Shown: piece by piece, positions 1-64,000 of the stretch | Layout: each line of letters begins with the position of its first letter | Position numbering within the stretch: the stretch's first letter is position 1 | Source: Prostheceraeus crozeri | Lineage: Eukaryota > Platyhelminthes > Polycladida > Euryleptidae | Direction of reading: 5' to 3' | Assembly (NCBI GenBank): GCA_907163375.1 | Contig: CAJQUW010010416.1 | Location: 1-64,000, forward strand | Length of the DNA stretch: 64,000 nt | The notes under the pieces: generated by a model | What the model was told of the DNA's origin: nothing | Databases searched by the model: none | The model's input: only the letters and a program-made list of their open reading frames with translations | Program-made: the position numbers and the translations under genes

Positions 1-335
1 AGATCACACAGAGCAATCATTAATTATTCTACTTACACTGTGTATGAAAAAGCAGATTAATTTGTGCAGGCGCACTAACTTAGGCGATTTGCCAGCAGTG
101 TGTTAGAAGTGATATTTAATGAATGTCTATTGGAATTTAACTAACTTGCTACCTGCGAATCTCAAATCTCGGGGCATGGCTGCAGCTTGAAATAGGGAGT
201 TGTGTCGATGTTGAGAAATGTAAACTAGGCCTGCTGATGATTCCTGATGTTGGATGAAGAGGCAGCTATTCAGATCTGTTTACATTTTTCAACTGAGGAT
301 GCAACTCAGTATTCAATTATTCTATTTACGCTCCG
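1..335. repeat. Foldback-type interspersed repeat, copy 1 (partial)
   Basis: This stretch matches 15165-15730 and 34371-34912, in part in inverted orientation. Recognisable blocks are the segment around 88-160 (GCGATTTGCCAGCAGTGTGT and what follows) and the block around 225-320 that contains GGCCTGCTGATGATTC. In the other copies these blocks occur on both strands around a centre, so the complete element appears to be a foldback repeat with long imperfect arms. No coding potential is visible. The copy is cut by the window edge. Confidence 0.6.
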
Positions 336-581
336 ATTCATACTTAAATAGGACTTCGTGATTTACAGTGCACTGAAAGCTTCCGTAGAATTCGTCCGTT
401 TCACCGCTGAACATTGGCGACAATCTACAAGAACATGTGCCAAAAATGTTTAGTAACTCAGGTATTTATATTTACGTAAATTCATTTTAGTTTATATCAT
501 GCCAAACGACTACAATTCGCATCAAAAAAGCTGAGAAAGCATCATTATCATGGTACATATGGTAGCTTTTATTGCAAAATC

Positions 582-1886
582 CTAGCCTTTAAAATCCCTA
601 GGAAGACACCTCCACGCACTTTTGATCACAAAATGAGAAATTGAATGGTCAGATGACAAAGAAGAAGTGCTTCGGGTAACATCTCCATTTTGAAGGACTG
701 CAAATTGAAATATCTGTGTTGTTCCTGTGCGATGTTTAAACATCCAAACTCCAATACCAAGAGACACAATAATCATCACTGCTGCTACTCCGATGACGAT
801 TGGCATGATTTGCGTTGCAGAGCTTTCAATTTGAAGGAATATGCTGGCGGTATCCCTTCCACCATCATTGACAGCACTACAATTCCATTCTCCATTATGA
901 GCGTCCTTTGCATTCAGGATGGTCAGTAGATATTGAAATGCGGTTCCTCCTGTTTGAGAGATAAGAAACGACGTGGAGTCATTTTTGATTCTGACTCCAT
1001 CCTTCCACCAAGACATTGCGCCAATAGGATCAGAGAAGACATGGCAGACAAGAGTGACATTGTCTCCAGCCTTTGCGGTGATGCTTGAATTGTTGGCTGT
1101 GACTTCTGGAATGCATTGAAAGTCTTCAGGTTTAAGATCGATGATTCGTTTGTCTTTTAGGCGAAATGGCGACATACATGTTCCATAAGATCTATCAGAA
1201 TATATATTAGCCACGAACGAGCTATTCATCCATCGAATGCGACAGTCACAATTCCATGGATTGTCAAAGCTGGAAAGCTGGAACAACCTCATTGTGTTCA
1301 GATCTTCATCAATTCCGTCTGGAAGTGTCGTCAGGCTGTTGTTTGAAAGAAGAAGGACATTTAAATTCCTTAAACCAGAAAATGAATGTTTGTGCAATTT
1401 CAAACCTCCAACTGTGCTGCTGAGGTCAAGCTTCGAAAGCTTCCTCAAGTTCTTGAACCAATCATTCGGAATTGCTCCAAGAGGATTGTTGCCGAGGTAT
1501 AGCAGCCACAGATTTGTAAATGGAGTGAAAACAGATGCATTTAATCCTTCACCAATCGTCAAGCGGTTTGAATTGAGGAGAAGATGCCACAGACTTCTCA
1601 GTGGTTTGAAAGCTCCTGAAGTGATTGTTTGAAGTTCATTGAAACTGAGATCAAGTATTCTCAACCCGGAGCTGTTCTAAGTTGTAAATGAGTTATTTGT
1701 TAATTTTGATATTTTGTTTTCATCAAGATGAAGGGATGTCACGTTTCCCCATCGATTATTTGGTACAGATTTCAAATTCAATTTTCTGCATTGTACGCCA
1801 ATGCCCAATTTTCCACATCCATCATTTCCACTTGTTCCTGCACACGCAACAACAATGAGAAACAAGATCTTTATCAATTCAAACAT
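582..1886 (-). pseudogene. LRR-Ig transmembrane protein, copy 1, broken by an in-frame stop
   Basis: This is a paralogue of the intact gene at 16084-17292, in the same orientation and with the same domain order: signal peptide, cysteine-rich LRR cap, about six leucine-rich repeats, C-terminal cap (NPWNCDCRIRWM), one Ig domain (VTLVCHV ... GEWNCSAVND) and a transmembrane helix near the end. The first Met of the signal peptide is at 1884-1886. The frame stays open on both sides of a single TAG at 1677-1679. The intact copy has TGG (Trp70) there, so this is one G-to-A change, not a frame loss. A 5-nt difference near 676 puts the tail in another frame, giving about 30 extra residues after NGDV that copy 2 lacks. 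An uninterrupted frame of 360 codons follows the TAG, so decay is recent. It is either a young pseudogene or an N-terminally truncated protein without signal peptide. Confidence 0.8.
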
Positions 1887-2114
1887 TTCCTCACGTACTT
1901 TCAAGAAACGTTGCCGAAAGTGATGAAAATATCTGAAAGGGAGAGAAGAACAAAGGTCAATGAGCAGAAGTGAAAATTAAAAGCGTCTTTTCTATGTCGT
2001 TCCATAGACATAAGTAAGCAAGTAAAGTGTATATTTTAGTAGAAATGAAAATCAATATTGCTTCATTGATGCAAAGCGAAAAGGCGGCAAATAGATGACA
2101 TATACAAAGAACAT

Positions 2115-2985
2115 TTACATAGTGATGTAATCAGTGAAGTTATTTAGGAGACATGCTGTGCAAGGGACAGATGATTTCTTTTCAGTTCTGCAATAGGGAA
2201 TTGATGGGAGACCAGTCCGCGTGAGTCTTTTCGGGATAACTCGATTCAAAATGTGAATCTCATCTGCTTCGAGTTGTCTGTACACTGTTGCTGATCTCTT
2301 GCCTTCGTATTGCTTGCTCAGTACCATTGTTGCATTGACATTGTCGTTGTATGCATCCAAGTGGTATGCAACAGTTCGATCGGGAATGATAGGCCAAACT
2401 AATGTCAGATCGGCTGCATACTTAACACCTTGTGTAGACGGCAAAATACAATGAATGTTTCCAAAGAACATTGAAAATATATGGTGCTAGCACCGTTCCC
2501 TAGGGAGCACCAGATCGTACACGAAAAACGTCAGAAAATTGGTCATGAAGTTTTGCACATACAAACCTTTGGGTGAGATAATTTTTCAAAAGTATGACAA
2601 AACTATTTATTATTCTTATACTCAACAGTTTTCTAAGTATAATGCTGTGATCTAAGTGATCAAAAGCCTTTCATAGATAAAGTGCTACAAGTACTTACAG
2701 AGATCCAAGAAGTTCTCTGTTATGCTATTGTTACTGTTATAGTTCTCGAACAAATTGCTCATTATTGGAGATGAGAGCAGTAGTTGTGGAGCAAGACTTA
2801 CGGAAGCCATGTTGATTTGTTCCGAACATTGCTCCAGGAGTTGATCTCAAATTGCTCAGCAAATCATTTTCAAATATCTTTGTGAAATCGGTCTTAATAG
2901 TGTCAACTGAACAGCCCTTTCTCTTGGGATCGGACTCATTATCAACTTTTGCCACTCGTATTGGATGTTTCTTTGATCAATACAA
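2115..2985 (-). pseudogene. CR1/L2-type LINE reverse transcriptase relic, copy 1
   Basis: Reading the minus strand from 2985 down, the RT motifs appear in order but in broken frames: NQHGFRKSCSTTTAL (about 2830-2770), AFDHLDH (about 2670, motif A region), SGAP*GTVLAPYIF (about 2500, motif B) and VKYAADLTLVWP (about 2420, the YADD catalytic block decayed to YAAD). This is the usual order for a CR1/L2 group LINE. Stops and frameshifts throughout mean it is dead. It lies directly upstream of the LRR-Ig copy, and the same relic sits in the same place in copy 2, so it was present before the block duplicated. Confidence 0.75.
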
Positions 2986-3001
2986 GATTGAAATATGTGA
3001 G

Positions 3002-3005
3002 TTAA
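3002..3005. other. Empty TTAA site matching the piggyBac insertion at 18825-22088
   Basis: The sequence AATATGTGAG-TTAA-AGGAACAG is continuous here. In the second copy of the block, AATATGTGAG (to 18823) and TTAA-AGGGACAG (from 22089) are separated by the piggyBac element. This is the pre-insertion allele preserved in a paralogous copy. Confidence 0.85.
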
Positions 3006-3915
3006 AGGAACAGTTATTGATGAGGCCAAACGCTTGTATACAAATGCAGAAATATTTGGATCACCAGAGAATTAATTGGTCTTGAAACCCGAAAGCAGCC
3101 TCAAAACCAGTGACTCGGATAAAGTAAACCAGTGACATCGCAATAAAAGGAGGAATCTCTCTTTCAAATTCTTTAGGATTCACTCATGGAAGCCTTTCAG
3201 CAGGATTGGCGGTCACTTATTCTACATTCATTTAAGCATGTTGATGACCACGACTTCTGTTACTCGGGGTATTGTGAGGCGCGAGCATCCGGGGTTCGTA
3301 AATGTAAAAATGGAAAACTACGAGTATTTCAATTCAGTCAGAGGTTTTCAGAATGTCTTCAACATGACAATAATTCGTGGAAATTCCTTTCTTTTATTAT
3401 GAAAATACTTGTAACTGTTCAGTGATTTGAAATATTAGATGAAACGAATGTCTCTTACCGACAACTGCGCCGTCTGAAATGATGATTTGTAAATGGACCT
3501 TCATATTTCAACTGAAGATGAGAATGACCTGTCCTTATTCTTGACTAATCAGGTTCGTATTTGCAATGCGCTCTCTTATCTTACATGTTGACATGAAAAG
3601 TTGTCTTGCATGAAAATACAGAGAAATTGACATAAGTGGGAGAAGTGAGGAATGAATAGATGACAACTCTTAACCAGACTTTATACCATGACCAGATCAA
3701 TCCAGAAGCTCAGCATTGCTTTATGGCATCAATGTTGAACTTTATTCGGAGAAAAACATTGGTTCTGTCCTATTCGCAAGATCTTCCTCACCACACTTCT
3801 GAGTGAAGTTGAATTGCGCTGTTCTATTGATGAATTTGTGACGTCACACAGCGACTTCTTGTCCACTGCTGTGACCACAGAATTGGATTGTTTGAATCTT
3901 TCAGTTTTCTAGAAA
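3006..3915. repeat. Duplicated flank, short form
   Basis: The first about 300 bases match 22093-22385, and the remainder matches 23690-24205 and 44690-45240. The segment present between them in the second copy (about 22390-23685), which also occurs at 43150-44690, is missing here. Copy 1 therefore probably carries a deletion of about 1.3 kb. No convincing gene is visible. Confidence 0.65.
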
Positions 3916-4649
3916 TGTAGACTACTTTAAAATGGAACATGCTGGAACCTAGTTAGTTGACAAAAATGAATTCCTAATACCCTATAAAGATGAGGAAAAG
4001 TAGTACTTCGCTTGCGGATTGCTGCAAAGAAATTTTAAAAAAGTTGATACAGTGATTCGAAATTGCATAGCTTTTGATAACGTCTTAAATAACAACTTTT
4101 TGACTAAGAGCAAAAAATTATTTGAAGTTACAAAATTACATGCATAACATGAATCAGTTGATGAAAATGAAACACTTTGTGATCATTAGAAAGTGCGAAT
4201 AATGAACTCTTCTATCGTGGTAAAATCATTCAGATCTCATAAATAGCTCATCGGACTACAAGTTTTATCATCTGTGCTTGTTTAACAAAATGGTTAACCG
4301 CACCAAAAAACCCGGATAAAATGTGTATGTAGGACTGATAAAGTTTATTCAAAAAACTTTTATGGCTTTGATTACTTTCACGAACAAGAGACTTAGTGAC
4401 ATAAATGCGTTCAAATTTTTAATAGGCCATCAGCCAATACCGCACTCTTTAAATATTTTATTTGACTATCGATTAGAAATGCAGGGTACTTTGTTAAGAC
4501 ATACATGTTACATAGGTGCACATCGCAGTCAACTGCAAACACATGTATCCAGGTCTTTTATTGTTAAACCTTATTTTTCTTGAAATGTGGCATCCACCAA
4601 CAAAATACATCGAATGACATCTATCAATTTGTTTTTCGCGTTTCAGGTA
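3916..4649. other. No gene recognised
   Basis: This is AT-rich sequence. The only open frame (4323-4583, plus strand, 86 codons) has no recognisable motif and no second copy in the window, so it is not called. Confidence 0.5.
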
Positions 4650-5740
4650 TACACTGTAAATCGCTCTATACCAATCACATACGAAGGATGCATAGCAAAA
4701 TATTTCTTTGGTATATTTCTGTATCTATTTGTATGCTTTTCGTGTGTTATTTCAACTGTGGTATGCTCTACACACTAAAGCCATACCACCACAATGTTAA
4801 AGGAAAACATCAATGATAATAATACATTGATAATAATAAAGACGCATATTTGGAGAAAGGATACAAAAATCCCAATAAAATTATCCCTAATTCTATCACA
4901 CAAATGATGTCTAAATTATGTTGATTTAAGGCTTTTTGTCAATGAAGATCACATCTATGTTGCATGGTACTTACTACTGTTTTGTAAGTAGTGAGATAAT
5001 GACATTTAGCAGTCAAACTTTCAATACTGAATTCGATTTTAACACATGCAAGTCAAAGGCATTTCATAAATAATCAATAAGTATTCAACCATCAACAGTT
5101 ATACATTATTTAATTTTGAAATTAAGCATATTATCAATCCGAAATAAAAGCACATAATTCATGACCGCAAAAATAGTTATGTTTGAGATATATAAGTCTA
5201 CATGGTTTGACGAAAGATATCGTTTAAATGAAATGATGTTAATTAACATGATTCATGAAGTAGAGCCAACCAAGCGTCCTGTTAACGTTACTAGACAAGT
5301 AGCAACGAAGACATAATTCGTAGAGCATAAAATTCACAATAAATCTAATCTGGTTACATACCACACTATCAAAAAGAAATATCTACGGTTGGTATTACTG
5401 AAAAATGTTCTCTGACACTAGCTAGTAATAAATGCATTTTTTTGCTATGTGACTTAAAGATCTACATGCAAGAGACGTGCGAATGATGACGAATTCGCAT
5501 CGGCTCTCGTACATAAAACATACCAACAACTCGCATTCTATTGTAAAACAGCCAATCACAAATAGAATAGCTCGTATCGCTACACACCAATCACATACGA
5601 AAGTAGTTGAGATTTCGTATGAAAAATATACCAGATCTGTGTAAACATGCGAGAATCTCGTATCAAGTGATAGTTTCAAATTGCATGTGAATATGATGTA
5701 TATTTGTATGTAATTTTCGTATCCAGCGATTTACAGTGTA
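4650..5740. mobile_element. Non-autonomous DNA transposon with TACACTGTAAATCGCT terminal inverted repeats
   Basis: The left end at 4650 reads TACACTGTAAATCGCT. The right end, ending at 5740, is its exact reverse complement over the same 16 bases. A second motif, CCAATCACATACGAA, occurs just inside the left end and again near 5585, which suggests repeated subterminal binding sites. There is no transposase. A clear target duplication is not visible. A degenerate relative is at 13186-13622. Confidence 0.7.
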
Positions 5741-7508
5741 GCCGTGATCGGAGCAGAGAACAAAATCTTTATCGCCGGAAGAAGCTCCAGACGATTCCTT
5801 ATACTAATGACTCCGTCGCGACTCCAATATTCTTTTTTCCTGATTTTCTGTGAGGCTTAAAAACTCATCACCTAGCTATCCATTGACATTTTTTCGACAT
5901 TACAGAGTAAACTCTGATGCACTTTTTTGTCCATGCCAGCGGTGGCAGAATCTTGTTGGCATGATTTTGGACTGACATCTTTCCTAAACATTGTGTGGAT
6001 GTCTAGGATGGCCAATGGAATGGGCCGCATGGGCTCGGGATGGGCGTGGGACGAGAACGGGCCGAGATATTCTAAATATCAATCCAAATACCAATGCATA
6101 AAAATGAGTATTTGAGTGTTTTTTGACACCTTGAATATTGTAGAGCATCGGTTTAGCAAGCTGTTAATCAAAATGGACAATCAAGCTTATCTTAATAAGA
6201 AATTCATCCAAAATGCTGAAGTCTATCTAGAAAGCGTCAAACTCAACAGATTGCCAGAAACATACAGGGCCTGAAGAAATAATAAAGGGCCTAAGTTAAT
6301 GAAGACAACAATTTAGCTGCAGACCAAGTTTCATTTGAATTTGACTTCCAGTGTGTAATATATTAGAGGTGTAAGAGCATATTAGAGGCGATTGAGTAAA
6401 TGTCATTAATCAGAGAGGGAACTGGGCACGGGCGAATTTGTTCGGTTTGCCATCATTCCGATCGATCATGACGAGCGCAAAGATAATTAAATATTGATGG
6501 TTGGGATATCAGCTGCCTTGACACACACGCACGCATATATCCCATCATTGGATTTAAAGACCAGGCTGTTGTGTGTGCAGAATAAGTCATGAACTGCGAC
6601 GATATCTACGAGGCATGACATCATTTTCAATACTTTATTGTCGGAATAAGTTATTTATAACATAACAATTTCCTTTGCAGGCACAGGTCATGATTACGGT
6701 TTGAAAAGCATGCTCACGTGTTTGCATAATAGTGAATGTGAAAGCATGGCCTTGCTTTATTTAGAAAAAATTGCATTTAATTGGGTAGTCGTGCATATGA
6801 GCTCATGAATCCTCATGTGTCTTCATTCTGAGCAGGAAAATACAAAAAATATTGAGTGGATGCAAAAATGTGATTTTCGATTATTCAATGATTCATACAG
6901 TGATGGGTCACTCTATTGTTTTAGACTGATGCTTGATATTCTGATGCATCACTTCAATAGGTTCCATTGCAATCCTCAAGTAGGGAAGCTTTCACTGCAC
7001 GTGAACAAAGTGAACATATACTAGCTAGTATAGAAGGCGAATTCGCACATAGGTTGCTGTTGCAGGCCTGCTTGTTGCTTTGCTTACCATACTGCAACTC
7101 TATATTAAGCAAGACATTGTATCGGAATCTTCACTGTACCAAAGAACTTTGGCATTACGCTTCCAGATTGTTCATTGCATGCACCAATACAAGTATAGAT
7201 ATATCCATTTCTGTCTTCAGTTTTAACTTATAGTGCAGGCTAAATTATGACAAAAATCACGTTTCGCTTTTTTTGACTGACAAATTGATTTATCATCGAA
7301 TACTAGATCAAAATACGATACTGAATAATAAAAAATAGGGTTGCATTTTTGCCTCGGCCATCTTAGTACACTGGCGGCCGATTCAAACTTCAAATTCAAA
7401 AAAATTATAAAAAGCAATATAACTCATAAAATGATGCTCTGAGAGCTTAGGTGTGTATTATTCACCATTAAGAAGTCGATATGAGACTTTGGATTACCAA
7501 AACACGGT

Positions 7509-7510
<2 letters not shown>
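5741..7510. other. No gene recognised
   Basis: Non-coding sequence. Short open frames at 5927-6115 and 6815-7233 lack recognisable domains and duplicate copies. Nothing else is supported. Confidence 0.4.

Positions 7511-7565
<55 letters not shown>
7511..7565. repeat. (TA)n microsatellite
   Basis: About 55 bases of uninterrupted TA dinucleotide. Confidence 0.98.
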
Positions 7566-7568
<3 letters not shown>

Positions 7569-8796
7569 TGGTAACTTGCCTCCATTTATGCTTCATTTTA
7601 ACCGTGAAACTCGTTTCTCGGATCATTTCTTTTTGACAAAACATAATTCAGAACGTTGTTCAAGATTTGTGATGTGAAATCACTTTTTCAATTTCGTCCA
7701 TTTGGCGGGAAATTCAAATTATTTTTCAAAATGGAGCGAAGAAATTCTTCATTTTGGTAAGTTGAGCAAAATATTCAATTTTGAACTTTCATAATCTTTT
7801 CGTGCCCATATGTGTCTTATTTGGCGTACTTTCTGGCCCTGTGCACCAGTCAGATATTTAAATTCGACTTAGTTCAGCGGCAATGCAGCAATATGTTCTG
7901 GAATATATGTAAGCTTATATGCCATCGCGTAATCCGCTATTGTGAATGTCAGAACAAGTATCTCTTTTAGATAAAAATACCTCAGCGGTTCATGAGCTCT
8001 GTGATCTAATTAGCAATGCAGAGGATGATATTATGATATATCCCCGTTATGAGATGGTGAAGACAGTGCATAGACAGTGGTAAAGAGGACAAAAGTGGCC
8101 CTAACGATAGTATATCAAGTAGGCCTAATTTTCTCATATACCTACAAATATGTACATGTCTATCGAATGCCCTGTCTTGACATTTGCTTAAAAGCAATAT
8201 TGCGAGCTATCAGTTTGTCAGGCTCTTCTATTGTCTTGAATAATGCAAATCTGGTGCAAAGTATTTTAGGAATATGATATCAGGATCGTCTTCAGTAGGC
8301 CTATCCATGGTTTGAAAACGATAGACCACACTCTGACCACATTTGGACCACTATTTGCTTACTTGAAGCTTCGTAGTTGCTATTACTATAGCTTTCTACT
8401 TCTAGTGTAAACCAGCATGTTCATTTTTGAAGACACAACATCTTATTATTTTCGTCTGCTGTGATGCAGGGTAAGCATGATTTTGAAAATTACACGGTGC
8501 ATGCGAAAGCCATTTTCAATAATTCTCTTTTATTTCAGAATAGCAAAATATGGCGCCCGCTCAAGTTAACGATCATGATGAAGAAAACGATTCTGAACTC
8601 TAGGAAAGATAAAAAAGTAATTGCACTGGAGAAGCCGGAATAGTCACACCAAAGCAGCTGCTGCGCTTTGGGTTAAGATCTTTCACGAACGAAATGCTAC
8701 AAATACGGTGTGGGATTGTGCGACAAGTGTTACAAAGCATGCCACATTTGGCGAATTATTTCATGACAACATGAGCTTTTGAGCACACACACATAA
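7566..8796. other. No gene recognised
   Basis: AT-rich. Short frames at 8077-8277 and 8461-8643 show no motif. There is no repeat copy elsewhere in the window. Confidence 0.4.
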
Positions 8797-9987
8797 TATA
8801 ATGGGGGCGGCGAAGAGTGAATACAGAGCGCTTAGCGTGGCTTACGGGAGATGAGAGAGCTCCCATTGTTAAGTCTTGATGTATGAGGCGAAGTTTGTGT
8901 AAAGGCGGATTACATATTTATCATACAGCGATTACATCTTTATGGGATCGAAGAATGAACAGATTCTTTACTTGTGTTGTGGAATCGAAAAGCAAAGATT
9001 GAATACACAGGATGGTTTTACATGTGGGAACGCATTGATTGAATGTGATGTCTGATTTATCTTTGTGACATATCTTTCAAGACATATCATTACCTATTCA
9101 GTATTTTGTCAGCCACTATGTGTGGGACCCCGCTCGTCTGGGTTTGAGTGTTCAGGTTAGGGGTCGAAACACAACTAGACGAGTACCTGCTGATGACTGA
9201 CGGACTGCAGTATTATGTTTTATATCCCTTAATCGGTAGCTGAAGTAGTGGTCGATGTATTGTAATTCAAATGAAGAAATGTGGAATTGCATGAAGTACT
9301 ATAGACGGATGAAGAAACTGGCGATAACAAATTCAAGTGAAGAAATAGTATTTTCCATGTGTAGTCTTAGGTATAGTGTGTATAGTTTCATTGCTTTCGG
9401 TGTAGTAGAGTGTTATTGTAGTTCTATTGTTTACCTCCATTATCCACTTTCCACTTATCCACTCTTACCATTGCTTTGTGTAGTGTCAGATATAGTTCAC
9501 TTGTAATCGGTGTAGTAGCATCGTTGTATTTCCATATTTTACCTCCACTTTTCCAATTTTTACTCATCGGTTTCCTGTTGTTTTATAATATCCATTTTTA
9601 ATTTCCTTAACCTATGGTGACCATTGTCTTATTCTATTTCCACTATCAGCATCTGTAGTCGGTACAGTATATTAGACGTCTGTTTTGAATCTATGGTATT
9701 AGTATATTAACAGCAAGAATGAGTAGTATTACAAGTCTTAAGAGTTCCATTTTTACCAGATATTGGGCCAAAGCTGATCAATTTTAATTCATTGCCACGA
9801 GAAAGCTACATTGAGTTCTTTTAAGAACTGATTAATCCAATGGTTACAGTAGCATTGCCTTTGTACACTTGCGGATTGGAGAACGTCATCTGTCCTCATT
9901 AGGACTACTTTAACTAATAATTTAAATTAGTAAGCATTATATTCTATTATAAATGGCTACTGGGATGACTTTCATCATCGTATGAGA
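8797..9987 (+). mobile_element. 5'-truncated Naiad-type Penelope fragment (3' region)
   Basis: This is homologous on the opposite strand to the 3' part of the element at 46981-53147, from the segment with CAGAGCGCTTAGCGTGGCTT to the terminus TTTCATCATCGTATGAGAA. It contains only the non-coding 3' region, consistent with 5' truncation during target-primed insertion. Compared with the young copies it has substitutions and a large gap near 8990-9040, so it is older. The pseudoknot-forming segment at 9119-9187 is nevertheless identical to both young copies. Confidence 0.8.
9119..9187 (+). ncRNA. Candidate pseudoknotted RNA in the Naiad 3' region
   Basis: Order on the strand is GACCCC, CTCGTCT, GGGGTC, AGACGAG. 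The first pairs with the third and the second with the fourth, giving a crossed (H-type pseudoknot) arrangement. TGTG and CACA can extend the outer stem, and a TGA/TCA mini-hairpin can form inside. The segment is identical in the copies at 47813-47881 and 52179-52247. Function is unknown. The strand topology recalls HDV-like ribozymes, but a P4 hairpin is absent. Confidence 0.4.
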
Positions 9988-10995
9988 ATAAACAAGATAG
10001 TTGTTTTGCAGAGAAAAATAGGCCTACTAATTACAAAATTATTGATATAAGTGCATGTGTGTATTGTGTAAGAGTTTTAGAAGCTGTTATACACTGCTGT
10101 AAGGTCTGTTCTATATCATGCAACAATAACACAAATTATTTTTTGAATAAAACTACGAGAAAAAATTGTAAATCATACATAATTTTCACATACATAAAAT
10201 TCACGCAATTTTCTTTTCTGAATTCGATTTACATGTAGCCTACATGTAACTGAATAATGCATCAAGGCAGTTGATATGAATAACGGATGTGTAAAATGAA
10301 ATTTGAAATGCACAAACAAGATGTTCGCACCAGACAAATTGTTCTTATTGCAGTTGTATAAAGTTCAGTGCTTCAATTTTGTATTATATTGTCACAACCA
10401 AAATTTACGACTTTTTAGGAGTGATAGGACGCGATGGCATATATACGCCATCTTCGAATTCGATCCGAAATGACTTGTATCCATTCTACATGTGAAAATA
10501 TTCATGATTGGTGTTGTTTCAAGCTATGTTTATTGTTGTAATTCGAAATATGCAAAGAAATCACAGCCGCGTTTGATGGGTTAATAAGGGATCAAGGTCA
10601 ACCGGACATTGATTTTCAAATTTAAAAGAAATCAAAAATGTCATGTAACTTTGTTCTGAAATGGTCTGAAAGCTGATTTGCTTCTAGTTGTCCATATTTT
10701 GCAACTTTTTGTATCGCTAACTATCCCATGTCAAGGCCAGTATCGCTTCCTTTGGTTTCGATCTCTCATCAGGATAAGACAAGTATAAATTGAATGCACA
10801 TAACTCATTTTCTTAATAAGCTTAATGTTTTTCATAATGTGTGTATTGAGTTCACAGAATTTGATTCATCTGCACGCGTTTTCAGTTTCCTAGAAAGGAA
10901 GGGTTGTATGTAACCTTAATATCGAAATGGCACATTACAGAATTAGTTTTTATATGAAAAAGAGCACGTCTTTTCAAATCAGATATTCATCTAAT
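9988..10995. other. No gene recognised
   Basis: AT-rich sequence between the Naiad fragment and the Penelope ribozyme. The right part may be 3' untranslated sequence of the element that follows, but there is no second copy to define it. Confidence 0.4.
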
Positions 10996-11062
10996 GACTT
11001 CAACCGGTTTCGATTGGAGGACAGCGAGATGGGCTACTGGTCACAATCTTCGTCAGGAAGTC
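10996..11062 (-). ncRNA. Hammerhead ribozyme, type I, of the adjacent Penelope-like element
   Basis: On the minus strand the order is: stem I arm GACTTC (11062-11057), core CTGACGA, stem II arm GATTG with a long loop, arm CAATC, then GAAA, a very short stem III (A-C / G-T with loop CG), the cleavage triplet GTT, and the second stem I arm GAAGTC (11001-10996). Stem I pairs over all six bases and stem II over five. One unpaired base separates the core from stem II, as in the ribozyme at 63112. It lies about 200 bases 3' of the GIY-YIG frame, where Penelope-like elements are known to carry hammerheads. Confidence 0.85.
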
Positions 11063-11259
11063 GAAAAGAGGATAATTATGTACAAGCTAACATTAATCAG
11101 TAAATTTGAAATTAAGGTCAGCATATATCATTGAGGATTAAGTCATAAGTAAGAGAAAAGTTATATACAAAATCACTCATATTATGACATAGTAATAGAA
11201 ATTTTGGGGTCAACAATGGGAGATCGTTGTAAAACATGCTGCATGTTTATCCCATGAGG

Positions 11260-13185
11260 TCAGTCTGTCATTAGTTGACTAATGAACCTGAGTTGATCTG
11301 TTTTCCTTTGTTTTTCGTTTCCGTTTAGTTCTTTCAATATAGATATTTTCATTTCAGATTCATTGTGATTGTGTTCAATGCAGTGAAATGAAACAACTTT
11401 GTCTGCATTCTTATGGGCAGTGTCATAACGATGCTCATTCATACGCTCTCTTAAACTCCTGCCAGATTCACCGATGTAAATAAAGTTACAATCATTAAAA
11501 CCAATGGAATACACAATATTTTTTGTCTAGCATGTTGTATTATTTGCAGTTATCTTGTACGATAAAATTGCAGCTGACGATGTTATAAATTCATCCGACG
11601 AAAGAATATTACATTTTTTGCAACGCTTGGAGCCACAGCTTGAAACTATTCCGTATTCTGATGATCTTTGAGGTGGAGCATCGTACAATTTAGAGGAAGC
11701 TAAAAGCTGTTTAATTCTTGTTGGAGGTTTCCACCATAGTTCAACTGATATCTGAATTTCATTTAGAAAATGTTGATGTTTGGCTAGGATTACTCTTAGA
11801 TGATCGTATGTCGAAGGATGATACGGTGCAATCATTGAAATTATTTGAACATCTGATGATTTTTTCTTTTTGATAAATAGCTTGTTCTCATCTGCGGCTT
11901 CTCACGGCTGCGAGGATATCCTCTATCGACTAGGGTTTGGCATAGATCTAGTAGATGAATTCTTGCTCGCAGAGAATCAGAACAAATGCGTCTTATTCGC
12001 AAAGCTTGGGAATACGCTATTGGAATTTCATGTTCTGGGGGATGACATGATGCATAATGTAAAAACTGTCGGGTGTCGGTTGGCTTGATATACAAATCAG
12101 TTCGAATAGAAGACCCGTCTTTTGTAACTGTATTGTCAAGGAAGTTTGCACTTTTATCTTCTCAAAAGTAAATTTTATAGATGGATAAAAGTTATTAACA
12201 TGATTTTCAAATTCACGAAGTAATCCTACGCTATGTGTCCAAATCATAATTATGTCGTCGACATAGCGCCACCATACCAATGGTTTTAACACAGCACTAG
12301 ATAGAATTTTTTTCTCAAGCCAATTCATGAAAATGATAGCGTAGTTAGGCGCCATCATTGTACCCATGACAGTACCTTATATTTGAGTGTAGTACTGGTT
12401 TTGAAATTGAAAAGTATTTCTTGTTAGTACTAATCGGAGCAAATGTACAATTGTCTCGCGCTTGGAAAAGTATGCGTGTTATTATTAAGTGCATCATACA
12501 TTGCTCTTAGACCATCATTGATAGGAATATGTGTTTAAAGGGATGTCACATCTGCAGTCACTAGGATAAAGTCACTTGTCAAATAGCTTCCAATTGCACG
12601 TAATTTCTGAATAAAATCACAAGTATTTCTTATATAAGAGTCAACATTTTGTGCCAATTGCTTGATTTGAGAATCAACAAGCGAGCTTAGATTTTCTGTT
12701 GCACTAGAGCAAGATGAAATAATTGGACGACCGGGGCATGGTGTGATGTTCTTATGAATTTTTGGAAGTAGGTAAAAAATTTAATGTTCTTGGTTCTGAA
12801 GGAGGTTTCATTCTTTTCACGGCTTCAATAGGAATCTTTCCATGTTGGACAAGTCGATCAATTTGATCAGAGATCTCATCTTTAAAACGCAGTGTCTGAT
12901 CGTTGGATTCGTGGTGATAGGTAGAATTGTCATTTAACTGGCGATATGCTTCATTACAATAGTCAGCTTTCCCCCAAACGACAACAGCACGACCTTTATC
13001 CGCAGGTTTTATCACAATGCTTTCGTCCTTTCTTAAATCTCTCAAAATTTTCATTTCATCTTTATTAAGATTATAATGCGATCCAGTTTTCTTGATACTT
13101 TGTATGTCTTTCTTGACGTATTCCGCAAAAGCCTTAGTAGCATTTGACTGGTCACTTTGTAGCAATTTGGAACAAAAAGAAGCGG
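11260..13185 (-). pseudogene. Penelope-like retroelement (canonical order), frameshifted
   Basis: The protein is spread over five frame segments, read from 13185 downward. The first is an N-terminal part with IVIKPADKGRAVVV (12752-13185). Next is the RT catalytic part with GTMMAPNYAIIFM and WRYVDDI (12017-12367), then KPTDTRQFLHYASCHPP followed by SQALRIRRICSD (11841-12095). A linker with CGSKRCKKC (11527-11835) comes next, and last a GIY-YIG endonuclease with NFIYIGESGRSLRERMNEHR (11260-11514). RT before GIY-YIG is the classical PLE layout. Several frame breaks and missing sequence between 12367 and 12752 show it is inactive. The 5' end is cut by the repeat at 13186. Confidence 0.85.
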
Positions 13186-13622
13186 TACACTGTAAATCGT
13201 AGACCGACAATTATCCTACAAAATTGGTGGCAAAATCAACCGACGATTGTCACCTCCAATATCCTGCGATATTCGACCAATTTGTAGGTTCTCCACCGAC
13301 ATCGAAACAGATGCTTTCTATGCAAATTAACTAAACAAAAACTGTTGAATATTTATTGATTTTTTCGATTACTGATTGCTTGACTTTTGGGCAATCTGTA
13401 TTATTGTGTGGCAAAACCATGATTTATTTTGACATAATTTGATTAATTACCTACATTTTTGATAAAATTTAAGCTATAATTCATTAATATTCATTTTGTC
13501 GCTTTTCGTCAGATATTGTAGGTGCTCAGTGGCAATCATCCTACAAGAACTGACAATGACCGACAAAATAGATTTTGTAGGATAAATGTCTGTCAATCGT
13601 CAGTCAACGTTCCACGATGTAA
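13186..13622. mobile_element. Degenerate MITE with TACACTGTAAATCGT end, inserted in the PLE
   Basis: The left end TACACTGTAAATCGT is the same type as the element at 4650-5740. Just inside both ends lies ATCCTACAAAAT in inverted orientation (about 13214 and 13575). The right terminus has decayed to a form ending near ACGATGTAA. It interrupts the 5' side of the PLE at 11260-13185. Confidence 0.55.
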
Positions 13623-13677
13623 GCAAAAATATAGCTCTCCCTTAATTCAGACGATTTTTATTTTTAAAAAATAAAGT

Positions 13678-13716
13678 TCCCCGACGCGTTTCGTCACGGT
13701 GGACAGTATCAAGAGG
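13678..13716 (-). ncRNA. Degenerate hammerhead remnant
   Basis: The minus strand has GTGACGAAACGCGTC followed by GGGG, the typical 3' half of a Penelope hammerhead (end of stem II, GAAA, short stem III, GTC, stem I). The 5' half reads CTCTTGATACTG instead of a CTGANGA core, so the catalytic core is mutated. It lies about 150 bases 3' of the GIY-YIG remnant at 13865. Confidence 0.45.
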
Positions 13717-13864
13717 TAAGTAAATGAACAGGCAGTTGGATAAAATATAAAAATGATTGGGCAGTGACGACTTGTTAGATCAGTTCATGCTTGCGGTTGA
13801 TTTGTGGCTTGTTCAACGCTATGAAGCGTGCTTCGGCCATTTTAGTTTGCATCGAATTCTTTCT

Positions 13865-14607
13865 TCAATTTAGGACAGAAAGTTGGAAATTATCGATGTT
13901 CATCATTCTATCGGCATGGTCAGTCAAACTATATTCAGATAGTGCACTTTTACGATCTTGACAGTTCAAACCACGTCTGTGTTCATCATGCCGTAACTTT
14001 AAAGGTCGGCAAGTTTGGCCAATGTAATTTTCATGACAATTAAATTTTAAATTCAAAATTATACACAATGTATTTATCACTACACATATATTTAGGTCCA
14101 ATATCCTTGCACAGTTTACAATTACATTTGTTTTTGTTTTCAATAGTATTTATGCTATTAACTAAAGTTTGACCGGGTTTGCAGGTAACACGAACAGTGA
14201 AACGAGTCAACGGTTTACAGTGTACTGGTTAGCAGATCATACCGATTAAATTCTTGTGGTTGGATTAAGAAATTAAGACCCTTGCTCAATACAAGTTTTT
14301 CATTTCGGGTGAGCTCACGAGTGGTTGAAGAAACGACTGTCTTTAAGTTCATCACTACTCGGCTCATATTTACTTCTTGATTTCCATCGCTTGCGTATGA
14401 AACGTCGATTACGAGGTCGCAAAGAACGTCAAAAGTCAAAGTTATTTCATTCAAGAGAGCCGAGCGAATTTCGCTGAATGGTAAGTTACTCAAGAAATGG
14501 AGTTTGTTGATTTTCACGTTAATCAAATATTCTGATGGCATTTCAAATTTTCGCTTGTCCACTTGTATCTGTTTAATCATTCTTTCATAATGTCTTCTTA
14601 AATCCAT
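13865..14607 (-). pseudogene. Internally deleted Penelope-like retroelement
   Basis: The frame at 14215-14607 resembles the N-terminal region that precedes PLE reverse transcriptases (ELTRNEKLVLSKGLNFLIQP). The frame at 13865-14143 contains the end of a GIY-YIG domain (NYIGQTCRPLKLRHDEHRR). The reverse transcriptase between them is missing, so a deletion joined the two ends. With the ribozyme remnant at 13678 this outlines an internally deleted copy in the same orientation as its neighbour. Confidence 0.7.
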
Positions 14608-14614
14608 TATTATT

Positions 14615-15060
14615 TTGAACTGGAGAAATAGTATTCTATCCTTCCATGTGGAGTGCCAGCCACCAAGCGAAAGCAGACGGTCGGCACATCAAAAGCACGA
14701 CGGCTTCCGGGCCTTTTGTGAGGCAGGCAGTGCAGGGATGGACTTTGCACCACAGGAAGGGGAAGCGGGCGAACCACGTCCAGGCTCTATCCATGTTTCA
14801 CTGCACCCACTTCGAAATCCAAGAACACAGCAAACCGTCATATCCAGTTGTTGGCACTCGCTATCTGAGACACAAGAGATTCGAGTGACGATTTCAGTGC
14901 AGGAACTATGACCAACTGTGTCGACTAGCTGATTGACGCTATCCATCCCGTCGACAATGCACTCTTAGATGGCGACAAAAAGACTTATACAGATGCGCCC
15001 TCACCACCAGCTGCATGATGACTCACTGAATTTGGCCTCGTGTCGCGTCATTTACTGATA
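14615..15060. other. GC-richer island of unknown nature
   Basis: Base composition is clearly richer in G and C than the surroundings. Overlapping frames of 80-98 codons are open on the plus strand (14615-14911, 14646-14888) and one of 85 codons on the minus strand (14689-14946). None shows a motif I recognise. It could be an exon, a fragment of an unrelated transposon gene, or transferred DNA. Confidence 0.3.
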
Positions 15061-15164
15061 TTTCATCATATTAGTACTCAACAAACATTTCTTTACTTCT
15101 GTGAATTTAAGTTCGGTAATTCTAGTACACTTTTGTTTGGTACTCAATTCATGATATACAATTA

Positions 15165-15730
15165 GCAAGCTAGTGAAATTTCGACAGGCATTCATGAAAC
15201 GTCACTTTGAACACACTACAAGCAATTCGCCAAAGTTAATGAATGCCGCTTTTTGCAAGTACAATGTAAATAGAATAGTTAAATATTGAGTTGTATCCTC
15301 AGTTATATAATGGAAACAGACCTGAATAGCTGCTATTTCATCGAATATCACGAATCATCAGCAGGCCTAGTTCACATCGAAGCGTGCCTAGATCACATAG
15401 AACAATATTTAGTTATTCTACTTACACGGTGTTTGAATAAGTAGATTAATTAGTGCAGGCGCACTAAGTAGGTGATTTGCCAGCAGTGTGTTAAAAGTGA
15501 TATTTAATGAATGTCTATTGGAATTTAACTAACTTGCTACCTGCAAATCTCAAATTTACCCAGGCATGGCTACAACTTTCAATAGAGAGTTGTGTTGATG
15601 TTGAGAATGTGGACTAGGACTGTTGATGATTCCAGACATTGGACGAAATGGCAGCTACTCAGGTCTGTTTGCATTTTTCAACAGAGAATGCAACGCAATA
15701 TTTAATTATTCTATTTACACTCAGATTCAT
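15165..15730. repeat. Foldback-type interspersed repeat, copy 2
   Basis: The left arm (about 15165-15385, with AGCAATTCGCC and AGCAGGCCTAGTTCACATC) is the approximate inverted complement of the right arm (about 15400-15720, with GATTTGCCAGCAGTGTG). The centre is near 15390. The right arm matches 1-335 in direct orientation. Confidence 0.6.
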
Positions 15731-16083
15731 ACTTAAATAGGACTTTGTGATTTACAGTGCCTGGAAGGCTCCGTAGAATTCGTCCGTTTCACCGATACAC
15801 AGTGGTGAAAATCTACAAGAGCGTATGCTAAAAATTTGTAGTAACTCAGGCATCTATATGTATGTAGATTCATTTCAGTTTATATCAATGAAGCATAATG
15901 ATTCGTAATCATTGCAAATGATTACAGCTCTCATCAAAAAAGCTGCGAATGCATCATTATGATGATATATAGTTTTTATTACAATATCTTAGCAAATATA
16001 ACCCCTAGGAAGACACCTTCACGCACTTTTGATCACATAATCAGAAATTGAATGGTCAGATGACAAAGAAGAAGTGCTTCGGG

Positions 16084-17292
16084 TCAGTCCACATCTCCAT
16101 TTTGAAGGACTGCAAATTGAAACATCTGTGTTGTTCCTGTGCGATGTTTAAACATCCAAACTTCGATACCAAAAGACACAATAAACATCACTGCTGCTAC
16201 TCCGATGATGATTGGCATAATATGCGTTGCAGAGCTGTCGATCTGGAGTAATATGCTAGCTGTAGCTTTTCCACCATCATTGACAGCACTGCAGTGCCAT
16301 TCTCCATTATGAGCGTCCTTTGCATTCAGGATGGTCAGTCGATAATGAAATGTGGTTCCTACTGTTTGAGATATAAGGAACGACGTGGAGTCATTTTTGA
16401 TTCTGACTCCATCCTTCCACCAAGACAGTGCGCCAATGGGATCTGAGAAGACATGGCACACAAGAGTGACATTGTCTCCAGCCTCTGCAGTGATGCTTGA
16501 ATTGTTGGCTGTGACTTCTGGAGTGCATTGAAAGTCTTCAGGTTTAAGATCGATGATTCGTTTGTCTTTTAGGCGAATAGGAGAGGCGCATTCTCCATAA
16601 GACCTATACTTCATCTTAATGAACGGATCTTTCATCCATCGAATGCGACAGTCACAGTTCCATGGATTGTCGATCATGGATAGGATGATGTACCTCATCG
16701 TGTTGAGATCCTCTTGCATTCCTTCTGGAAGTGTCGTCAGGCTGTTGTTTGAAAGACGAAGGACCTCTAATTTACATAAACCAGAAAATGAACGTTTGTG
16801 CAATTTCAAACCTCTAACTGTGCTGCTGAGGTTAAGCACCAGAAGTGTCCTCAAATTCTTGAACCAATGATTCGGAATTGCTCCAAGAGGATTGTTACCA
16901 AGGTATAGCAGCCACAGATTTGGAAATGAAGTGAAAACAGATGCATTTAATCCTTCACCAATCGTCAAGCGGTTTGAATTGAGGTGAAGATACCGCAGAC
17001 TTCTCAGTGGTCTGAAAGCTCCTGAAGTGATTGTTTGAAGTTCATTGAAACTGAGATCAAGTCTCCTCAAGCCGGAACTGTTCCAAGTTGTGAATGAGTT
17101 ATTTGTTAATTTTGATATTTTGTTTCCATGAAGATTAAGGTATGTCACGTTTCCCCATCGATTGTTTGGTACAGATTTCAAATTCAATTTTCTGCATTGT
17201 ACGCCAATGCCCAATTTTCCACATCCATCATTTCCACTTGTTCCTGCACGCGCAACAACAATGAGAAACAAGATCTTCATCAATTCAAACAT
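16084..17292 (-). CDS. LRR-Ig single-pass membrane protein, copy 2 (intact)
   Basis: This is a 402-residue type I membrane protein, probably a cell-surface recognition or adhesion receptor. Residues 1-20 are a signal peptide. The LRR N-cap has Cys24 and Cys33, and about six leucine-rich repeats span 48-205 (for example RRLDLSFNELQTITSGAF). The C-cap has Cys213, 215, 235 and 256. One Ig domain lies at about 258-352 with Cys279 and Cys334. A transmembrane helix is at 359-381, followed by a tail of about 20 residues. The start chosen is the ATG at 17290-17292, which begins the hydrophobic signal; the frame is open further upstream to 17448, but that extension is not signal-like and differs in copy 1. 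The gene appears intronless here. The order LRR-Ig-TM is shared by AMIGO/LINGO-like families. The tail has no signalling motif I can name. Confidence 0.85.
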   Translation of the reverse strand: MFELMKILFLIVVARAGTSGNDGCGKLGIGVQCRKLNLKSVPNNRWGNVTYLNLHGNKISKLTNNSFTTWNSSGLRRLDLSFNELQTITSGAFRPLRSLRYLHLNSNRLTIGEGLNASVFTSFPNLWLLYLGNNPLGAIPNHWFKNLRTLLVLNLSSTVRGLKLHKRSFSGLCKLEVLRLSNNSLTTLPEGMQEDLNTMRYIILSMIDNPWNCDCRIRWMKDPFIKMKYRSYGECASPIRLKDKRIIDLKPEDFQCTPEVTANNSSITAEAGDNVTLVCHVFSDPIGALSWWKDGVRIKNDSTSFLISQTVGTTFHYRLTILNAKDAHNGEWHCSAVNDGGKATASILLQIDSSATHIMPIIIGVAAVMFIVSFGIEVWMFKHRTGTTQMFQFAVLQNGDVD

Positions 17293-17539
17293 TTCCTCAC
17301 GTACTTTCAAGAAACGTTGCCAAAGGTGATGAAAATATCTGAAAGGGAGAGAAGGACAAAGCTCAATGAGCAGAAGTTGAAATTTAAAGCGTCGTATGCA
17401 TGTCGTTCTATGAAAATAAGTAAGCAAGTAAAGTGTATATTTCAGCACAAACGAAAATCAAAATCAATATTGTTTCATTGATACAGAGCGATGAGGCGGC
17501 AAATAAATGACATATACGAAGAACATTTACAAAGTGATC

Positions 17540-18823
17540 TAATCAGTGAGTTATTTAGGAGACATGCTGTGCAAGGGACAAATGATTTCTTATCAGTTCA
17601 GCAGTAGTGAATTGATGGGAGACCAGTACAGGGGAGTATTTTTGGAATAACTCGATTCAAAATGCGAGTCTCATCTGGTTCGAGTTGCATGCACACTTTT
17701 GCTCATCTCTTATCTTCGCATTGCTAGTTTAGCACCATTGTTGCATTCACGTTGTCGTTGTTAGCTTCCATAAATGGTCTTATGGGCACGTTTGTGCACT
17801 GATTCCAATTTAAGGGAACGACTTTCCCGTAGACCAACGAATACTGGACAAACGTACTCTACCATGGAACGGAAAAGGCTGTGTATAACATATGCAGTTT
17901 ATCACTGTCTACCTCAGGTCAATGTTGACGCAAAACATAAAAGCGATTGTTCGACTTCTTTACCAAACAACAAATATGACTTTCCAAACTCAAATCTTTC
18001 GTCAATGTAATGTCAAGAATTGTAGTCGCTTCAACGGTCTCAATCGGAAAATTCCCGTCTTAATTGAAATCAACATGATTGCTTCTAGGGCAAAGTAATA
18101 ACTTTGACTTTTGACATATTAAGTGATAAACAATTGCTGTCACACCAAAATTATGTTTTCAATTTCAACATTCAAGTTTTTTGCAACAGTTCGATCAGAA
18201 ATGATTGGCAAAACTAATGTCAGATCGTCTGCATATTTAAGACCGTGTGTAGACGGTACATTGTAGGTCTCCAAAGAACATTGAAAATATATGGTGCTAG
18301 CACTGCTTCTTGGGGAACACCAGATCGTACACGAAAAACCTCAGAAAATTTGTCATGAAGCTTTATACGTACAAACCGTTCGAAGAGATAATTTTTCTAA
18401 AGTATGACAAAACCATTTATTATTCTTTTACTCAAGAGCTTTTTAAGCAAAATGTTGTGATCTAAATGATCAAAAGCCTTTCATCGATAAAGTGCTACAA
18501 GAAGAGATCCAAGAAGTTCTCTGTTATTGCTATTGTTACTGCTATAAGTTCTCGAACAAATTGCTCATTATTGGAGATGAGAGCAGTGGTTGTGGAGCAA
18601 GACTTGCGGAAACCATGTTGATCTGTTCCGAACATTGCTCCAAGAGTTGATCTCAAATTGTTCAACAAATCTTTATCAAATATCTTTGCAGGCAGAATAC
18701 TTTGTGAAATCGGTCTTAATCGGGTCAACTGAAGAGCCTTTTCTTTTGGGATCGGTCTTATTACCAACTTTTTCCACTCAGATGGGATGCTTCCTTGATC
18801 AATACAGGTTTGAAATATGTGAG
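17540..18823 (-). pseudogene. CR1/L2-type LINE reverse transcriptase relic, copy 2
   Basis: This is the same relic as 2115-2985, upstream of the second LRR-Ig copy. The minus strand shows PIPKEKALQLTRLRPISQS and TDQHGFRKSCSTTTAL (18495-18767), motif B as VRSGVPQEAVLAP near 18320, and downstream remnants to about 17550. Here motif B has no stop, unlike in copy 1. It ends exactly where the piggyBac element begins. Confidence 0.75.
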
Positions 18824-18957
18824 ACCCCTTTTTCTACTGAAGACCTTCCAATCATTTCTATTCAGTCAAATTTGAAATGCGATGTCCATTCATGGTTCAA
18901 AACATGACAGCATCGCGCAAATGATTTATTATTTAGCAAAATATCCTATTTGAGAAT

Positions 18958-19197
18958 GTCCAATATATTGAACATCAGAAGTACACTTACCTCACGTGTC
19001 CAATATATTGGACATCAGAAGCACACTTACCTCACGTGTCCAATATATTGGACATCAGAAGCACACTTACCTCACGTGTCCAATATATTGGACATCAGAA
19101 GCACACTTACCTCACGTGTCCAATATATTGGACATCAGAAGCACACTTACCTCACGCGTCCAATATATTGGACATCAGAAGCACACTAGCTTCATCA
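18958..19197. repeat. Six 40-bp tandem repeats each holding the palindrome GTCCAATATATTGGAC
   Basis: Palindromes start at 18958, 18998, 19038, 19078, 19118 and 19158, exactly 40 bases apart, separated by ATCAGAAGCACACTTACCTC-type sequence. A diverged single copy lies at 19472-19487. At the other end of the piggyBac the same unit is inverted at 21730-21745, and the palindrome recurs with one change at 22057-22072. They look like transposase-binding subterminal repeats that expanded on one side. Confidence 0.8.
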
Positions 19198-19488
19198 GCA
19201 TTGGGAATATCAAAATCATAAGATATGAAAATGCATTTCATTTTTAAAATAATAATGCGTTATATTAGGTTGTACGTCTCTTACTTAATATGCATTATCA
19301 CTCTCCTGATAAGACCACTAAGATATGATAATGAAACACAGGGAAATCTTTTCATTCAAATGGTTTTGTTGAAATACTTGTATTCAACCAAAATTTCATT
19401 CTCAACTAATTCAGGATATAACACTTGACTCTCAGGATTCGCTTGACTCAGGATGAACACTTACCTCACGTGTCCAATATATCGGACA

Positions 19489-21258
19489 TCAGAAGCACAC
19501 TAACTTCATCCGCATCTTCGTGCAGCCTTCCAAGCGACACCTGGCGGCATTTTTCAAACTGTAATCATATTTTGGCCAATGAGAAATTGTGTCATATCGG
19601 ATTGAACTGTTTGGCACTACACTTGATCGATTGAGAGATTGGGTCGATGAGTTGAGCACATCTTGGGTGTCGGCATCCAAGTTCGACTGGCTTGAAAGAA
19701 GCTCGGCTGCGATGGATAATCGAAAATCACTGAAAGTCGAGTCACTGTGGAATGATCGATAGACAATCCGCGAATTGTATAGCATGTAATCGAAAAGTCT
19801 GAAAACTAATCGTCGATACCATTTCTTTGAGCGAAATGGAATATGGAATTGTGATATCATCATATCTGCAAAATCCACGCTTCCCATGAAGGAATTCCAT
19901 TGTCTGACAATAGCTGGGACTGGGATCTCTTTGATCTGTTTGGTTCTCCGATTGTATCTCTTGCATGAAGTAACTGAATCTTTGCCAACAAAATTGGAGC
20001 ATAGCAGCACTCGCTTATTATCATACCATGCCAAGGCTGTAATTCTACCCGATCCATGAGAGTAACTTTTGTTATCAATGAGTCCACGTGTTTTATTCAT
20101 TGCCTTTTCAGACATCAGATTGACTTCATTCAATCGATTTTCTCTCATTGTCCCGAGACATTGTCCGAGATCATGCAGTGCTTCGAATAGCGGCAATGTA
20201 CCAAACCAATTGTCAAAGTAGATTTCCGTATCAGCTGGAAATCCTTGAATCATTCGCCAAACAACCAGCGATGACTTGCTGAAATGTTTTGGCTGATCTG
20301 CAGATTCTCCAACATTAGTAGCTGATCGAGATCGACTGACAAACAATTTCACTGGACCAGGTGTGTCTTTTCCGGTATACCACTCTACTCGATAGATGAA
20401 GCCACTTGTACCTACACAGGCAAAACTTTTATAGCCATGTTTTACAGGTTTCTTTGACAAATATTGTGTCATGCCCTCTGGTGCAGTTTTGCATTTGAAT
20501 GTCACCATCTGTTCATCCACTGTCACTCGTGCCTCTGGTTTGACAACATTGAATGAATTATTCATCATATCCACAAGCATTTGGATTTTGTACAATTTGT
20601 TATAGCCTGGTGAGCCTTTCTTCGGTTCCAATACAGGGTCTCCAAAGTGGAGACAGGACAAGATTTCTTCGAATGTATTCTTGGAAATATTATCGGCTAG
20701 TGGTTGTCTGGAGAACCGTGCCCAATATTTCGCGGTACCAGATAAGCCAGATGAGATGAGATGAGATGAGATGAGATGAGATAAGATGAGGGCACCAATA
20801 AATTTCAAAAAATAAACCAGGTCTACTTTGCGACATTTTAGGTTCTTGAATTCACGATATAAGTTGCACTGGAAAAACATTTCTGCAATGTTTTCTTCTG
20901 TAAAGTATAATTTCTTGAAGATCTCGTGAGGCGTACTGTTCTCACTAACCAATTCTTGATAACTGTCGGATAATTCTAGTCCGGCTCCTGCAATATTAGC
21001 AGTATCAAAATGATTTCCATCCAAGCATGGCATGTTTTCTCTTGTCCATTTTCGTCTGTGTGAAGTCGGTCGCTCAATGTCAGCTTCGTCATCCACAACC
21101 GAACCATCGTCCTCGCTATCAGAGGGAATTTCGACTATCGTTATTTCATCAGTGTTTCTAATACGAGTCGAATAATAATTGGCGTCAAGACGTCGACGTT
21201 TAGGTTTAGGCTCACGCGTGCATTCAGTTTGACACGAAACATTGCCAGTTTCTTTCAT
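19489..21258 (-). CDS. piggyBac transposase
   Basis: This is a 589-residue DDD transposase that would cut and paste its own element at TTAA. After an acidic N-terminus, the catalytic aspartates are Asp248 (VTVDEQM), Asp349 (IYFDNWFGT) and Asp462 (GSVDFADMM), with the family's FRSKKWYRRLVF block at about 475-486. Two oddities are visible. Residues 159-170 (LSHLISSHLISS) are encoded by an expanded GATGA microsatellite at about 20750-20790, which kept the frame. The C-terminal cysteine-rich domain starts (CRLEGCTKMRMKLVC) but ends at once, because the frame runs into the 40-bp repeat, whose TTCTGA supplies the stop. The usual Cys/His domain is therefore truncated. Catalytic residues are intact; activity is doubtful. 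The start overlaps the upstream frame by ATGA. Confidence 0.9.
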   Translation of the reverse strand: MKETGNVSCQTECTREPKPKRRRLDANYYSTRIRNTDEITIVEIPSDSEDDGSVVDDEADIERPTSHRRKWTRENMPCLDGNHFDTANIAGAGLELSDSYQELVSENSTPHEIFKKLYFTEENIAEMFFQCNLYREFKNLKCRKVDLVYFLKFIGALILSHLISSHLISSGLSGTAKYWARFSRQPLADNISKNTFEEILSCLHFGDPVLEPKKGSPGYNKLYKIQMLVDMMNNSFNVVKPEARVTVDEQMVTFKCKTAPEGMTQYLSKKPVKHGYKSFACVGTSGFIYRVEWYTGKDTPGPVKLFVSRSRSATNVGESADQPKHFSKSSLVVWRMIQGFPADTEIYFDNWFGTLPLFEALHDLGQCLGTMRENRLNEVNLMSEKAMNKTRGLIDNKSYSHGSGRITALAWYDNKRVLLCSNFVGKDSVTSCKRYNRRTKQIKEIPVPAIVRQWNSFMGSVDFADMMISQFHIPFRSKKWYRRLVFRLFDYMLYNSRIVYRSFHSDSTFSDFRLSIAAELLSSQSNLDADTQDVLNSSTQSLNRSSVVPNSSIRYDTISHWPKYDYSLKNAARCRLEGCTKMRMKLVCF

Positions 21259-21653
21259 TGCAACTTCTTCACCAAATTACAAGTAGATATCTTGCTATCC
21301 CTTTCTTCCCTGTTGGATTCATGACGGTTTCTGTCAATGTCAGTATCGATTCGCTTAATGTCAGTATCGATTCGTTGGGCGTCAGGGTCGATTCGGTGGG
21401 CGTCACCAATGTCTCGGCCGATGTCAATGTCCATTCGATGGATGTCACTATCGATTCGGTCAGTGTCAGTCAGTAGTGATTTTGCAGAACTTTCTGAATG
21501 AGGTGAAGAAACATTCACCATATCACCTTTGCGGGCACGTAAAAACGTTTTCTTAACAGTCTGACGCCATTCATTGCCAAAGCCATCAAAATCTACACGA
21601 TATGAATTCTTGCAAACCGTTACTACATCGTGAGTGTGTGATTGTGTTAGCAT
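21255..21653 (-). CDS. Upstream frame of piggyBac with RIDxDI repeats
   Basis: A 132-codon frame directly upstream of the transposase, whose stop overlaps the transposase ATG (ATGA at 21255-21258). It contains an imperfect repetitive stretch of RIDTDI/RIDSDI-type units. No known domain. It may be an N-terminal extension separated by a frameshift, or non-functional leader sequence. Confidence 0.4.
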   Translation of the reverse strand: MLTQSHTHDVVTVCKNSYRVDFDGFGNEWRQTVKKTFLRARKGDMVNVSSPHSESSAKSLLTDTDRIDSDIHRMDIDIGRDIGDAHRIDPDAQRIDTDIKRIDTDIDRNRHESNREERDSKISTCNLVKKLQ

Positions 21654-24209
21654 TTAGGATTGTTCAATGAATAGAGTTAGTCATCATGAGACTAAGACAT
21701 CTTCTGCGAGTTGTTGGTTGGCTTCTGATGTCCAATATATTGGACACGGCTATTACGGAGACTTGTGCATGAGTAATAACGAATATTGGTTGTGAATTAG
21801 TGATATCATGCTATAGTTATTGTGCATTCATATTTTCGCTTTAAAATTTGGTCAACATCAGGGGTAAATTCAAAATTTGAATTATGTTTTTCTTTTTTTA
21901 TGTCATCTCATACTTGCAAGTTAAATTTATCTGGCAAGTTGATTCATTTGATGAATCAAAATATTTTTGCATGAAAAACATGGTATTTAATGATTAATAT
22001 GTAGAATCTAGTCATCAATGAACATGGCTCAATATTTCAAAAAATATTTAAAATTTGTCCAATATATTAGACAGCAGTAGAAAAAAGGTTAAAGGGACAG
22101 TTATTGATGAGGCCAAACGCTTGTATAGAAATGCAAAAATATTTGGATCACCAGAGAATTAATTGGTCTTGAAACCCGAAAGCAGTTTCAAAACCAATGA
22201 GTGACTCGGAGAAAATAAACCAGTGACATCGCAATAAACCGCACCGGTTTTCAAATTCTTCAGGATTCACTCATGGACGCTTTTCAGCTGGATTGACGGT
22301 CACGTATTCTACATTCATTTCAGCATGCTGATGACCACGACTTCTGTTACTCAGGCTATTGTGAGCCGTGAACACCCGGGGCACCTGCAGACCTAGTGAT
22401 TTTGATGTTCTGATGAGCCACTCGTTCAGAGAATTACTGCAGTACAGAGCTCTTTCCAACAGTACCGCCTTTCCATGGACAGCAATTCGGAATTTGAATT
22501 CCACTTTATTCAAGTATTCCATGTCTTTTAGGATTTGCTAGGCATTTATGGTAGATGACTTTGATAAACGACACGTATTGATCAGCTATCGAATGAGGAA
22601 GTCTTTGTTTCAAATGTTCCTGTCCGAGGCGACGAACGGGAAGAAAACATGGTTTGTCCTGAATCGGGACACTTTGCAATACTTACAAAAGAAGCAGAAT
22701 CAAAGTGTAGCATCATGGAAGTGAATTTCCCACTCAACCCGTACACCTGCATTGTTGGATATGAGAACTAAACAAAGCTTGGCAAAATCAAATACTTACA
22801 ACTCATTTAAAAACAAATCAATCCAAAATGATGTCAAATAATACAGAAATCACAATTGAATTGGTTCAACAAAGTCGATAAGCAGAAATGAAGAATAGGC
22901 CAACATGATGTAAATGTACACGAGATGCAAATGTTATCCCGTATTTGAACCAATTCCGATTTTAATAACATGCGAAGCCTCAGTCGCAAAAATCAATTTT
23001 GTCATGCGCATTCTGTCAATATAATCCAATTAGTCAAGACAACAAAACAACAACTTGCTAGCAGTGGGCCTACAGTCCATTGACAAGTATATGAGTATGA
23101 TTATGGTTCATTCAATAGTGTCCAACAACACAGCGAGAAATGTGCCTACTTTCTCTCATCTAAGACGGAGTCTGCATCAAAAAGATGAGCCTCTCTGTCA
23201 ATCTTGAAAACTTTGCCCCCTTTCATACATAAAATTGTACCCTTTCATAGCGGAAATGTCGGTTGCTACCGACGATGTGTATAGCTCCTTGGTATTTAAT
23301 GATTAATGCACAGCCACTCTTGTCGCTGTGTTCTTCATTCCGTCCAGTTATGATGGCCAAAACTGCATTAAGGCCACCATTTGGTCATTATAGGCTTCTT
23401 TATCAGATGGAGACATCCAGACGGCAAAAGCATAGACAGTTTGCAATAATATATGACTTGTGGTCTGAGTTTTTATCATTAGTTATCCTACCATTTCTTA
23501 TCCATGACGTTATCTGCACACCACAATATAATTAATGCAGACTTGGAATAAACACTGAAATGTGAGGGATAGCAGGCCTTTACTCGATGGGAGAGCCGGC
23601 CTCACAGTTGTCATCATGATTATTTGATTTCCATGGAAGTGAACAACAAGTTAAAGTCACCTACTTCAAATGTAAACTACTTCAATTCAGCTGGAGGTTT
23701 TCAGAATGTCTTCAAAGTGACAATAATTGGTTAGAAAATCCTTTATTTTCCTATGAAATGATATATGAAACATTGAATAAAACGAATGTCTCTTACCGAC
23801 AACTCCGCCGTCTGAAATGATAATTTGTAAATATAACTTCTGATTTTCAACTGCAGATGAGAATGACCTGTCCTTATTCTAGACTAATCAGGCTCGTATT
23901 TGCAATGCCCTCTCTTATCTTACATGTTGGCATAAAAAGTTGTCTTGCATGAAAATGCAGAGAAATTGACATAAGCGGACGAAGTAGGGAATGAATAGAT
24001 GACACCTCTTGACCAGACTTTATAACATGACCAGATCAGTACAGAAGCTCAGTATTGCTTTATGGAATCAATGTTGAAATTTGTTCAGAGATAATCATTG
24101 ATTCATTCCTAATTCACAAGATCTTCCTAACTTCACTTCTAATGGCGCTGTGCTGTATTGCTTTGTAGCTGAATTTGTGACGTCACACATTGGCTTCTTG
24201 TACATTGCT

Positions 24210-25027
24210 CAGGGGTGAGCCGACAAACTTGTATCTGTAACACATTCTGTCACATTTTGATATTCGAGATTTGTCACATTTTGTCACGTACAGATGGGCG
24301 CAAATGTCACATTTTGTCACATGCTCATTGACGTAAAAGTCAGATTTTGTTACATGCTGATGAAAACACATTGCCAAAATTTGAAGCATGCCGGTGCGCA
24401 GAAGATTGGCAGCTCTAAATCTTGCCTTAAAGGCTGATTTTTTAAATAGAGCATTTGACGCAACATTCATGACATATATCAAACGAGGTTTTAACGGGAC
24501 AAAATCGAGAAAAGTCGTTAATTTATTGATTATCTCTAATTATTTCTGTTTATAGTTCCATATGGGTGGTCTCCGTGGCACAGTGGCTAAGTACTTCGCC
24601 TAGCGATCTTTCGGTCGAGGGGTGTCAGTCCTCCAAAGTGTCATTGGAAGTAGTGAGGAAGGGAATTCGGACTTCAACTTTGAAAAGTCGGACAAATAAC
24701 ATCACGATTTGCCTGGAGCAAGTACAAGTCGCCATGTGGAGCAAGGAAGGGGAAAATATCAATCTTGCATATTCCTAATACAAAAATTATCATTTAAGAA
24801 TAAAGGAACATTAGAATAATGACCTCCCAAAAAACATGACTTCGTTATTTCATTCAAAAGAAGTTAATGCTCCTCTGTGACTTTGTTCATGTTTTGTCAG
24901 GATATTTTTTCGCGAATGTGTCACATTTTGTCACACCAACAACAAAAAACACACATTTTGTCACATTTTATTTTGAGATGAAAAATTGTCACATAATGTC
25001 ACGTTTTGTCACATCGGCTCACCCCTG
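24210..25027. mobile_element. hAT-like MITE with CAGGGGTGAGCCGA ends
   Basis: The terminal inverted repeats are CAGGGGTGAGCCGA on the left and the complement TCGGCTCACCCCTG on the right; CAGGG-type ends are usual for hAT elements. The 818-bp interior has no transposase. GTCAC recurs about eleven times near the two ends, mostly as TTTTGTCACA and always in the same orientation. An 8-bp target duplication is not visible, because the right flank (TTATAGAC) does not match the homologous copy. Confidence 0.65.
24562..24830 (+). mobile_element. tRNA-derived SINE-like segment inside the MITE
   Basis: TGGCACAGTGG at 24576-24586 fits the Pol III A box exactly, in the context GGTCTCCGTGGCACAGTGG that opens many tRNA-derived SINEs. 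A B box is expected near 24620-24630 but only a weak form (GGTGTCAGTCC) is present. No target duplication could be set. The A box is firm; the element boundaries are a guess. Confidence 0.4.
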
Positions 25028-26290
25028 TTATAGACGATAGCGTGAAGTGCAGCCATGTCAACCGCTTCATTTGACTTCGTATATTCGACACATTGTCATT
25101 ACTCGTGTGTACGTTGTTCTCTCTCCCTTTTCTTCTCATCCACCACTGCCATTTAAAATCTTCACATGACCATTGCCACAACCTTTTTTATTTAAGCGGA
25201 TTCTCTATAACAGGATTTCCCAAACACTCTTGCAAACGTCTGGATTAGCATATTTGATTGACAATGGGATCCGTCTAATTTTATATCTAGTAAGCTGCAA
25301 ATTCCAAGAAGCAATGTAACAAGGAATATAATTAAGACAACAAATTTTGCAATTACTTCCTCATAGTAATCTAGCCGCTTAAGGACGGAGGTCCTTTTTA
25401 TTTTCTTTCATCTGGCGAGTTGTACAAATGTAAAACAATCTCAAGTGCCGATCTGACGAGGTGTGGCCGTCCTATTTACATTGATTTCGTCCTCAAGAGG
25501 TTGAAGCTCTCTTTAAGCATCATTTTATTGAATCTCAAGTCTTTTCACTTGATGCAAGCTTTCTCCTTTGATTCACTAACAAAACATTTAATGATCCTCT
25601 TTTCCATTCATCTTTCTACCTACGCCTCGCACTGACCTGCGATAATATTTCAAAGGTCATTTCATATGAAAGCAACGTTTTAAAAAGCAAAGAAATTACT
25701 AAACAATTTTGTTGCTCTATCAGACACAAGTGGGCTACAGCTTCCAATATTTTGAGCAGGAAAAGCACTGAAATGACAGAAGCTGTGAAATATTCTTATG
25801 AAAAAGATCCATCAAGAAAGAATTGATGCGAGACATGAAACTGGTAGTGCAGAAATAGCCTGATTGATAGCGAAATCAACTTCAAGGAAATCAGATGTAG
25901 CATGTTCATCACGAGATCATTGCGGTCCGTGAAAATGATGCCACAGTCCGCAGTTTGGGAGCTCTATGACAATAGAGGACCAGAACGCACATGCGCATTG
26001 AAAGCAATGCATTGACAGCGATATGCAAGCGATGGGGGTTTCCAGTGGTTGACAATGGGAAGATACCGGCAGCTTGTCGTTGTACTTTGCACTGATTTAC
26101 GGTTGTTATCATTTCTCTTTAATTGTAAAATCATTTTGATGAAATAGTTTTCAATATATCTCCTTTTGGTCAGAATTTCAACCATGGAGGGTTTCAGATT
26201 TGATTCTTCTTAAGATCTAGCAGCGTTGACCTTTGTCGATGTCTAAACGAGCAGGTAAAGTTGTCATCATGAAACATCTGTTAGCTCATG

Positions 26291-29200
26291 CTACCGTGAC
26301 CAGTGGGACTGCTTTTATCATTTTTGAACTTAAATGACTTTTTTCATCTTCTTAAAAGTGCTTTCTGGTTGCAGTTATCCTTCCACGACTCAATTGAAAG
26401 TCATCACATTGTCGGAAGTCATCATGACCTGCTCTGCACACACTTTTTAAATTTGCTCCAATTATGTCTTTCCAATCTCTTGGTTACATTAACAATCCTT
26501 CAGTGTACAACGGGAACGATTTGATTTTTCCTGACGTCATTCAAGTGGACCTTAATTCGATCAATATTTGGCAAACGCTGTATCGCCAAATGTTGAGCAG
26601 TTATTTTGACTTATATAACATGTTGACGTGGCATAAAAGTGAAGGTTTTAACCTCATACTCGTATGTTGTCAAAGAAGATTTCGAGACAAAAATCATTCG
26701 CGTGATGAATAGGATACAACGAACGGCCACCCATGAGTGATATCTACTAGACTTCAGCTACATGCATCCCGAGTAAAAAAATATGTTATGCTTTCTAAGC
26801 GTCATGGTACGCGCGCGGCAAACTTAGTAGGCGACATAGAAGCACGCAAAACCATGATATGCCTACTAGGCACATATCAAGCACCTACTAGATTGATTAA
26901 GCAAAGTTTGCCATGGCATGATGATTACTAGGCACATATCAAGCACCTGCTAAATCGGCTAAGCAAGCAATATTTTTTTTCTGTTCTTATCAAGCATCAT
27001 CAGGGTTGAAGGGTTTCTCGCGGCGCTAATTGATCAGACAAAGTTTACTAAGCGGCACTATAATTTTGAGCGGCTAATAAGGGCCAATAATATATAATAT
27101 ATTATAATATAACTTATTTTAATAATCATATAAATAAGAAGCCAATCTGGGTCATTGTCATGAAAATGTCAAATGCTTTATTACTTATCCCAGTCAACTA
27201 AATATCTTCGTCAAACGCAACTAGGTGTATTTTGCTGTACACCAGATCAATGCATATTAAACGAAAGTATAGTTGTAGGAAAAGTTATCTTTAAATGGCC
27301 AGTTGATACATACGTGTTTCATCAAAATAATTTTAGAACTAAGAATAGACTATGATTTTAGAACTAGAACTTAATAATTTTAGAACATGACACGACCATT
27401 CACAACTTAAACACTTCGAGTTCATCACTGACACTCCAACAGCACAATTACCGAAATGCGGTGAAGTGTTCCCGTTTCAAATGCCAACAATCATGTCATG
27501 CAATTACATCATGCTTCCCCTAGTCAGGGAGTCCTCTGAGCATAGGATTCGCTAATTCTTTCACTTATAGTTAGACTTGAGATCATTTTTTTCATTTCCT
27601 TCAGAATATTGTTTGTTGGGTAATAACGTAGCAAGCAAATTTTATTAAATATAGAGCATCTGCATGTCGCATGTTTAATTACAATTTTACTAAATTTCTT
27701 GCTCGGTATTTTCCTTAAGACAGTAAGACATAATGCATTCTCTTGAAATAGTGTGTGTGAGCTTTAGTTGGGCCGTGCGCAGTGAAGCCATCTAGATAAA
27801 TGTGTAAGTCCGATTGGCATGTAAACGCTCGGTACCTAAGTTTTGCTCACGTAATTGGCGCAGTATGTTGCTGATGCGCCATGAGAGATAAGCTACCAAC
27901 GGAACTCAAAGAACTCCTCGATCCTCTCTCACTAATGAATATTTGGAGATTCTAAATTTGTTAGTGATATTTATTCGACTAAATTTGATCAGATCTTGAA
28001 AAGCTGCAGATAAAACTCTTATAACTATATAATAAGAGAGGTGCCGACATGATAAACTTTCAATCATTCTTGACTTTTTGTACAACGTTCAGTAGCCCTT
28101 AATTTCTTATGGCACCGGAGTTTACAGTAAGTCCCCCTCAAATACCAAGCTTCAGGATTTTCGCTTCCGGTAGCTTGCCCCGGAGTAAGCTTTAGGGAGG
28201 TATTCATTTGAATGCGCTTGATCAATCTTTGCTTCACGCTGCTGCGTCAGGACAATTGACACTTCTTCTCTGTTCTTCTTCTCAACCATGAGCCAACATG
28301 AACATATAATTTCGAGGGAAAATATAAATCCTTTCAATTGAATAAAATTAACAGCATAATTTCAACTTAAATAAACTCCAACATTTGAAGCAATGCAACT
28401 GATTGGCCTCATCTTCGAGATGGACTGAGAGTTTCAGGAGCATATCATCTTTATAAACCATCGACCAAATCAGAACAGAAATAACTTTTCAGCATGACAA
28501 AATTGAGTTTGATACGATGAAATAATCAGTTTCAAAGCGTCGAACCACGCATGTTCTCTTTCTCCTGTGATTAAGCATCACCGGGATTGAACAGGCCGCG
28601 GGCACGGCCTTCCGATTAATTTTATTGGGCCTCTGTTGACCATTAACTATGCATTCCCTCTAGAGGAAATCGTTTAGTCAATAAAAAAGGAAAACACCAT
28701 TATAGGAGCATGTATAGTAATTGTAACATATTTAAAGATAGCTACCTAAACGTGCTCTATCTGACATAAATGTTGCGAACTGATTCTTGAATAGTAAACA
28801 AAGATACTAACTTATGCATGCAATTATGCGTAGTTTATCTCAAATAAAATTGTCAGAATCCTATATTCTAGTCTACATGAATTTTCATAGCAGCAAATCA
28901 AAAATCAGGCACCACCATTCTGCTAAGGTCCACATTGTTTCCATCGACTTTTGAAAGCGCGGGACGCCGAAGTGCCGTCAACTTCTGCATAATTTTAGCG
29001 CCAGTAGAAATCAACCTCAAAAGAAAGGGGATCTTGATTTTTTCCGTGCTGCTATAATGACTATGATCTCCCATCAAAAGATTACTTTATATCTCGATTA
29101 ATTGGAAATAATCTCGAGGAATTAATGAATGATTGGATTTCAATGCAAACACATATAATAATAGTAGCGCCTACTGCCTGTGTTCTTGACAGTCGATGGT

Positions 29201-31840
29201 AGAGCAGTGTCTGAAGTTAGCGGCATTCGATCAATTTTAATTGACATCGCACGTTGTCAACCCCTGCCGGTTTTGATTACTCCAGCCGGTTTCAGCCTTG
29301 ACTCATTTATATTATTTATATTGATAGAACTTTCTAGCAATGCATTCCCAATTTAATGTGTATTTAACTAACTTTTGTAAAATGCTTTAAAAGCAGGTTT
29401 CGTTACAGATCGCAGATTTCCTTTGCTAAGACTGGCCGGTACTTTGGCAATGTTTTCCACGGTTTTTATGCAAGTATTTGAGCATTCCAAAATCTTGCTC
29501 CGGTGCAGGGTTGTGAGTACAATTTCTGTGCATGGTTTATATTTCTTAAAACTATATTTATCACTGTTCTAAACTTGCGGAAAAGCCCTAAGCATGCTAA
29601 TATGTTTCAATGAAAACAGAATATTTTGGAAATCGTAAAAACAACCTCAGGTTAAAATTTTGGTTAAGCATCGTTTTCGATAACAAATGTGCACATTCAG
29701 CATCTGCTTTTGGTTGTTAAAAAAAGAAGTTGCAGAGGCCTGCTGCTCACAGTGGGCCAATGATCCTGATTTCTATAGTAGCCTACTACAGAATTAGCTG
29801 ATCACAAAGCTAATCAGATCCATGATGTGGCCCGCTACTAGAACCGTTTGCCCACCTTTGAGCTGGATGATTCACATGCAACATGCAAAACTTGCAAGTC
29901 ATGGCATACATATACATGTACATTTGAAAAATTTCTCTTCTTTGTCCATGACTCGCTCACCTACGAAATTTGTTTCATGAATAGCTAGCAGTTTCTCTAC
30001 TTGAAGCACATGTACATGTATGTTCTCTGCCAGAACTGCATGTGCATATATTAGTTTTGCAATTTCCAATTCATATCTACAAGCAGTGGCAGTAGAAACG
30101 CATCGTATCACTTTGGCCTACAGACAAAAAAAGTGCGAACTGAAGTAAAGGGCGAACAGATCTCTCCAAATGTGCACTTATAGCACAAAGCAACTAATAT
30201 TTAAGACTACAGTTGATGAGCAATCATAAAGGTCAATCGCTTTGCAAATTTCAATTTTCAACAAATACACGTTGTCATGTCTTAATAGTTATTTCCTGTA
30301 ACGTAAGTTATGCAATTGTCATTCATATCTTGACATCCACTCCACTTTCTGTTACGGTTTTACTAATTCACATGTTTTCCTGACAACAATTTTTCAACTG
30401 CACAAACCAAGAAAAGCATCTGCACATTTGAATTTAGAACTGCACAAATTGTATCCAGTTGCAAATTAAAAACCCTAGTGCATGAGAGTGACCATGATCT
30501 ACCATGGACGTTACATAGAGAAGGATCTGCCGCGATAATTGGTGTGGTACATTCGAATATACTGTATAACAACAGTTTCCATTTCCTAAACCTGAGGATT
30601 CGCGTTGTTGTATTTCTCTTGGAGAACACATTAAGAGAACACATTACGTGCTTTTATGTCGGCCATCCTTATTAGGTACTAGTCTCAAAAGGGTATTTCG
30701 GTCTATCTTTCAGTATTTGTACAAATCTCATGGTTCCTATTTCATCAAAGTATAGAGCCCTAATGATTGTTAGGTGGACGTTGCTTTGAAACCTTTGCAT
30801 ATATCAATTTAAGAGATAATAAGAGACAAAAGGTCTGATCAACTCAAGACATAAGTTCGTTATGCTGAAATCACATTTTTTAACTTCATTTAAGTTAGAT
30901 GAAAAAACAAAAAAATATCATGCGAACAGCGAAAACTGAAAATACAATCCCAAGTTGCATCAGTAAAGAAAAATGCCTAATATAGTCATTTTACTTCCTG
31001 TCTTTGACTAAGCATGATTTAAATAAACTAGAGCTATAATTGGAAATTTACAGCTCTAATAATCGTATCATGGCATTACTGAGTGAGGGACAACTGATTT
31101 GTCAATAAAGGACATTAACGTCTTTGATTCCCCGACCGCTTCCTATGGTAGGTTCTAATCAGTGTATTTGACATACTAATCATTGTATTTGACACACGTG
31201 CTGAAGTGACAGCAAGTGCACCTTGAGTTTTTGGGTCGACCTTGGGTAAGTGATACTAAACTTGTGCTTTCTATTAATGCTGAATTTATACAGATCAAGT
31301 TACAAAAATTAATATTTTGATTTAAATCTTAGGAGAGCCACAGGATAAGAGCATAAAGTTCTGATATTTTATCAAATTTCCACTGGATTCACAGAATATT
31401 TCAAAAGTGAAGTACTTGTGATTATTAGATATTTCATTCTGGGCTTGACAACACCGTGCATTGAAAGTTCATACATATTGTATCCACTGTAAGTTTACAT
31501 GTATTTTGTTACATTGGTGCATATTGAATTTTCATATATTCCGTATATTTTACATCTTCGCAGTTATCTTCGCACCCTTAACTTTCTGCGATAGCCAACA
31601 TTTATCCAAAAATAAATTCATTCCAATTTCGCATTTTAGATATGTTTAACCATGCACTTACTGCGCAGCTATAATATTGATCAAGTTTGCTTATATTTCC
31701 GAATGATAAATTAAAGGCAATTGCTTTGCTATGAGCAATATGTAACTCAATCATAATTAAATCAAAGGTCTTCAATTAGTCAATATATCAATGTAGTCAA
31801 ATTAAAAGAAAACTTTATGACGTAATACATGTACTTAGGC
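26291..31840. other. Long stretch without recognised genes
   Basis: AT-rich, with many stop codons in all frames. The only structured parts are the terminal-repeat candidate at 26765 and repeated TACTAGGCA-like motifs at about 26870-26950. Short frames such as 26464-26712 and 29899-30111 have no motif and no second copy. Confidence 0.5.
26765..26785. repeat. Outer inverted repeat, left member
   Basis: A 21-base segment beginning CATCCCGAGTAAAAAAA. Its exact reverse complement is at 41586-41606, 14.8 kb away. Inside both, motifs of the form CTACTAGGCA recur (26860-26940 and 41480-41520). Confidence 0.55.
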
Positions 31841-32110
31841 TACCCGAGTAAAATTACCGTTGTCAGTTTAACAAATACTTACCAAGTACTTGGCATTAAA
31901 GTTCTAAACATTTAAGAAATATTTATCAAACCTAGTACATTTCCTAAACTTTTACTAAATATTTAGCAAACTTTCCAAACTTCCACAAAATATTTGGCAG
32001 ATTTTCTGAACTTTTACGAAATGTTTAGTAAATATTTTGTAAATTTTCCAAACTTTTACAAAACATTTAGCAAATTATTTCTAGCTTTTATAATATGTTT
32101 AGTAAATAAT
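31841..32110. repeat. Inner inverted-repeat end, left, with AAATATTTAGCAAA subterminal repeats
   Basis: It begins TACCCGAGTAAAATTACC and continues with about eight degenerate units of the form ACTAAATATTTAGCAAA. A similar end in opposite orientation is at 39481-39760. It shares CCCGAGTAAAA with the outer pair. Confidence 0.45.
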
Positions 32111-34370
32111 AAGCAAATTTTATCCTACTTCATAGGCGATTACGAAACATTTGCAAATTTGAATTCATGAAAAATATCTTCTTGTATGAAATGTTCTATA
32201 TTTATCAAATAGAAAACCAAAACAATCATAATTCGGCAAAAAGATAGCTAGTAAAACGCTCTGCTTGAATTATTCATGCTCAAAATCGTTCAAAATCCGT
32301 ACGGCATATAAAACTGCATGACTAGAATAAAATGACTGATCTTGCTAAAATTATGATTTGTACGATAACATTCATACAGATTAAAAAACTGAGCCCTGCT
32401 CCCCAAAGTAAACAGCAGAAGGAATGGATATCCTTCAAAAATACAATTTTTCATACGTATTTGGAAAATGAACAGAGTTTTATATATATCTTTTTTATAT
32501 CTTTTTAACCGTTTGAACACTTGCTGCGATGAAAAGTTTCTCAGAAATCGTTCACCATATTTCTTTCTCTTCCATTGAGAAATGTAGTAGGAGTTGATCT
32601 GCAACAAACAGGAAATACATTATAAATATGCGATAAATGATAAGTTGATGATGGAACATAGACGTTCTGCATATAGACAGATAAGCTTCATTTAAATGAA
32701 AAATAATGCAAAATATTGCAATTGAAGAGTATTTGATAATTGCTATGTTTCTTGTATTGGAGATTTATACTATTAATATAGGATTATAACATAATAATGC
32801 AAATGCGCCCCGCTGTGATCTTGCAGATGAAAAATATCGCCAAAAGTTTCATTTTACTTGTTTATTGTCACAACTGCGTTTCGTCTGCTCTCATGGGGGG
32901 ATGCATCCCGGCATCCCCCCTTCTGACCACCACTGCACACGTAAAACGCTGCTTGATAGTGATATATTTCCTATCAGAACAACTAAATGTCGGAACTTAC
33001 ACTCCTTCATTTAAAGCGGCCGTCTTGAAATGTATTAATAGATGAAAAGTATTAATTTAATAATTGCAGGATCACAGAACCGAATCCTAGTCCTGACCTT
33101 ATTAGTGATATTCATGTGGAAAGATATCTTTCATCAGACTGCTGGAGCAGGATATTAAATATGAAAATCCGCAAAATCTGAACCATCAGGAAAAGTGCAT
33201 GAAAATATGAAATTCTTTCAAAATTATGTCTGAAAGCAACTAAATGAAGTTAAATAATTTTGGGTCCAAAAGTCCTGGAAGACTTCAAGCCATGTGCTGC
33301 TGACTTAGCAACTCTCCCCAACTCCCAGTCAAAATATTGCGTAACACATACTCGTATAAAATTAGTTCAAGCCCTTCACAATTGATCTGACAATTGAAAA
33401 CAGGTTTTAATTTTCGAACTAAAATGGATCCATTTGTCTTCAGTTTTGATAATATTTTTTACAGATGTCAATATTTTGATGAAGAACATTTTTTAAACGT
33501 GGAGTTATTCATATCGATATGTGATTGATACAGATGTGAATCATTGCTTAATCGTAATGTTTTTAACAAGTAGGTACACAGAACTGATTTTTAACACATA
33601 ATTTCCATGCTTGCAAATATCATTTCCTCTTCGTTTTTTCCTTCTTCATTTCTATGAAGAAAAATGTGATTTTTTTCAAAACTTGGATTGGCAGTATAAA
33701 GCGGCCTCGTTCACATCAGAACAAAGAAATTGAAACACTTCTCAATTAGCTATCTACGAGCACCAAACATTTCAAGCAGCAAATTTGATCTAAAAAATTA
33801 ACTATGGCAAAAACGAGCCAAACTAAATATAACACAAAGATTAATATCTTGATTTGAAATTTAGAGCCTGCAGTCAATACCCTGAGTCGAAAGTCAAAGC
33901 CTTAAACACTAATCGCCTTATCTTTTGCATCTAGCTCTTGAAATGATTGATTGATTCTTATGAAATGAAATTAGCTCTTGAGAATAAATCGAAATATAAA
34001 CGCACTTTTGAATAATTCTTTTACTATTTCCAATACTCATTAAAAGTAAATTCTCAGGAAAATTCATTGATTTAGCACATTGGATTTGCTGATACGCACC
34101 CGCATTGACAACTCTATCACCGGTTCTTAAAAAAAATTTGTTACTTTTATATGAAAGAAAGACATGTCTGATCTTTAATCATGCTATTAAAAAAAGATTG
34201 TTGAAATTAGTCGATCTGAAATGAATACATGTACGAATTGCGAACAGCTTATGTTAAAATACTGTTAATGTTGTAACAGAGAAATATGACTATAACATAC
34301 TATCTATCGCAAAATGTTATGACTGAACTGGAATAATGACAACAATAATAATCTACCTAAAGTTGGGAGG
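32111..34370. other. No gene recognised
   Basis: AT-rich non-coding sequence. GATGCATCCCGGCATCCCCCC near 32900 is locally palindromic. The frame at 32290-32607 (minus, 105 codons) has no motif and looks like chance. Confidence 0.4.
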
Positions 34371-34912
34371 TAGAATAATTAAATATTGAGTTGCATCCTC
34401 AGTTGAAAATAATTGAAACACATCTGAATTGCTGCTATTTCATCCAAAATCAGGAATCATCAGCAAGCCTAGTTCACATCTCTCAAGATCGACACTCCCT
34501 ATTTAAGGTTGCAGCCATGCCTGGGTAAATTTGGGATTTGCAATTAGCAAGTTAGTGAAATTTCGATTCATTAAATATCACTTTAAACACACTGCTGGCA
34601 AATCGCCTAAGTAAGTGCGCCTGTAATAATTAATAATAACTTCTTTTTGCATACACAATATAAATAGAATAATTAAATAGTTCTATTTGATTTTTAATAT
34701 TGAAAACAATGCTTTCTTATTCCATTTCCATTGTGTTTGCAAAAAGCAGTTTTTATATTAAATTTATATTTTTTTAAATATTAAATTTTATATTATCATA
34801 TTAATTATTGCAGGTGCAGTAACTTAGGCAATTTGCCAGCATCAATGCGTTTAAAGTGATATTTTATGAATGCCCGTCGAAATTTCACTAACTTGCTATT
34901 TGGAAATCTTAG
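34371..34912. repeat. Foldback-type interspersed repeat, copy 3
   Basis: Left arm 34371-34690 (with TTGAGTTGCATCCTCAGTTG and CTGGCAAATCGCC); right arm 34805-34912 runs in the opposite sense (GCAATTTGCCAGC). About 110 bases of AT-rich sequence separate them. It is homologous to 1-335 and 15165-15730. Confidence 0.6.
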
Positions 34913-37662
34913 AATCTTTAGAATTAACAGTGGAGTCAACCTGATAGAATACATATCAAAGGTTTTGAAAGTGAAATTAAATAACGATTTTCTAAATGAT
35001 AGCTAAAAGACCAAAAATAACTGGACTATAATTCTTTCAGATAGTAGTGTATAAATTGTTAGAACACCGGGGACTTGATAACTTACTTCATGGCTTAAAA
35101 CACCGATTCGAGGATTTCACCAAACATGGATTTCTCAGAAGACGCAGCAGACTCGTTGAAAGAACCCGATCAACCCTAACTGAAATTTAAAAACATAATC
35201 AAAATTGTTTACTTAAAAACTTTGCGTATAGCATTGGATGATATTTGCACAACTGTTTGAAGATAACTGTTGACCCCTAGATAACTTACGATGATATGCT
35301 TGGGCCAGTGAGAAAGCTATGAAACATGCGGAATCAAAAGATATTTCCGTTATCTAAAATAAGAGAAATTCTGTTATAATTTCGATGTAACTAACTGCTG
35401 CATCATTTAAGTGATTACAGCGTATCTTCAAGACTTATAGCATAAATGTATGCGTAGGTCTTCTTTAAGAAAGTTCTACGATTTTTTAATTAATATCCTG
35501 AATAATTAAATCTAAATAAAATATTCAAATTTACAATAATTTTTGTGCTGTGATAGCACACATGGCATAGCACTTGAACGTAGTGTTGAACTGTCTACTT
35601 TATACATACGACAATAGAACGAGGAATAGATAAGACTGTCTACATAAATCTTATAATACAGTAGTTCTAGTTCCTACCTCAAAAAATCTAAATAATTGCA
35701 GAATTCAATAAAACAGTGCGCGAATGAATTGCTGTAACAATGAGGACTTGATGATTTGACTGATGGACTATACAAATAATAAATTCGTTTCAATTGAACT
35801 TACTCCATTGGTGTGATGATTGAGACAATCCGGATAAGATGATTGATTCAGCAAACGACGGATTTTCATAAAAATACGAGACACTGAGACACGACCAAAG
35901 GATGTGATTAACAATGACTGTTGCACATGCCAAAAGCATCTGAAATTATACTGAACATGCAAATGTTGCAATATCATTGGACAAAGTCAGATTACGGAGT
36001 CAAAACTGTCGCTGCGCGTTTGCTTCTTTTGGATAGCTTCTATGGCACTCATATTTTCCCACTTCCAGTGCAATTGGATCCAATAGAGTTCGATTGAACG
36101 TTAAGGTGTGCTATGGCATTCCCATTGCGTGTCATAGAATACCATAGAGTGCCATTGAATTTGGTTAATCGGGCGCCGTTATCAGTTACATTTTTAAGAA
36201 TAGAGGTGATATCACGAAAAATTTACAGTTCAACGGAGAAACAGTCACTACCAAATGAAGTTTGAAGCGATGATACGAGGTCACTGAAAAAAACATCTTC
36301 GCGGTTGGACCACAACACGGTTGTCCGAATCTGACGATCGCTGGGACGTTGCGAGTATGAGAGATTTATGGATAAAGAATAATTCCAGTAGTTTTCGGGG
36401 TTAATTAGCTCACAAGACAAGACGGAAAAGCAGCCGAATGTAGGTCAGGTATTGAGTCGTCGATGGACAGATACACAGCCTCAGCAATCAACACCTGTAA
36501 AAAAGAAGACAAATCTTGTGCTGATGTGCAGAGCAGAATTATCAAACTTAACGGATCTTAATTAACATTCTATGGGTAGGCCTACTCAAAGTTCAGAAGA
36601 TAAATCATTTATAGTAATTTCAGGTGTTACAGTAAAGACTATTAAGAAAACTGCTTTTGGATTATTTCATCTCTGACAATGTGGGAAGCGATATTCTTAG
36701 GAATTTTGATAGCAAATGAAGATATTCAAGAGTGTTTGAATTGTGAAGCATAATTTGTAATAAGTAAGCACAAATTGAATAAAAGAGTAGCAATGAGTTT
36801 GTACTTTGATTGTTTTATATTTATCGTAAAGCATGAAAAATTATTGATTTTGCAAAACTAAACCTATTGTTGGACTGCAACGCATGACTGATCTTTATTA
36901 CAGTGTGCATGTAGCCTACAACGTGCAGTCCGTCGTGTAGCATCTATGCCTTTTGTGTGCTTGATCATTTTTTCTTAAACTACTCGAAATGTCAAATTGA
37001 TACCATTTTCTAAAATGTGGCAATTCTGAAAAAATTAATTGAATATCATAGGCGGTAGCTACAGGTTTTCAATTCAACATATATAAAATGGGAATAGTGA
37101 CCTATTTAAACAAGCTTCCTTGATGGATCCATCGTTCAGAAAATAGATTAAATTGCATAACTTAAGCAGATATCGAATAGCTCAATAGTTTGTCCGCATT
37201 AATAAAAACTTTCTTCATCTAAAATTTTTGCAGTCCTGAAATAGAACTTTATGAATTATAGCATGTTTGACTGTTTCAAAATTTTTTTCAATTATTTGTC
37301 ATCCAAATATTGATACTATTGCACAAGTATACTACATATCTAAATATTGAAGTGCTAAATTAAAATGGTTTTAATGCGCTAATTAAGTTCTTTCGTGCTC
37401 ATAGTTTCTAAGGTTTCTAGCATGCAACTATTATGTCTCAACATAACCAGATGTTTGTGCTATTTTCAATGTAAGCAATCAGAAATTACGAATTTGAAAA
37501 CAATATATTACCATTTCAACATATTCCAATTTGATTATGATTCTTTTGACGACACAATCAACTTTTGATCGATTTTTCAACGAGAAACGTCGTCGTGAAA
37601 ACTGATATACATGCACATTCTCATATTAAATTCAAAGTGAATAAGCCTTGGGCATGTGACAT
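34913..37662. other. No gene recognised
   Basis: AT-rich. Frames at 35768-35977 and 36223-36420 (minus) lack motifs and copies. Confidence 0.4.
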
Positions 37663-37788
37663 CATTTGTGTGATGGGAAACCCAAGTAAAACGATGTGTT
37701 TCTTGATAGCTATAATATTTATATATAAATATATATTATAGCTATCAAGAAACACATCGCTTTACTTGGGTTTTCGATTACACAAATG
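37663..37788. repeat. Near-perfect 126-bp palindrome
   Basis: The arms run from CATTTGTGTGATGGG inward through CCCAAGTAAAACGATGTG and TTTCTTGATAGCTATAAT, and the complement follows on the other side (ATTATAGCTATCAAGAAA, CACATCGCTTTACTTGGG, TTACACAAATG). The loop is a short TA-rich stretch near 37725. Only a few mismatches lie in arms of about 58 bases. It is a MITE-type hairpin. Confidence 0.8.
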
Positions 37789-39480
37789 AATTCAAAGTAT
37801 TGGTAGGACTCCTAAAATGTGATATGTCTGCTATGAGGAACTAAGAGGAATTGAGATATTTTGTTATCAGTAAATTAAGTATGACGCTAATAGCTCTTTA
37901 GTATTTGTAAAATTAAGAGCAGATATAGCAGTAGTCAATAATAGAAATGTCTCTACGTGTTCATGGTCAATAAACCCAAATCCATGACCAAATCTCTCCT
38001 TTGATTTTGTTTTCGGGATTTCCAAATACATTTACCTAGACTTGCAGTTAAATGCTGAAACTAAGTTGACAAAATATATTCAGAAACATTTAGAAGCTTA
38101 CCATTTTTCTGTAGTTTGATCCAAGAGGTGCATTTTTAATTCTGATGCAGAAATCAAAGGAACTTGATGGCTTCATTGACTGGAAGAACTCACTGACTAC
38201 ATGCGAGTTGTGCTCCATTTTGTGCATGATAGCTAAGCAAGATGATGAAAAAACGTAGACGATCACAAAACCGACGATGAATAAATAAAGGTGTGTAAGT
38301 AGAAATATCCTCTTGATGCGCTGACTTTTGTAATATTAAGCAGTTAACGTAAACACGCGTTCGATAGACCACGAGAGCGAAGAGTGCACAAGCTACTGCG
38401 CATTGCGCAGCTTTCTGTTCCACGTGATGGGCGGATAATAATTATTAAGCAGGGACGCTGAGTCACAGCGCAGCTAGAGAATATTATCGACCGCTCATTG
38501 CTCCCGAATGCGGCCACGACCAGGCTGCCAACAATGTCAACGAACTTCCTCAGCTGCGTGCGCGTGGCGAATTTCCTTAATATAGTGACGGAAAGTTATA
38601 GAAGCGAGATATGATTACGCAGACTGAGCGAGATGCTTATGTAATTGTTTGGTTCAGTTGCATACTGATTTAATATCATAAGTTTTGCAAATTACTAGCT
38701 AAGTAATTTAGCGAACACACGAGCAAACTGATCAAAGTCGACTTGCTGATGGGCACGGTATGGAACTTAGAAACTTCAATAAATGCTTTAATTTAAGAAG
38801 CAAAATGTGTGCCGATAGAACTGCTTAGGCTCCCTTAATAATGAAAATATATGACTGATGTTGTTGCTATTGTAGCTACAGTGTACATGTAGTGAATGTG
38901 AAAGATGATGAAAAATGAGTAGAAGAAGAAGAAAAGGGGAACGAGTGAGTGAGTGAGAAAGAGACAGAGAGTAGTGATGAAGTCACCTGAATATTTATTT
39001 TATACACACCATTTCATCAAATATAAATGGGCATATATAAAATACTCGAAATAATAGTAGACATGCACATTTCAGGCCCACATGTTTCATATGTCGATAT
39101 CCATGGAAATGACATAATGCACTCTCTTTAAGATTTGAAAGAAATTGTTGGTGCCATCATAGAAAAATATCAACAGTTTCCTGACAATCATTCCATTATT
39201 CAATCATTTAATTAAGTTTCATGGCAAAAAAAATCAGCCAGTTATCAACGACGCAAAACTGTGATATAGTACAGACTTTATTATTGGGTATTTCCTGTGA
39301 CGTTGCATTTCTATTTTATTGAGAGATGATTGTAATCAGAGTTTATGAGAGCTGATGATCATCCTTGTGATATGCATGAGTTCAAAAAATTGTACGGGTG
39401 AAGTTACCGCACATTGAAATCACCATGCAATTAAAACCGCCTTTTACGACAGTTACTCATAAGCGGATCCTGCCTATTGC
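37789..39480. other. No gene recognised
   Basis: AT-rich non-coding sequence with a short GAGT repeat at about 38941-38960. Confidence 0.4.
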
Positions 39481-39760
39481 AAGATTTTACTTTCATCAAA
39501 CTTAGTAAATGCAAAAAATCATTTGTTTGGATAACCAAACAAATATTACCCAGGCATTTGATAAACGTTTTCTAAATTTAGCAAAATTCGTTAATATCGA
39601 CTTACATACAAAATGTAGCAAATATTTGTTAGGCAATTGTTACACATTTCCTAAATTTGTTAAATTTCCAAAAACGTTTGTTAAACTATTCAAATCTTAT
39701 AAATTTTCCAAGTAAATACCAAATATTTGGTAAAGTTGATAAGTTTTTTTTTCTCGGGTA
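39481..39760. repeat. Inner inverted-repeat end, right
   Basis: It ends TTTTTTTTCTCGGGTA, the complement of the TACCCGAG start at 31841, preceded by several TTTGTTAAA / AAATATTTGG units like those of the left end. It could be the far end of one 7.9 kb element or an independent short element of the same family. Confidence 0.45.
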
Positions 39761-40971
39761 CTAATAACACTAATTATTGCAATAATAAATCGTTTCCCAC
39801 TAATACCACACTTCTCATGGGCCCAATGAGAATTTTGGCCTATAGAAGAATCCTTACGGCAGCAAAAAATACAAATAATGCACTTCGTCTATTTGACTTC
39901 ATTCATTTATTTAAACTTGGGTTTTGGGTTTTGACTCCAAATTTTTGCCCAACCTTGCAGCAAGCGACGAGGGTGAGAGTTGTCATCTCAAAATTGGAGA
40001 GATGAGATTTTCGTCTCTAAACTGCAGAGGTTTAACGTTTGCTGAATTTGAGTGTAGCCTACCTTTTAATATTTACTGATTCTTCAATTGTCTGCTTTAT
40101 GCAGGTTCTCAAATTTCGTGTGCCTGCGCAAAAAATGAAGCTTTATCGTGTAGTAACCCTATGTTGATGTTGCTTATCTCAATTTTAGATGCGGATATCC
40201 CCATGTTCGGCTCGAGGCTCATGCGACTAATCTTCATAAGACGATATTCCCGATCGAAAAGCCGTTGCATTTGCGAGGACATTCTAATCGACAACCAAGT
40301 GTTGACAAAACAATGCTCAGTGTTAAAGGTATGTCGCCTCTGTCTTCTGTAAGGAGACTTCCACTATCAGTGCCTCTCGATATACATTTGCGGGACTGCT
40401 AAAAAATTTGTTGCAAACATTGCTCGATAAGAAGCTTTTAATCGTTGACATGCTCTCTTCACTGTTATCATCTGTCAAAGTTCACCACTATTTTCGAAGG
40501 CGGCCCAGAAATGTATTCCAATATATTTATTGAAAACGTAAGAGCATAATCTTTTGCTGTACCCTACTTTCTCTCCTTTGTCTTTACATATCCAAATTTT
40601 ATTCGAACAAATGTAGCGGGGCAGACACTGTCTTACTTTATTTATGTTTCGTTCCATCGATATTTCGCTTTCATGTGAGGTGATAGATATTATTGTAATT
40701 ATTAATATAGAAAATTGTTATATATTTTTCAAAAACTTCTAATCAGAATTTTGGTGAAGTTGTGAGAATATGTTCTCTACATGCGTTGAGTCATTTGTTA
40801 GACCAGACGAAAACCTTTGCTAGACTGTCCACGACGACGGTGAAACTGCTGTTTTCATAAGTAATGCAGCTTGGGGTCCTTTAAAAGACTTCGGAGCTGC
40901 TTTCTGAAACTTAAGGAAGCATTTCACTGAAGAGGCTTAGAGGGCCAGACATTTTTTATCCAAATTTGAGG

Positions 40972-41145
40972 AAAGTCCATGCATTTGACTTCTAATTTTT
41001 ATTCTTTAGCGAAGCCTTTCAGCCACAAGGAGACTAAGATTGCCGAAGACAGCATATTGTAGTGACTAATCGAAAGGCCTCGCTAAAGCAATAAAAATTG
41101 GAAGTCGACAACATCTTTCGCTTTCGGGCTTTCCTCAAATTAACG
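40972..41145. repeat. Imperfect hairpin MITE-like repeat
   Basis: AATTTGAGGAAAG and CTTTAGCGAAGCCTTTC on the left are mirrored by GAAAGGCCTCGCTAAAG, AATAAAAATTGGAAGTC and CTTTCCTCAAATT on the right. Arms are about 70 bases with several mismatches. No open frame. Confidence 0.65.
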
Positions 41146-41585
41146 AGGAATGTTTCTCTTACCTATTCTGTGAATGCTTTGGTTGCTTTTATCTAGTTAT
41201 TTATTTCAGCGCATCGTAGAATTGGAACAACTGCATGCATGCATGCATGCTCTTATCTAATGTGAATGAATTTTTCCACTATACAGGTATATCTTGTGCA
41301 TGAGTCCTAGCTGTTGCTATGTTAACACATGAAAAGTTTCATTATTTACTGTTTTGTACATTTCATCGGTAGCAACTGCGGGAAGCGCACTGATCTCAAT
41401 GATGCTTTCATATTTAGCACACAGCTTGCTGAGTCCCATTCTAAGCAATTATTGCAATACTTGGCAGTTTATTTATAGTGTTTACTAGGCAGAACATAGA
41501 CAGCCTACGTAGCACCATACTAGGCAGTTATTATAAAACTTGGCAGTTTATGTATGGTGCTTACAAAATTACCTATAAAGCACAG

Positions 41586-41606
41586 CATATTTTTTTACTC
41601 GGGATG
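41586..41606. repeat. Outer inverted repeat, right member
   Basis: Exact reverse complement of 26765-26785 over 21 bases, ending TTTACTCGGGATG. Confidence 0.55.
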
Positions 41607-42435
41607 TGAACACTGTAACTCTCAAAAATCACAACAACAATGTTTGAAGACAATATTTGAACGACGAGAAAGTCGATGGAATGTTATCAAATCTCCTTCG
41701 ACTACGTTTTGGCGGCAGTAACAGTGGAATGAGAAATAAAGTGTCAGTGACGTTCTCTTTTCCACCCCCACCAGTCTAAATTGATGACTGGAAAGAGTAC
41801 GTCACAAGCCTGCTGTTACTTAATTTCCCCTACGACAAAAGGGGCAAACGGATGCTTTTAGAAGCCACAGTTAACATGTTTAAATCTGTCTAAATGTTAG
41901 CAGGATGTAAGTACAATCCAGTGGCGTCGCGTGCTCCCAGACCATAGGCCTTCACTCGGCACTGAAATACTATTTCTATACCAGACATTTCTACACAAAA
42001 AGACTAAAAGATTAATTTTCAATCACAATTTCTCGAACATTGTTTAAATCCAAGTGAATGTCCACATGAGAAGTGATTGCTGATGTCGCTTAACCGCCTT
42101 ACTCAAGGAGCTAGGATTATACTATGTTCCCTCTCTATCCAGACCACATTTTCTCGAGAAAAAAGGGGGCAAGGCCAACAGTTTCTTGCGTTTCTCATGG
42201 TCGGTCAGCCACTCACATGTTTGAAATTTTGATGCATTAAAATGTCTTGTGCATTTCTTATTTCTTTCTCTGTGAGTACTTTCAATCTTTATATCAGGTG
42301 TCGACCTACCCTGCTTGACGACTGTCATCTTTTCAGCATATTCCCTTCAGACGAAAGGCGTGGTCATGATCTCATCTGCAGTACTAAACATAGCGTCACA
42401 TCAACCACGTAAAAACAAATTATGGAATTCTACCG

Positions 42436-43150
42436 AATCTGGGTGTTCGAGTCAGATGCATTGCTCTGCATTCATTGGCGAACGCTCATCATCTGACCAC
42501 AGTCTTGTCTGAACGTCAGTCGTCTGTTACTGTTGACGCAGTTGCCTCTCCGACATTAAACGAAGCCAGGATCAATTGGGTTGCGGTTCCCTTACTATAT
42601 TTAGACACCGCACCTCGATCAAGAATTACGTAGAATATCATTGGAGAAATTGGAGAAGGCAAAGCATTAAGTCAATCGAGAAAGCCAATATTGGCGCGGG
42701 CGCGTGCGCTTACTCACCACACGCACACCACTCTCTTTCGCTCTGTCTGAACATCAATGCACCGTCTGAATACACAACTATCTTGTGTCTCTGACTGTCC
42801 GAAGAAAACAGCTGTGATTCGAGCACGTGCTGCAAAACTGTTCACTCTTGAGGTTGAACGTCTGATTTTGAGACGAAAAACTGCACAGCTATCACGAGAA
42901 GCTATTGAATTTAAACGAAATCTAATGAATGATGACACTTTTCACTTTTATAGTTGGAAAATTATTTTTGAGGATGCGCCGAAGGCTTCGCAGGTACGGA
43001 AAAGACGACACTGGAACAATAATGTTTAAGTCTTCTATAAGTCACAGGCATCAATGTCTCACTTCTGCATCTTCTGAATCTTGTTAAACAACATTTTCAA
43101 GACACATAGAAGGAAATCGAACTAAAGGTTGACTTTCTAAAATTGAGATC
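42436..43150. repeat. Tandem unit segment X, first copy
   Basis: Nearly identical to 58085-58649 plus 59980-60110. In the stretch around 42700-43020 I see only two or three differences. The uninterrupted ACACTGGAACAATAATG at about 43007-43023 is the empty target of the hAT at 58650-59971. It is followed by segment Y (43150-45372). Confidence 0.75.
42757..43029 (+). CDS. Hypothetical 90-residue frame in unit X
   Basis: A basic, helix-prone frame (for example LILRRKTAQLSREAIEFKR) with no domain I recognise. The same frame is open at 58389-58649 with one residue changed near the start. Such similarity may only reflect recent duplication of the unit, so coding status is unproven. In the second copy the C-terminus is replaced by hAT sequence. 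Confidence 0.25.
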   Translation: MHRLNTQLSCVSDCPKKTAVIRARAAKLFTLEVERLILRRKTAQLSREAIEFKRNLMNDDTFHFYSWKIIFEDAPKASQVRKRRHWNNNV

Positions 43151-45372
43151 TGTTCGACATTGATGGTAGATGACTTTGACACACGACACGTTTTGATCAC
43201 TTATAAAGCACACTGATCAGTTATAAGGTTGTAAGGTATGCTGACAGAAGAAGCAGGGTCAATGCGTAGTTCCGTACACGTGTATTCTTGATGTAATTGA
43301 AAGTTCAATAATTTTACATCTGTAATACTAAGCCAAGCTTGATAGGGTGTTACTCTAATGTACTTTTCTTCTATTCGACACTATCATCGATTGTGAAGTA
43401 AATCTTATTTTGATCACGTGATCACATAGTGTCGCAAAAAATGGAGCGGGATCTCCTATTCAAACGCCTGCATACTTCAGTACAATGTGGGATAGTGAAG
43501 TAGCTGGTCTTTATCACAAAAGTCCGACTTTTTGCCCTGTTCAAGTTAGTTGGCCTATATTTAATCCCTAATAACAGACAAATAATTTATCTTTGTGTAT
43601 AACTGAATGTATCTCTGAATATTATGTCACTCAATTTGTATTGTGCAAGGCACAGTATATCGACTAGACCTAGACAACAGCATGTCGTCAAAATGTAAAA
43701 ACAAATCAATCCAAATGATGTCAAATAATCAATCTCTAAAAACAATGATGCTTGCCTACACTACATTCAATACAAATTTATCACTCAAAACGAAAATTAC
43801 TATCAATACCGTTCAAATTGAAAAGTGGCAACAAAACCGATGAACTCAGATGAAAGCGGATGAACATAGCAAACGACATCAAAGCCAAATAACATCGACT
43901 CACACGCACTGCTTAGCAAAACTCAAAGAGGCAATGTAAATGTACAAGTAGATGTAAATCTTATCCCGTGTTTGAACCAACTCCGAATTTAATAACATGT
44001 GAAGCCTCTGTCGCAAAAATCAATTTCGTCATGGCTATTCTGTCAATATGATCCGATTACTCAAGACAACAAGACAACAACTTGCTAGCACTCAGCCTAC
44101 AGCCCATTGACAAGTATATGATTATGATTATGGTTCATTCAATCGTGTCCAACAACACAGCAAGAAATGTGCCTACTTTCTCTCATCTGAGACAGAGCTT
44201 GTCAATTTCGAATGCTTGTGCAGAATTTTGGCCTTTCATGGCAGACACATCGGTTGATACCGACGATATGGATAAACATTAATAAAAATTAATAAAAATT
44301 AATATGGATCATTAATAAATAACCACTCTTGCCGATGTTGTTATTCATTCCGTCGAGTTGTGATGACCAAAACTGCATTAAGGCCACCGTTTGGTCATTA
44401 TAGGCCTACTATATCAGATGGAGACATCTAGACAGAAAACAGCATAGAAATTAGCTGCATTATATGGCTAGCGTGGTTTCAGTTTTTATCATTCGTTATC
44501 CTTTCATTTCTTATCCATATAGCGCTATCTGCACACTACAATATAGTTAAAGCAGACTTGGAATAAACACTGAAATGTGAGGGATAGCTGGCCTTCACTC
44601 GATGGGAGAGCCTGCCTCACAGATATCATCAGGATTATTTGATGTCCATGTAAGTGAACAGCAAGTTAAAGTCAACTACTTCAAATGTAAGACTATTTCA
44701 ATTCAGCTGGAGGTTGCAGAATGTCTTCGACAATAATTCGTGAAAAATTCTTGTCTTTTTACCATGGAAATACTTGTAGATGTTCAGTGATTTGAAATAT
44801 TAGATGAAACGAATGTCTCTTACCGACACCTCCGCCTTCTAAAATGATTATTTATAAATAGAACTTCAGATTTTCAGCTGCAGATAAGAATGACCTGTCC
44901 TTATTCTAGACTAATCAGTTTCATATTTGCAATGCACTCTCTTATCTTGCATGTTGACATCAAAAGTTGTCTTGCGTGAAAATGCAGAGAAATTGACATA
45001 AGCGGACGAAGTAGGGAATGAATAGATGACAACTCTTGACCAGACTTTATAACATGACCAGATCATTTCAGAAGCTCAGCATTGCTTTATGGAATCAATG
45101 TTGAACTTTGTTCAGAGAAAATCACTGGTTCAATCCTGATTCAGAAGATCTTCCTAACTTCACTTCTAAGTGAGGTTGAAGTGCGCTTTTTTGTTAATGA
45201 ATTTGTAACGTCACACAGTGGCTTCATGTATATTGCTGTGACCATGGAAAGCGAACACTCTATGAAAGGAGTTCCGAAACACTCTTTTAAACGTCGGATT
45301 AGCATAATTGATTGACAATGGGGTCCGTCTAATTTTACATCTAGTAAGCTGCAAATTCCAAGAAGCAATGTA
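43151..45372. repeat. Tandem unit segment Y
   Basis: Homologous to about 22540-25320 and, for the part from about 44690, to copy 1 at 3330-3915. It ends in AAGCAATGTA, immediately followed by the Tc1/mariner end. No recognisable gene. Confidence 0.7.
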
Positions 45373-45703
45373 CAGTACGCGCCATATTACTTGGGACACC
45401 TGCTTTTTCACAGTTATTATCGCCTATATTTTACAATGTTGCTTCAATTTGAACTAACTGCTGCTTGATTGTGACTTGGGTCATAAGTTACTTAGCCTGT
45501 AGTTTTCCGCTCTGTTACTCATTATGAAAGGCAGTACATATTGTCGTATGTATAAATATTGCGCGCCAAATTACGTACTTGGGACAGTTAGAAAAGACGG
45601 CTTTATCGCACGATAAAAACAAATTTTTATTTTTAAGCAAAACCAAAGTTATGCATATGGATAATTTCACTTGTAGCACACTCAAAAAACAACTATTCAA
45701 TCG

Positions 45704-46352
45704 TCAGAATTTTGTATGGTCTCCTTTTGCATCGATCACGGCGCGAATTCTATGTGGCATACTGTCTTTGAGCTTTGCGAGAGTCTCGGGGAGGGTTGCA
45801 TCACGAAACCTGTGATGAATAACGGAGGAGATCAGTTCTTGCTTGCAGGTTGTGGTTTTACCAGCAATCCGACGTTTGATGATGCCCCAGACATTTTCGA
45901 TGGGACATAAATCTGAGGAATTCCCCGGCCAATCCAGGGTGGCGATGTTTTCACAGTCTAGGAATTGCTTGATGACCTTTGCTTTGTGGCAAGGTGCGCC
46001 GTCATGCATAAAAATACAATCACCGTTTGGAAACCATTGATGCAGCTGTGGAAGAGTTATTCTAGTCAGCACGGTCTTGTATTGAGCAGCATTCATATTG
46101 CCTTCGACAATGTATAATCTGTAGGGTGCTTCACAGTTTGTTTGATTGGGACGGGAGATCCTCTGATGTGCCAAGCACGCATCTTTTCAGCGCCCTTGCA
46201 TTCAAAAAGATTTTCATCGCTGAAACACACCCGTCGCCATTGTTCCAACGACCAATCAGCATGCTTTTTGGCAAAAGTCAAGCGTTTGCGCATTATGGCA
46301 GAAGTGATCTTCGACACGCGTCCAGGAATCACCGAGCGGCAATATTTTTGCA
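45704..46352 (-). pseudogene. Tc1/mariner transposase, C-terminal part
   Basis: Two frames on the minus strand. At 46093-46352: LQKYCRSVIPGR, then RKRLTFAKKHADWSLEQW and VCFSDEN, which carries the first catalytic Asp. At 45704-46174: IFMHDGAPCHKAK with the second Asp and PIENVWGIIKRR with the Glu; 34 residues lie between them (DD34E). One frameshift near 46100-46170 separates the frames. The N-terminal part is 10 kb away at 56560-56689 because a LINE has inserted. Confidence 0.85.
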
Positions 46353-46357
46353 AACGT
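46353..46357. repeat. Target duplication AACGT of the nested LINE, left
   Basis: AACGT is repeated at 56560-56564. Between them lies the LINE. Removing one copy and the insert restores the Tc1 reading ...TVQRR followed by LQKYC across the junction. Confidence 0.8.
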
Positions 46358-46509
46358 AAGTAAGTAAGCGTTTATTTCTCGTAAATGAAAATCTATACAG
46401 AGTGTTACAACTACATTCAAGTGAACTTCAAGTAATATGAAACAGTAAAAATAAAAAAATTTTTGCTGCAAAATCACACAATATGCGTACATGTACATTG
46501 AAAGATATG

Positions 46510-46977
46510 CTAACTATGTTTAAAAGAGCACTTTATATTATGCTGAATCATAAAAGGGAAAAAGGAACGAGCGAATTTTTCTGTTCGAACAATAGGATAG
46601 GAATAGTTATTTGAAAGAGCTAATTTACACGGCAAAAGATCGCTCAACAAATGCTCTGAGTCACTTTCAATTACACTGAACAAGTTTTGTGACAATTTAA
46701 TTCGCCTACGTTCTAAAACAACATCACATTTGTCACATTTTGATAGACCATTGTACATAATGCGATGGGCTCTCTTTTCAACTTTTACAAGCATATTGTT
46801 ATCTTTTTTATTGAGGCCAACGAAGACTGGAGAAGCATAGTCAAAAACTGATCGAATGATTGCCAAATATATGTCATGTAACTTTATAGTGGAAACAAGG
46901 GGCTTTAATCGGCGAAGAAGATGTAAGCGACGACTGGCCTTTACACGCAAGTAATTCACATGATTGTCCCATGTTAA
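46510..46977 (-). pseudogene. LINE ORF2, C-terminal part
   Basis: The frame begins in LTWDNHVNYLRVKASRRL and continues with HDIYLAIIRSVFDYASPVF, the block that follows the RT domain in CR1/L2 proteins. It joins directly to CLGVILNDT at 53150 once the Penelope insert is removed. The frame is open to its natural stop at 46510. Confidence 0.85.
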
Positions 46978-46982
46978 TGTTT

Positions 46983-48781
46983 TTCTCATACAATGATGAA
47001 AGTCATCCCAGTAGCCATTTATAATAGAATATAATGCTTACTAATTTAAATTATTAGTTAAAGTAGTCCTAAGGAGGACTGATGGCGTTCTCCAATCCGC
47101 AAGTGTACAAAAGCAATGCTACTGTAACCATTGGATTAATCAGTTCTTAAAAGAACTCAATGTAGCTTTCTCGTGGCAACGAATTAAAATTGATCAGCTT
47201 TGGCCCAATATCTGGTAAAAATGGAAATCTTAAGACTTGTAATACTACTCATTCTTGCTGTTAATATACTAATACCATAGATTCCAAACACTACCGTATA
47301 CACGTTCAAAACAGACGTCTAATATACTGTACCGACTACAGATGCTGATAGTGGAAATAGAATAAGACAATGGTCACCATAGGTTAAGGAAATTAGAAAT
47401 GGATATTATAAAACAACAGGAAACCGATGAATAAAAATTGGAAAAGTGGAGGTAAAATATGGAAATACAACGATGCTACTACACTGATTACAAGTGAACT
47501 ATATCTGACACTACTCGAAGTGGATAATGGTAAGAGTAGATAAGTGGAAAGTGGATAATGGAGGTAAACAATAGAACTACAATGACACTCTACTACACCG
47601 AAAGCAATGAAACTATACACACTATACCTAAGACTACACATGGAAAATACTATTTCTTTACTTGAATTTGTTATCGCCAGTTTCTTCATCCGTCTATAGT
47701 ACTTTATGTAATTCCACATTTCTTCATTTGAATTACAATACATCGACCACTACTTCAGTTACCGATTAAGGGATATAAAACATAATACTGCAGTCCGTCA
47801 GTCATCAGCAGGTACTCGTCTAGTTGTGTTTCGACCCCTAACCTGAACACTCAAACCCAGACGAGCGGGGTCCCACACATAGTGGCTGACAAAATACTGA
47901 ATAGGTAGTGATATGTCTTGAAAGATATGTCACAAAGATAAATCAGACATAATTCAATTGTTGCGTTTCCCACATGTAAACAGATCCTGTCATTAAATTC
48001 ATCCCATCAATAAATACAGTATGCTTTTTGCGATCCTCACATGTAAACAAATCCTGTACATCAATCTTTGCCTTTTCGATTCCCTCAAGTAAACAGATCC
48101 TGTTCATCCTCGAATCCCATAAAGATGTAATCGCTGTGTGAAAAATATGTAATCCGCCTTTACACAAACTTCGCCTCATACATCAAGACTTAACAATGGG
48201 AGCTCTCTCATCTCCCGTAAGCCACGCTAAGCGCTCTGTATTCACTCTTCACCGCCCACCCCCCGTATGATGGCTACAAGTCATTGTTAGTCGTTTATTC
48301 ACCTATGCAGCAAGGCATTAAGGAAAATGTGAGTCGTTTGTTGGTCGCGTGCCTCATTGAAATTCACAGAGTGAAGTGAATTGTCGAGCCGAGAAAAGAC
48401 CATATTTGTGAAGCGATTCATTATGCCTTGTGAGAGCCTTTTCTGTGTAACTCATCAAGTCATGCTGAGAATAACCTCTAGATTTCATGATATTTAGTGT
48501 CTTGTTAGTTTTGTGTACAGCGTCTTGTAACTTCGAGCATATTCTACAATATCTGACTACCTGCGACGCGAAAACATGAAGGGCCATCTGTAATGGGATC
48601 ATGCTCTCCGGAAAAGTCAGTTGCACTACAGAGAAAGAGAAGTCATCTACCTTGTGATATACTGAAGTTCTCAAGCTGTTCTGTGAGATTTGTATTTTCA
48701 CATCAAGGTAAACTACCTCTTTATTGTTATCACCATTTCTCTCCGCCAACAAGTCAGGTGGATAAATTCTTTGAATCAACG
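46983..48781 (-). repeat. Pseudo-LTR, downstream copy
   Basis: It contains the last about 140 codons of the RT frame and the whole 3' region. I see one base difference from the other copy (about 47540, AGTAGATAAG versus AGTGGATAAG). Two incidental frames (116 and 78 codons at 47393-47743 and 47943-48179) are open in both copies but disrupted in the older fragment at 8797, so they are not called genes. Confidence 0.9.
47813..47881 (-). ncRNA. Candidate pseudoknotted RNA, second copy
   Basis: Identical to 9119-9187 over the whole segment, on the strand of its element. The four pairing blocks GACCCC, CTCGTCT, GGGGTC and AGACGAG are all intact. A third copy is at 52179-52247. Confidence 0.4.
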
Positions 48782-49817
48782 AATTAAAGTGTTTATAATT
48801 GACAACACATATATCGTCTATGTATCTTGATGTAGGTGATAACAAGCGTGCTAAATGATATTTCTTAGTTTTTATCAAATTTTGCATAAAAACATATTCG
48901 CAGTGTAAGAGGAATAGGTCAGCTAGGAGTGGACTAGAATTTCCTCCCATTGGAATGCCTTTAATCTGCCTGAAAACTAAATTACCGAATGTGACGTAGG
49001 TCTGTGATAATAGGAAATGTATGGCTTCTTTTAACTTCTGTTTATCAAAACAGTGATAACCACTATATTTTTTCATTGAGCAAAAGGACTTATCATATCC
49101 AATGCAAATAAATTTTCTATTTGAGGAATTAAACACCAAATCCATAATAGCGAATATGTAATCTTCAATCAATTTTTGATCAAGATTCGTATATAAGGTT
49201 GAAAAATCGAAAACTTGCAATGAATGAACTTGTGTCGAATTTAATCTGTGTAGAAATTCTTGTGTGGACTTTATACTCCAGAAGCAATCGAAACCGCTGT
49301 TTCTCTTAATTGCCATACAATATCTCTGAAAATTGTCACGCAAAATACTTAAGGCTGAATTTACTTTGATGGAAAGCTTTTTCGATGTGCATTGTCGTGC
49401 TCCTGCTATGAATCTAAATTTGCATGGAGTTTTGTGAAATTTTGGAATCCAATATAATTTTGGTAATTTTCTGTCTTTTTCACAGACAGATAGTTTAAAC
49501 TCGCTTTTCATAATTGTTGTGTGTTGTTCAATTACATTCTGCGCTAAAATTTGCTCTGGACCATAGGTATCATTACCCGATATGTTCGACGTGGAAATAT
49601 CAATTCCCAACTCGGATAAGAGAATTTGGAGATAAAACTTTTTGCAAATGAAGGCATAATTATTAGATGCTTTATCAACTGGCGTAATTATGACGTCATT
49701 CTGCAATTCTTTCAGATTTTTACCCATTTTGACATTAATCTTGTGTCGATTAGTGTGTGCGCGAAATCTATTCGAGGATTTCTTAGCAAGATATATTCGA
49801 TCTTTAATCAGTGCCAT
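48354..49817 (-). CDS. Penelope-like reverse transcriptase (Naiad type)
   Basis: A frame of 487 codons containing a complete PLE reverse transcriptase. It has DVIITPVDKASNNYAFICKK near the N-terminus and KLPKLYWIPKFHKTPCKFRF. The catalytic motifs follow: A as FDFSTLYTNL, B as KGIPMGGNSSPLLADLF and C as RYIDDICVV with two Asp. Then comes YLDVKI, and it ends without a GIY-YIG domain. The reading frame is open above the first ATG, through KKEKLEATLFSAWKSRI, up to a point overlapping the end of the upstream endonuclease frame. That means one protein may originally have spanned both. All catalytic residues are present. Confidence 0.9.
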   Translation of the reverse strand: MALIKDRIYLAKKSSNRFRAHTNRHKINVKMGKNLKELQNDVIITPVDKASNNYAFICKKFYLQILLSELGIDISTSNISGNDTYGPEQILAQNVIEQHTTIMKSEFKLSVCEKDRKLPKLYWIPKFHKTPCKFRFIAGARQCTSKKLSIKVNSALSILRDNFQRYCMAIKRNSGFDCFWSIKSTQEFLHRLNSTQVHSLQVFDFSTLYTNLDQKLIEDYIFAIMDLVFNSSNRKFICIGYDKSFCSMKKYSGYHCFDKQKLKEAIHFLLSQTYVTFGNLVFRQIKGIPMGGNSSPLLADLFLLHCEYVFMQNLIKTKKYHLARLLSPTSRYIDDICVVNYKHFNSLIQRIYPPDLLAERNGDNNKEVVYLDVKIQISQNSLRTSVYHKVDDFSFSVVQLTFPESMIPLQMALHVFASQVVRYCRICSKLQDAVHKTNKTLNIMKSRGYSQHDLMSYTEKALTRHNESLHKYGLFSARQFTSLCEFQ

Positions 49818-49870
49818 GATTCTTGATTTCCACGCTGAGAATAAAGTAGCCTCAAGCTTCTCTTTCTTAC

Positions 49871-51142
49871 TTATTTTGTAATATGCTCATCTAATGAATT
49901 ACTAATTTGAGTTGTTATGGCACTCCAACTAAGGCTTTTGGGGATTCTGTGTTTGGTACCAAAACTGAAGAGTTGACGTAAGTCTTCATCATCCACAATA
50001 TCCAGATCACCCGTTATTACGTGACCATAATGTGGGTAAACAAAAGATTGCCTCTTGCTACATGAGCATGGATTGTTCATGATGTGCATCACATCCTGAA
50101 ACTTTAGGTTATTCAAAAAACGCCCATAATTGCAAAACATCAATGCAGTGGGTTTATCTAATTTATAGAATATTTTCGGTGGATAACGTTCTTGAATTGT
50201 GCTTGGAATTAGCTTGCACACACTGTGATCGCAGAATATAGACATGAGATTGAGTGAGTCTATTGTCTGAGATTCGAACGGGATGATTATGGTTGCTCGT
50301 TCTTTCACATTTTTGTTCTCCGAGTCTAGGTTAAGTTTATTTTGAATGTATGCTGTTAGTACAAATGTCATCATGTTTGCCTCATCCCTTGTCTTGCCTA
50401 GAATGGCTCTTAGCATAGTTTTAGGGAGAGATTTTAGAAGATGATAAAACCTTGACATCCTACGCGTCTCAAAAGAATCTTGTAATTCTTGATAGGTATT
50501 GTCAAGTTCCATAATACCTGAGCTTTTTCTACCCGATTTTCTTATTCCATGACTCCTTTTTCGTCTGCTAATCGGATAACTAAAAAATTGATCATTGGAT
50601 ATGGACTGCTGAGATACACATCCACCTCCCAAAACTCTATCATTCAAACCCAAGGGGTATAAGGTATTGAGCATCTTGATATGCATGTCTTCCTTGCGGT
50701 TGAGCTCTCTGTTTATCTCTTCCGGTGATATGTATATATTGTCATCAACATGATCAATAATTTGCAATTCAACATCAGTCCAAGAATGATGATCTTGCTT
50801 AAAGTGATTGCTAAGATATGTGTTTAAGTGACCTTTTAATACTGAATGACGATGACCATTTAATCTACAATGTAGCGGTTGCTTTGTCTGTCCTACATAT
50901 TGCATTCCACATCTGCTACATGATATAAGATAAATAACATTTCTACTTTTACAAGTAAAAACACCTGGCTGATCAAAGATAAACCGGTTGCCTGTACTGA
51001 AACTTTCGTAGCAATTTTCGGTATTCAAAGATTTACAGCAAAGACATCTATTGCTACCACAAAATCTAATGTTTTTCAAAGTAGAGGGCGCTATCCACTC
51101 CTTCGCATTAACGCTGAACACTTTTCGTACCATATAAACCAT
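49871..51142 (-). CDS. N-terminal GIY-YIG endonuclease region of the Naiad-type element
   Basis: A frame of 423 codons upstream of the RT. Residues about 28-45 hold a cysteine cluster (FCGSNRCLCC), then the GIY-YIG nuclease at about 68-105 (VIYLISC ... QYVGQTKQPLHCRLNGHRH). A long linker follows, and the C-terminal block GHVITGDLDIVDDEDLRQLF leads into the RT. The nuclease would nick the target for reverse transcription. The frame ends in TAA at 49871-49873, while the RT frame overlaps it in another phase, so a single frame shift would fuse them. The start is uncertain; the first ATGs lie at 51142 and slightly downstream. Confidence 0.85.
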   Translation of the reverse strand: MVYMVRKVFSVNAKEWIAPSTLKNIRFCGSNRCLCCKSLNTENCYESFSTGNRFIFDQPGVFTCKSRNVIYLISCSRCGMQYVGQTKQPLHCRLNGHRHSVLKGHLNTYLSNHFKQDHHSWTDVELQIIDHVDDNIYISPEEINRELNRKEDMHIKMLNTLYPLGLNDRVLGGGCVSQQSISNDQFFSYPISRRKRSHGIRKSGRKSSGIMELDNTYQELQDSFETRRMSRFYHLLKSLPKTMLRAILGKTRDEANMMTFVLTAYIQNKLNLDSENKNVKERATIIIPFESQTIDSLNLMSIFCDHSVCKLIPSTIQERYPPKIFYKLDKPTALMFCNYGRFLNNLKFQDVMHIMNNPCSCSKRQSFVYPHYGHVITGDLDIVDDEDLRQLFSFGTKHRIPKSLSWSAITTQISNSLDEHITK

Positions 51143-51348
51143 GAGAAAATTTGCCAGAGCCTCGAAAAGAGCGAGGAATTTGCCGAGGTTGGACTTTCAA
51201 ATTCCTGCCATCTATTGGCATTTGCGCCTAAGTGACTATGTATGATAATTATTAAGATGTGGGACAAATTAGGCATTTCGCCAGCTAGCAGAGGTCCAGT
51301 AGCGGGGTCGTGAAACCACCTGCATCTGAAGACATACTATCCAAGTAA
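51143..51348 (-). other. 5' leader of the Naiad-type element
   Basis: About 200 bases between the upstream pseudo-LTR and the GIY-YIG frame. It contains a short inverted repeat (CTCGAAAAGAGCGAGG) near 51160. It is not present elsewhere in the window. Confidence 0.5.
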
Positions 51349-53147
51349 TTCTCATACAATGATGAAAGTCATCCCAGTAGCCATTTATAATAGAATATAA
51401 TGCTTACTAATTTAAATTATTAGTTAAAGTAGTCCTAAGGAGGACTGATGGCGTTCTCCAATCCGCAAGTGTACAAAAGCAATGCTACTGTAACCATTGG
51501 ATTAATCAGTTCTTAAAAGAACTCAATGTAGCTTTCTCGTGGCAACGAATTAAAATTGATCAGCTTTGGCCCAATATCTGGTAAAAATGGAAATCTTAAG
51601 ACTTGTAATACTACTCATTCTTGCTGTTAATATACTAATACCATAGATTCCAAACACTACCGTATACACGTTCAAAACAGACGTCTAATATACTGTACCG
51701 ACTACAGATGCTGATAGTGGAAATAGAATAAGACAATGGTCACCATAGGTTAAGGAAATTAGAAATGGATATTATAAAACAACAGGAAACCGATGAATAA
51801 AAATTGGAAAAGTGGAGGTAAAATATGGAAATACAACGATGCTACTACACTGATTACAAGTGAACTATATCTGACACTACTCGAAGTGGATAATGGTAAG
51901 AGTGGATAAGTGGAAAGTGGATAATGGAGGTAAACAATAGAACTACAATGACACTCTACTACACCGAAAGCAATGAAACTATACACACTATACCTAAGAC
52001 TACACATGGAAAATACTATTTCTTTACTTGAATTTGTTATCGCCAGTTTCTTCATCCGTCTATAGTACTTTATGTAATTCCACATTTCTTCATTTGAATT
52101 ACAATACATCGACCACTACTTCAGTTACCGATTAAGGGATATAAAACATAATACTGCAGTCCGTCAGTCATCAGCAGGTACTCGTCTAGTTGTGTTTCGA
52201 CCCCTAACCTGAACACTCAAACCCAGACGAGCGGGGTCCCACACATAGTGGCTGACAAAATACTGAATAGGTAGTGATATGTCTTGAAAGATATGTCACA
52301 AAGATAAATCAGACATAATTCAATTGTTGCGTTTCCCACATGTAAACAGATCCTGTCATTAAATTCATCCCATCAATAAATACAGTATGCTTTTTGCGAT
52401 CCTCACATGTAAACAAATCCTGTACATCAATCTTTGCCTTTTCGATTCCCTCAAGTAAACAGATCCTGTTCATCCTCGAATCCCATAAAGATGTAATCGC
52501 TGTGTGAAAAATATGTAATCCGCCTTTACACAAACTTCGCCTCATACATCAAGACTTAACAATGGGAGCTCTCTCATCTCCCGTAAGCCACGCTAAGCGC
52601 TCTGTATTCACTCTTCACCGCCCACCCCCCGTATGATGGCTACAAGTCATTGTTAGTCGTTTATTCACCTATGCAGCAAGGCATTAAGGAAAATGTGAGT
52701 CGTTTGTTGGTCGCGTGCCTCATTGAAATTCACAGAGTGAAGTGAATTGTCGAGCCGAGAAAAGACCATATTTGTGAAGCGATTCATTATGCCTTGTGAG
52801 AGCCTTTTCTGTGTAACTCATCAAGTCATGCTGAGAATAACCTCTAGATTTCATGATATTTAGTGTCTTGTTAGTTTTGTGTACAGCGTCTTGTAACTTC
52901 GAGCATATTCTACAATATCTGACTACCTGCGACGCGAAAACATGAAGGGCCATCTGTAATGGGATCATGCTCTCCGGAAAAGTCAGTTGCACTACAGAGA
53001 AAGAGAAGTCATCTACCTTGTGATATACTGAAGTTCTCAAGCTGTTCTGTGAGATTTGTATTTTCACATCAAGGTAAACTACCTCTTTATTGTTATCACC
53101 ATTTCTCTCCGCCAACAAGTCAGGTGGATAAATTCTTTGAATCAACG
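51349..53147 (-). repeat. Pseudo-LTR, upstream copy
   Basis: A tandem 5'-truncated copy whose 5' edge (53147) falls inside the RT coding region and abuts the LINE. It carries its own C-terminal RT fragment (52720-53145) and the pseudoknot segment at 52179-52247. Confidence 0.9.
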
Positions 53148-55328
53148 TGTGTCATTCAAAATAACACCTAGACATTTTGCCATAGAAACTCGATTTACAG
53201 AAAGTGGCTCATCAAAAAATATGGGATTTCGGGAAACAAGCATGACATTAGACTTACTGGTATTCAACGTTAATATATTTAATGAACACCATCGTGCAAC
53301 GTTCAAAGTTTCATCTTCAATAGCGCTACGAATACAAGATGCATTACCGTTGGAAAATGGAACAACAATGCTGACATCATCGGCATATTTGACCATAGTA
53401 CTCTCGTCAGATATACAACACAGATCTTTTATATACAGACAAAAAATGAAAGGTCCCAACACTGAACCTTGTGGGACACCACGAGAAATATTGACTGAAC
53501 GAGAGAAGTGCCCATCTATTTTTACAACAGCTTTTCTGTGCTCAAAATAGGATCTAAGCCAAACAACGAGTTCGATCGGAAAGTGCATATTCAACATCTT
53601 TTCAAATACAATATTGTGATCAACACAGTCAAATGCTCTTGTCAAGTCAAAATTCAGAATTGCACAACCAAATTTTTGCCGATCATCAAAAGCACGCAGT
53701 GAAGCATCAACTAGCTTAATTAGAGCGGTGGTGGTGGAAGATCCTTTTCGGAAACCATGTTGCTCTCTTCCAAAATTTATGAAAAACATTTCGGCATAGC
53801 GGTTAAGAATAATTCGTTCCAGTAGTTTGGAGAGAACTGAAAAAGTTGAAATATATCGCAGTTTTTCTACATCAGGAGGCTTAGTTTTGGGAAGCGGGAC
53901 AATAACTGCAGTCTTCCATCGGGACGGGAATATCATCTCCTTCAAGGAAGAATTATAAATGGCAGCCAACGGCTTTGAAATGACATCTGCGAGAAGTTTA
54001 TATAACCGAGTAGGAATAGTGTCAATGCCAGATGATTTATTGAGAGGCAGCTTTTTCAACATGTTGTATACCTCTTGACTTGTCACTTCATTGAACCAAT
54101 TTTCATTTAAATTGCCACATGCATTTATCTTCATCATATCATCAATAGAAGAGAAGCATTGAGCAACTTTATCAGCAATAAGATCAAGAAGATTGTCAAC
54201 ACTGCCTTTCTCTGAAATCAAATGAGAAAAGTCATTTATAGTTTTCGGCTTAGTTTGACAAGCAAACAATTCCCAGAGTCCATTCGGAGAAGACATTATT
54301 TTACTTGCCCAAATCTCTTTAGCACGAAGAATTTCTTTTTTCACCTTTTCTTTCAGCTCGTTATATCGTACCCAGTTCTTTGCACGAAAAGCAGCCCACC
54401 GCTCGTGAATAAGATTTTTTGTGAGTGGTGTCATCCATTCTTTATCATTCTGAGTTATTGGAATGTATTTGAATAGAACAAACTTTTCGATCAAAAAGTT
54501 CAAACAGTTGATGAAGGCATCCAACTTTTGTTCAACACCATCTACACCTTGAGTAACACCACTCCAATCGATTTTACAAGCGTGGTAATACAAAGCATCA
54601 ATATTCGATTGTCTAAAATCATAAAGTCTATGATATCGTACACAGTTGGATTGTACATGACTTTGATTCTTAGGAGTGCAGGTTAGCATCAAGTGATCGG
54701 ACGTACCAAGCGGAGCATCATATTTTACACCAGTTTCATCATAAATCATGCACAAATCTTTAGATACAAGAATGTGATCAAGGATGGCATTTTTTCTTGT
54801 CGACTGAACAATGAGATCAATTAAATCTAAATCAAAACACAATGCTTCAATATTGAAAGAATTCAAATCACCAACTACAATTTGATGAAAATGTGGCTTT
54901 CTTGTTAGAAAATCGTCGAAAATTTCCAATATACTGGTATGGATGCTAGAGAGTTCTTCGGAGCTTAAATTAGGAGGTATATACAAGCACAACAGTAGAA
55001 TATTCAGAGAATTGAACTCTACAATCAAATATTCTATGTCGCACCGGAGATGGTACATAGATGTAATATTCAAAAATGGCAAAATTGAATTTACATACAC
55101 AGCGACTCCTCCACCTCTACGATGGCAGCGATCATTTCGAATACTCAAATATCCTGGGATATCAATAAGAGTTGAGTCAACCATATCACTTAACCATGTT
55201 TCTGTCACACAAATTAAATCAGGAGATTTCAGTGAAGCAGCAATTTTAAGCTCATCAATTTTCGGTAGCAATGAACGAGCATTTAAAAGAGTAATAGAGG
55301 GATAGCCGACACTCGGTAAAAACCTCAA
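53148..55328 (-). CDS. LINE ORF2: AP endonuclease and reverse transcriptase, cut by the Penelope insert
   Basis: About 727 codons. The APE endonuclease begins ITLLNARSLLPKIDEL, with TETWLSD, GDLNSF and SDHLMLTC carrying the catalytic residues. The RT shows FSVLSKLLERI, QHGFRKGSSTTTAL, motif A FDLTRAFDCVDHN, motif B SRGVPQGSVLGPF, motif C VKYADDVSIVV and CLGVILND. It then stops at the insertion point, and the remaining C-terminus is at 46510-46977. The frame has no stop or shift of its own, so the LINE was intact when it was hit. There is no ATG at the beginning: the frame runs open past the ORF1 stop, with TTGA at the overlap, which suggests coupled translation or a shift from ORF1. Confidence 0.9.
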
Positions 55329-56137
55329 TGAAAATTTGAATTTATATTTCCATTTGTCTGCACTTGTACAATCTTTCCTCTCTTAATCACAACGTCTTCA
55401 CCACGATCTCGTCTGCTTTTCAAATCAAGACGGAGAGCCTTGCATTTCTCTCTTTCCATCTTTGTTTGGTCAGGATTAATGTAAATATTCGAAAATGATG
55501 TTGTATTTCGAAGCTTTCGAGCATTTCGAAGCATGTTTCCACGTACATCATCATCAGCACATTTGAATCTGAGAAGACGAGGCTGAACAGAAGCCGATGC
55601 TCGTCCAATACGATGACAAGCTGTAGCGTCAACTGAAAAAATTCCAATAGCCTCACAGATTTTAGCGACGGACTCTTTATCACTTTCAATTCTTGATTCG
55701 GCAGAGCCTGATGTTATTTCAGCAAGACCTGATATAATCAGGAAGCTACGTCTCTTCAAGCGTTCTTGGAACTCATTGCACATATCCTCAATGGTGACAG
55801 GATTTGTATTTGCAATTTTGTTGTACTCATTTTGCAGAATATCATATTTCTTCTGCAAATCTGTGTGTTTCTCAATCAGCAAGTTCAATTGATCTGATAC
55901 TGGCTTCAGATGTTTCTGAAGATGAGTCTCGAATAATGATGATAAAGCATTGCTGTCAAGTGATTCTCTTGTTCTCGTTGGAGAAACCGATAGAGCTCTA
56001 TTGTTTGTTTGACTTTTCAAATGCATTATACCGGTAGCTTTGACCATATCTTTCTTAGTTATTTGTGTCTTCTTTAGAAGGTCAGACTCAGACATAGATA
56101 TCATTTCATCCAAGGTCACCATTTTTAAAAAAGTCAA
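55325..56137 (-). CDS. LINE ORF1 protein
   Basis: 270 codons ending in TGA at 55325-55327. The middle (about residues 70-115) is a probable coiled coil with heptad-like LLIEKHTDLQKKYDILQNEY. It is followed by an RRM-like part beginning RRSFLIISGL and a basic C-terminus (LRLDLKSRRDRGEDVVIKRG). This matches the nucleic-acid chaperone type of ORF1 seen in L1-like and some CR1/L2 elements. No zinc knuckle is seen. It is intact. Confidence 0.85.
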   Translation of the reverse strand: MTFLKMVTLDEMISMSESDLLKKTQITKKDMVKATGIMHLKSQTNNRALSVSPTRTRESLDSNALSSLFETHLQKHLKPVSDQLNLLIEKHTDLQKKYDILQNEYNKIANTNPVTIEDMCNEFQERLKRRSFLIISGLAEITSGSAESRIESDKESVAKICEAIGIFSVDATACHRIGRASASVQPRLLRFKCADDDVRGNMLRNARKLRNTTSFSNIYINPDQTKMEREKCKALRLDLKSRRDRGEDVVIKRGKIVQVQTNGNINSNFH

Positions 56138-56225
56138 AAATGGTGCACGACGGATTCGAACTCAGTGTACAAAGCTTTACAGTCACAAACGATACCGCCA
56201 AACCACTAGATCAGTTGATCACTAG
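56138..56225 (-). promoter_or_regulatory. tRNA-like segment with a B box in the LINE 5' region
   Basis: Just upstream of the ORF1 start the minus strand reads GATCTAGTGGTTTGGCGG and, about 35 bases on, GAGTTCGAATCCG, a perfect Pol III B box, ending in GTGCACCA. The spacing is right for a tRNA-derived promoter, but the T stem does not pair. It could be an embedded tRNA-derived SINE or a Pol III-like internal promoter of the LINE. Confidence 0.4.
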
Positions 56226-56559
56226 AGAAATCAAAGATGATGTAATTCCAGCAAATCGTAAAAGGTGTCGCGTGACGCAGCGAAGTTTTCGATTGAAAAT
56301 TCCAAGTTGTGACAGTGCCAGAGGCAAGAATGAAGACAACTCACTGCTGAATTACACGCTGCCGACGAAATAATCCAGAATTACGAATGATGTGAGCACT
56401 TTGGACGAAAACCAGTAGGACAGCGATAGACACGAGGACATACAGATTCTGATGATATAATATTTGGAGAGATTTCGACGAATAACACCAAAATAAAGGC
56501 AAGAATCACTATGTTCGCTGAAAGTAACGAGAGCAACCGACCACCGCGCACGACCTTAG

Positions 56560-56689
56560 AACGTCTTTGAACAGTTCTCAGCGAAGGCCTTGCACCATCG
56601 TGTTCCAATTTTGAGTGCAGTTGGTGAGCATTGCTAAGTGGAGCACGGCGAAAATTTCGGAGCAACAGTCGCTCTTGCTTCGGAGTCAT
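56560..56689 (-). pseudogene. Tc1/mariner transposase, N-terminal DNA-binding part
   Basis: TPKQERLLLRNFRRAPL and QLHSKLEHDGARPSLRTVQRR form the helix-turn-helix region of a Tc1 transposase. The frame then runs into the 5' end of the LINE at 56559. Continuity is restored at 46352. The frame continues in LINE sequence to 56381, which is an artefact of the insertion. Confidence 0.8.
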
Positions 56690-57115
56690 TCAAGAAGAAG
56701 AGTTGAAGAAGACGTTTAACATCTAGCTAGACCAAGAAGATTATAAAAAAGCAAGTGCCCCAAGTAATTTAGCCATACAACATTCTGACGATTGAATAGT
56801 TGTTTTTTGAGTGTGCTACAAATGAAATTATCCATTTGCATAACTTTGGTTTTGCTTAAAAATAAAAATTTGTTTTTATCGTGCGATAAAGCCGTCTTAT
56901 CTAACTGTCCCAAGTAATTTGGCGCGCAATATTTATACATACGAGAATATGTACTGCTTTTCATAATGAATAACAGAGCCGAAAACTACAGGCTAAGTAA
57001 CTTATGACCCAAGTCACAATCAAGCAGCATTTAGTTCAAATTGAAGCAACATTGTAAAATATAGGCGATAATAACTGTGAAAAAGCAGGTGTCCCAAGTA
57101 ATATGGCGCGTACTG

Positions 57116-58084
57116 TAACAAGGAGCATAATTAAGATAACAAATTGTGCAATTACTTCCTCATAGTAATCTAGCCGATTAAGGACAGAGGTCCTTGCTAT
57201 TTTCTTTCAACTGGAGAGTTGTGCAAATGAAAAACAATCTCAAGTGCCGACCCTGACGAGCTGTGGCCGTCCTATTTACATTGATTTCGTCCTCAAGAGG
57301 TTGAAGCTCTCTTTAAGCATCATTTTATTGAATCTCAAGTCTACCACTTGATGCAAGATTTATCCTTTAATTCACTAACAAAATATTTAATGATTCTCTT
57401 TTCCATTCATCTTTCCACCTACGCCTCCCACTGACCTGCGATAATATTTTAAAGGTCATTTCATATGAAAGCAACGGTCTAAAAAGCAAAGAAATTACTA
57501 AACAATTTTGTTGCTCTATCAGACACAAGTGGGCTACAGCTTCCAATATTTTGAGTAGGAAAAACAATGAAATGACAGAAGCTATGAAATATTCTTATGA
57601 AAAAGATCCATCAAGAAAGAATTGATGCGAGACATGAAACTGGTAGTGCAGAAATAGATGATTGATAGCGAAATCAACTTCAAGGAAATCAGATGTAGCA
57701 TGTTCATCACGAGATTATTGCGGTCCGTGAAAATGATGCCACAGTCCGCAGTTTGGGAGCTTTATGACGATAAAGGACCAGAACGCACATGCGCATTGAA
57801 AGCAATGCATTGACAGCGACATTCAAGCGATGGCGGTTTCCAGTGGTTGACAATGGGAAGATACCGGCAGCTTGTCGTTGTACTTTGTACTGATTTACGG
57901 TTGTTATCATTTCTCTTTAATTATAAAATCATTTTGATGAAACAGTTTTCAATATATCTCCTTTCGGCCAGAATTTCAACTATGAAGGGTTTGATTCTTC
58001 TTAAGATCTAGCAGCGTTGACCTTTGTCGATGTCTAAACGAGCGGGTAAAGTTGTCATCATCAAACATCTGTTGGCTCATGCCA
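57116..58084. repeat. Tandem unit segment Z
   Basis: Continues the host or repeat unit after the Tc1 (TA then ACAAGGAGC), and matches 25320-26290 throughout. It leads without a break into segment X at 58085, so the order X-Y-Z-X shows a tandem arrangement. The frame at 58024-58266 (plus strand, MSMSKRAGKVVIIKHLL) crosses the Z-X junction and has no recognisable domain. Confidence 0.7.
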
Positions 58085-59133
58085 GTGAATGCATTACTCT
58101 GCATTCATTGGCGAACGCTCATCATCTGATCGCAGTCTTGTCTGAACGTCAGTCGCCTGCTACTGTTGACGTAGTTGCCTCTCCGACATTAAACGAAGCC
58201 AGGATCAATTGGGTTGCGGTTCCCTTACTATATTTAGACACCGCGCCTCGATCAAGAATTGCGTAGAATTTCATTGCAAACTTTGAAGAAGGCTTGCATT
58301 AAGTCAATCTAGAAAGCCAATATTGGCGCGGGCGCATGCGCTTACTCACCACACGCACACCACTCTCTTTCGCTCTGTCTGAACATCAATGCTCCGTCTG
58401 AATACACAACTATCTTGTGTCTCTGACTGTCCGAAGAAAACAGCTGTGATTCGAGCACGTGCTGCAAAACTGTTCACTCTTGAGGTTGAACGTCTGATTT
58501 TGAGACGAAAAACTGCACAGCTATCACGAGAAGCTATTGAATTTAAACGAAATCTAATGAATGATGACACTTTTCACTTTTATAGTTGGAAAATTATTTT
58601 TGAGGATGCGCCGAAGGCTTCGCAGGTACGGAAAAGACGACACTGGAACCAGGGAATGACGCGGTTAATCTTATAAATTAACCGGTTAAGTAACCGGTTA
58701 ATCGGTTAAGAAAAAATTAACCGCGGTTAATCAACCTATTAAAAATTGTAACTAAAAATGCAAGCTATTTCATTGACACTTTCACAAGATTTTATAGGCA
58801 CGTTTTCTTATTGCTAGTAGGCCCTACAGAGCAAGAAATCCGCAGGTCTAAATTAGTGCCCACAGAAATTGCTTCAGACAAGACATACATAGCCTATGTA
58901 AGATAATCAAGTTGCACAATTTAGTATTCAGTATCTTATCACTTTAGTTTGTTGGTATTATTTTTTCTCTTCTCTATACTATATCACTCGCACAAAAAAA
59001 CAAGTTTCGGTCAATATCTATTAATTCTGATGCATAAAACTACGTCATCGAATAAAAAGGAATTACACATGCCGCATGGTATCTACCATATACTGATTTC
59101 CATGTAAGTTTGGTGAATAATTTCAACAATGAG

Positions 59134-59538
59134 TTAAGAATTGTAGTGTAAAAATAATATGGCACTTGCGGTTTTCTTTTGAAGACGCATTCGTTTCTTG
59201 TCAAAGATATTACAAAACGCTGAAAAGAAACGTTCACTGCTTGCAGATGTAGCTTGAACGGCAAGACACTGCTTGGCAAGTTTTTGAAGTTTTAGAAAAT
59301 ATAACCCATGTATTTTCCACCATTCCAATGGATCAACATCTAGGTCAGTAACGCACATCTCGTAATTCTGCATTTCTTGCAAATTTGTCTGTTTGACATT
59401 TATTAAAGGAGTACTTTCCAAAAGCAATGATAATCGACTTCGTTTCTCACATGCTTTAGTTGGCGGGCACTTCAGTTCGGAGGAATCCGCTTGTTCCCAA
59501 ATGCTTTGTTTTACTTTCTTCTTCATATCTTGAGGCAA
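59134..59538 (-). pseudogene. hAT transposase, C-terminal dimerisation fragment
   Basis: 134 codons. The conserved hAT C-terminal block is clear: DPLEWWKIHGLYFLKLQKLA, then CLAVQATSASSERFFSAF and KKRMRL. The DDE catalytic part and zinc finger are missing, so the element must depend on another source of transposase. Confidence 0.85.
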
Positions 59539-59725
59539 GAAATCGAGTTATTTCCACGAGGTGAAATTCAAAGCCTCAGTACAAGTGAGTCACGTGTTTT
59601 GGTTTCTCTCACACTGAATAGCCAGTGTTAAGCAACGGTTTCTCGTAAATTTTGTTTCTTATAATAGATTCACGTTTCCGATGATCTAAAGCAGATGTTT
59701 TATAAGTTTTACCACTGATTGGACG

Positions 59726-59795
59726 CAGGGACGTAGGCAGGATTTTCAAAGGGGGGAGCGCCGCTCCCACCGCTCCCCCTCTGCCTACGTCCCTT
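59726..59795. mobile_element. 70-bp MITE inside the hAT
   Basis: It begins CAGGGACGTAGGCAG and ends CTGCCTACGTCCCTT, with a GC-rich centre (GGGGGGAGCG ... CGCTCCCCC). The 8-bp duplication ATTGGACG lies at 59718-59725 and 59796-59803. It is a minimal hAT-mobilised element. Confidence 0.85.
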
Positions 59796-60110
59796 ATTGG
59801 ACGTCGGTTACATGCTTAATTCTTACTATAAAATATTGATTTAACACCCTCCTTGAACATTTTTTTTAACCGCGGTTAACCGGTTAAAGACTTTTAAGAG
59901 TTTAAGAGTTTTAGAGTTTTTAGACTTAAGAGTTTTCAAACCGGTTAACCGGTTAACCGCGTCATTCCCTGACTGGAACAATAATGTTTGAGTCTTCTAT
60001 AAGTCACAGGCATCAATGTCTCACTTCTGTATCTTCTGAATCTTGTTAAACAACATTATCAAGACAAAGAGAAAGAAATTGAACTAAAAGTCGACTTTCT
60101 GAAATTGAAA

Positions 60111-60842
60111 CTGTTTTTCTCCGGGAAACGTTCTCTCTGAGTGCTGAATTGCATTGAGTGTTTGTCAACAAAAGTCTCCGTCAGTAAAGACAGAACACAC
60201 AGCAGTGAAATTGTACGGAGACTCAGTAGCATTGAGGTGGCATACACTCATAACATAAGACCGCACATGCAGGAGAACAACATTGTAGACATCGGAGGAA
60301 TGAAAGCACGCGTCTCAGGCCATAAGCTGCAAAAATAGTTGCCACAAACAATACAGATGAAATATCCACAAAGCAAAATAAATTGTCAGTAATATAAAGT
60401 ATTAATTGATACAAATCCGCTAAGAATGTATAGGCATCAGGTGCGTACCGAAGAGGGAGACCGGTTGAGCAACCCCGAAAGTTTTAACGATGACTTCTGA
60501 ACCAAGCTAAAATGAGCATTACGCTTGACTCGAGCATTAAGGGTCGGAATTTTACAATGGTAATGAATTCTTGAGGTAATAGTACATGCGTCTGTATCAA
60601 TGCGTGTTAATTTCTCGTCCAATTTTATGGCTGTTAGGCATCAATGTTCAATTAGTGAATGAACATAGCTTGCGTCAAAGTAAACATGTTTTGGTCATAA
60701 TTCAGAACACTTTATCAGCTATAAATTGAAGTATCAGTCGAAAGTCACGAATGAGATGATAAGACGAGGCACTAGCGCCTACTACTTTCTGCAAACTTGT
60801 GAAGAGATGGATCAATTGAGATTGGTCTGCTTATGTGATATA
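60111..60842. other. No gene recognised
   Basis: Short frames at 60141-60338 (plus) and 60437-60622 (minus) have no motif I recognise. The second could be a retroelement scrap. Confidence 0.35.
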
Positions 60843-60874
60843 TGATATTTATCAAATCTCAACAGATGTAACCA

Positions 60875-60916
60875 CCACGAGACATGTTTCGGCCTGTTGG
60901 GCCTCATCAGTCGTGG
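60875..60916 (-). ncRNA. Hammerhead ribozyme, type I, unit 1
   Basis: Minus strand, in order: stem I arm CCACGA, core CTGATGA, stem II GGCC/GGCC with loop CAACA, GAAA, two-base-pair stem III (AC/GT, loop AT), triplet GTC, stem I arm TCGTGG. All core positions match the consensus and stem I pairs over six bases. Predicted cleavage is between 60881 and 60880. The tiny stem III resembles that of tandem or dimeric hammerheads in retroelements. Confidence 0.93.
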
Positions 60917-60958
60917 GTAGGTTTGAACCAGCGACGTTGGAGCTAGAGGGCGCGCAAG

Positions 60959-61040
60959 CATACCCTCTAACCACAAGGCCACCGGACCATCTGTTGAGAG
61001 CGTGAATTAGCCAGGAAGGCACTGCTTTAACGCAGGCACG
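60959..61040. repeat. Inverted repeat arm of the hammerhead repeat
   Basis: The block from GCATACCCTCTAACCACAAGG to CTTTAACGCAGG is present again in reverse complement at about 61278-61355. The tRNA-like head of a unit has therefore been inverted next to the second unit. Confidence 0.85.
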
Positions 61041-61176
61041 TGGAGGGCGGAATGCTTTCGCAATCACTTAATACCGCATCCGAAATTGAGGCGCTTCACG
61101 CAGGCGCTACTCATTACATGTTTAGACAAATAACCTGGCAATTGATAAATTTATCAGATCTCAACAGATGTAACCA

Positions 61177-61218
61177 CCACGAGACATGTTTCGGCCTGTT
61201 GGGCCTCATCAGTCGTGG
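61177..61218 (-). ncRNA. Hammerhead ribozyme, type I, unit 2
   Basis: Identical over its 42 bases to the ribozyme at 60875-60916. Predicted cleavage between 61183 and 61182. Identity of both copies argues for recent amplification or selection. Confidence 0.93.
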
Positions 61219-61277
61219 GTAGGTTTGAACCAGCGACGTTGGAGCTAGAGGACGTACAAGCATACCCTCTAACCACA

Positions 61278-61355
61278 AGGCCTGCGTTAAAGCAGTGCCT
61301 TCCTGGCTAATTCACGCTCTCAACAGATGGTCCGGTGGCCTTGTGGTTAGAGGGT
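61278..61355. repeat. Inverted copy of the tRNA-like head
   Basis: Reads CTGCGTTAAAGCAGTGCC onward to GGTTAGAGGGTATG on the plus strand, complementary to 60959-61040. It abuts the cut end of unit 2. Confidence 0.85.
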
Positions 61356-61557
61356 ATGTAAAAGACCGACCGCTTTCTGCCTATGTCTAGGCTTCTCAAG
61401 GACTAAATGAAATTTATTTACATCATAGAATCATCAAATGTCATCCAGAATTACATGCATGTCATGTATAGATAGATACAGACTTCAAATGATCAAAATC
61501 TAATTGGGTAGGTATGAGAAGGAGGATAGATATTTAGTCAGATGTAGGCTGTCATTA

Positions 61558-63035
61558 TCATAGATCTTGGTTTAGCAATGGTTGTAGGATTCTTATACAG
61601 ACCTTTTTCTTTTCTTCTCTGTAACTTTTCCCACAGTTGGCGGGTAACTTTAAAAGCGGCATCACATCGAATTTAGGCTCATAGTTTCCAGAACAGTCAT
61701 AGATGTGGTGACTGACTTTCAGAATTCTATGTTGTTCATCGTTAATTTGTTGTCTGTGTGTTCGAGTTCTTGCACGTAGTGTATCTCCCGATTGTCCGAC
61801 GTACGAGTATAATGCTTTGCAATTACGGCACTGTAGTACATAAATTACATCTTTAGAAGCACAGTTCATATTCGCTTTTATATGGAATGTTTTGGCGGTG
61901 ATAAAAGTTTTCCTATTATGATCGACGGACAACATTGGCATCTTGGATCTTCACATTTTGTGACACCATCTAACGGAGTTCGATTTCTTTTTGAAATAAG
62001 TTGTAATTTTGACGGTGGTTGTTTAAAAGAAGACCGTATTTTATAATTCTTAAATGTGGTTTTTAGTTTCAGATTTGAAAAAGCTGGATTGATAATGTCT
62101 TTAAATACATTAGGATTATTGGGATTATATGTGCGAGAATATGGAATGATATTCTTAGTGTCATTTTCATTCTCAAGTTTTACATCACTTCTTGACTTCT
62201 TGATAGCATCTTGTATCAATTGCTGTGGATATCCCAAGTTTCTGAGTCGTGTTTGCATTTCTTTAAGTCTTGTTTCCAGCATACTTTCTTTTGAGATGAT
62301 TCGTTGAATACGATTGGCTAGTGTATATGGGATATTTCGCAATATATGCCGAGGCACGAAGAAAATGAAACATAATTGTGACTATCTGTCGGTTTAGTAT
62401 AAATATCTCTTTCAATTTTTCCATTTTCTTTATAAACTAAAACGTCTAAGAAATTTATTTTATCCGAACTCCTTTCAGACGTAAATTTAATTTTATCATC
62501 AATAGTATTCAAAAATGTTAAAAACCCATCAATATCACAAAAGTCATTGTCCCAAATCACGAAACAGTCATCTAAGTATCGTATCCAGCCAGCAGAAAAC
62601 AATTCATACGTAGATTGTGTTGAGATGTCTTTCACAAAAGTGTACATGTTCTCTTCCATGAAACCCATAGTTAAGTTTGCGTAGCTAGGGCCTACCTTAG
62701 TACCCATAGCAGTACCTAATGTTTGCAGAAAAACTTGTGACTCAAAGCTGAAGAAGTTATTTCGAAGAACAAACAATGTTCATCCCCTCAATAATAAATT
62801 CAGTAGTAAATCTTGCAGCAATCTTGTCTCTATACTTCGTTACCCAATATTCAATCGCATTAATTCCTAACGAGTGGTTGATATTAGTATATAAAGATGT
62901 CACGTCGAAAGATACAAACATGGAATTTTCAGAGGTAGTATTTGGTATTTTTGAAATGAAGTCGATCGAATCTCTACAATAGCTTTTCAAGGAAGAGAAA
63001 TTAGGGGTCGAATAAACATGACATCATTACGAGCG
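61558..63035 (-). pseudogene. Penelope-like retroelement, canonical order, 5'-truncated
   Basis: RT motif A is FVSFDVTSLYTNI (62757-62990). Motif B is seen as GTAMGTKVGPSYANLTMGF and motif C as WIRYLDDCFVIW (62318-62776). DIYTKPTDSHNYVSFSSC follows, then a linker with CEDPRCQCC (61878-62357). Last is a GIY-YIG endonuclease with DVIYVLQC and YVGQSGDTLRARTRTHRQQ (61558-61941). Neighbouring segments overlap in different frames, so at least three frameshifts interrupt it. The amino-terminal part is missing and sequence changes near 63035. Confidence 0.85.
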
Positions 63036-63042
63036 GATTACA

Positions 63043-63059
63043 TATATATATATATATAT
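63043..63059. repeat. (TA)n microsatellite
   Basis: Short TA run at the junction between two Penelope-like elements. Confidence 0.9.
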
Positions 63060-63111
63060 TGCAGCAAAGTGTACCCAGTCTCTTCATTGATATGTGAAAG
63101 ATAAAAAACAC

Positions 63112-63160
63112 TGGTTCCGGACTAGTTTCGATTCATCTATTGAATCATCCTCAGCGGTCA
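63112..63160 (-). ncRNA. Hammerhead ribozyme, type I, of the terminal Penelope-like element
   Basis: Minus strand: stem I arm ending ACCG, core CTGAGGA (fits CTGANGA), one unpaired T, stem II GATTC/GAATC with loop AATAGAT, GAAA, two-base-pair stem III (AC/GT, loop TA... read as CTAGT), triplet GTC, stem I arm CGG. Stem I has three firm pairs, then a small internal loop. It lies about 105 bases 3' of the GIY-YIG frame at 63265. Confidence 0.8.
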
Positions 63161-63264
63161 CAAAGTTATAAAATTGCATAAAATTCACATTATATACAAA
63201 TTTACATCTGTTCACGAGTCAAGGTCATCAAGCATGGTTCCACTCTACGTCATCGATAATGATG

Positions 63265-63598
63265 TTACAAGTTCAGAAGCAGAACATGTGATCCATTCCG
63301 TTCATTTGATAATAGATTATTGTTTTCCTTTATCATTATGGATTCAAGAATTAGTGGCTGTCTGAAACGACCAACAATAGTGAAATTCTCAGCCTTAGGG
63401 CTATGATCGTGCATAGATATCTCTGTAGCGGTGGGATATCCACGCAAATGCTCACTGATACGAGTATTGAAATGTCTCTTAGTGGCACCGACGTACCGCA
63501 TGGAACAGCGGTCACAACTGTATTGATAAGTAATATTCGATTTAACGCCACAAGGGACAGGATCTTTGTTATGAAAGAAATCCTTTAATTTAGAAGTT
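63265..63598 (-). pseudogene. Penelope-like GIY-YIG fragment, left arm of an inverted pair
   Basis: Read from 63598 downward: SKLKDFFHNKDPVPCGVK, then SCDRCSMRYVGATKRHFNTR with ISEHLRG, to a stop at 63265. This is the C-terminal endonuclease of a canonical PLE. The copy is 5'-truncated at 63598, where the inverted arm begins. Confidence 0.85.
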
Positions 63599-63600
63599 AA

Positions 63601-64000
63601 AGAGAAGAAGCCATTCGCTCTTTGTTTTATAGAGCCTTAAGAATTTGCTCAGATAGCCATTTGTATGAAAAGGCTGCTTCTCGTATTCGTAGCATCTTCA
63701 AATTGAATGGTTTTACGGACGATCTGATTGATCGCATCAAGAAGAAAGTTGAACAGGGTGTTCGAAATGCATGCGAATCTGAAAAAGAGGATAAAACTAA
63801 AGTCTATTGGTCCATTCCGTTCATTCAAGAAGGCTCAAAAGAGCTGCAGTCTAAAATTGAGAAATTGAACCGTTGTCTTCAAAATTCTGAAATAAAAGTT
63901 GCATATAAAACTTCTAAATTAAAGGATTTCTTTCATAACAAAGATCCTGTCCCTTGTGGCGTTAAATCGAATATTACTTATCAATACAGTTGTGACCGCT
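63601..64000 (+). CDS. Penelope-like element, right arm of the inverted pair (partial)
   Basis: Open from just after a TAA at 63598-63600 to the window edge. The translation includes SLFYRALRICSDSHLYEKAA, RSIFKLNGFTDDLIDRIKKK and SKLKDFFHNKDPVPCGVK, the post-RT region leading into a GIY-YIG domain. Stretch 63909-64000 is the reverse complement of 63507-63598. The frame is undamaged and the endonuclease should continue beyond the window. Confidence 0.8.

What the first reader, a model, noticed from the sequence alone, without database searches (positions are those of the whole stretch)
60843..61355. A repeat that fuses a tRNA-like Pol III promoter to a complete hammerhead ribozyme, in two 302-bp-spaced units
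Seen: A box, B box and a hammerhead with perfect core and six-base stem I, twice, exactly 302 bases apart on the same strand. Known: schistosome Sm-alpha repeats and animal retrozymes combine hammerheads with small mobile repeats, and tandem units release circular RNAs. Inference: this is an active or recently active ribozyme SINE that can make 302-nt monomers. The inverted tRNA-like head beside unit 2 is unexplained.
Basis: partly seen in the sequence, partly recalled or inferred. Interest (0 to 1): 0.88.

Follow-up and report, generated by a model that had tools for sequence, protein, structure and literature searches.

The report
Hammerhead retrozyme with Penelope-style insertions
A small non-coding mobile repeat whose RNA should cut itself with a hammerhead ribozyme turns out to be inserted in this animal genome in the way Penelope-type jumping genes insert, which points to who moves it and suggests that both DNA strands are copied from one RNA circle.

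Summary
The two hammerheads, 302 nt apart on the minus strand, are real. They are one decayed insertion of a high-copy 303-bp tandem family in the same 2.05-Gb genome (at least 326 matches), best filed as an animal non-LTR retrozyme. The 'tRNA-like Pol III SINE' reading is not supported: no Rfam tRNA or ARAGORN hit, and A/B boxes at chance level. The 'unexplained' inverted head is the clue. 31 of 38 other loci are head-to-head double arrays, so both outer ends are sense 3' ends. Of 74 end segments, 70 stop within a few bases of one of two sites 28 nt apart (alpha, beta). All 28 insertions with both ends read carry one alpha and one beta. They lie in (TA)n (22) or have 12-16-bp target duplications (6). 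Opposite arms share variants (38 of 46 unit pairs identical; 247 of 2143 between loci). A resident Penelope-like element shows the same pattern: head-to-head arms, (TA)n, one 'tail' end and one tail-less end (4 of 4 readable). Best reading: hammerhead-made RNA circles copied by Penelope-type machinery primed on both target strands. The helper was proposed in print (PMC7229834, PMC7761336), without these ends in the passages I read. Circle and enzyme are inferred.

The parts
60847..60980 (-). unit 1 of the retrozyme (direct-repeat copy), ending at the alpha end at 60847
   Evidence: the repeat finder D1, 134 nt, 97%; alpha end as in other insertions
60861..60926 (-). hammerhead ribozyme 1 (core 60910-60881, predicted cleavage between 60881 and 60880)
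   Evidence: motif scan; Rfam HH9 33.5 bits, below gathering
61149..61282 (-). unit 2 of the retrozyme (direct-repeat copy)
61163..61228 (-). hammerhead ribozyme 2 (core 61212-61183)
61121..61148 (-). 28-nt 'tail' between the alpha site (61149) and the beta site (61121) inside the array; at one end only of each of the 28 two-armed insertions with both ends read elsewhere
   Evidence: alignment of 74 end segments
   Evidence: 79 nt, 100% inverted copy of 60959-61037; family architecture
60857..60999 (-). 12-bp stem TCTCAACAGATG/CATCTGTTGAGA enclosing the box-bearing hairpin and the hammerhead
   Evidence: inverted repeat I4; predicted fold, z = -6.9
63051..63200 (-). 3' part of a resident Penelope-like element: minimal hammerhead by eye (about 63158-63117), then the tail and the long end in (TA)n
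   Evidence: sequence; family of at least 42 matches; hammerhead not among Rfam matches at E<=5
61558..62980 (-). decayed Penelope-like coding fragments (RT and, by eye, GIY-YIG) directly upstream of the retrozyme
   Evidence: ORFs; sub-threshold RVT_1 hit E 0.0024 for 62318-62779, no GIY-YIG hit for 61558-61950; no Pfam hit at E<=0.001

Best explanation
It is a member of a recently active animal non-LTR retrozyme family. A multimeric transcript is cut by the hammerhead (helix III is weak, so probably as dimers) into 303-nt units that are closed to circles. A Penelope-like (GIY-YIG) endonuclease/reverse transcriptase cuts both strands of an AT-rich target, mostly (TA)n, and primes cDNA from both strands on the same RNA circle, from one strand at the alpha site and from the other at the beta site 28 nt away. 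Each cDNA runs round the circle a variable number of times, and the two are joined head-to-head in the middle, leaving inverted tandem arrays with 12-16-bp target duplications. The window holds one decayed insertion: one arm of 1.44 units with an alpha end, and a 79-nt stump of the other arm. Shown by sequence: the family, the ends, the pairing rule, the duplications, the shared variants, and the same architecture in a resident PLE. Inferred: cleavage, circularity, the enzyme and the order of steps.
For: Copies and arrays of period 303, up to 16.2 units. 255 hammerhead-region matches in 39 sources and 28 in 6 extensions. 70 of 74 end segments at alpha or beta. 28 of 28 read pairs mixed, P = 3.5e-8 under random pairing of the ends. 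Target duplications of 12-16 bp in 6 of 6 non-TA pairs, 0 of 200 shuffles each. Opposite-arm units identical in 38 of 46 pairs, mean difference 0.87 against 3.67 between loci; 0 of 20000 arm permutations as low. Resident PLE: 2570-bp tandem unit, 811-aa stop-to-stop frame with RVT_1 E 1.5e-11, head-to-head arms, one long and one short end in 4 of 4 insertions with both ends readable. Published PLE hallmarks match: inverted pLTR, TSD, tail at one of the inverted pLTRs, simple AT-rich targets (PMC3846280, passages); PAc cleaves and extends both strands and initiates RT internally (PMC11167929).
Against: The driving PLE family is not identified: the tails of the resident PLE and the retrozyme are not alike beyond chance (1420 of 5000 shuffles). 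For the PLE PAc, hammerhead cleavage was not needed for insertion in vitro, unprocessed RNA was the main substrate, and no reads ended at the cleavage site (PMC11167929 passages), which speaks against a required cleaved circle there. Target duplications (12-16 bp) are longer than the 8-10 bp in the A. vaga passages. A homogeneous linear multimer could also give identical arms. L044 and L045 show no inverted arm, and L026, L041, L046 are unresolved. 33 private variants are in one arm only, 26 of them in one scrambled L021 unit. No empty site was shown (one search found nothing; two other queries stayed unanswered). GIY-YIG in the PLE frame is by eye only (no Pfam hit). No RNA data. The window copy lacks a target duplication.
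Confidence: 0.8

Rival explanations
1. A tRNA-derived, Pol III-transcribed SINE carrying a hammerhead, moved by a LINE.
For: Stretch GTGGCCTTGTGGTTAGAGGG looks (by eye) like a tRNA D-arm and GGTTCAAACC like a B box; no TTTT run within a unit on either strand.
Against: No tRNA family among Rfam matches at E<=10, no ARAGORN hit, box match at chance level. Both outer ends are sense 3' ends in head-to-head arrays, and the ends abut the target at fixed internal sites without poly-A.
Confidence: 0.07
2. Head-to-head arms arise by LINE-style twin priming, by fold-back template switching, or by self-priming on an antisense template (the last proposed for A. vaga Penelope in PMC3846280), on a linear multimeric transcript; no circle, and perhaps no PLE.
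For: The geometry of two primers is that of twin priming; junctions show short overlaps or filler (window GCC overlap; repeated CAACAGATGG in L019). PAc used unprocessed linear RNA in vitro.
Against: One alpha and one beta in 28 of 28 read pairs; fold-back or self-priming alone does not explain a second fixed end on a target duplication; same tail/no-tail pairing in the resident PLE (4 of 4); near-identity of units across arms.
Confidence: 0.12
3. Satellite arrays spread by recombination, extrachromosomal circles or assembly folding, not by retrotransposition.
For: Tandem arrays and long palindromes are known assembly hazards; some loci are complex (L012, L029, L030).
Against: Fixed ends in 70 of 74 segments with differing flanks, target duplications in 6 of 6 non-TA pairs.
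Confidence: 0.03

Closest known systems
Animal non-LTR retrozymes (coral, mussel, axolotl; PMC7229834, two parts of six and passages read)
   Same: Type I hammerhead in 150-450-bp tandem repeats, high copy, highly self-paired unit; helix III like axolotl HHR_Amex1 (one pair plus palindromic tetraloop)
   Different: Here the insertions show fixed double ends, head-to-head arms and a tail rule, which the parts read do not describe; hammerhead below Rfam gathering
Penelope-like elements (A. vaga Penelope PMC3846280, passages; PAc PMC11167929, passages and part 1 of 2 of the main text)
   Same: Inverted copy at the 5' side, target duplication, AT-rich simple targets, a tail of about 30 nt at one end, RT start near a hammerhead
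   Different: The retrozyme unit is about 303 nt, encodes no RT or endonuclease, has a fuller hammerhead, and its tail letters are unrelated to the resident PLE's
Schistosome Sm-alpha repeats (recalled, not read here)
   Same: Small repeat with hammerhead and proposed Pol III boxes
   Different: Boxes here are not better than chance; insertion architecture of Sm-alpha not compared
Plant LTR retrozymes (PMC4918200 in search listings only; passages of PMC7761336)
   Same: Two hammerheads delimit the region that becomes a circle
   Different: Type I not type III hammerhead; no LTR frame, PBS or PPT was looked for here beyond the repeat analysis

Membership tests
animal non-LTR retrozyme | type I hammerhead with canonical core | tested here: met
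   core and stems; HH9 33.5 bits is below the Rfam gathering score of 52
animal non-LTR retrozyme | small tandem repeats of 150-450 bp, many copies | tested here: met
   period 303, up to 16.2 units; at least 326 matches
animal non-LTR retrozyme | target duplications, when present, longer than 4 bp | tested here: met
   12-16 bp in 6 of 6 non-TA pairs; none at the window copy
animal non-LTR retrozyme | self-cleavage and linear/circular unit-length RNA | not testable with these tools
   no RNA data or bench work
tRNA-derived SINE | tRNA-related 5' head with internal Pol III promoter | tested here: not met
   no tRNA model or ARAGORN hit; box match reached by 1173 of 2000 random units
tRNA-derived SINE | single-orientation insertion ending in a LINE-like or simple-repeat tail | tested here: not met
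   34 head-to-head junctions in 31 of 38 loci; 70 of 74 end segments stop at alpha or beta
Penelope-like insertion architecture | head-to-head inverted partial copy | tested here: met
   34 head-to-head neighbours against 3 plus-to-minus neighbours (L012 and L030 across a TA tract between insertions; L029 unresolved)
Penelope-like insertion architecture | tail of about 30 nt at one of the two ends | tested here: met
   28 of 28 pairs with both ends read
Penelope-like insertion architecture | simple AT-rich target | tested here: met
   54 of 70 classified ends run into (TA)n (tallied by eye)
Penelope-like element (autonomous) | encodes RT and GIY-YIG endonuclease | tested here: not met
   no stop-to-stop frame of 130 aa or more overlaps 60847-61358; it could only use a PLE in trans
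Rfam Hammerhead_HH9 (RF02275) | score at or above the gathering threshold | tested here: not met
   33.5 against 52 bits

The most novel reading that the evidence does not exclude
Penelope-type machinery copies a single hammerhead-made RNA circle from both cut target strands at once, one strand always starting at alpha and the other at beta, so the enzyme works as an asymmetric pair on one circle. The resident PLE follows the same one-long-one-short rule, so PLEs themselves, with hammerheads in their pLTRs, may transpose through circular RNA: tandem pLTR structure and tail would then both be products of rolling round a circle.
Probability: 0.25. Interest if true: 0.9.

Novelty: new variant of a known kind. 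Interest (0 to 1): 0.76.

Why it matters
Which machinery moves animal retrozymes is stated as open: PMC7229834 names LINEs or PLEs, PLEs being a strong candidate, and PMC7761336 says the repeats show no conserved motif that would reveal the helper (passages). The insertion ends seen here are such a mark. They tie non-coding ribozyme repeats to Penelope-type insertion, explain inverted arrays and tandem length in one step, and make predictions that can be checked in any genome with retrozymes (one alpha and one beta end, shared variants across arms) and in vitro with a purified PLE protein.

Tried and rejected
tRNA/Pol III head: tested and not supported. The D-arm-like stretch was noted by eye only; three tRNAs of the genome were read but no formal comparison was made. 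Reading the two units as chance neighbours or as a two-LTR retrozyme: dropped once the genome showed period-303 arrays. Search for the hammerhead pattern in bacterial/archaeal genomes: 0; in viral contigs: 1 hit, L001, glanced at and not followed. Phage records: no match for the 154-base unit. Sequence likeness of the retrozyme tail and the PLE tail: not above chance. Lower divergence of the hammerhead than of the rest of the unit: 5/1512 against 46/6608, p = 0.15, not significant (the first count was inflated by a scrambled L021 unit). Covariation: not attempted, copies too alike. Literature: the sequence gave only papers whose listed titles concern other subjects; for the idea none of the listed titles and abstract beginnings reports Penelope-type ends on retrozymes, but the listings were capped (for example 20 of 49, 15 of 338) and only open-licence PMC papers are held. 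PMC4209133, given in reference lists as Cervera and De la Pena 2014, is not held. Empty-site search: one search did not find even its own query; some searches did not complete.

Limits of the counts: the 38 loci are all contigs other than the window's in the listing, which scored 39 of 847 candidates and did not print every match, so they lean towards well-matching copies. The 74 end segments were anchored on the outermost hammerhead of each array, so ends without a hammerhead nearby are not in them (L011 left, 5' ends of one-armed copies). Classification was by eye on A3 with a script listing as aid. 4 of the 74 (L012:814, L029:1228, L031:4645, L042:3859) were not ends. L025 left lies at a contig start.

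Full report
What is in the window. Two identical hammerhead motifs lie on the minus strand, cores 61212-61183 and 60910-60881, 302 nt apart. Rfam's HH9 model gives 33.5 bits to each, E 2.7e-6 for the short stretch, but below its gathering score of 52, so nothing shows in the gathering scan of the window. A strict core-plus-stems scan finds 2 in the window and 1 in 60 random 64-kb sequences. The inner stem I has 6 pairs and stem II 4. Helix III is one A-U pair with the palindromic loop CAUG; PMC7229834 (part read) describes that form for axolotl HHR_Amex1, which cleaves poorly alone and better as a dimer. The direct repeat is 134 nt (60847-60980 / 61149-61282, 97%); beyond it a 79-nt stretch (60959-61037) returns inverted and 100% identical at 61280-61358.

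The promoter reading. The head has stretches that look like A and B boxes, but the summed mismatch of 5 is reached by 1173 of 2000 random units (box consensuses recalled). No tRNA family is among the Rfam matches at E<=10 and ARAGORN finds none. The head is predicted to fold as a long hairpin next to the hammerhead, both closed by a 12-bp stem: the 156-nt unit has -70.6 kcal/mol, z = -6.9 against 300 shuffles; the 302-nt circle has -105.0, z = -4.3, 0 of 300 shuffles as low. Pol III transcription is possible but has no support here.

The family. After repeated busy answers the own-genome search worked: G000 has 2.05 Gb in 14165 contigs; 326 matches from 39 scored of 847 candidates, a lower bound. 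Arrays have period 303; L016 holds one of 16.2 units at 99%. I fetched all 38 other contigs of that listing by place and six extensions. A model of the hammerhead region gave 255 matches in the 38 loci plus the window and 28 in the extensions (with some overlap at the seams).

Insertion architecture. On the + strand the arrays run minus copies first, then plus copies, that is head-to-head: 34 such junctions in 31 of the 38 loci. Three plus-to-minus neighbours occur; in L012 and L030 a TA tract lies between two insertions, and L029 is not resolved. Seven loci (L026, L028, L035, L041, L044, L045, L046) and the window have hammerheads on one strand only; of these L028 and L035 have short inverted stretches, L044 and L045 none found, L026, L041 and L046 are not resolved, and the window has its 79-nt stump. 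Because both arms face outwards, both outer ends are sense 3' ends. I aligned 74 end segments and listed them by script: 70 stop within a few bases of alpha (GATTTGATAAAT, 34) or beta (TTGTCTAAA, 28 nt further, 36), and 4 are not ends. 54 of the 70 run into (TA)n. Both ends are known for 28 insertions, and all 28 have one alpha and one beta; random pairing of 28 alpha and 28 beta ends would give this with P = 3.5e-8. The six pairs outside (TA)n (L010, L014, L015, L021, L038, L043) all have direct duplications of 12-16 bp at the ends, reached in 0 of 200 shuffles each. In L010 the duplication overlaps 8 nt of the element at alpha, which suggests annealing of the target to the RNA there (inference).

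One template for both arms. 67 units from 28 loci (27 fetched plus the window) were aligned. Units of opposite arms of the same insertion are identical in 38 of 46 pairs (mean 0.87 differences), same-arm units in 20 of 22, units of different loci in 247 of 2143 (mean 3.67). Re-pairing arms among the 17 two-armed loci never reaches the observed mean in 20000 permutations (permuted mean 3.26). Thirteen private variants are present in both arms (L013, L030, L031, L032, L033, L037, L047); 33 are in one arm only, 26 of these in one scrambled L021 unit. L037 shows spacing 304 and the same score in all ten of its hammerhead units, five per arm. The simplest source is one RNA circle copied from both sides; a homogeneous linear multimer is not excluded.

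The resident Penelope-like element. Upstream of the retrozyme lie decayed fragments (61558-62980) with a sub-threshold RVT_1 hit (E 0.0024), and the 3' end of another element with a minimal hammerhead recognised by eye (about 63158-63117; not among Rfam matches at E<=5). Its family has at least 42 matches. One tandem locus (L066) has a 2570-bp unit and an 811-aa stop-to-stop frame with RVT_1 at E 1.5e-11 and, by eye only, a C-terminal GIY-YIG-like part (no Pfam hit for it, no PDB relative at E<=1; NCBIfam gives weak RT hits far below their cut-offs). Of eleven loci looked at (ten fetched, plus the window's own), four have both ends readable: window/L054, L069, L070, L072. All four have one long end (...CTTTGCTGCAATAT) and one short end (...TTATCTTTCA) about 35 nt apart, head-to-head, in (TA)n. 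In L069 a retrozyme alpha end shares the TA tract with the short end of the PLE. So the pattern of the retrozyme is that of a PLE in the same genome, though the tail letters are not alike and the helper family is not identified.

Match with print. [quoted passage not shown] its authors favour self-priming on an antisense template for the palindromic junctions. PMC11167929 (passages and part 1 of 2 of the main text) shows a PLE protein that cleaves and extends both target strands and starts copying inside the RNA, and connects this to the tail; [quoted passage not shown] PMC7229834 and PMC7761336 (passages) leave the helper of animal retrozymes open and favour PLEs. None of the passages I read describes these ends on a retrozyme, and none of the listed titles or abstract beginnings of searches does; the listings were capped and only open-licence papers are in that library.

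The window copy. Its alpha end is at 60847; the other arm is a 79-nt stump ending at 61358 without a beta end, and no target duplication was found. Two tandem hammerheads remain intact in sequence, so a transcript could still release a 302-nt RNA; that is inference.

Verdict. It is an animal non-LTR retrozyme by the sequence tests that could be run, and it works like a non-autonomous Penelope passenger. Circle and enzyme remain inferred.

Noticed in passing
L074 (C2063:27000-27800) and L075 (C11748:41000-41800): A different hammerhead (RF00163, 47 bits, above gathering); five places have this score, the two read are near-identical over the stretch, with inverted repeats around the hammerhead, and look unrelated to this family.
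   Followed up: partly
G000:C5448:137252-169116: A long tandem array of tRNA genes with spacing of about 580 bp, making up most of the 63 listed tRNA matches.
   Followed up: no
window 46983-53147: Frames with a sub-threshold GIY-YIG hit (49871-51196, E 0.0045) upstream of a sub-threshold RVT_1 hit (48354-49886, E 0.013), i.e. endonuclease before RT as recalled for Naiad-type PLEs; a 1799-bp, 99.94% direct repeat (46983-48781 / 51349-53147) looks like a partial tandem.
   Followed up: partly
window 582-1676 and 16084-17457: Two similar LRR/Ig-like frames in an 87% duplication; LRR and Ig domains were confirmed by Pfam for the second only.
   Followed up: no
window 19489-21276: Open transposase frame (DDE_Tnp_1_7, E 4.3e-45), PiggyBac-like from recall.
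   Followed up: no
L019, about 1960-2010: Head-to-head junction with filler made of repeated near-copies of CAACAGATGG, as if the join slipped on its own template.
   Followed up: partly
L044, L045: One-armed insertions: L045 joins a 5' end directly to (TA)n; L044 has an alpha 3' end and a 5' end that also lies near the alpha site.
   Followed up: partly
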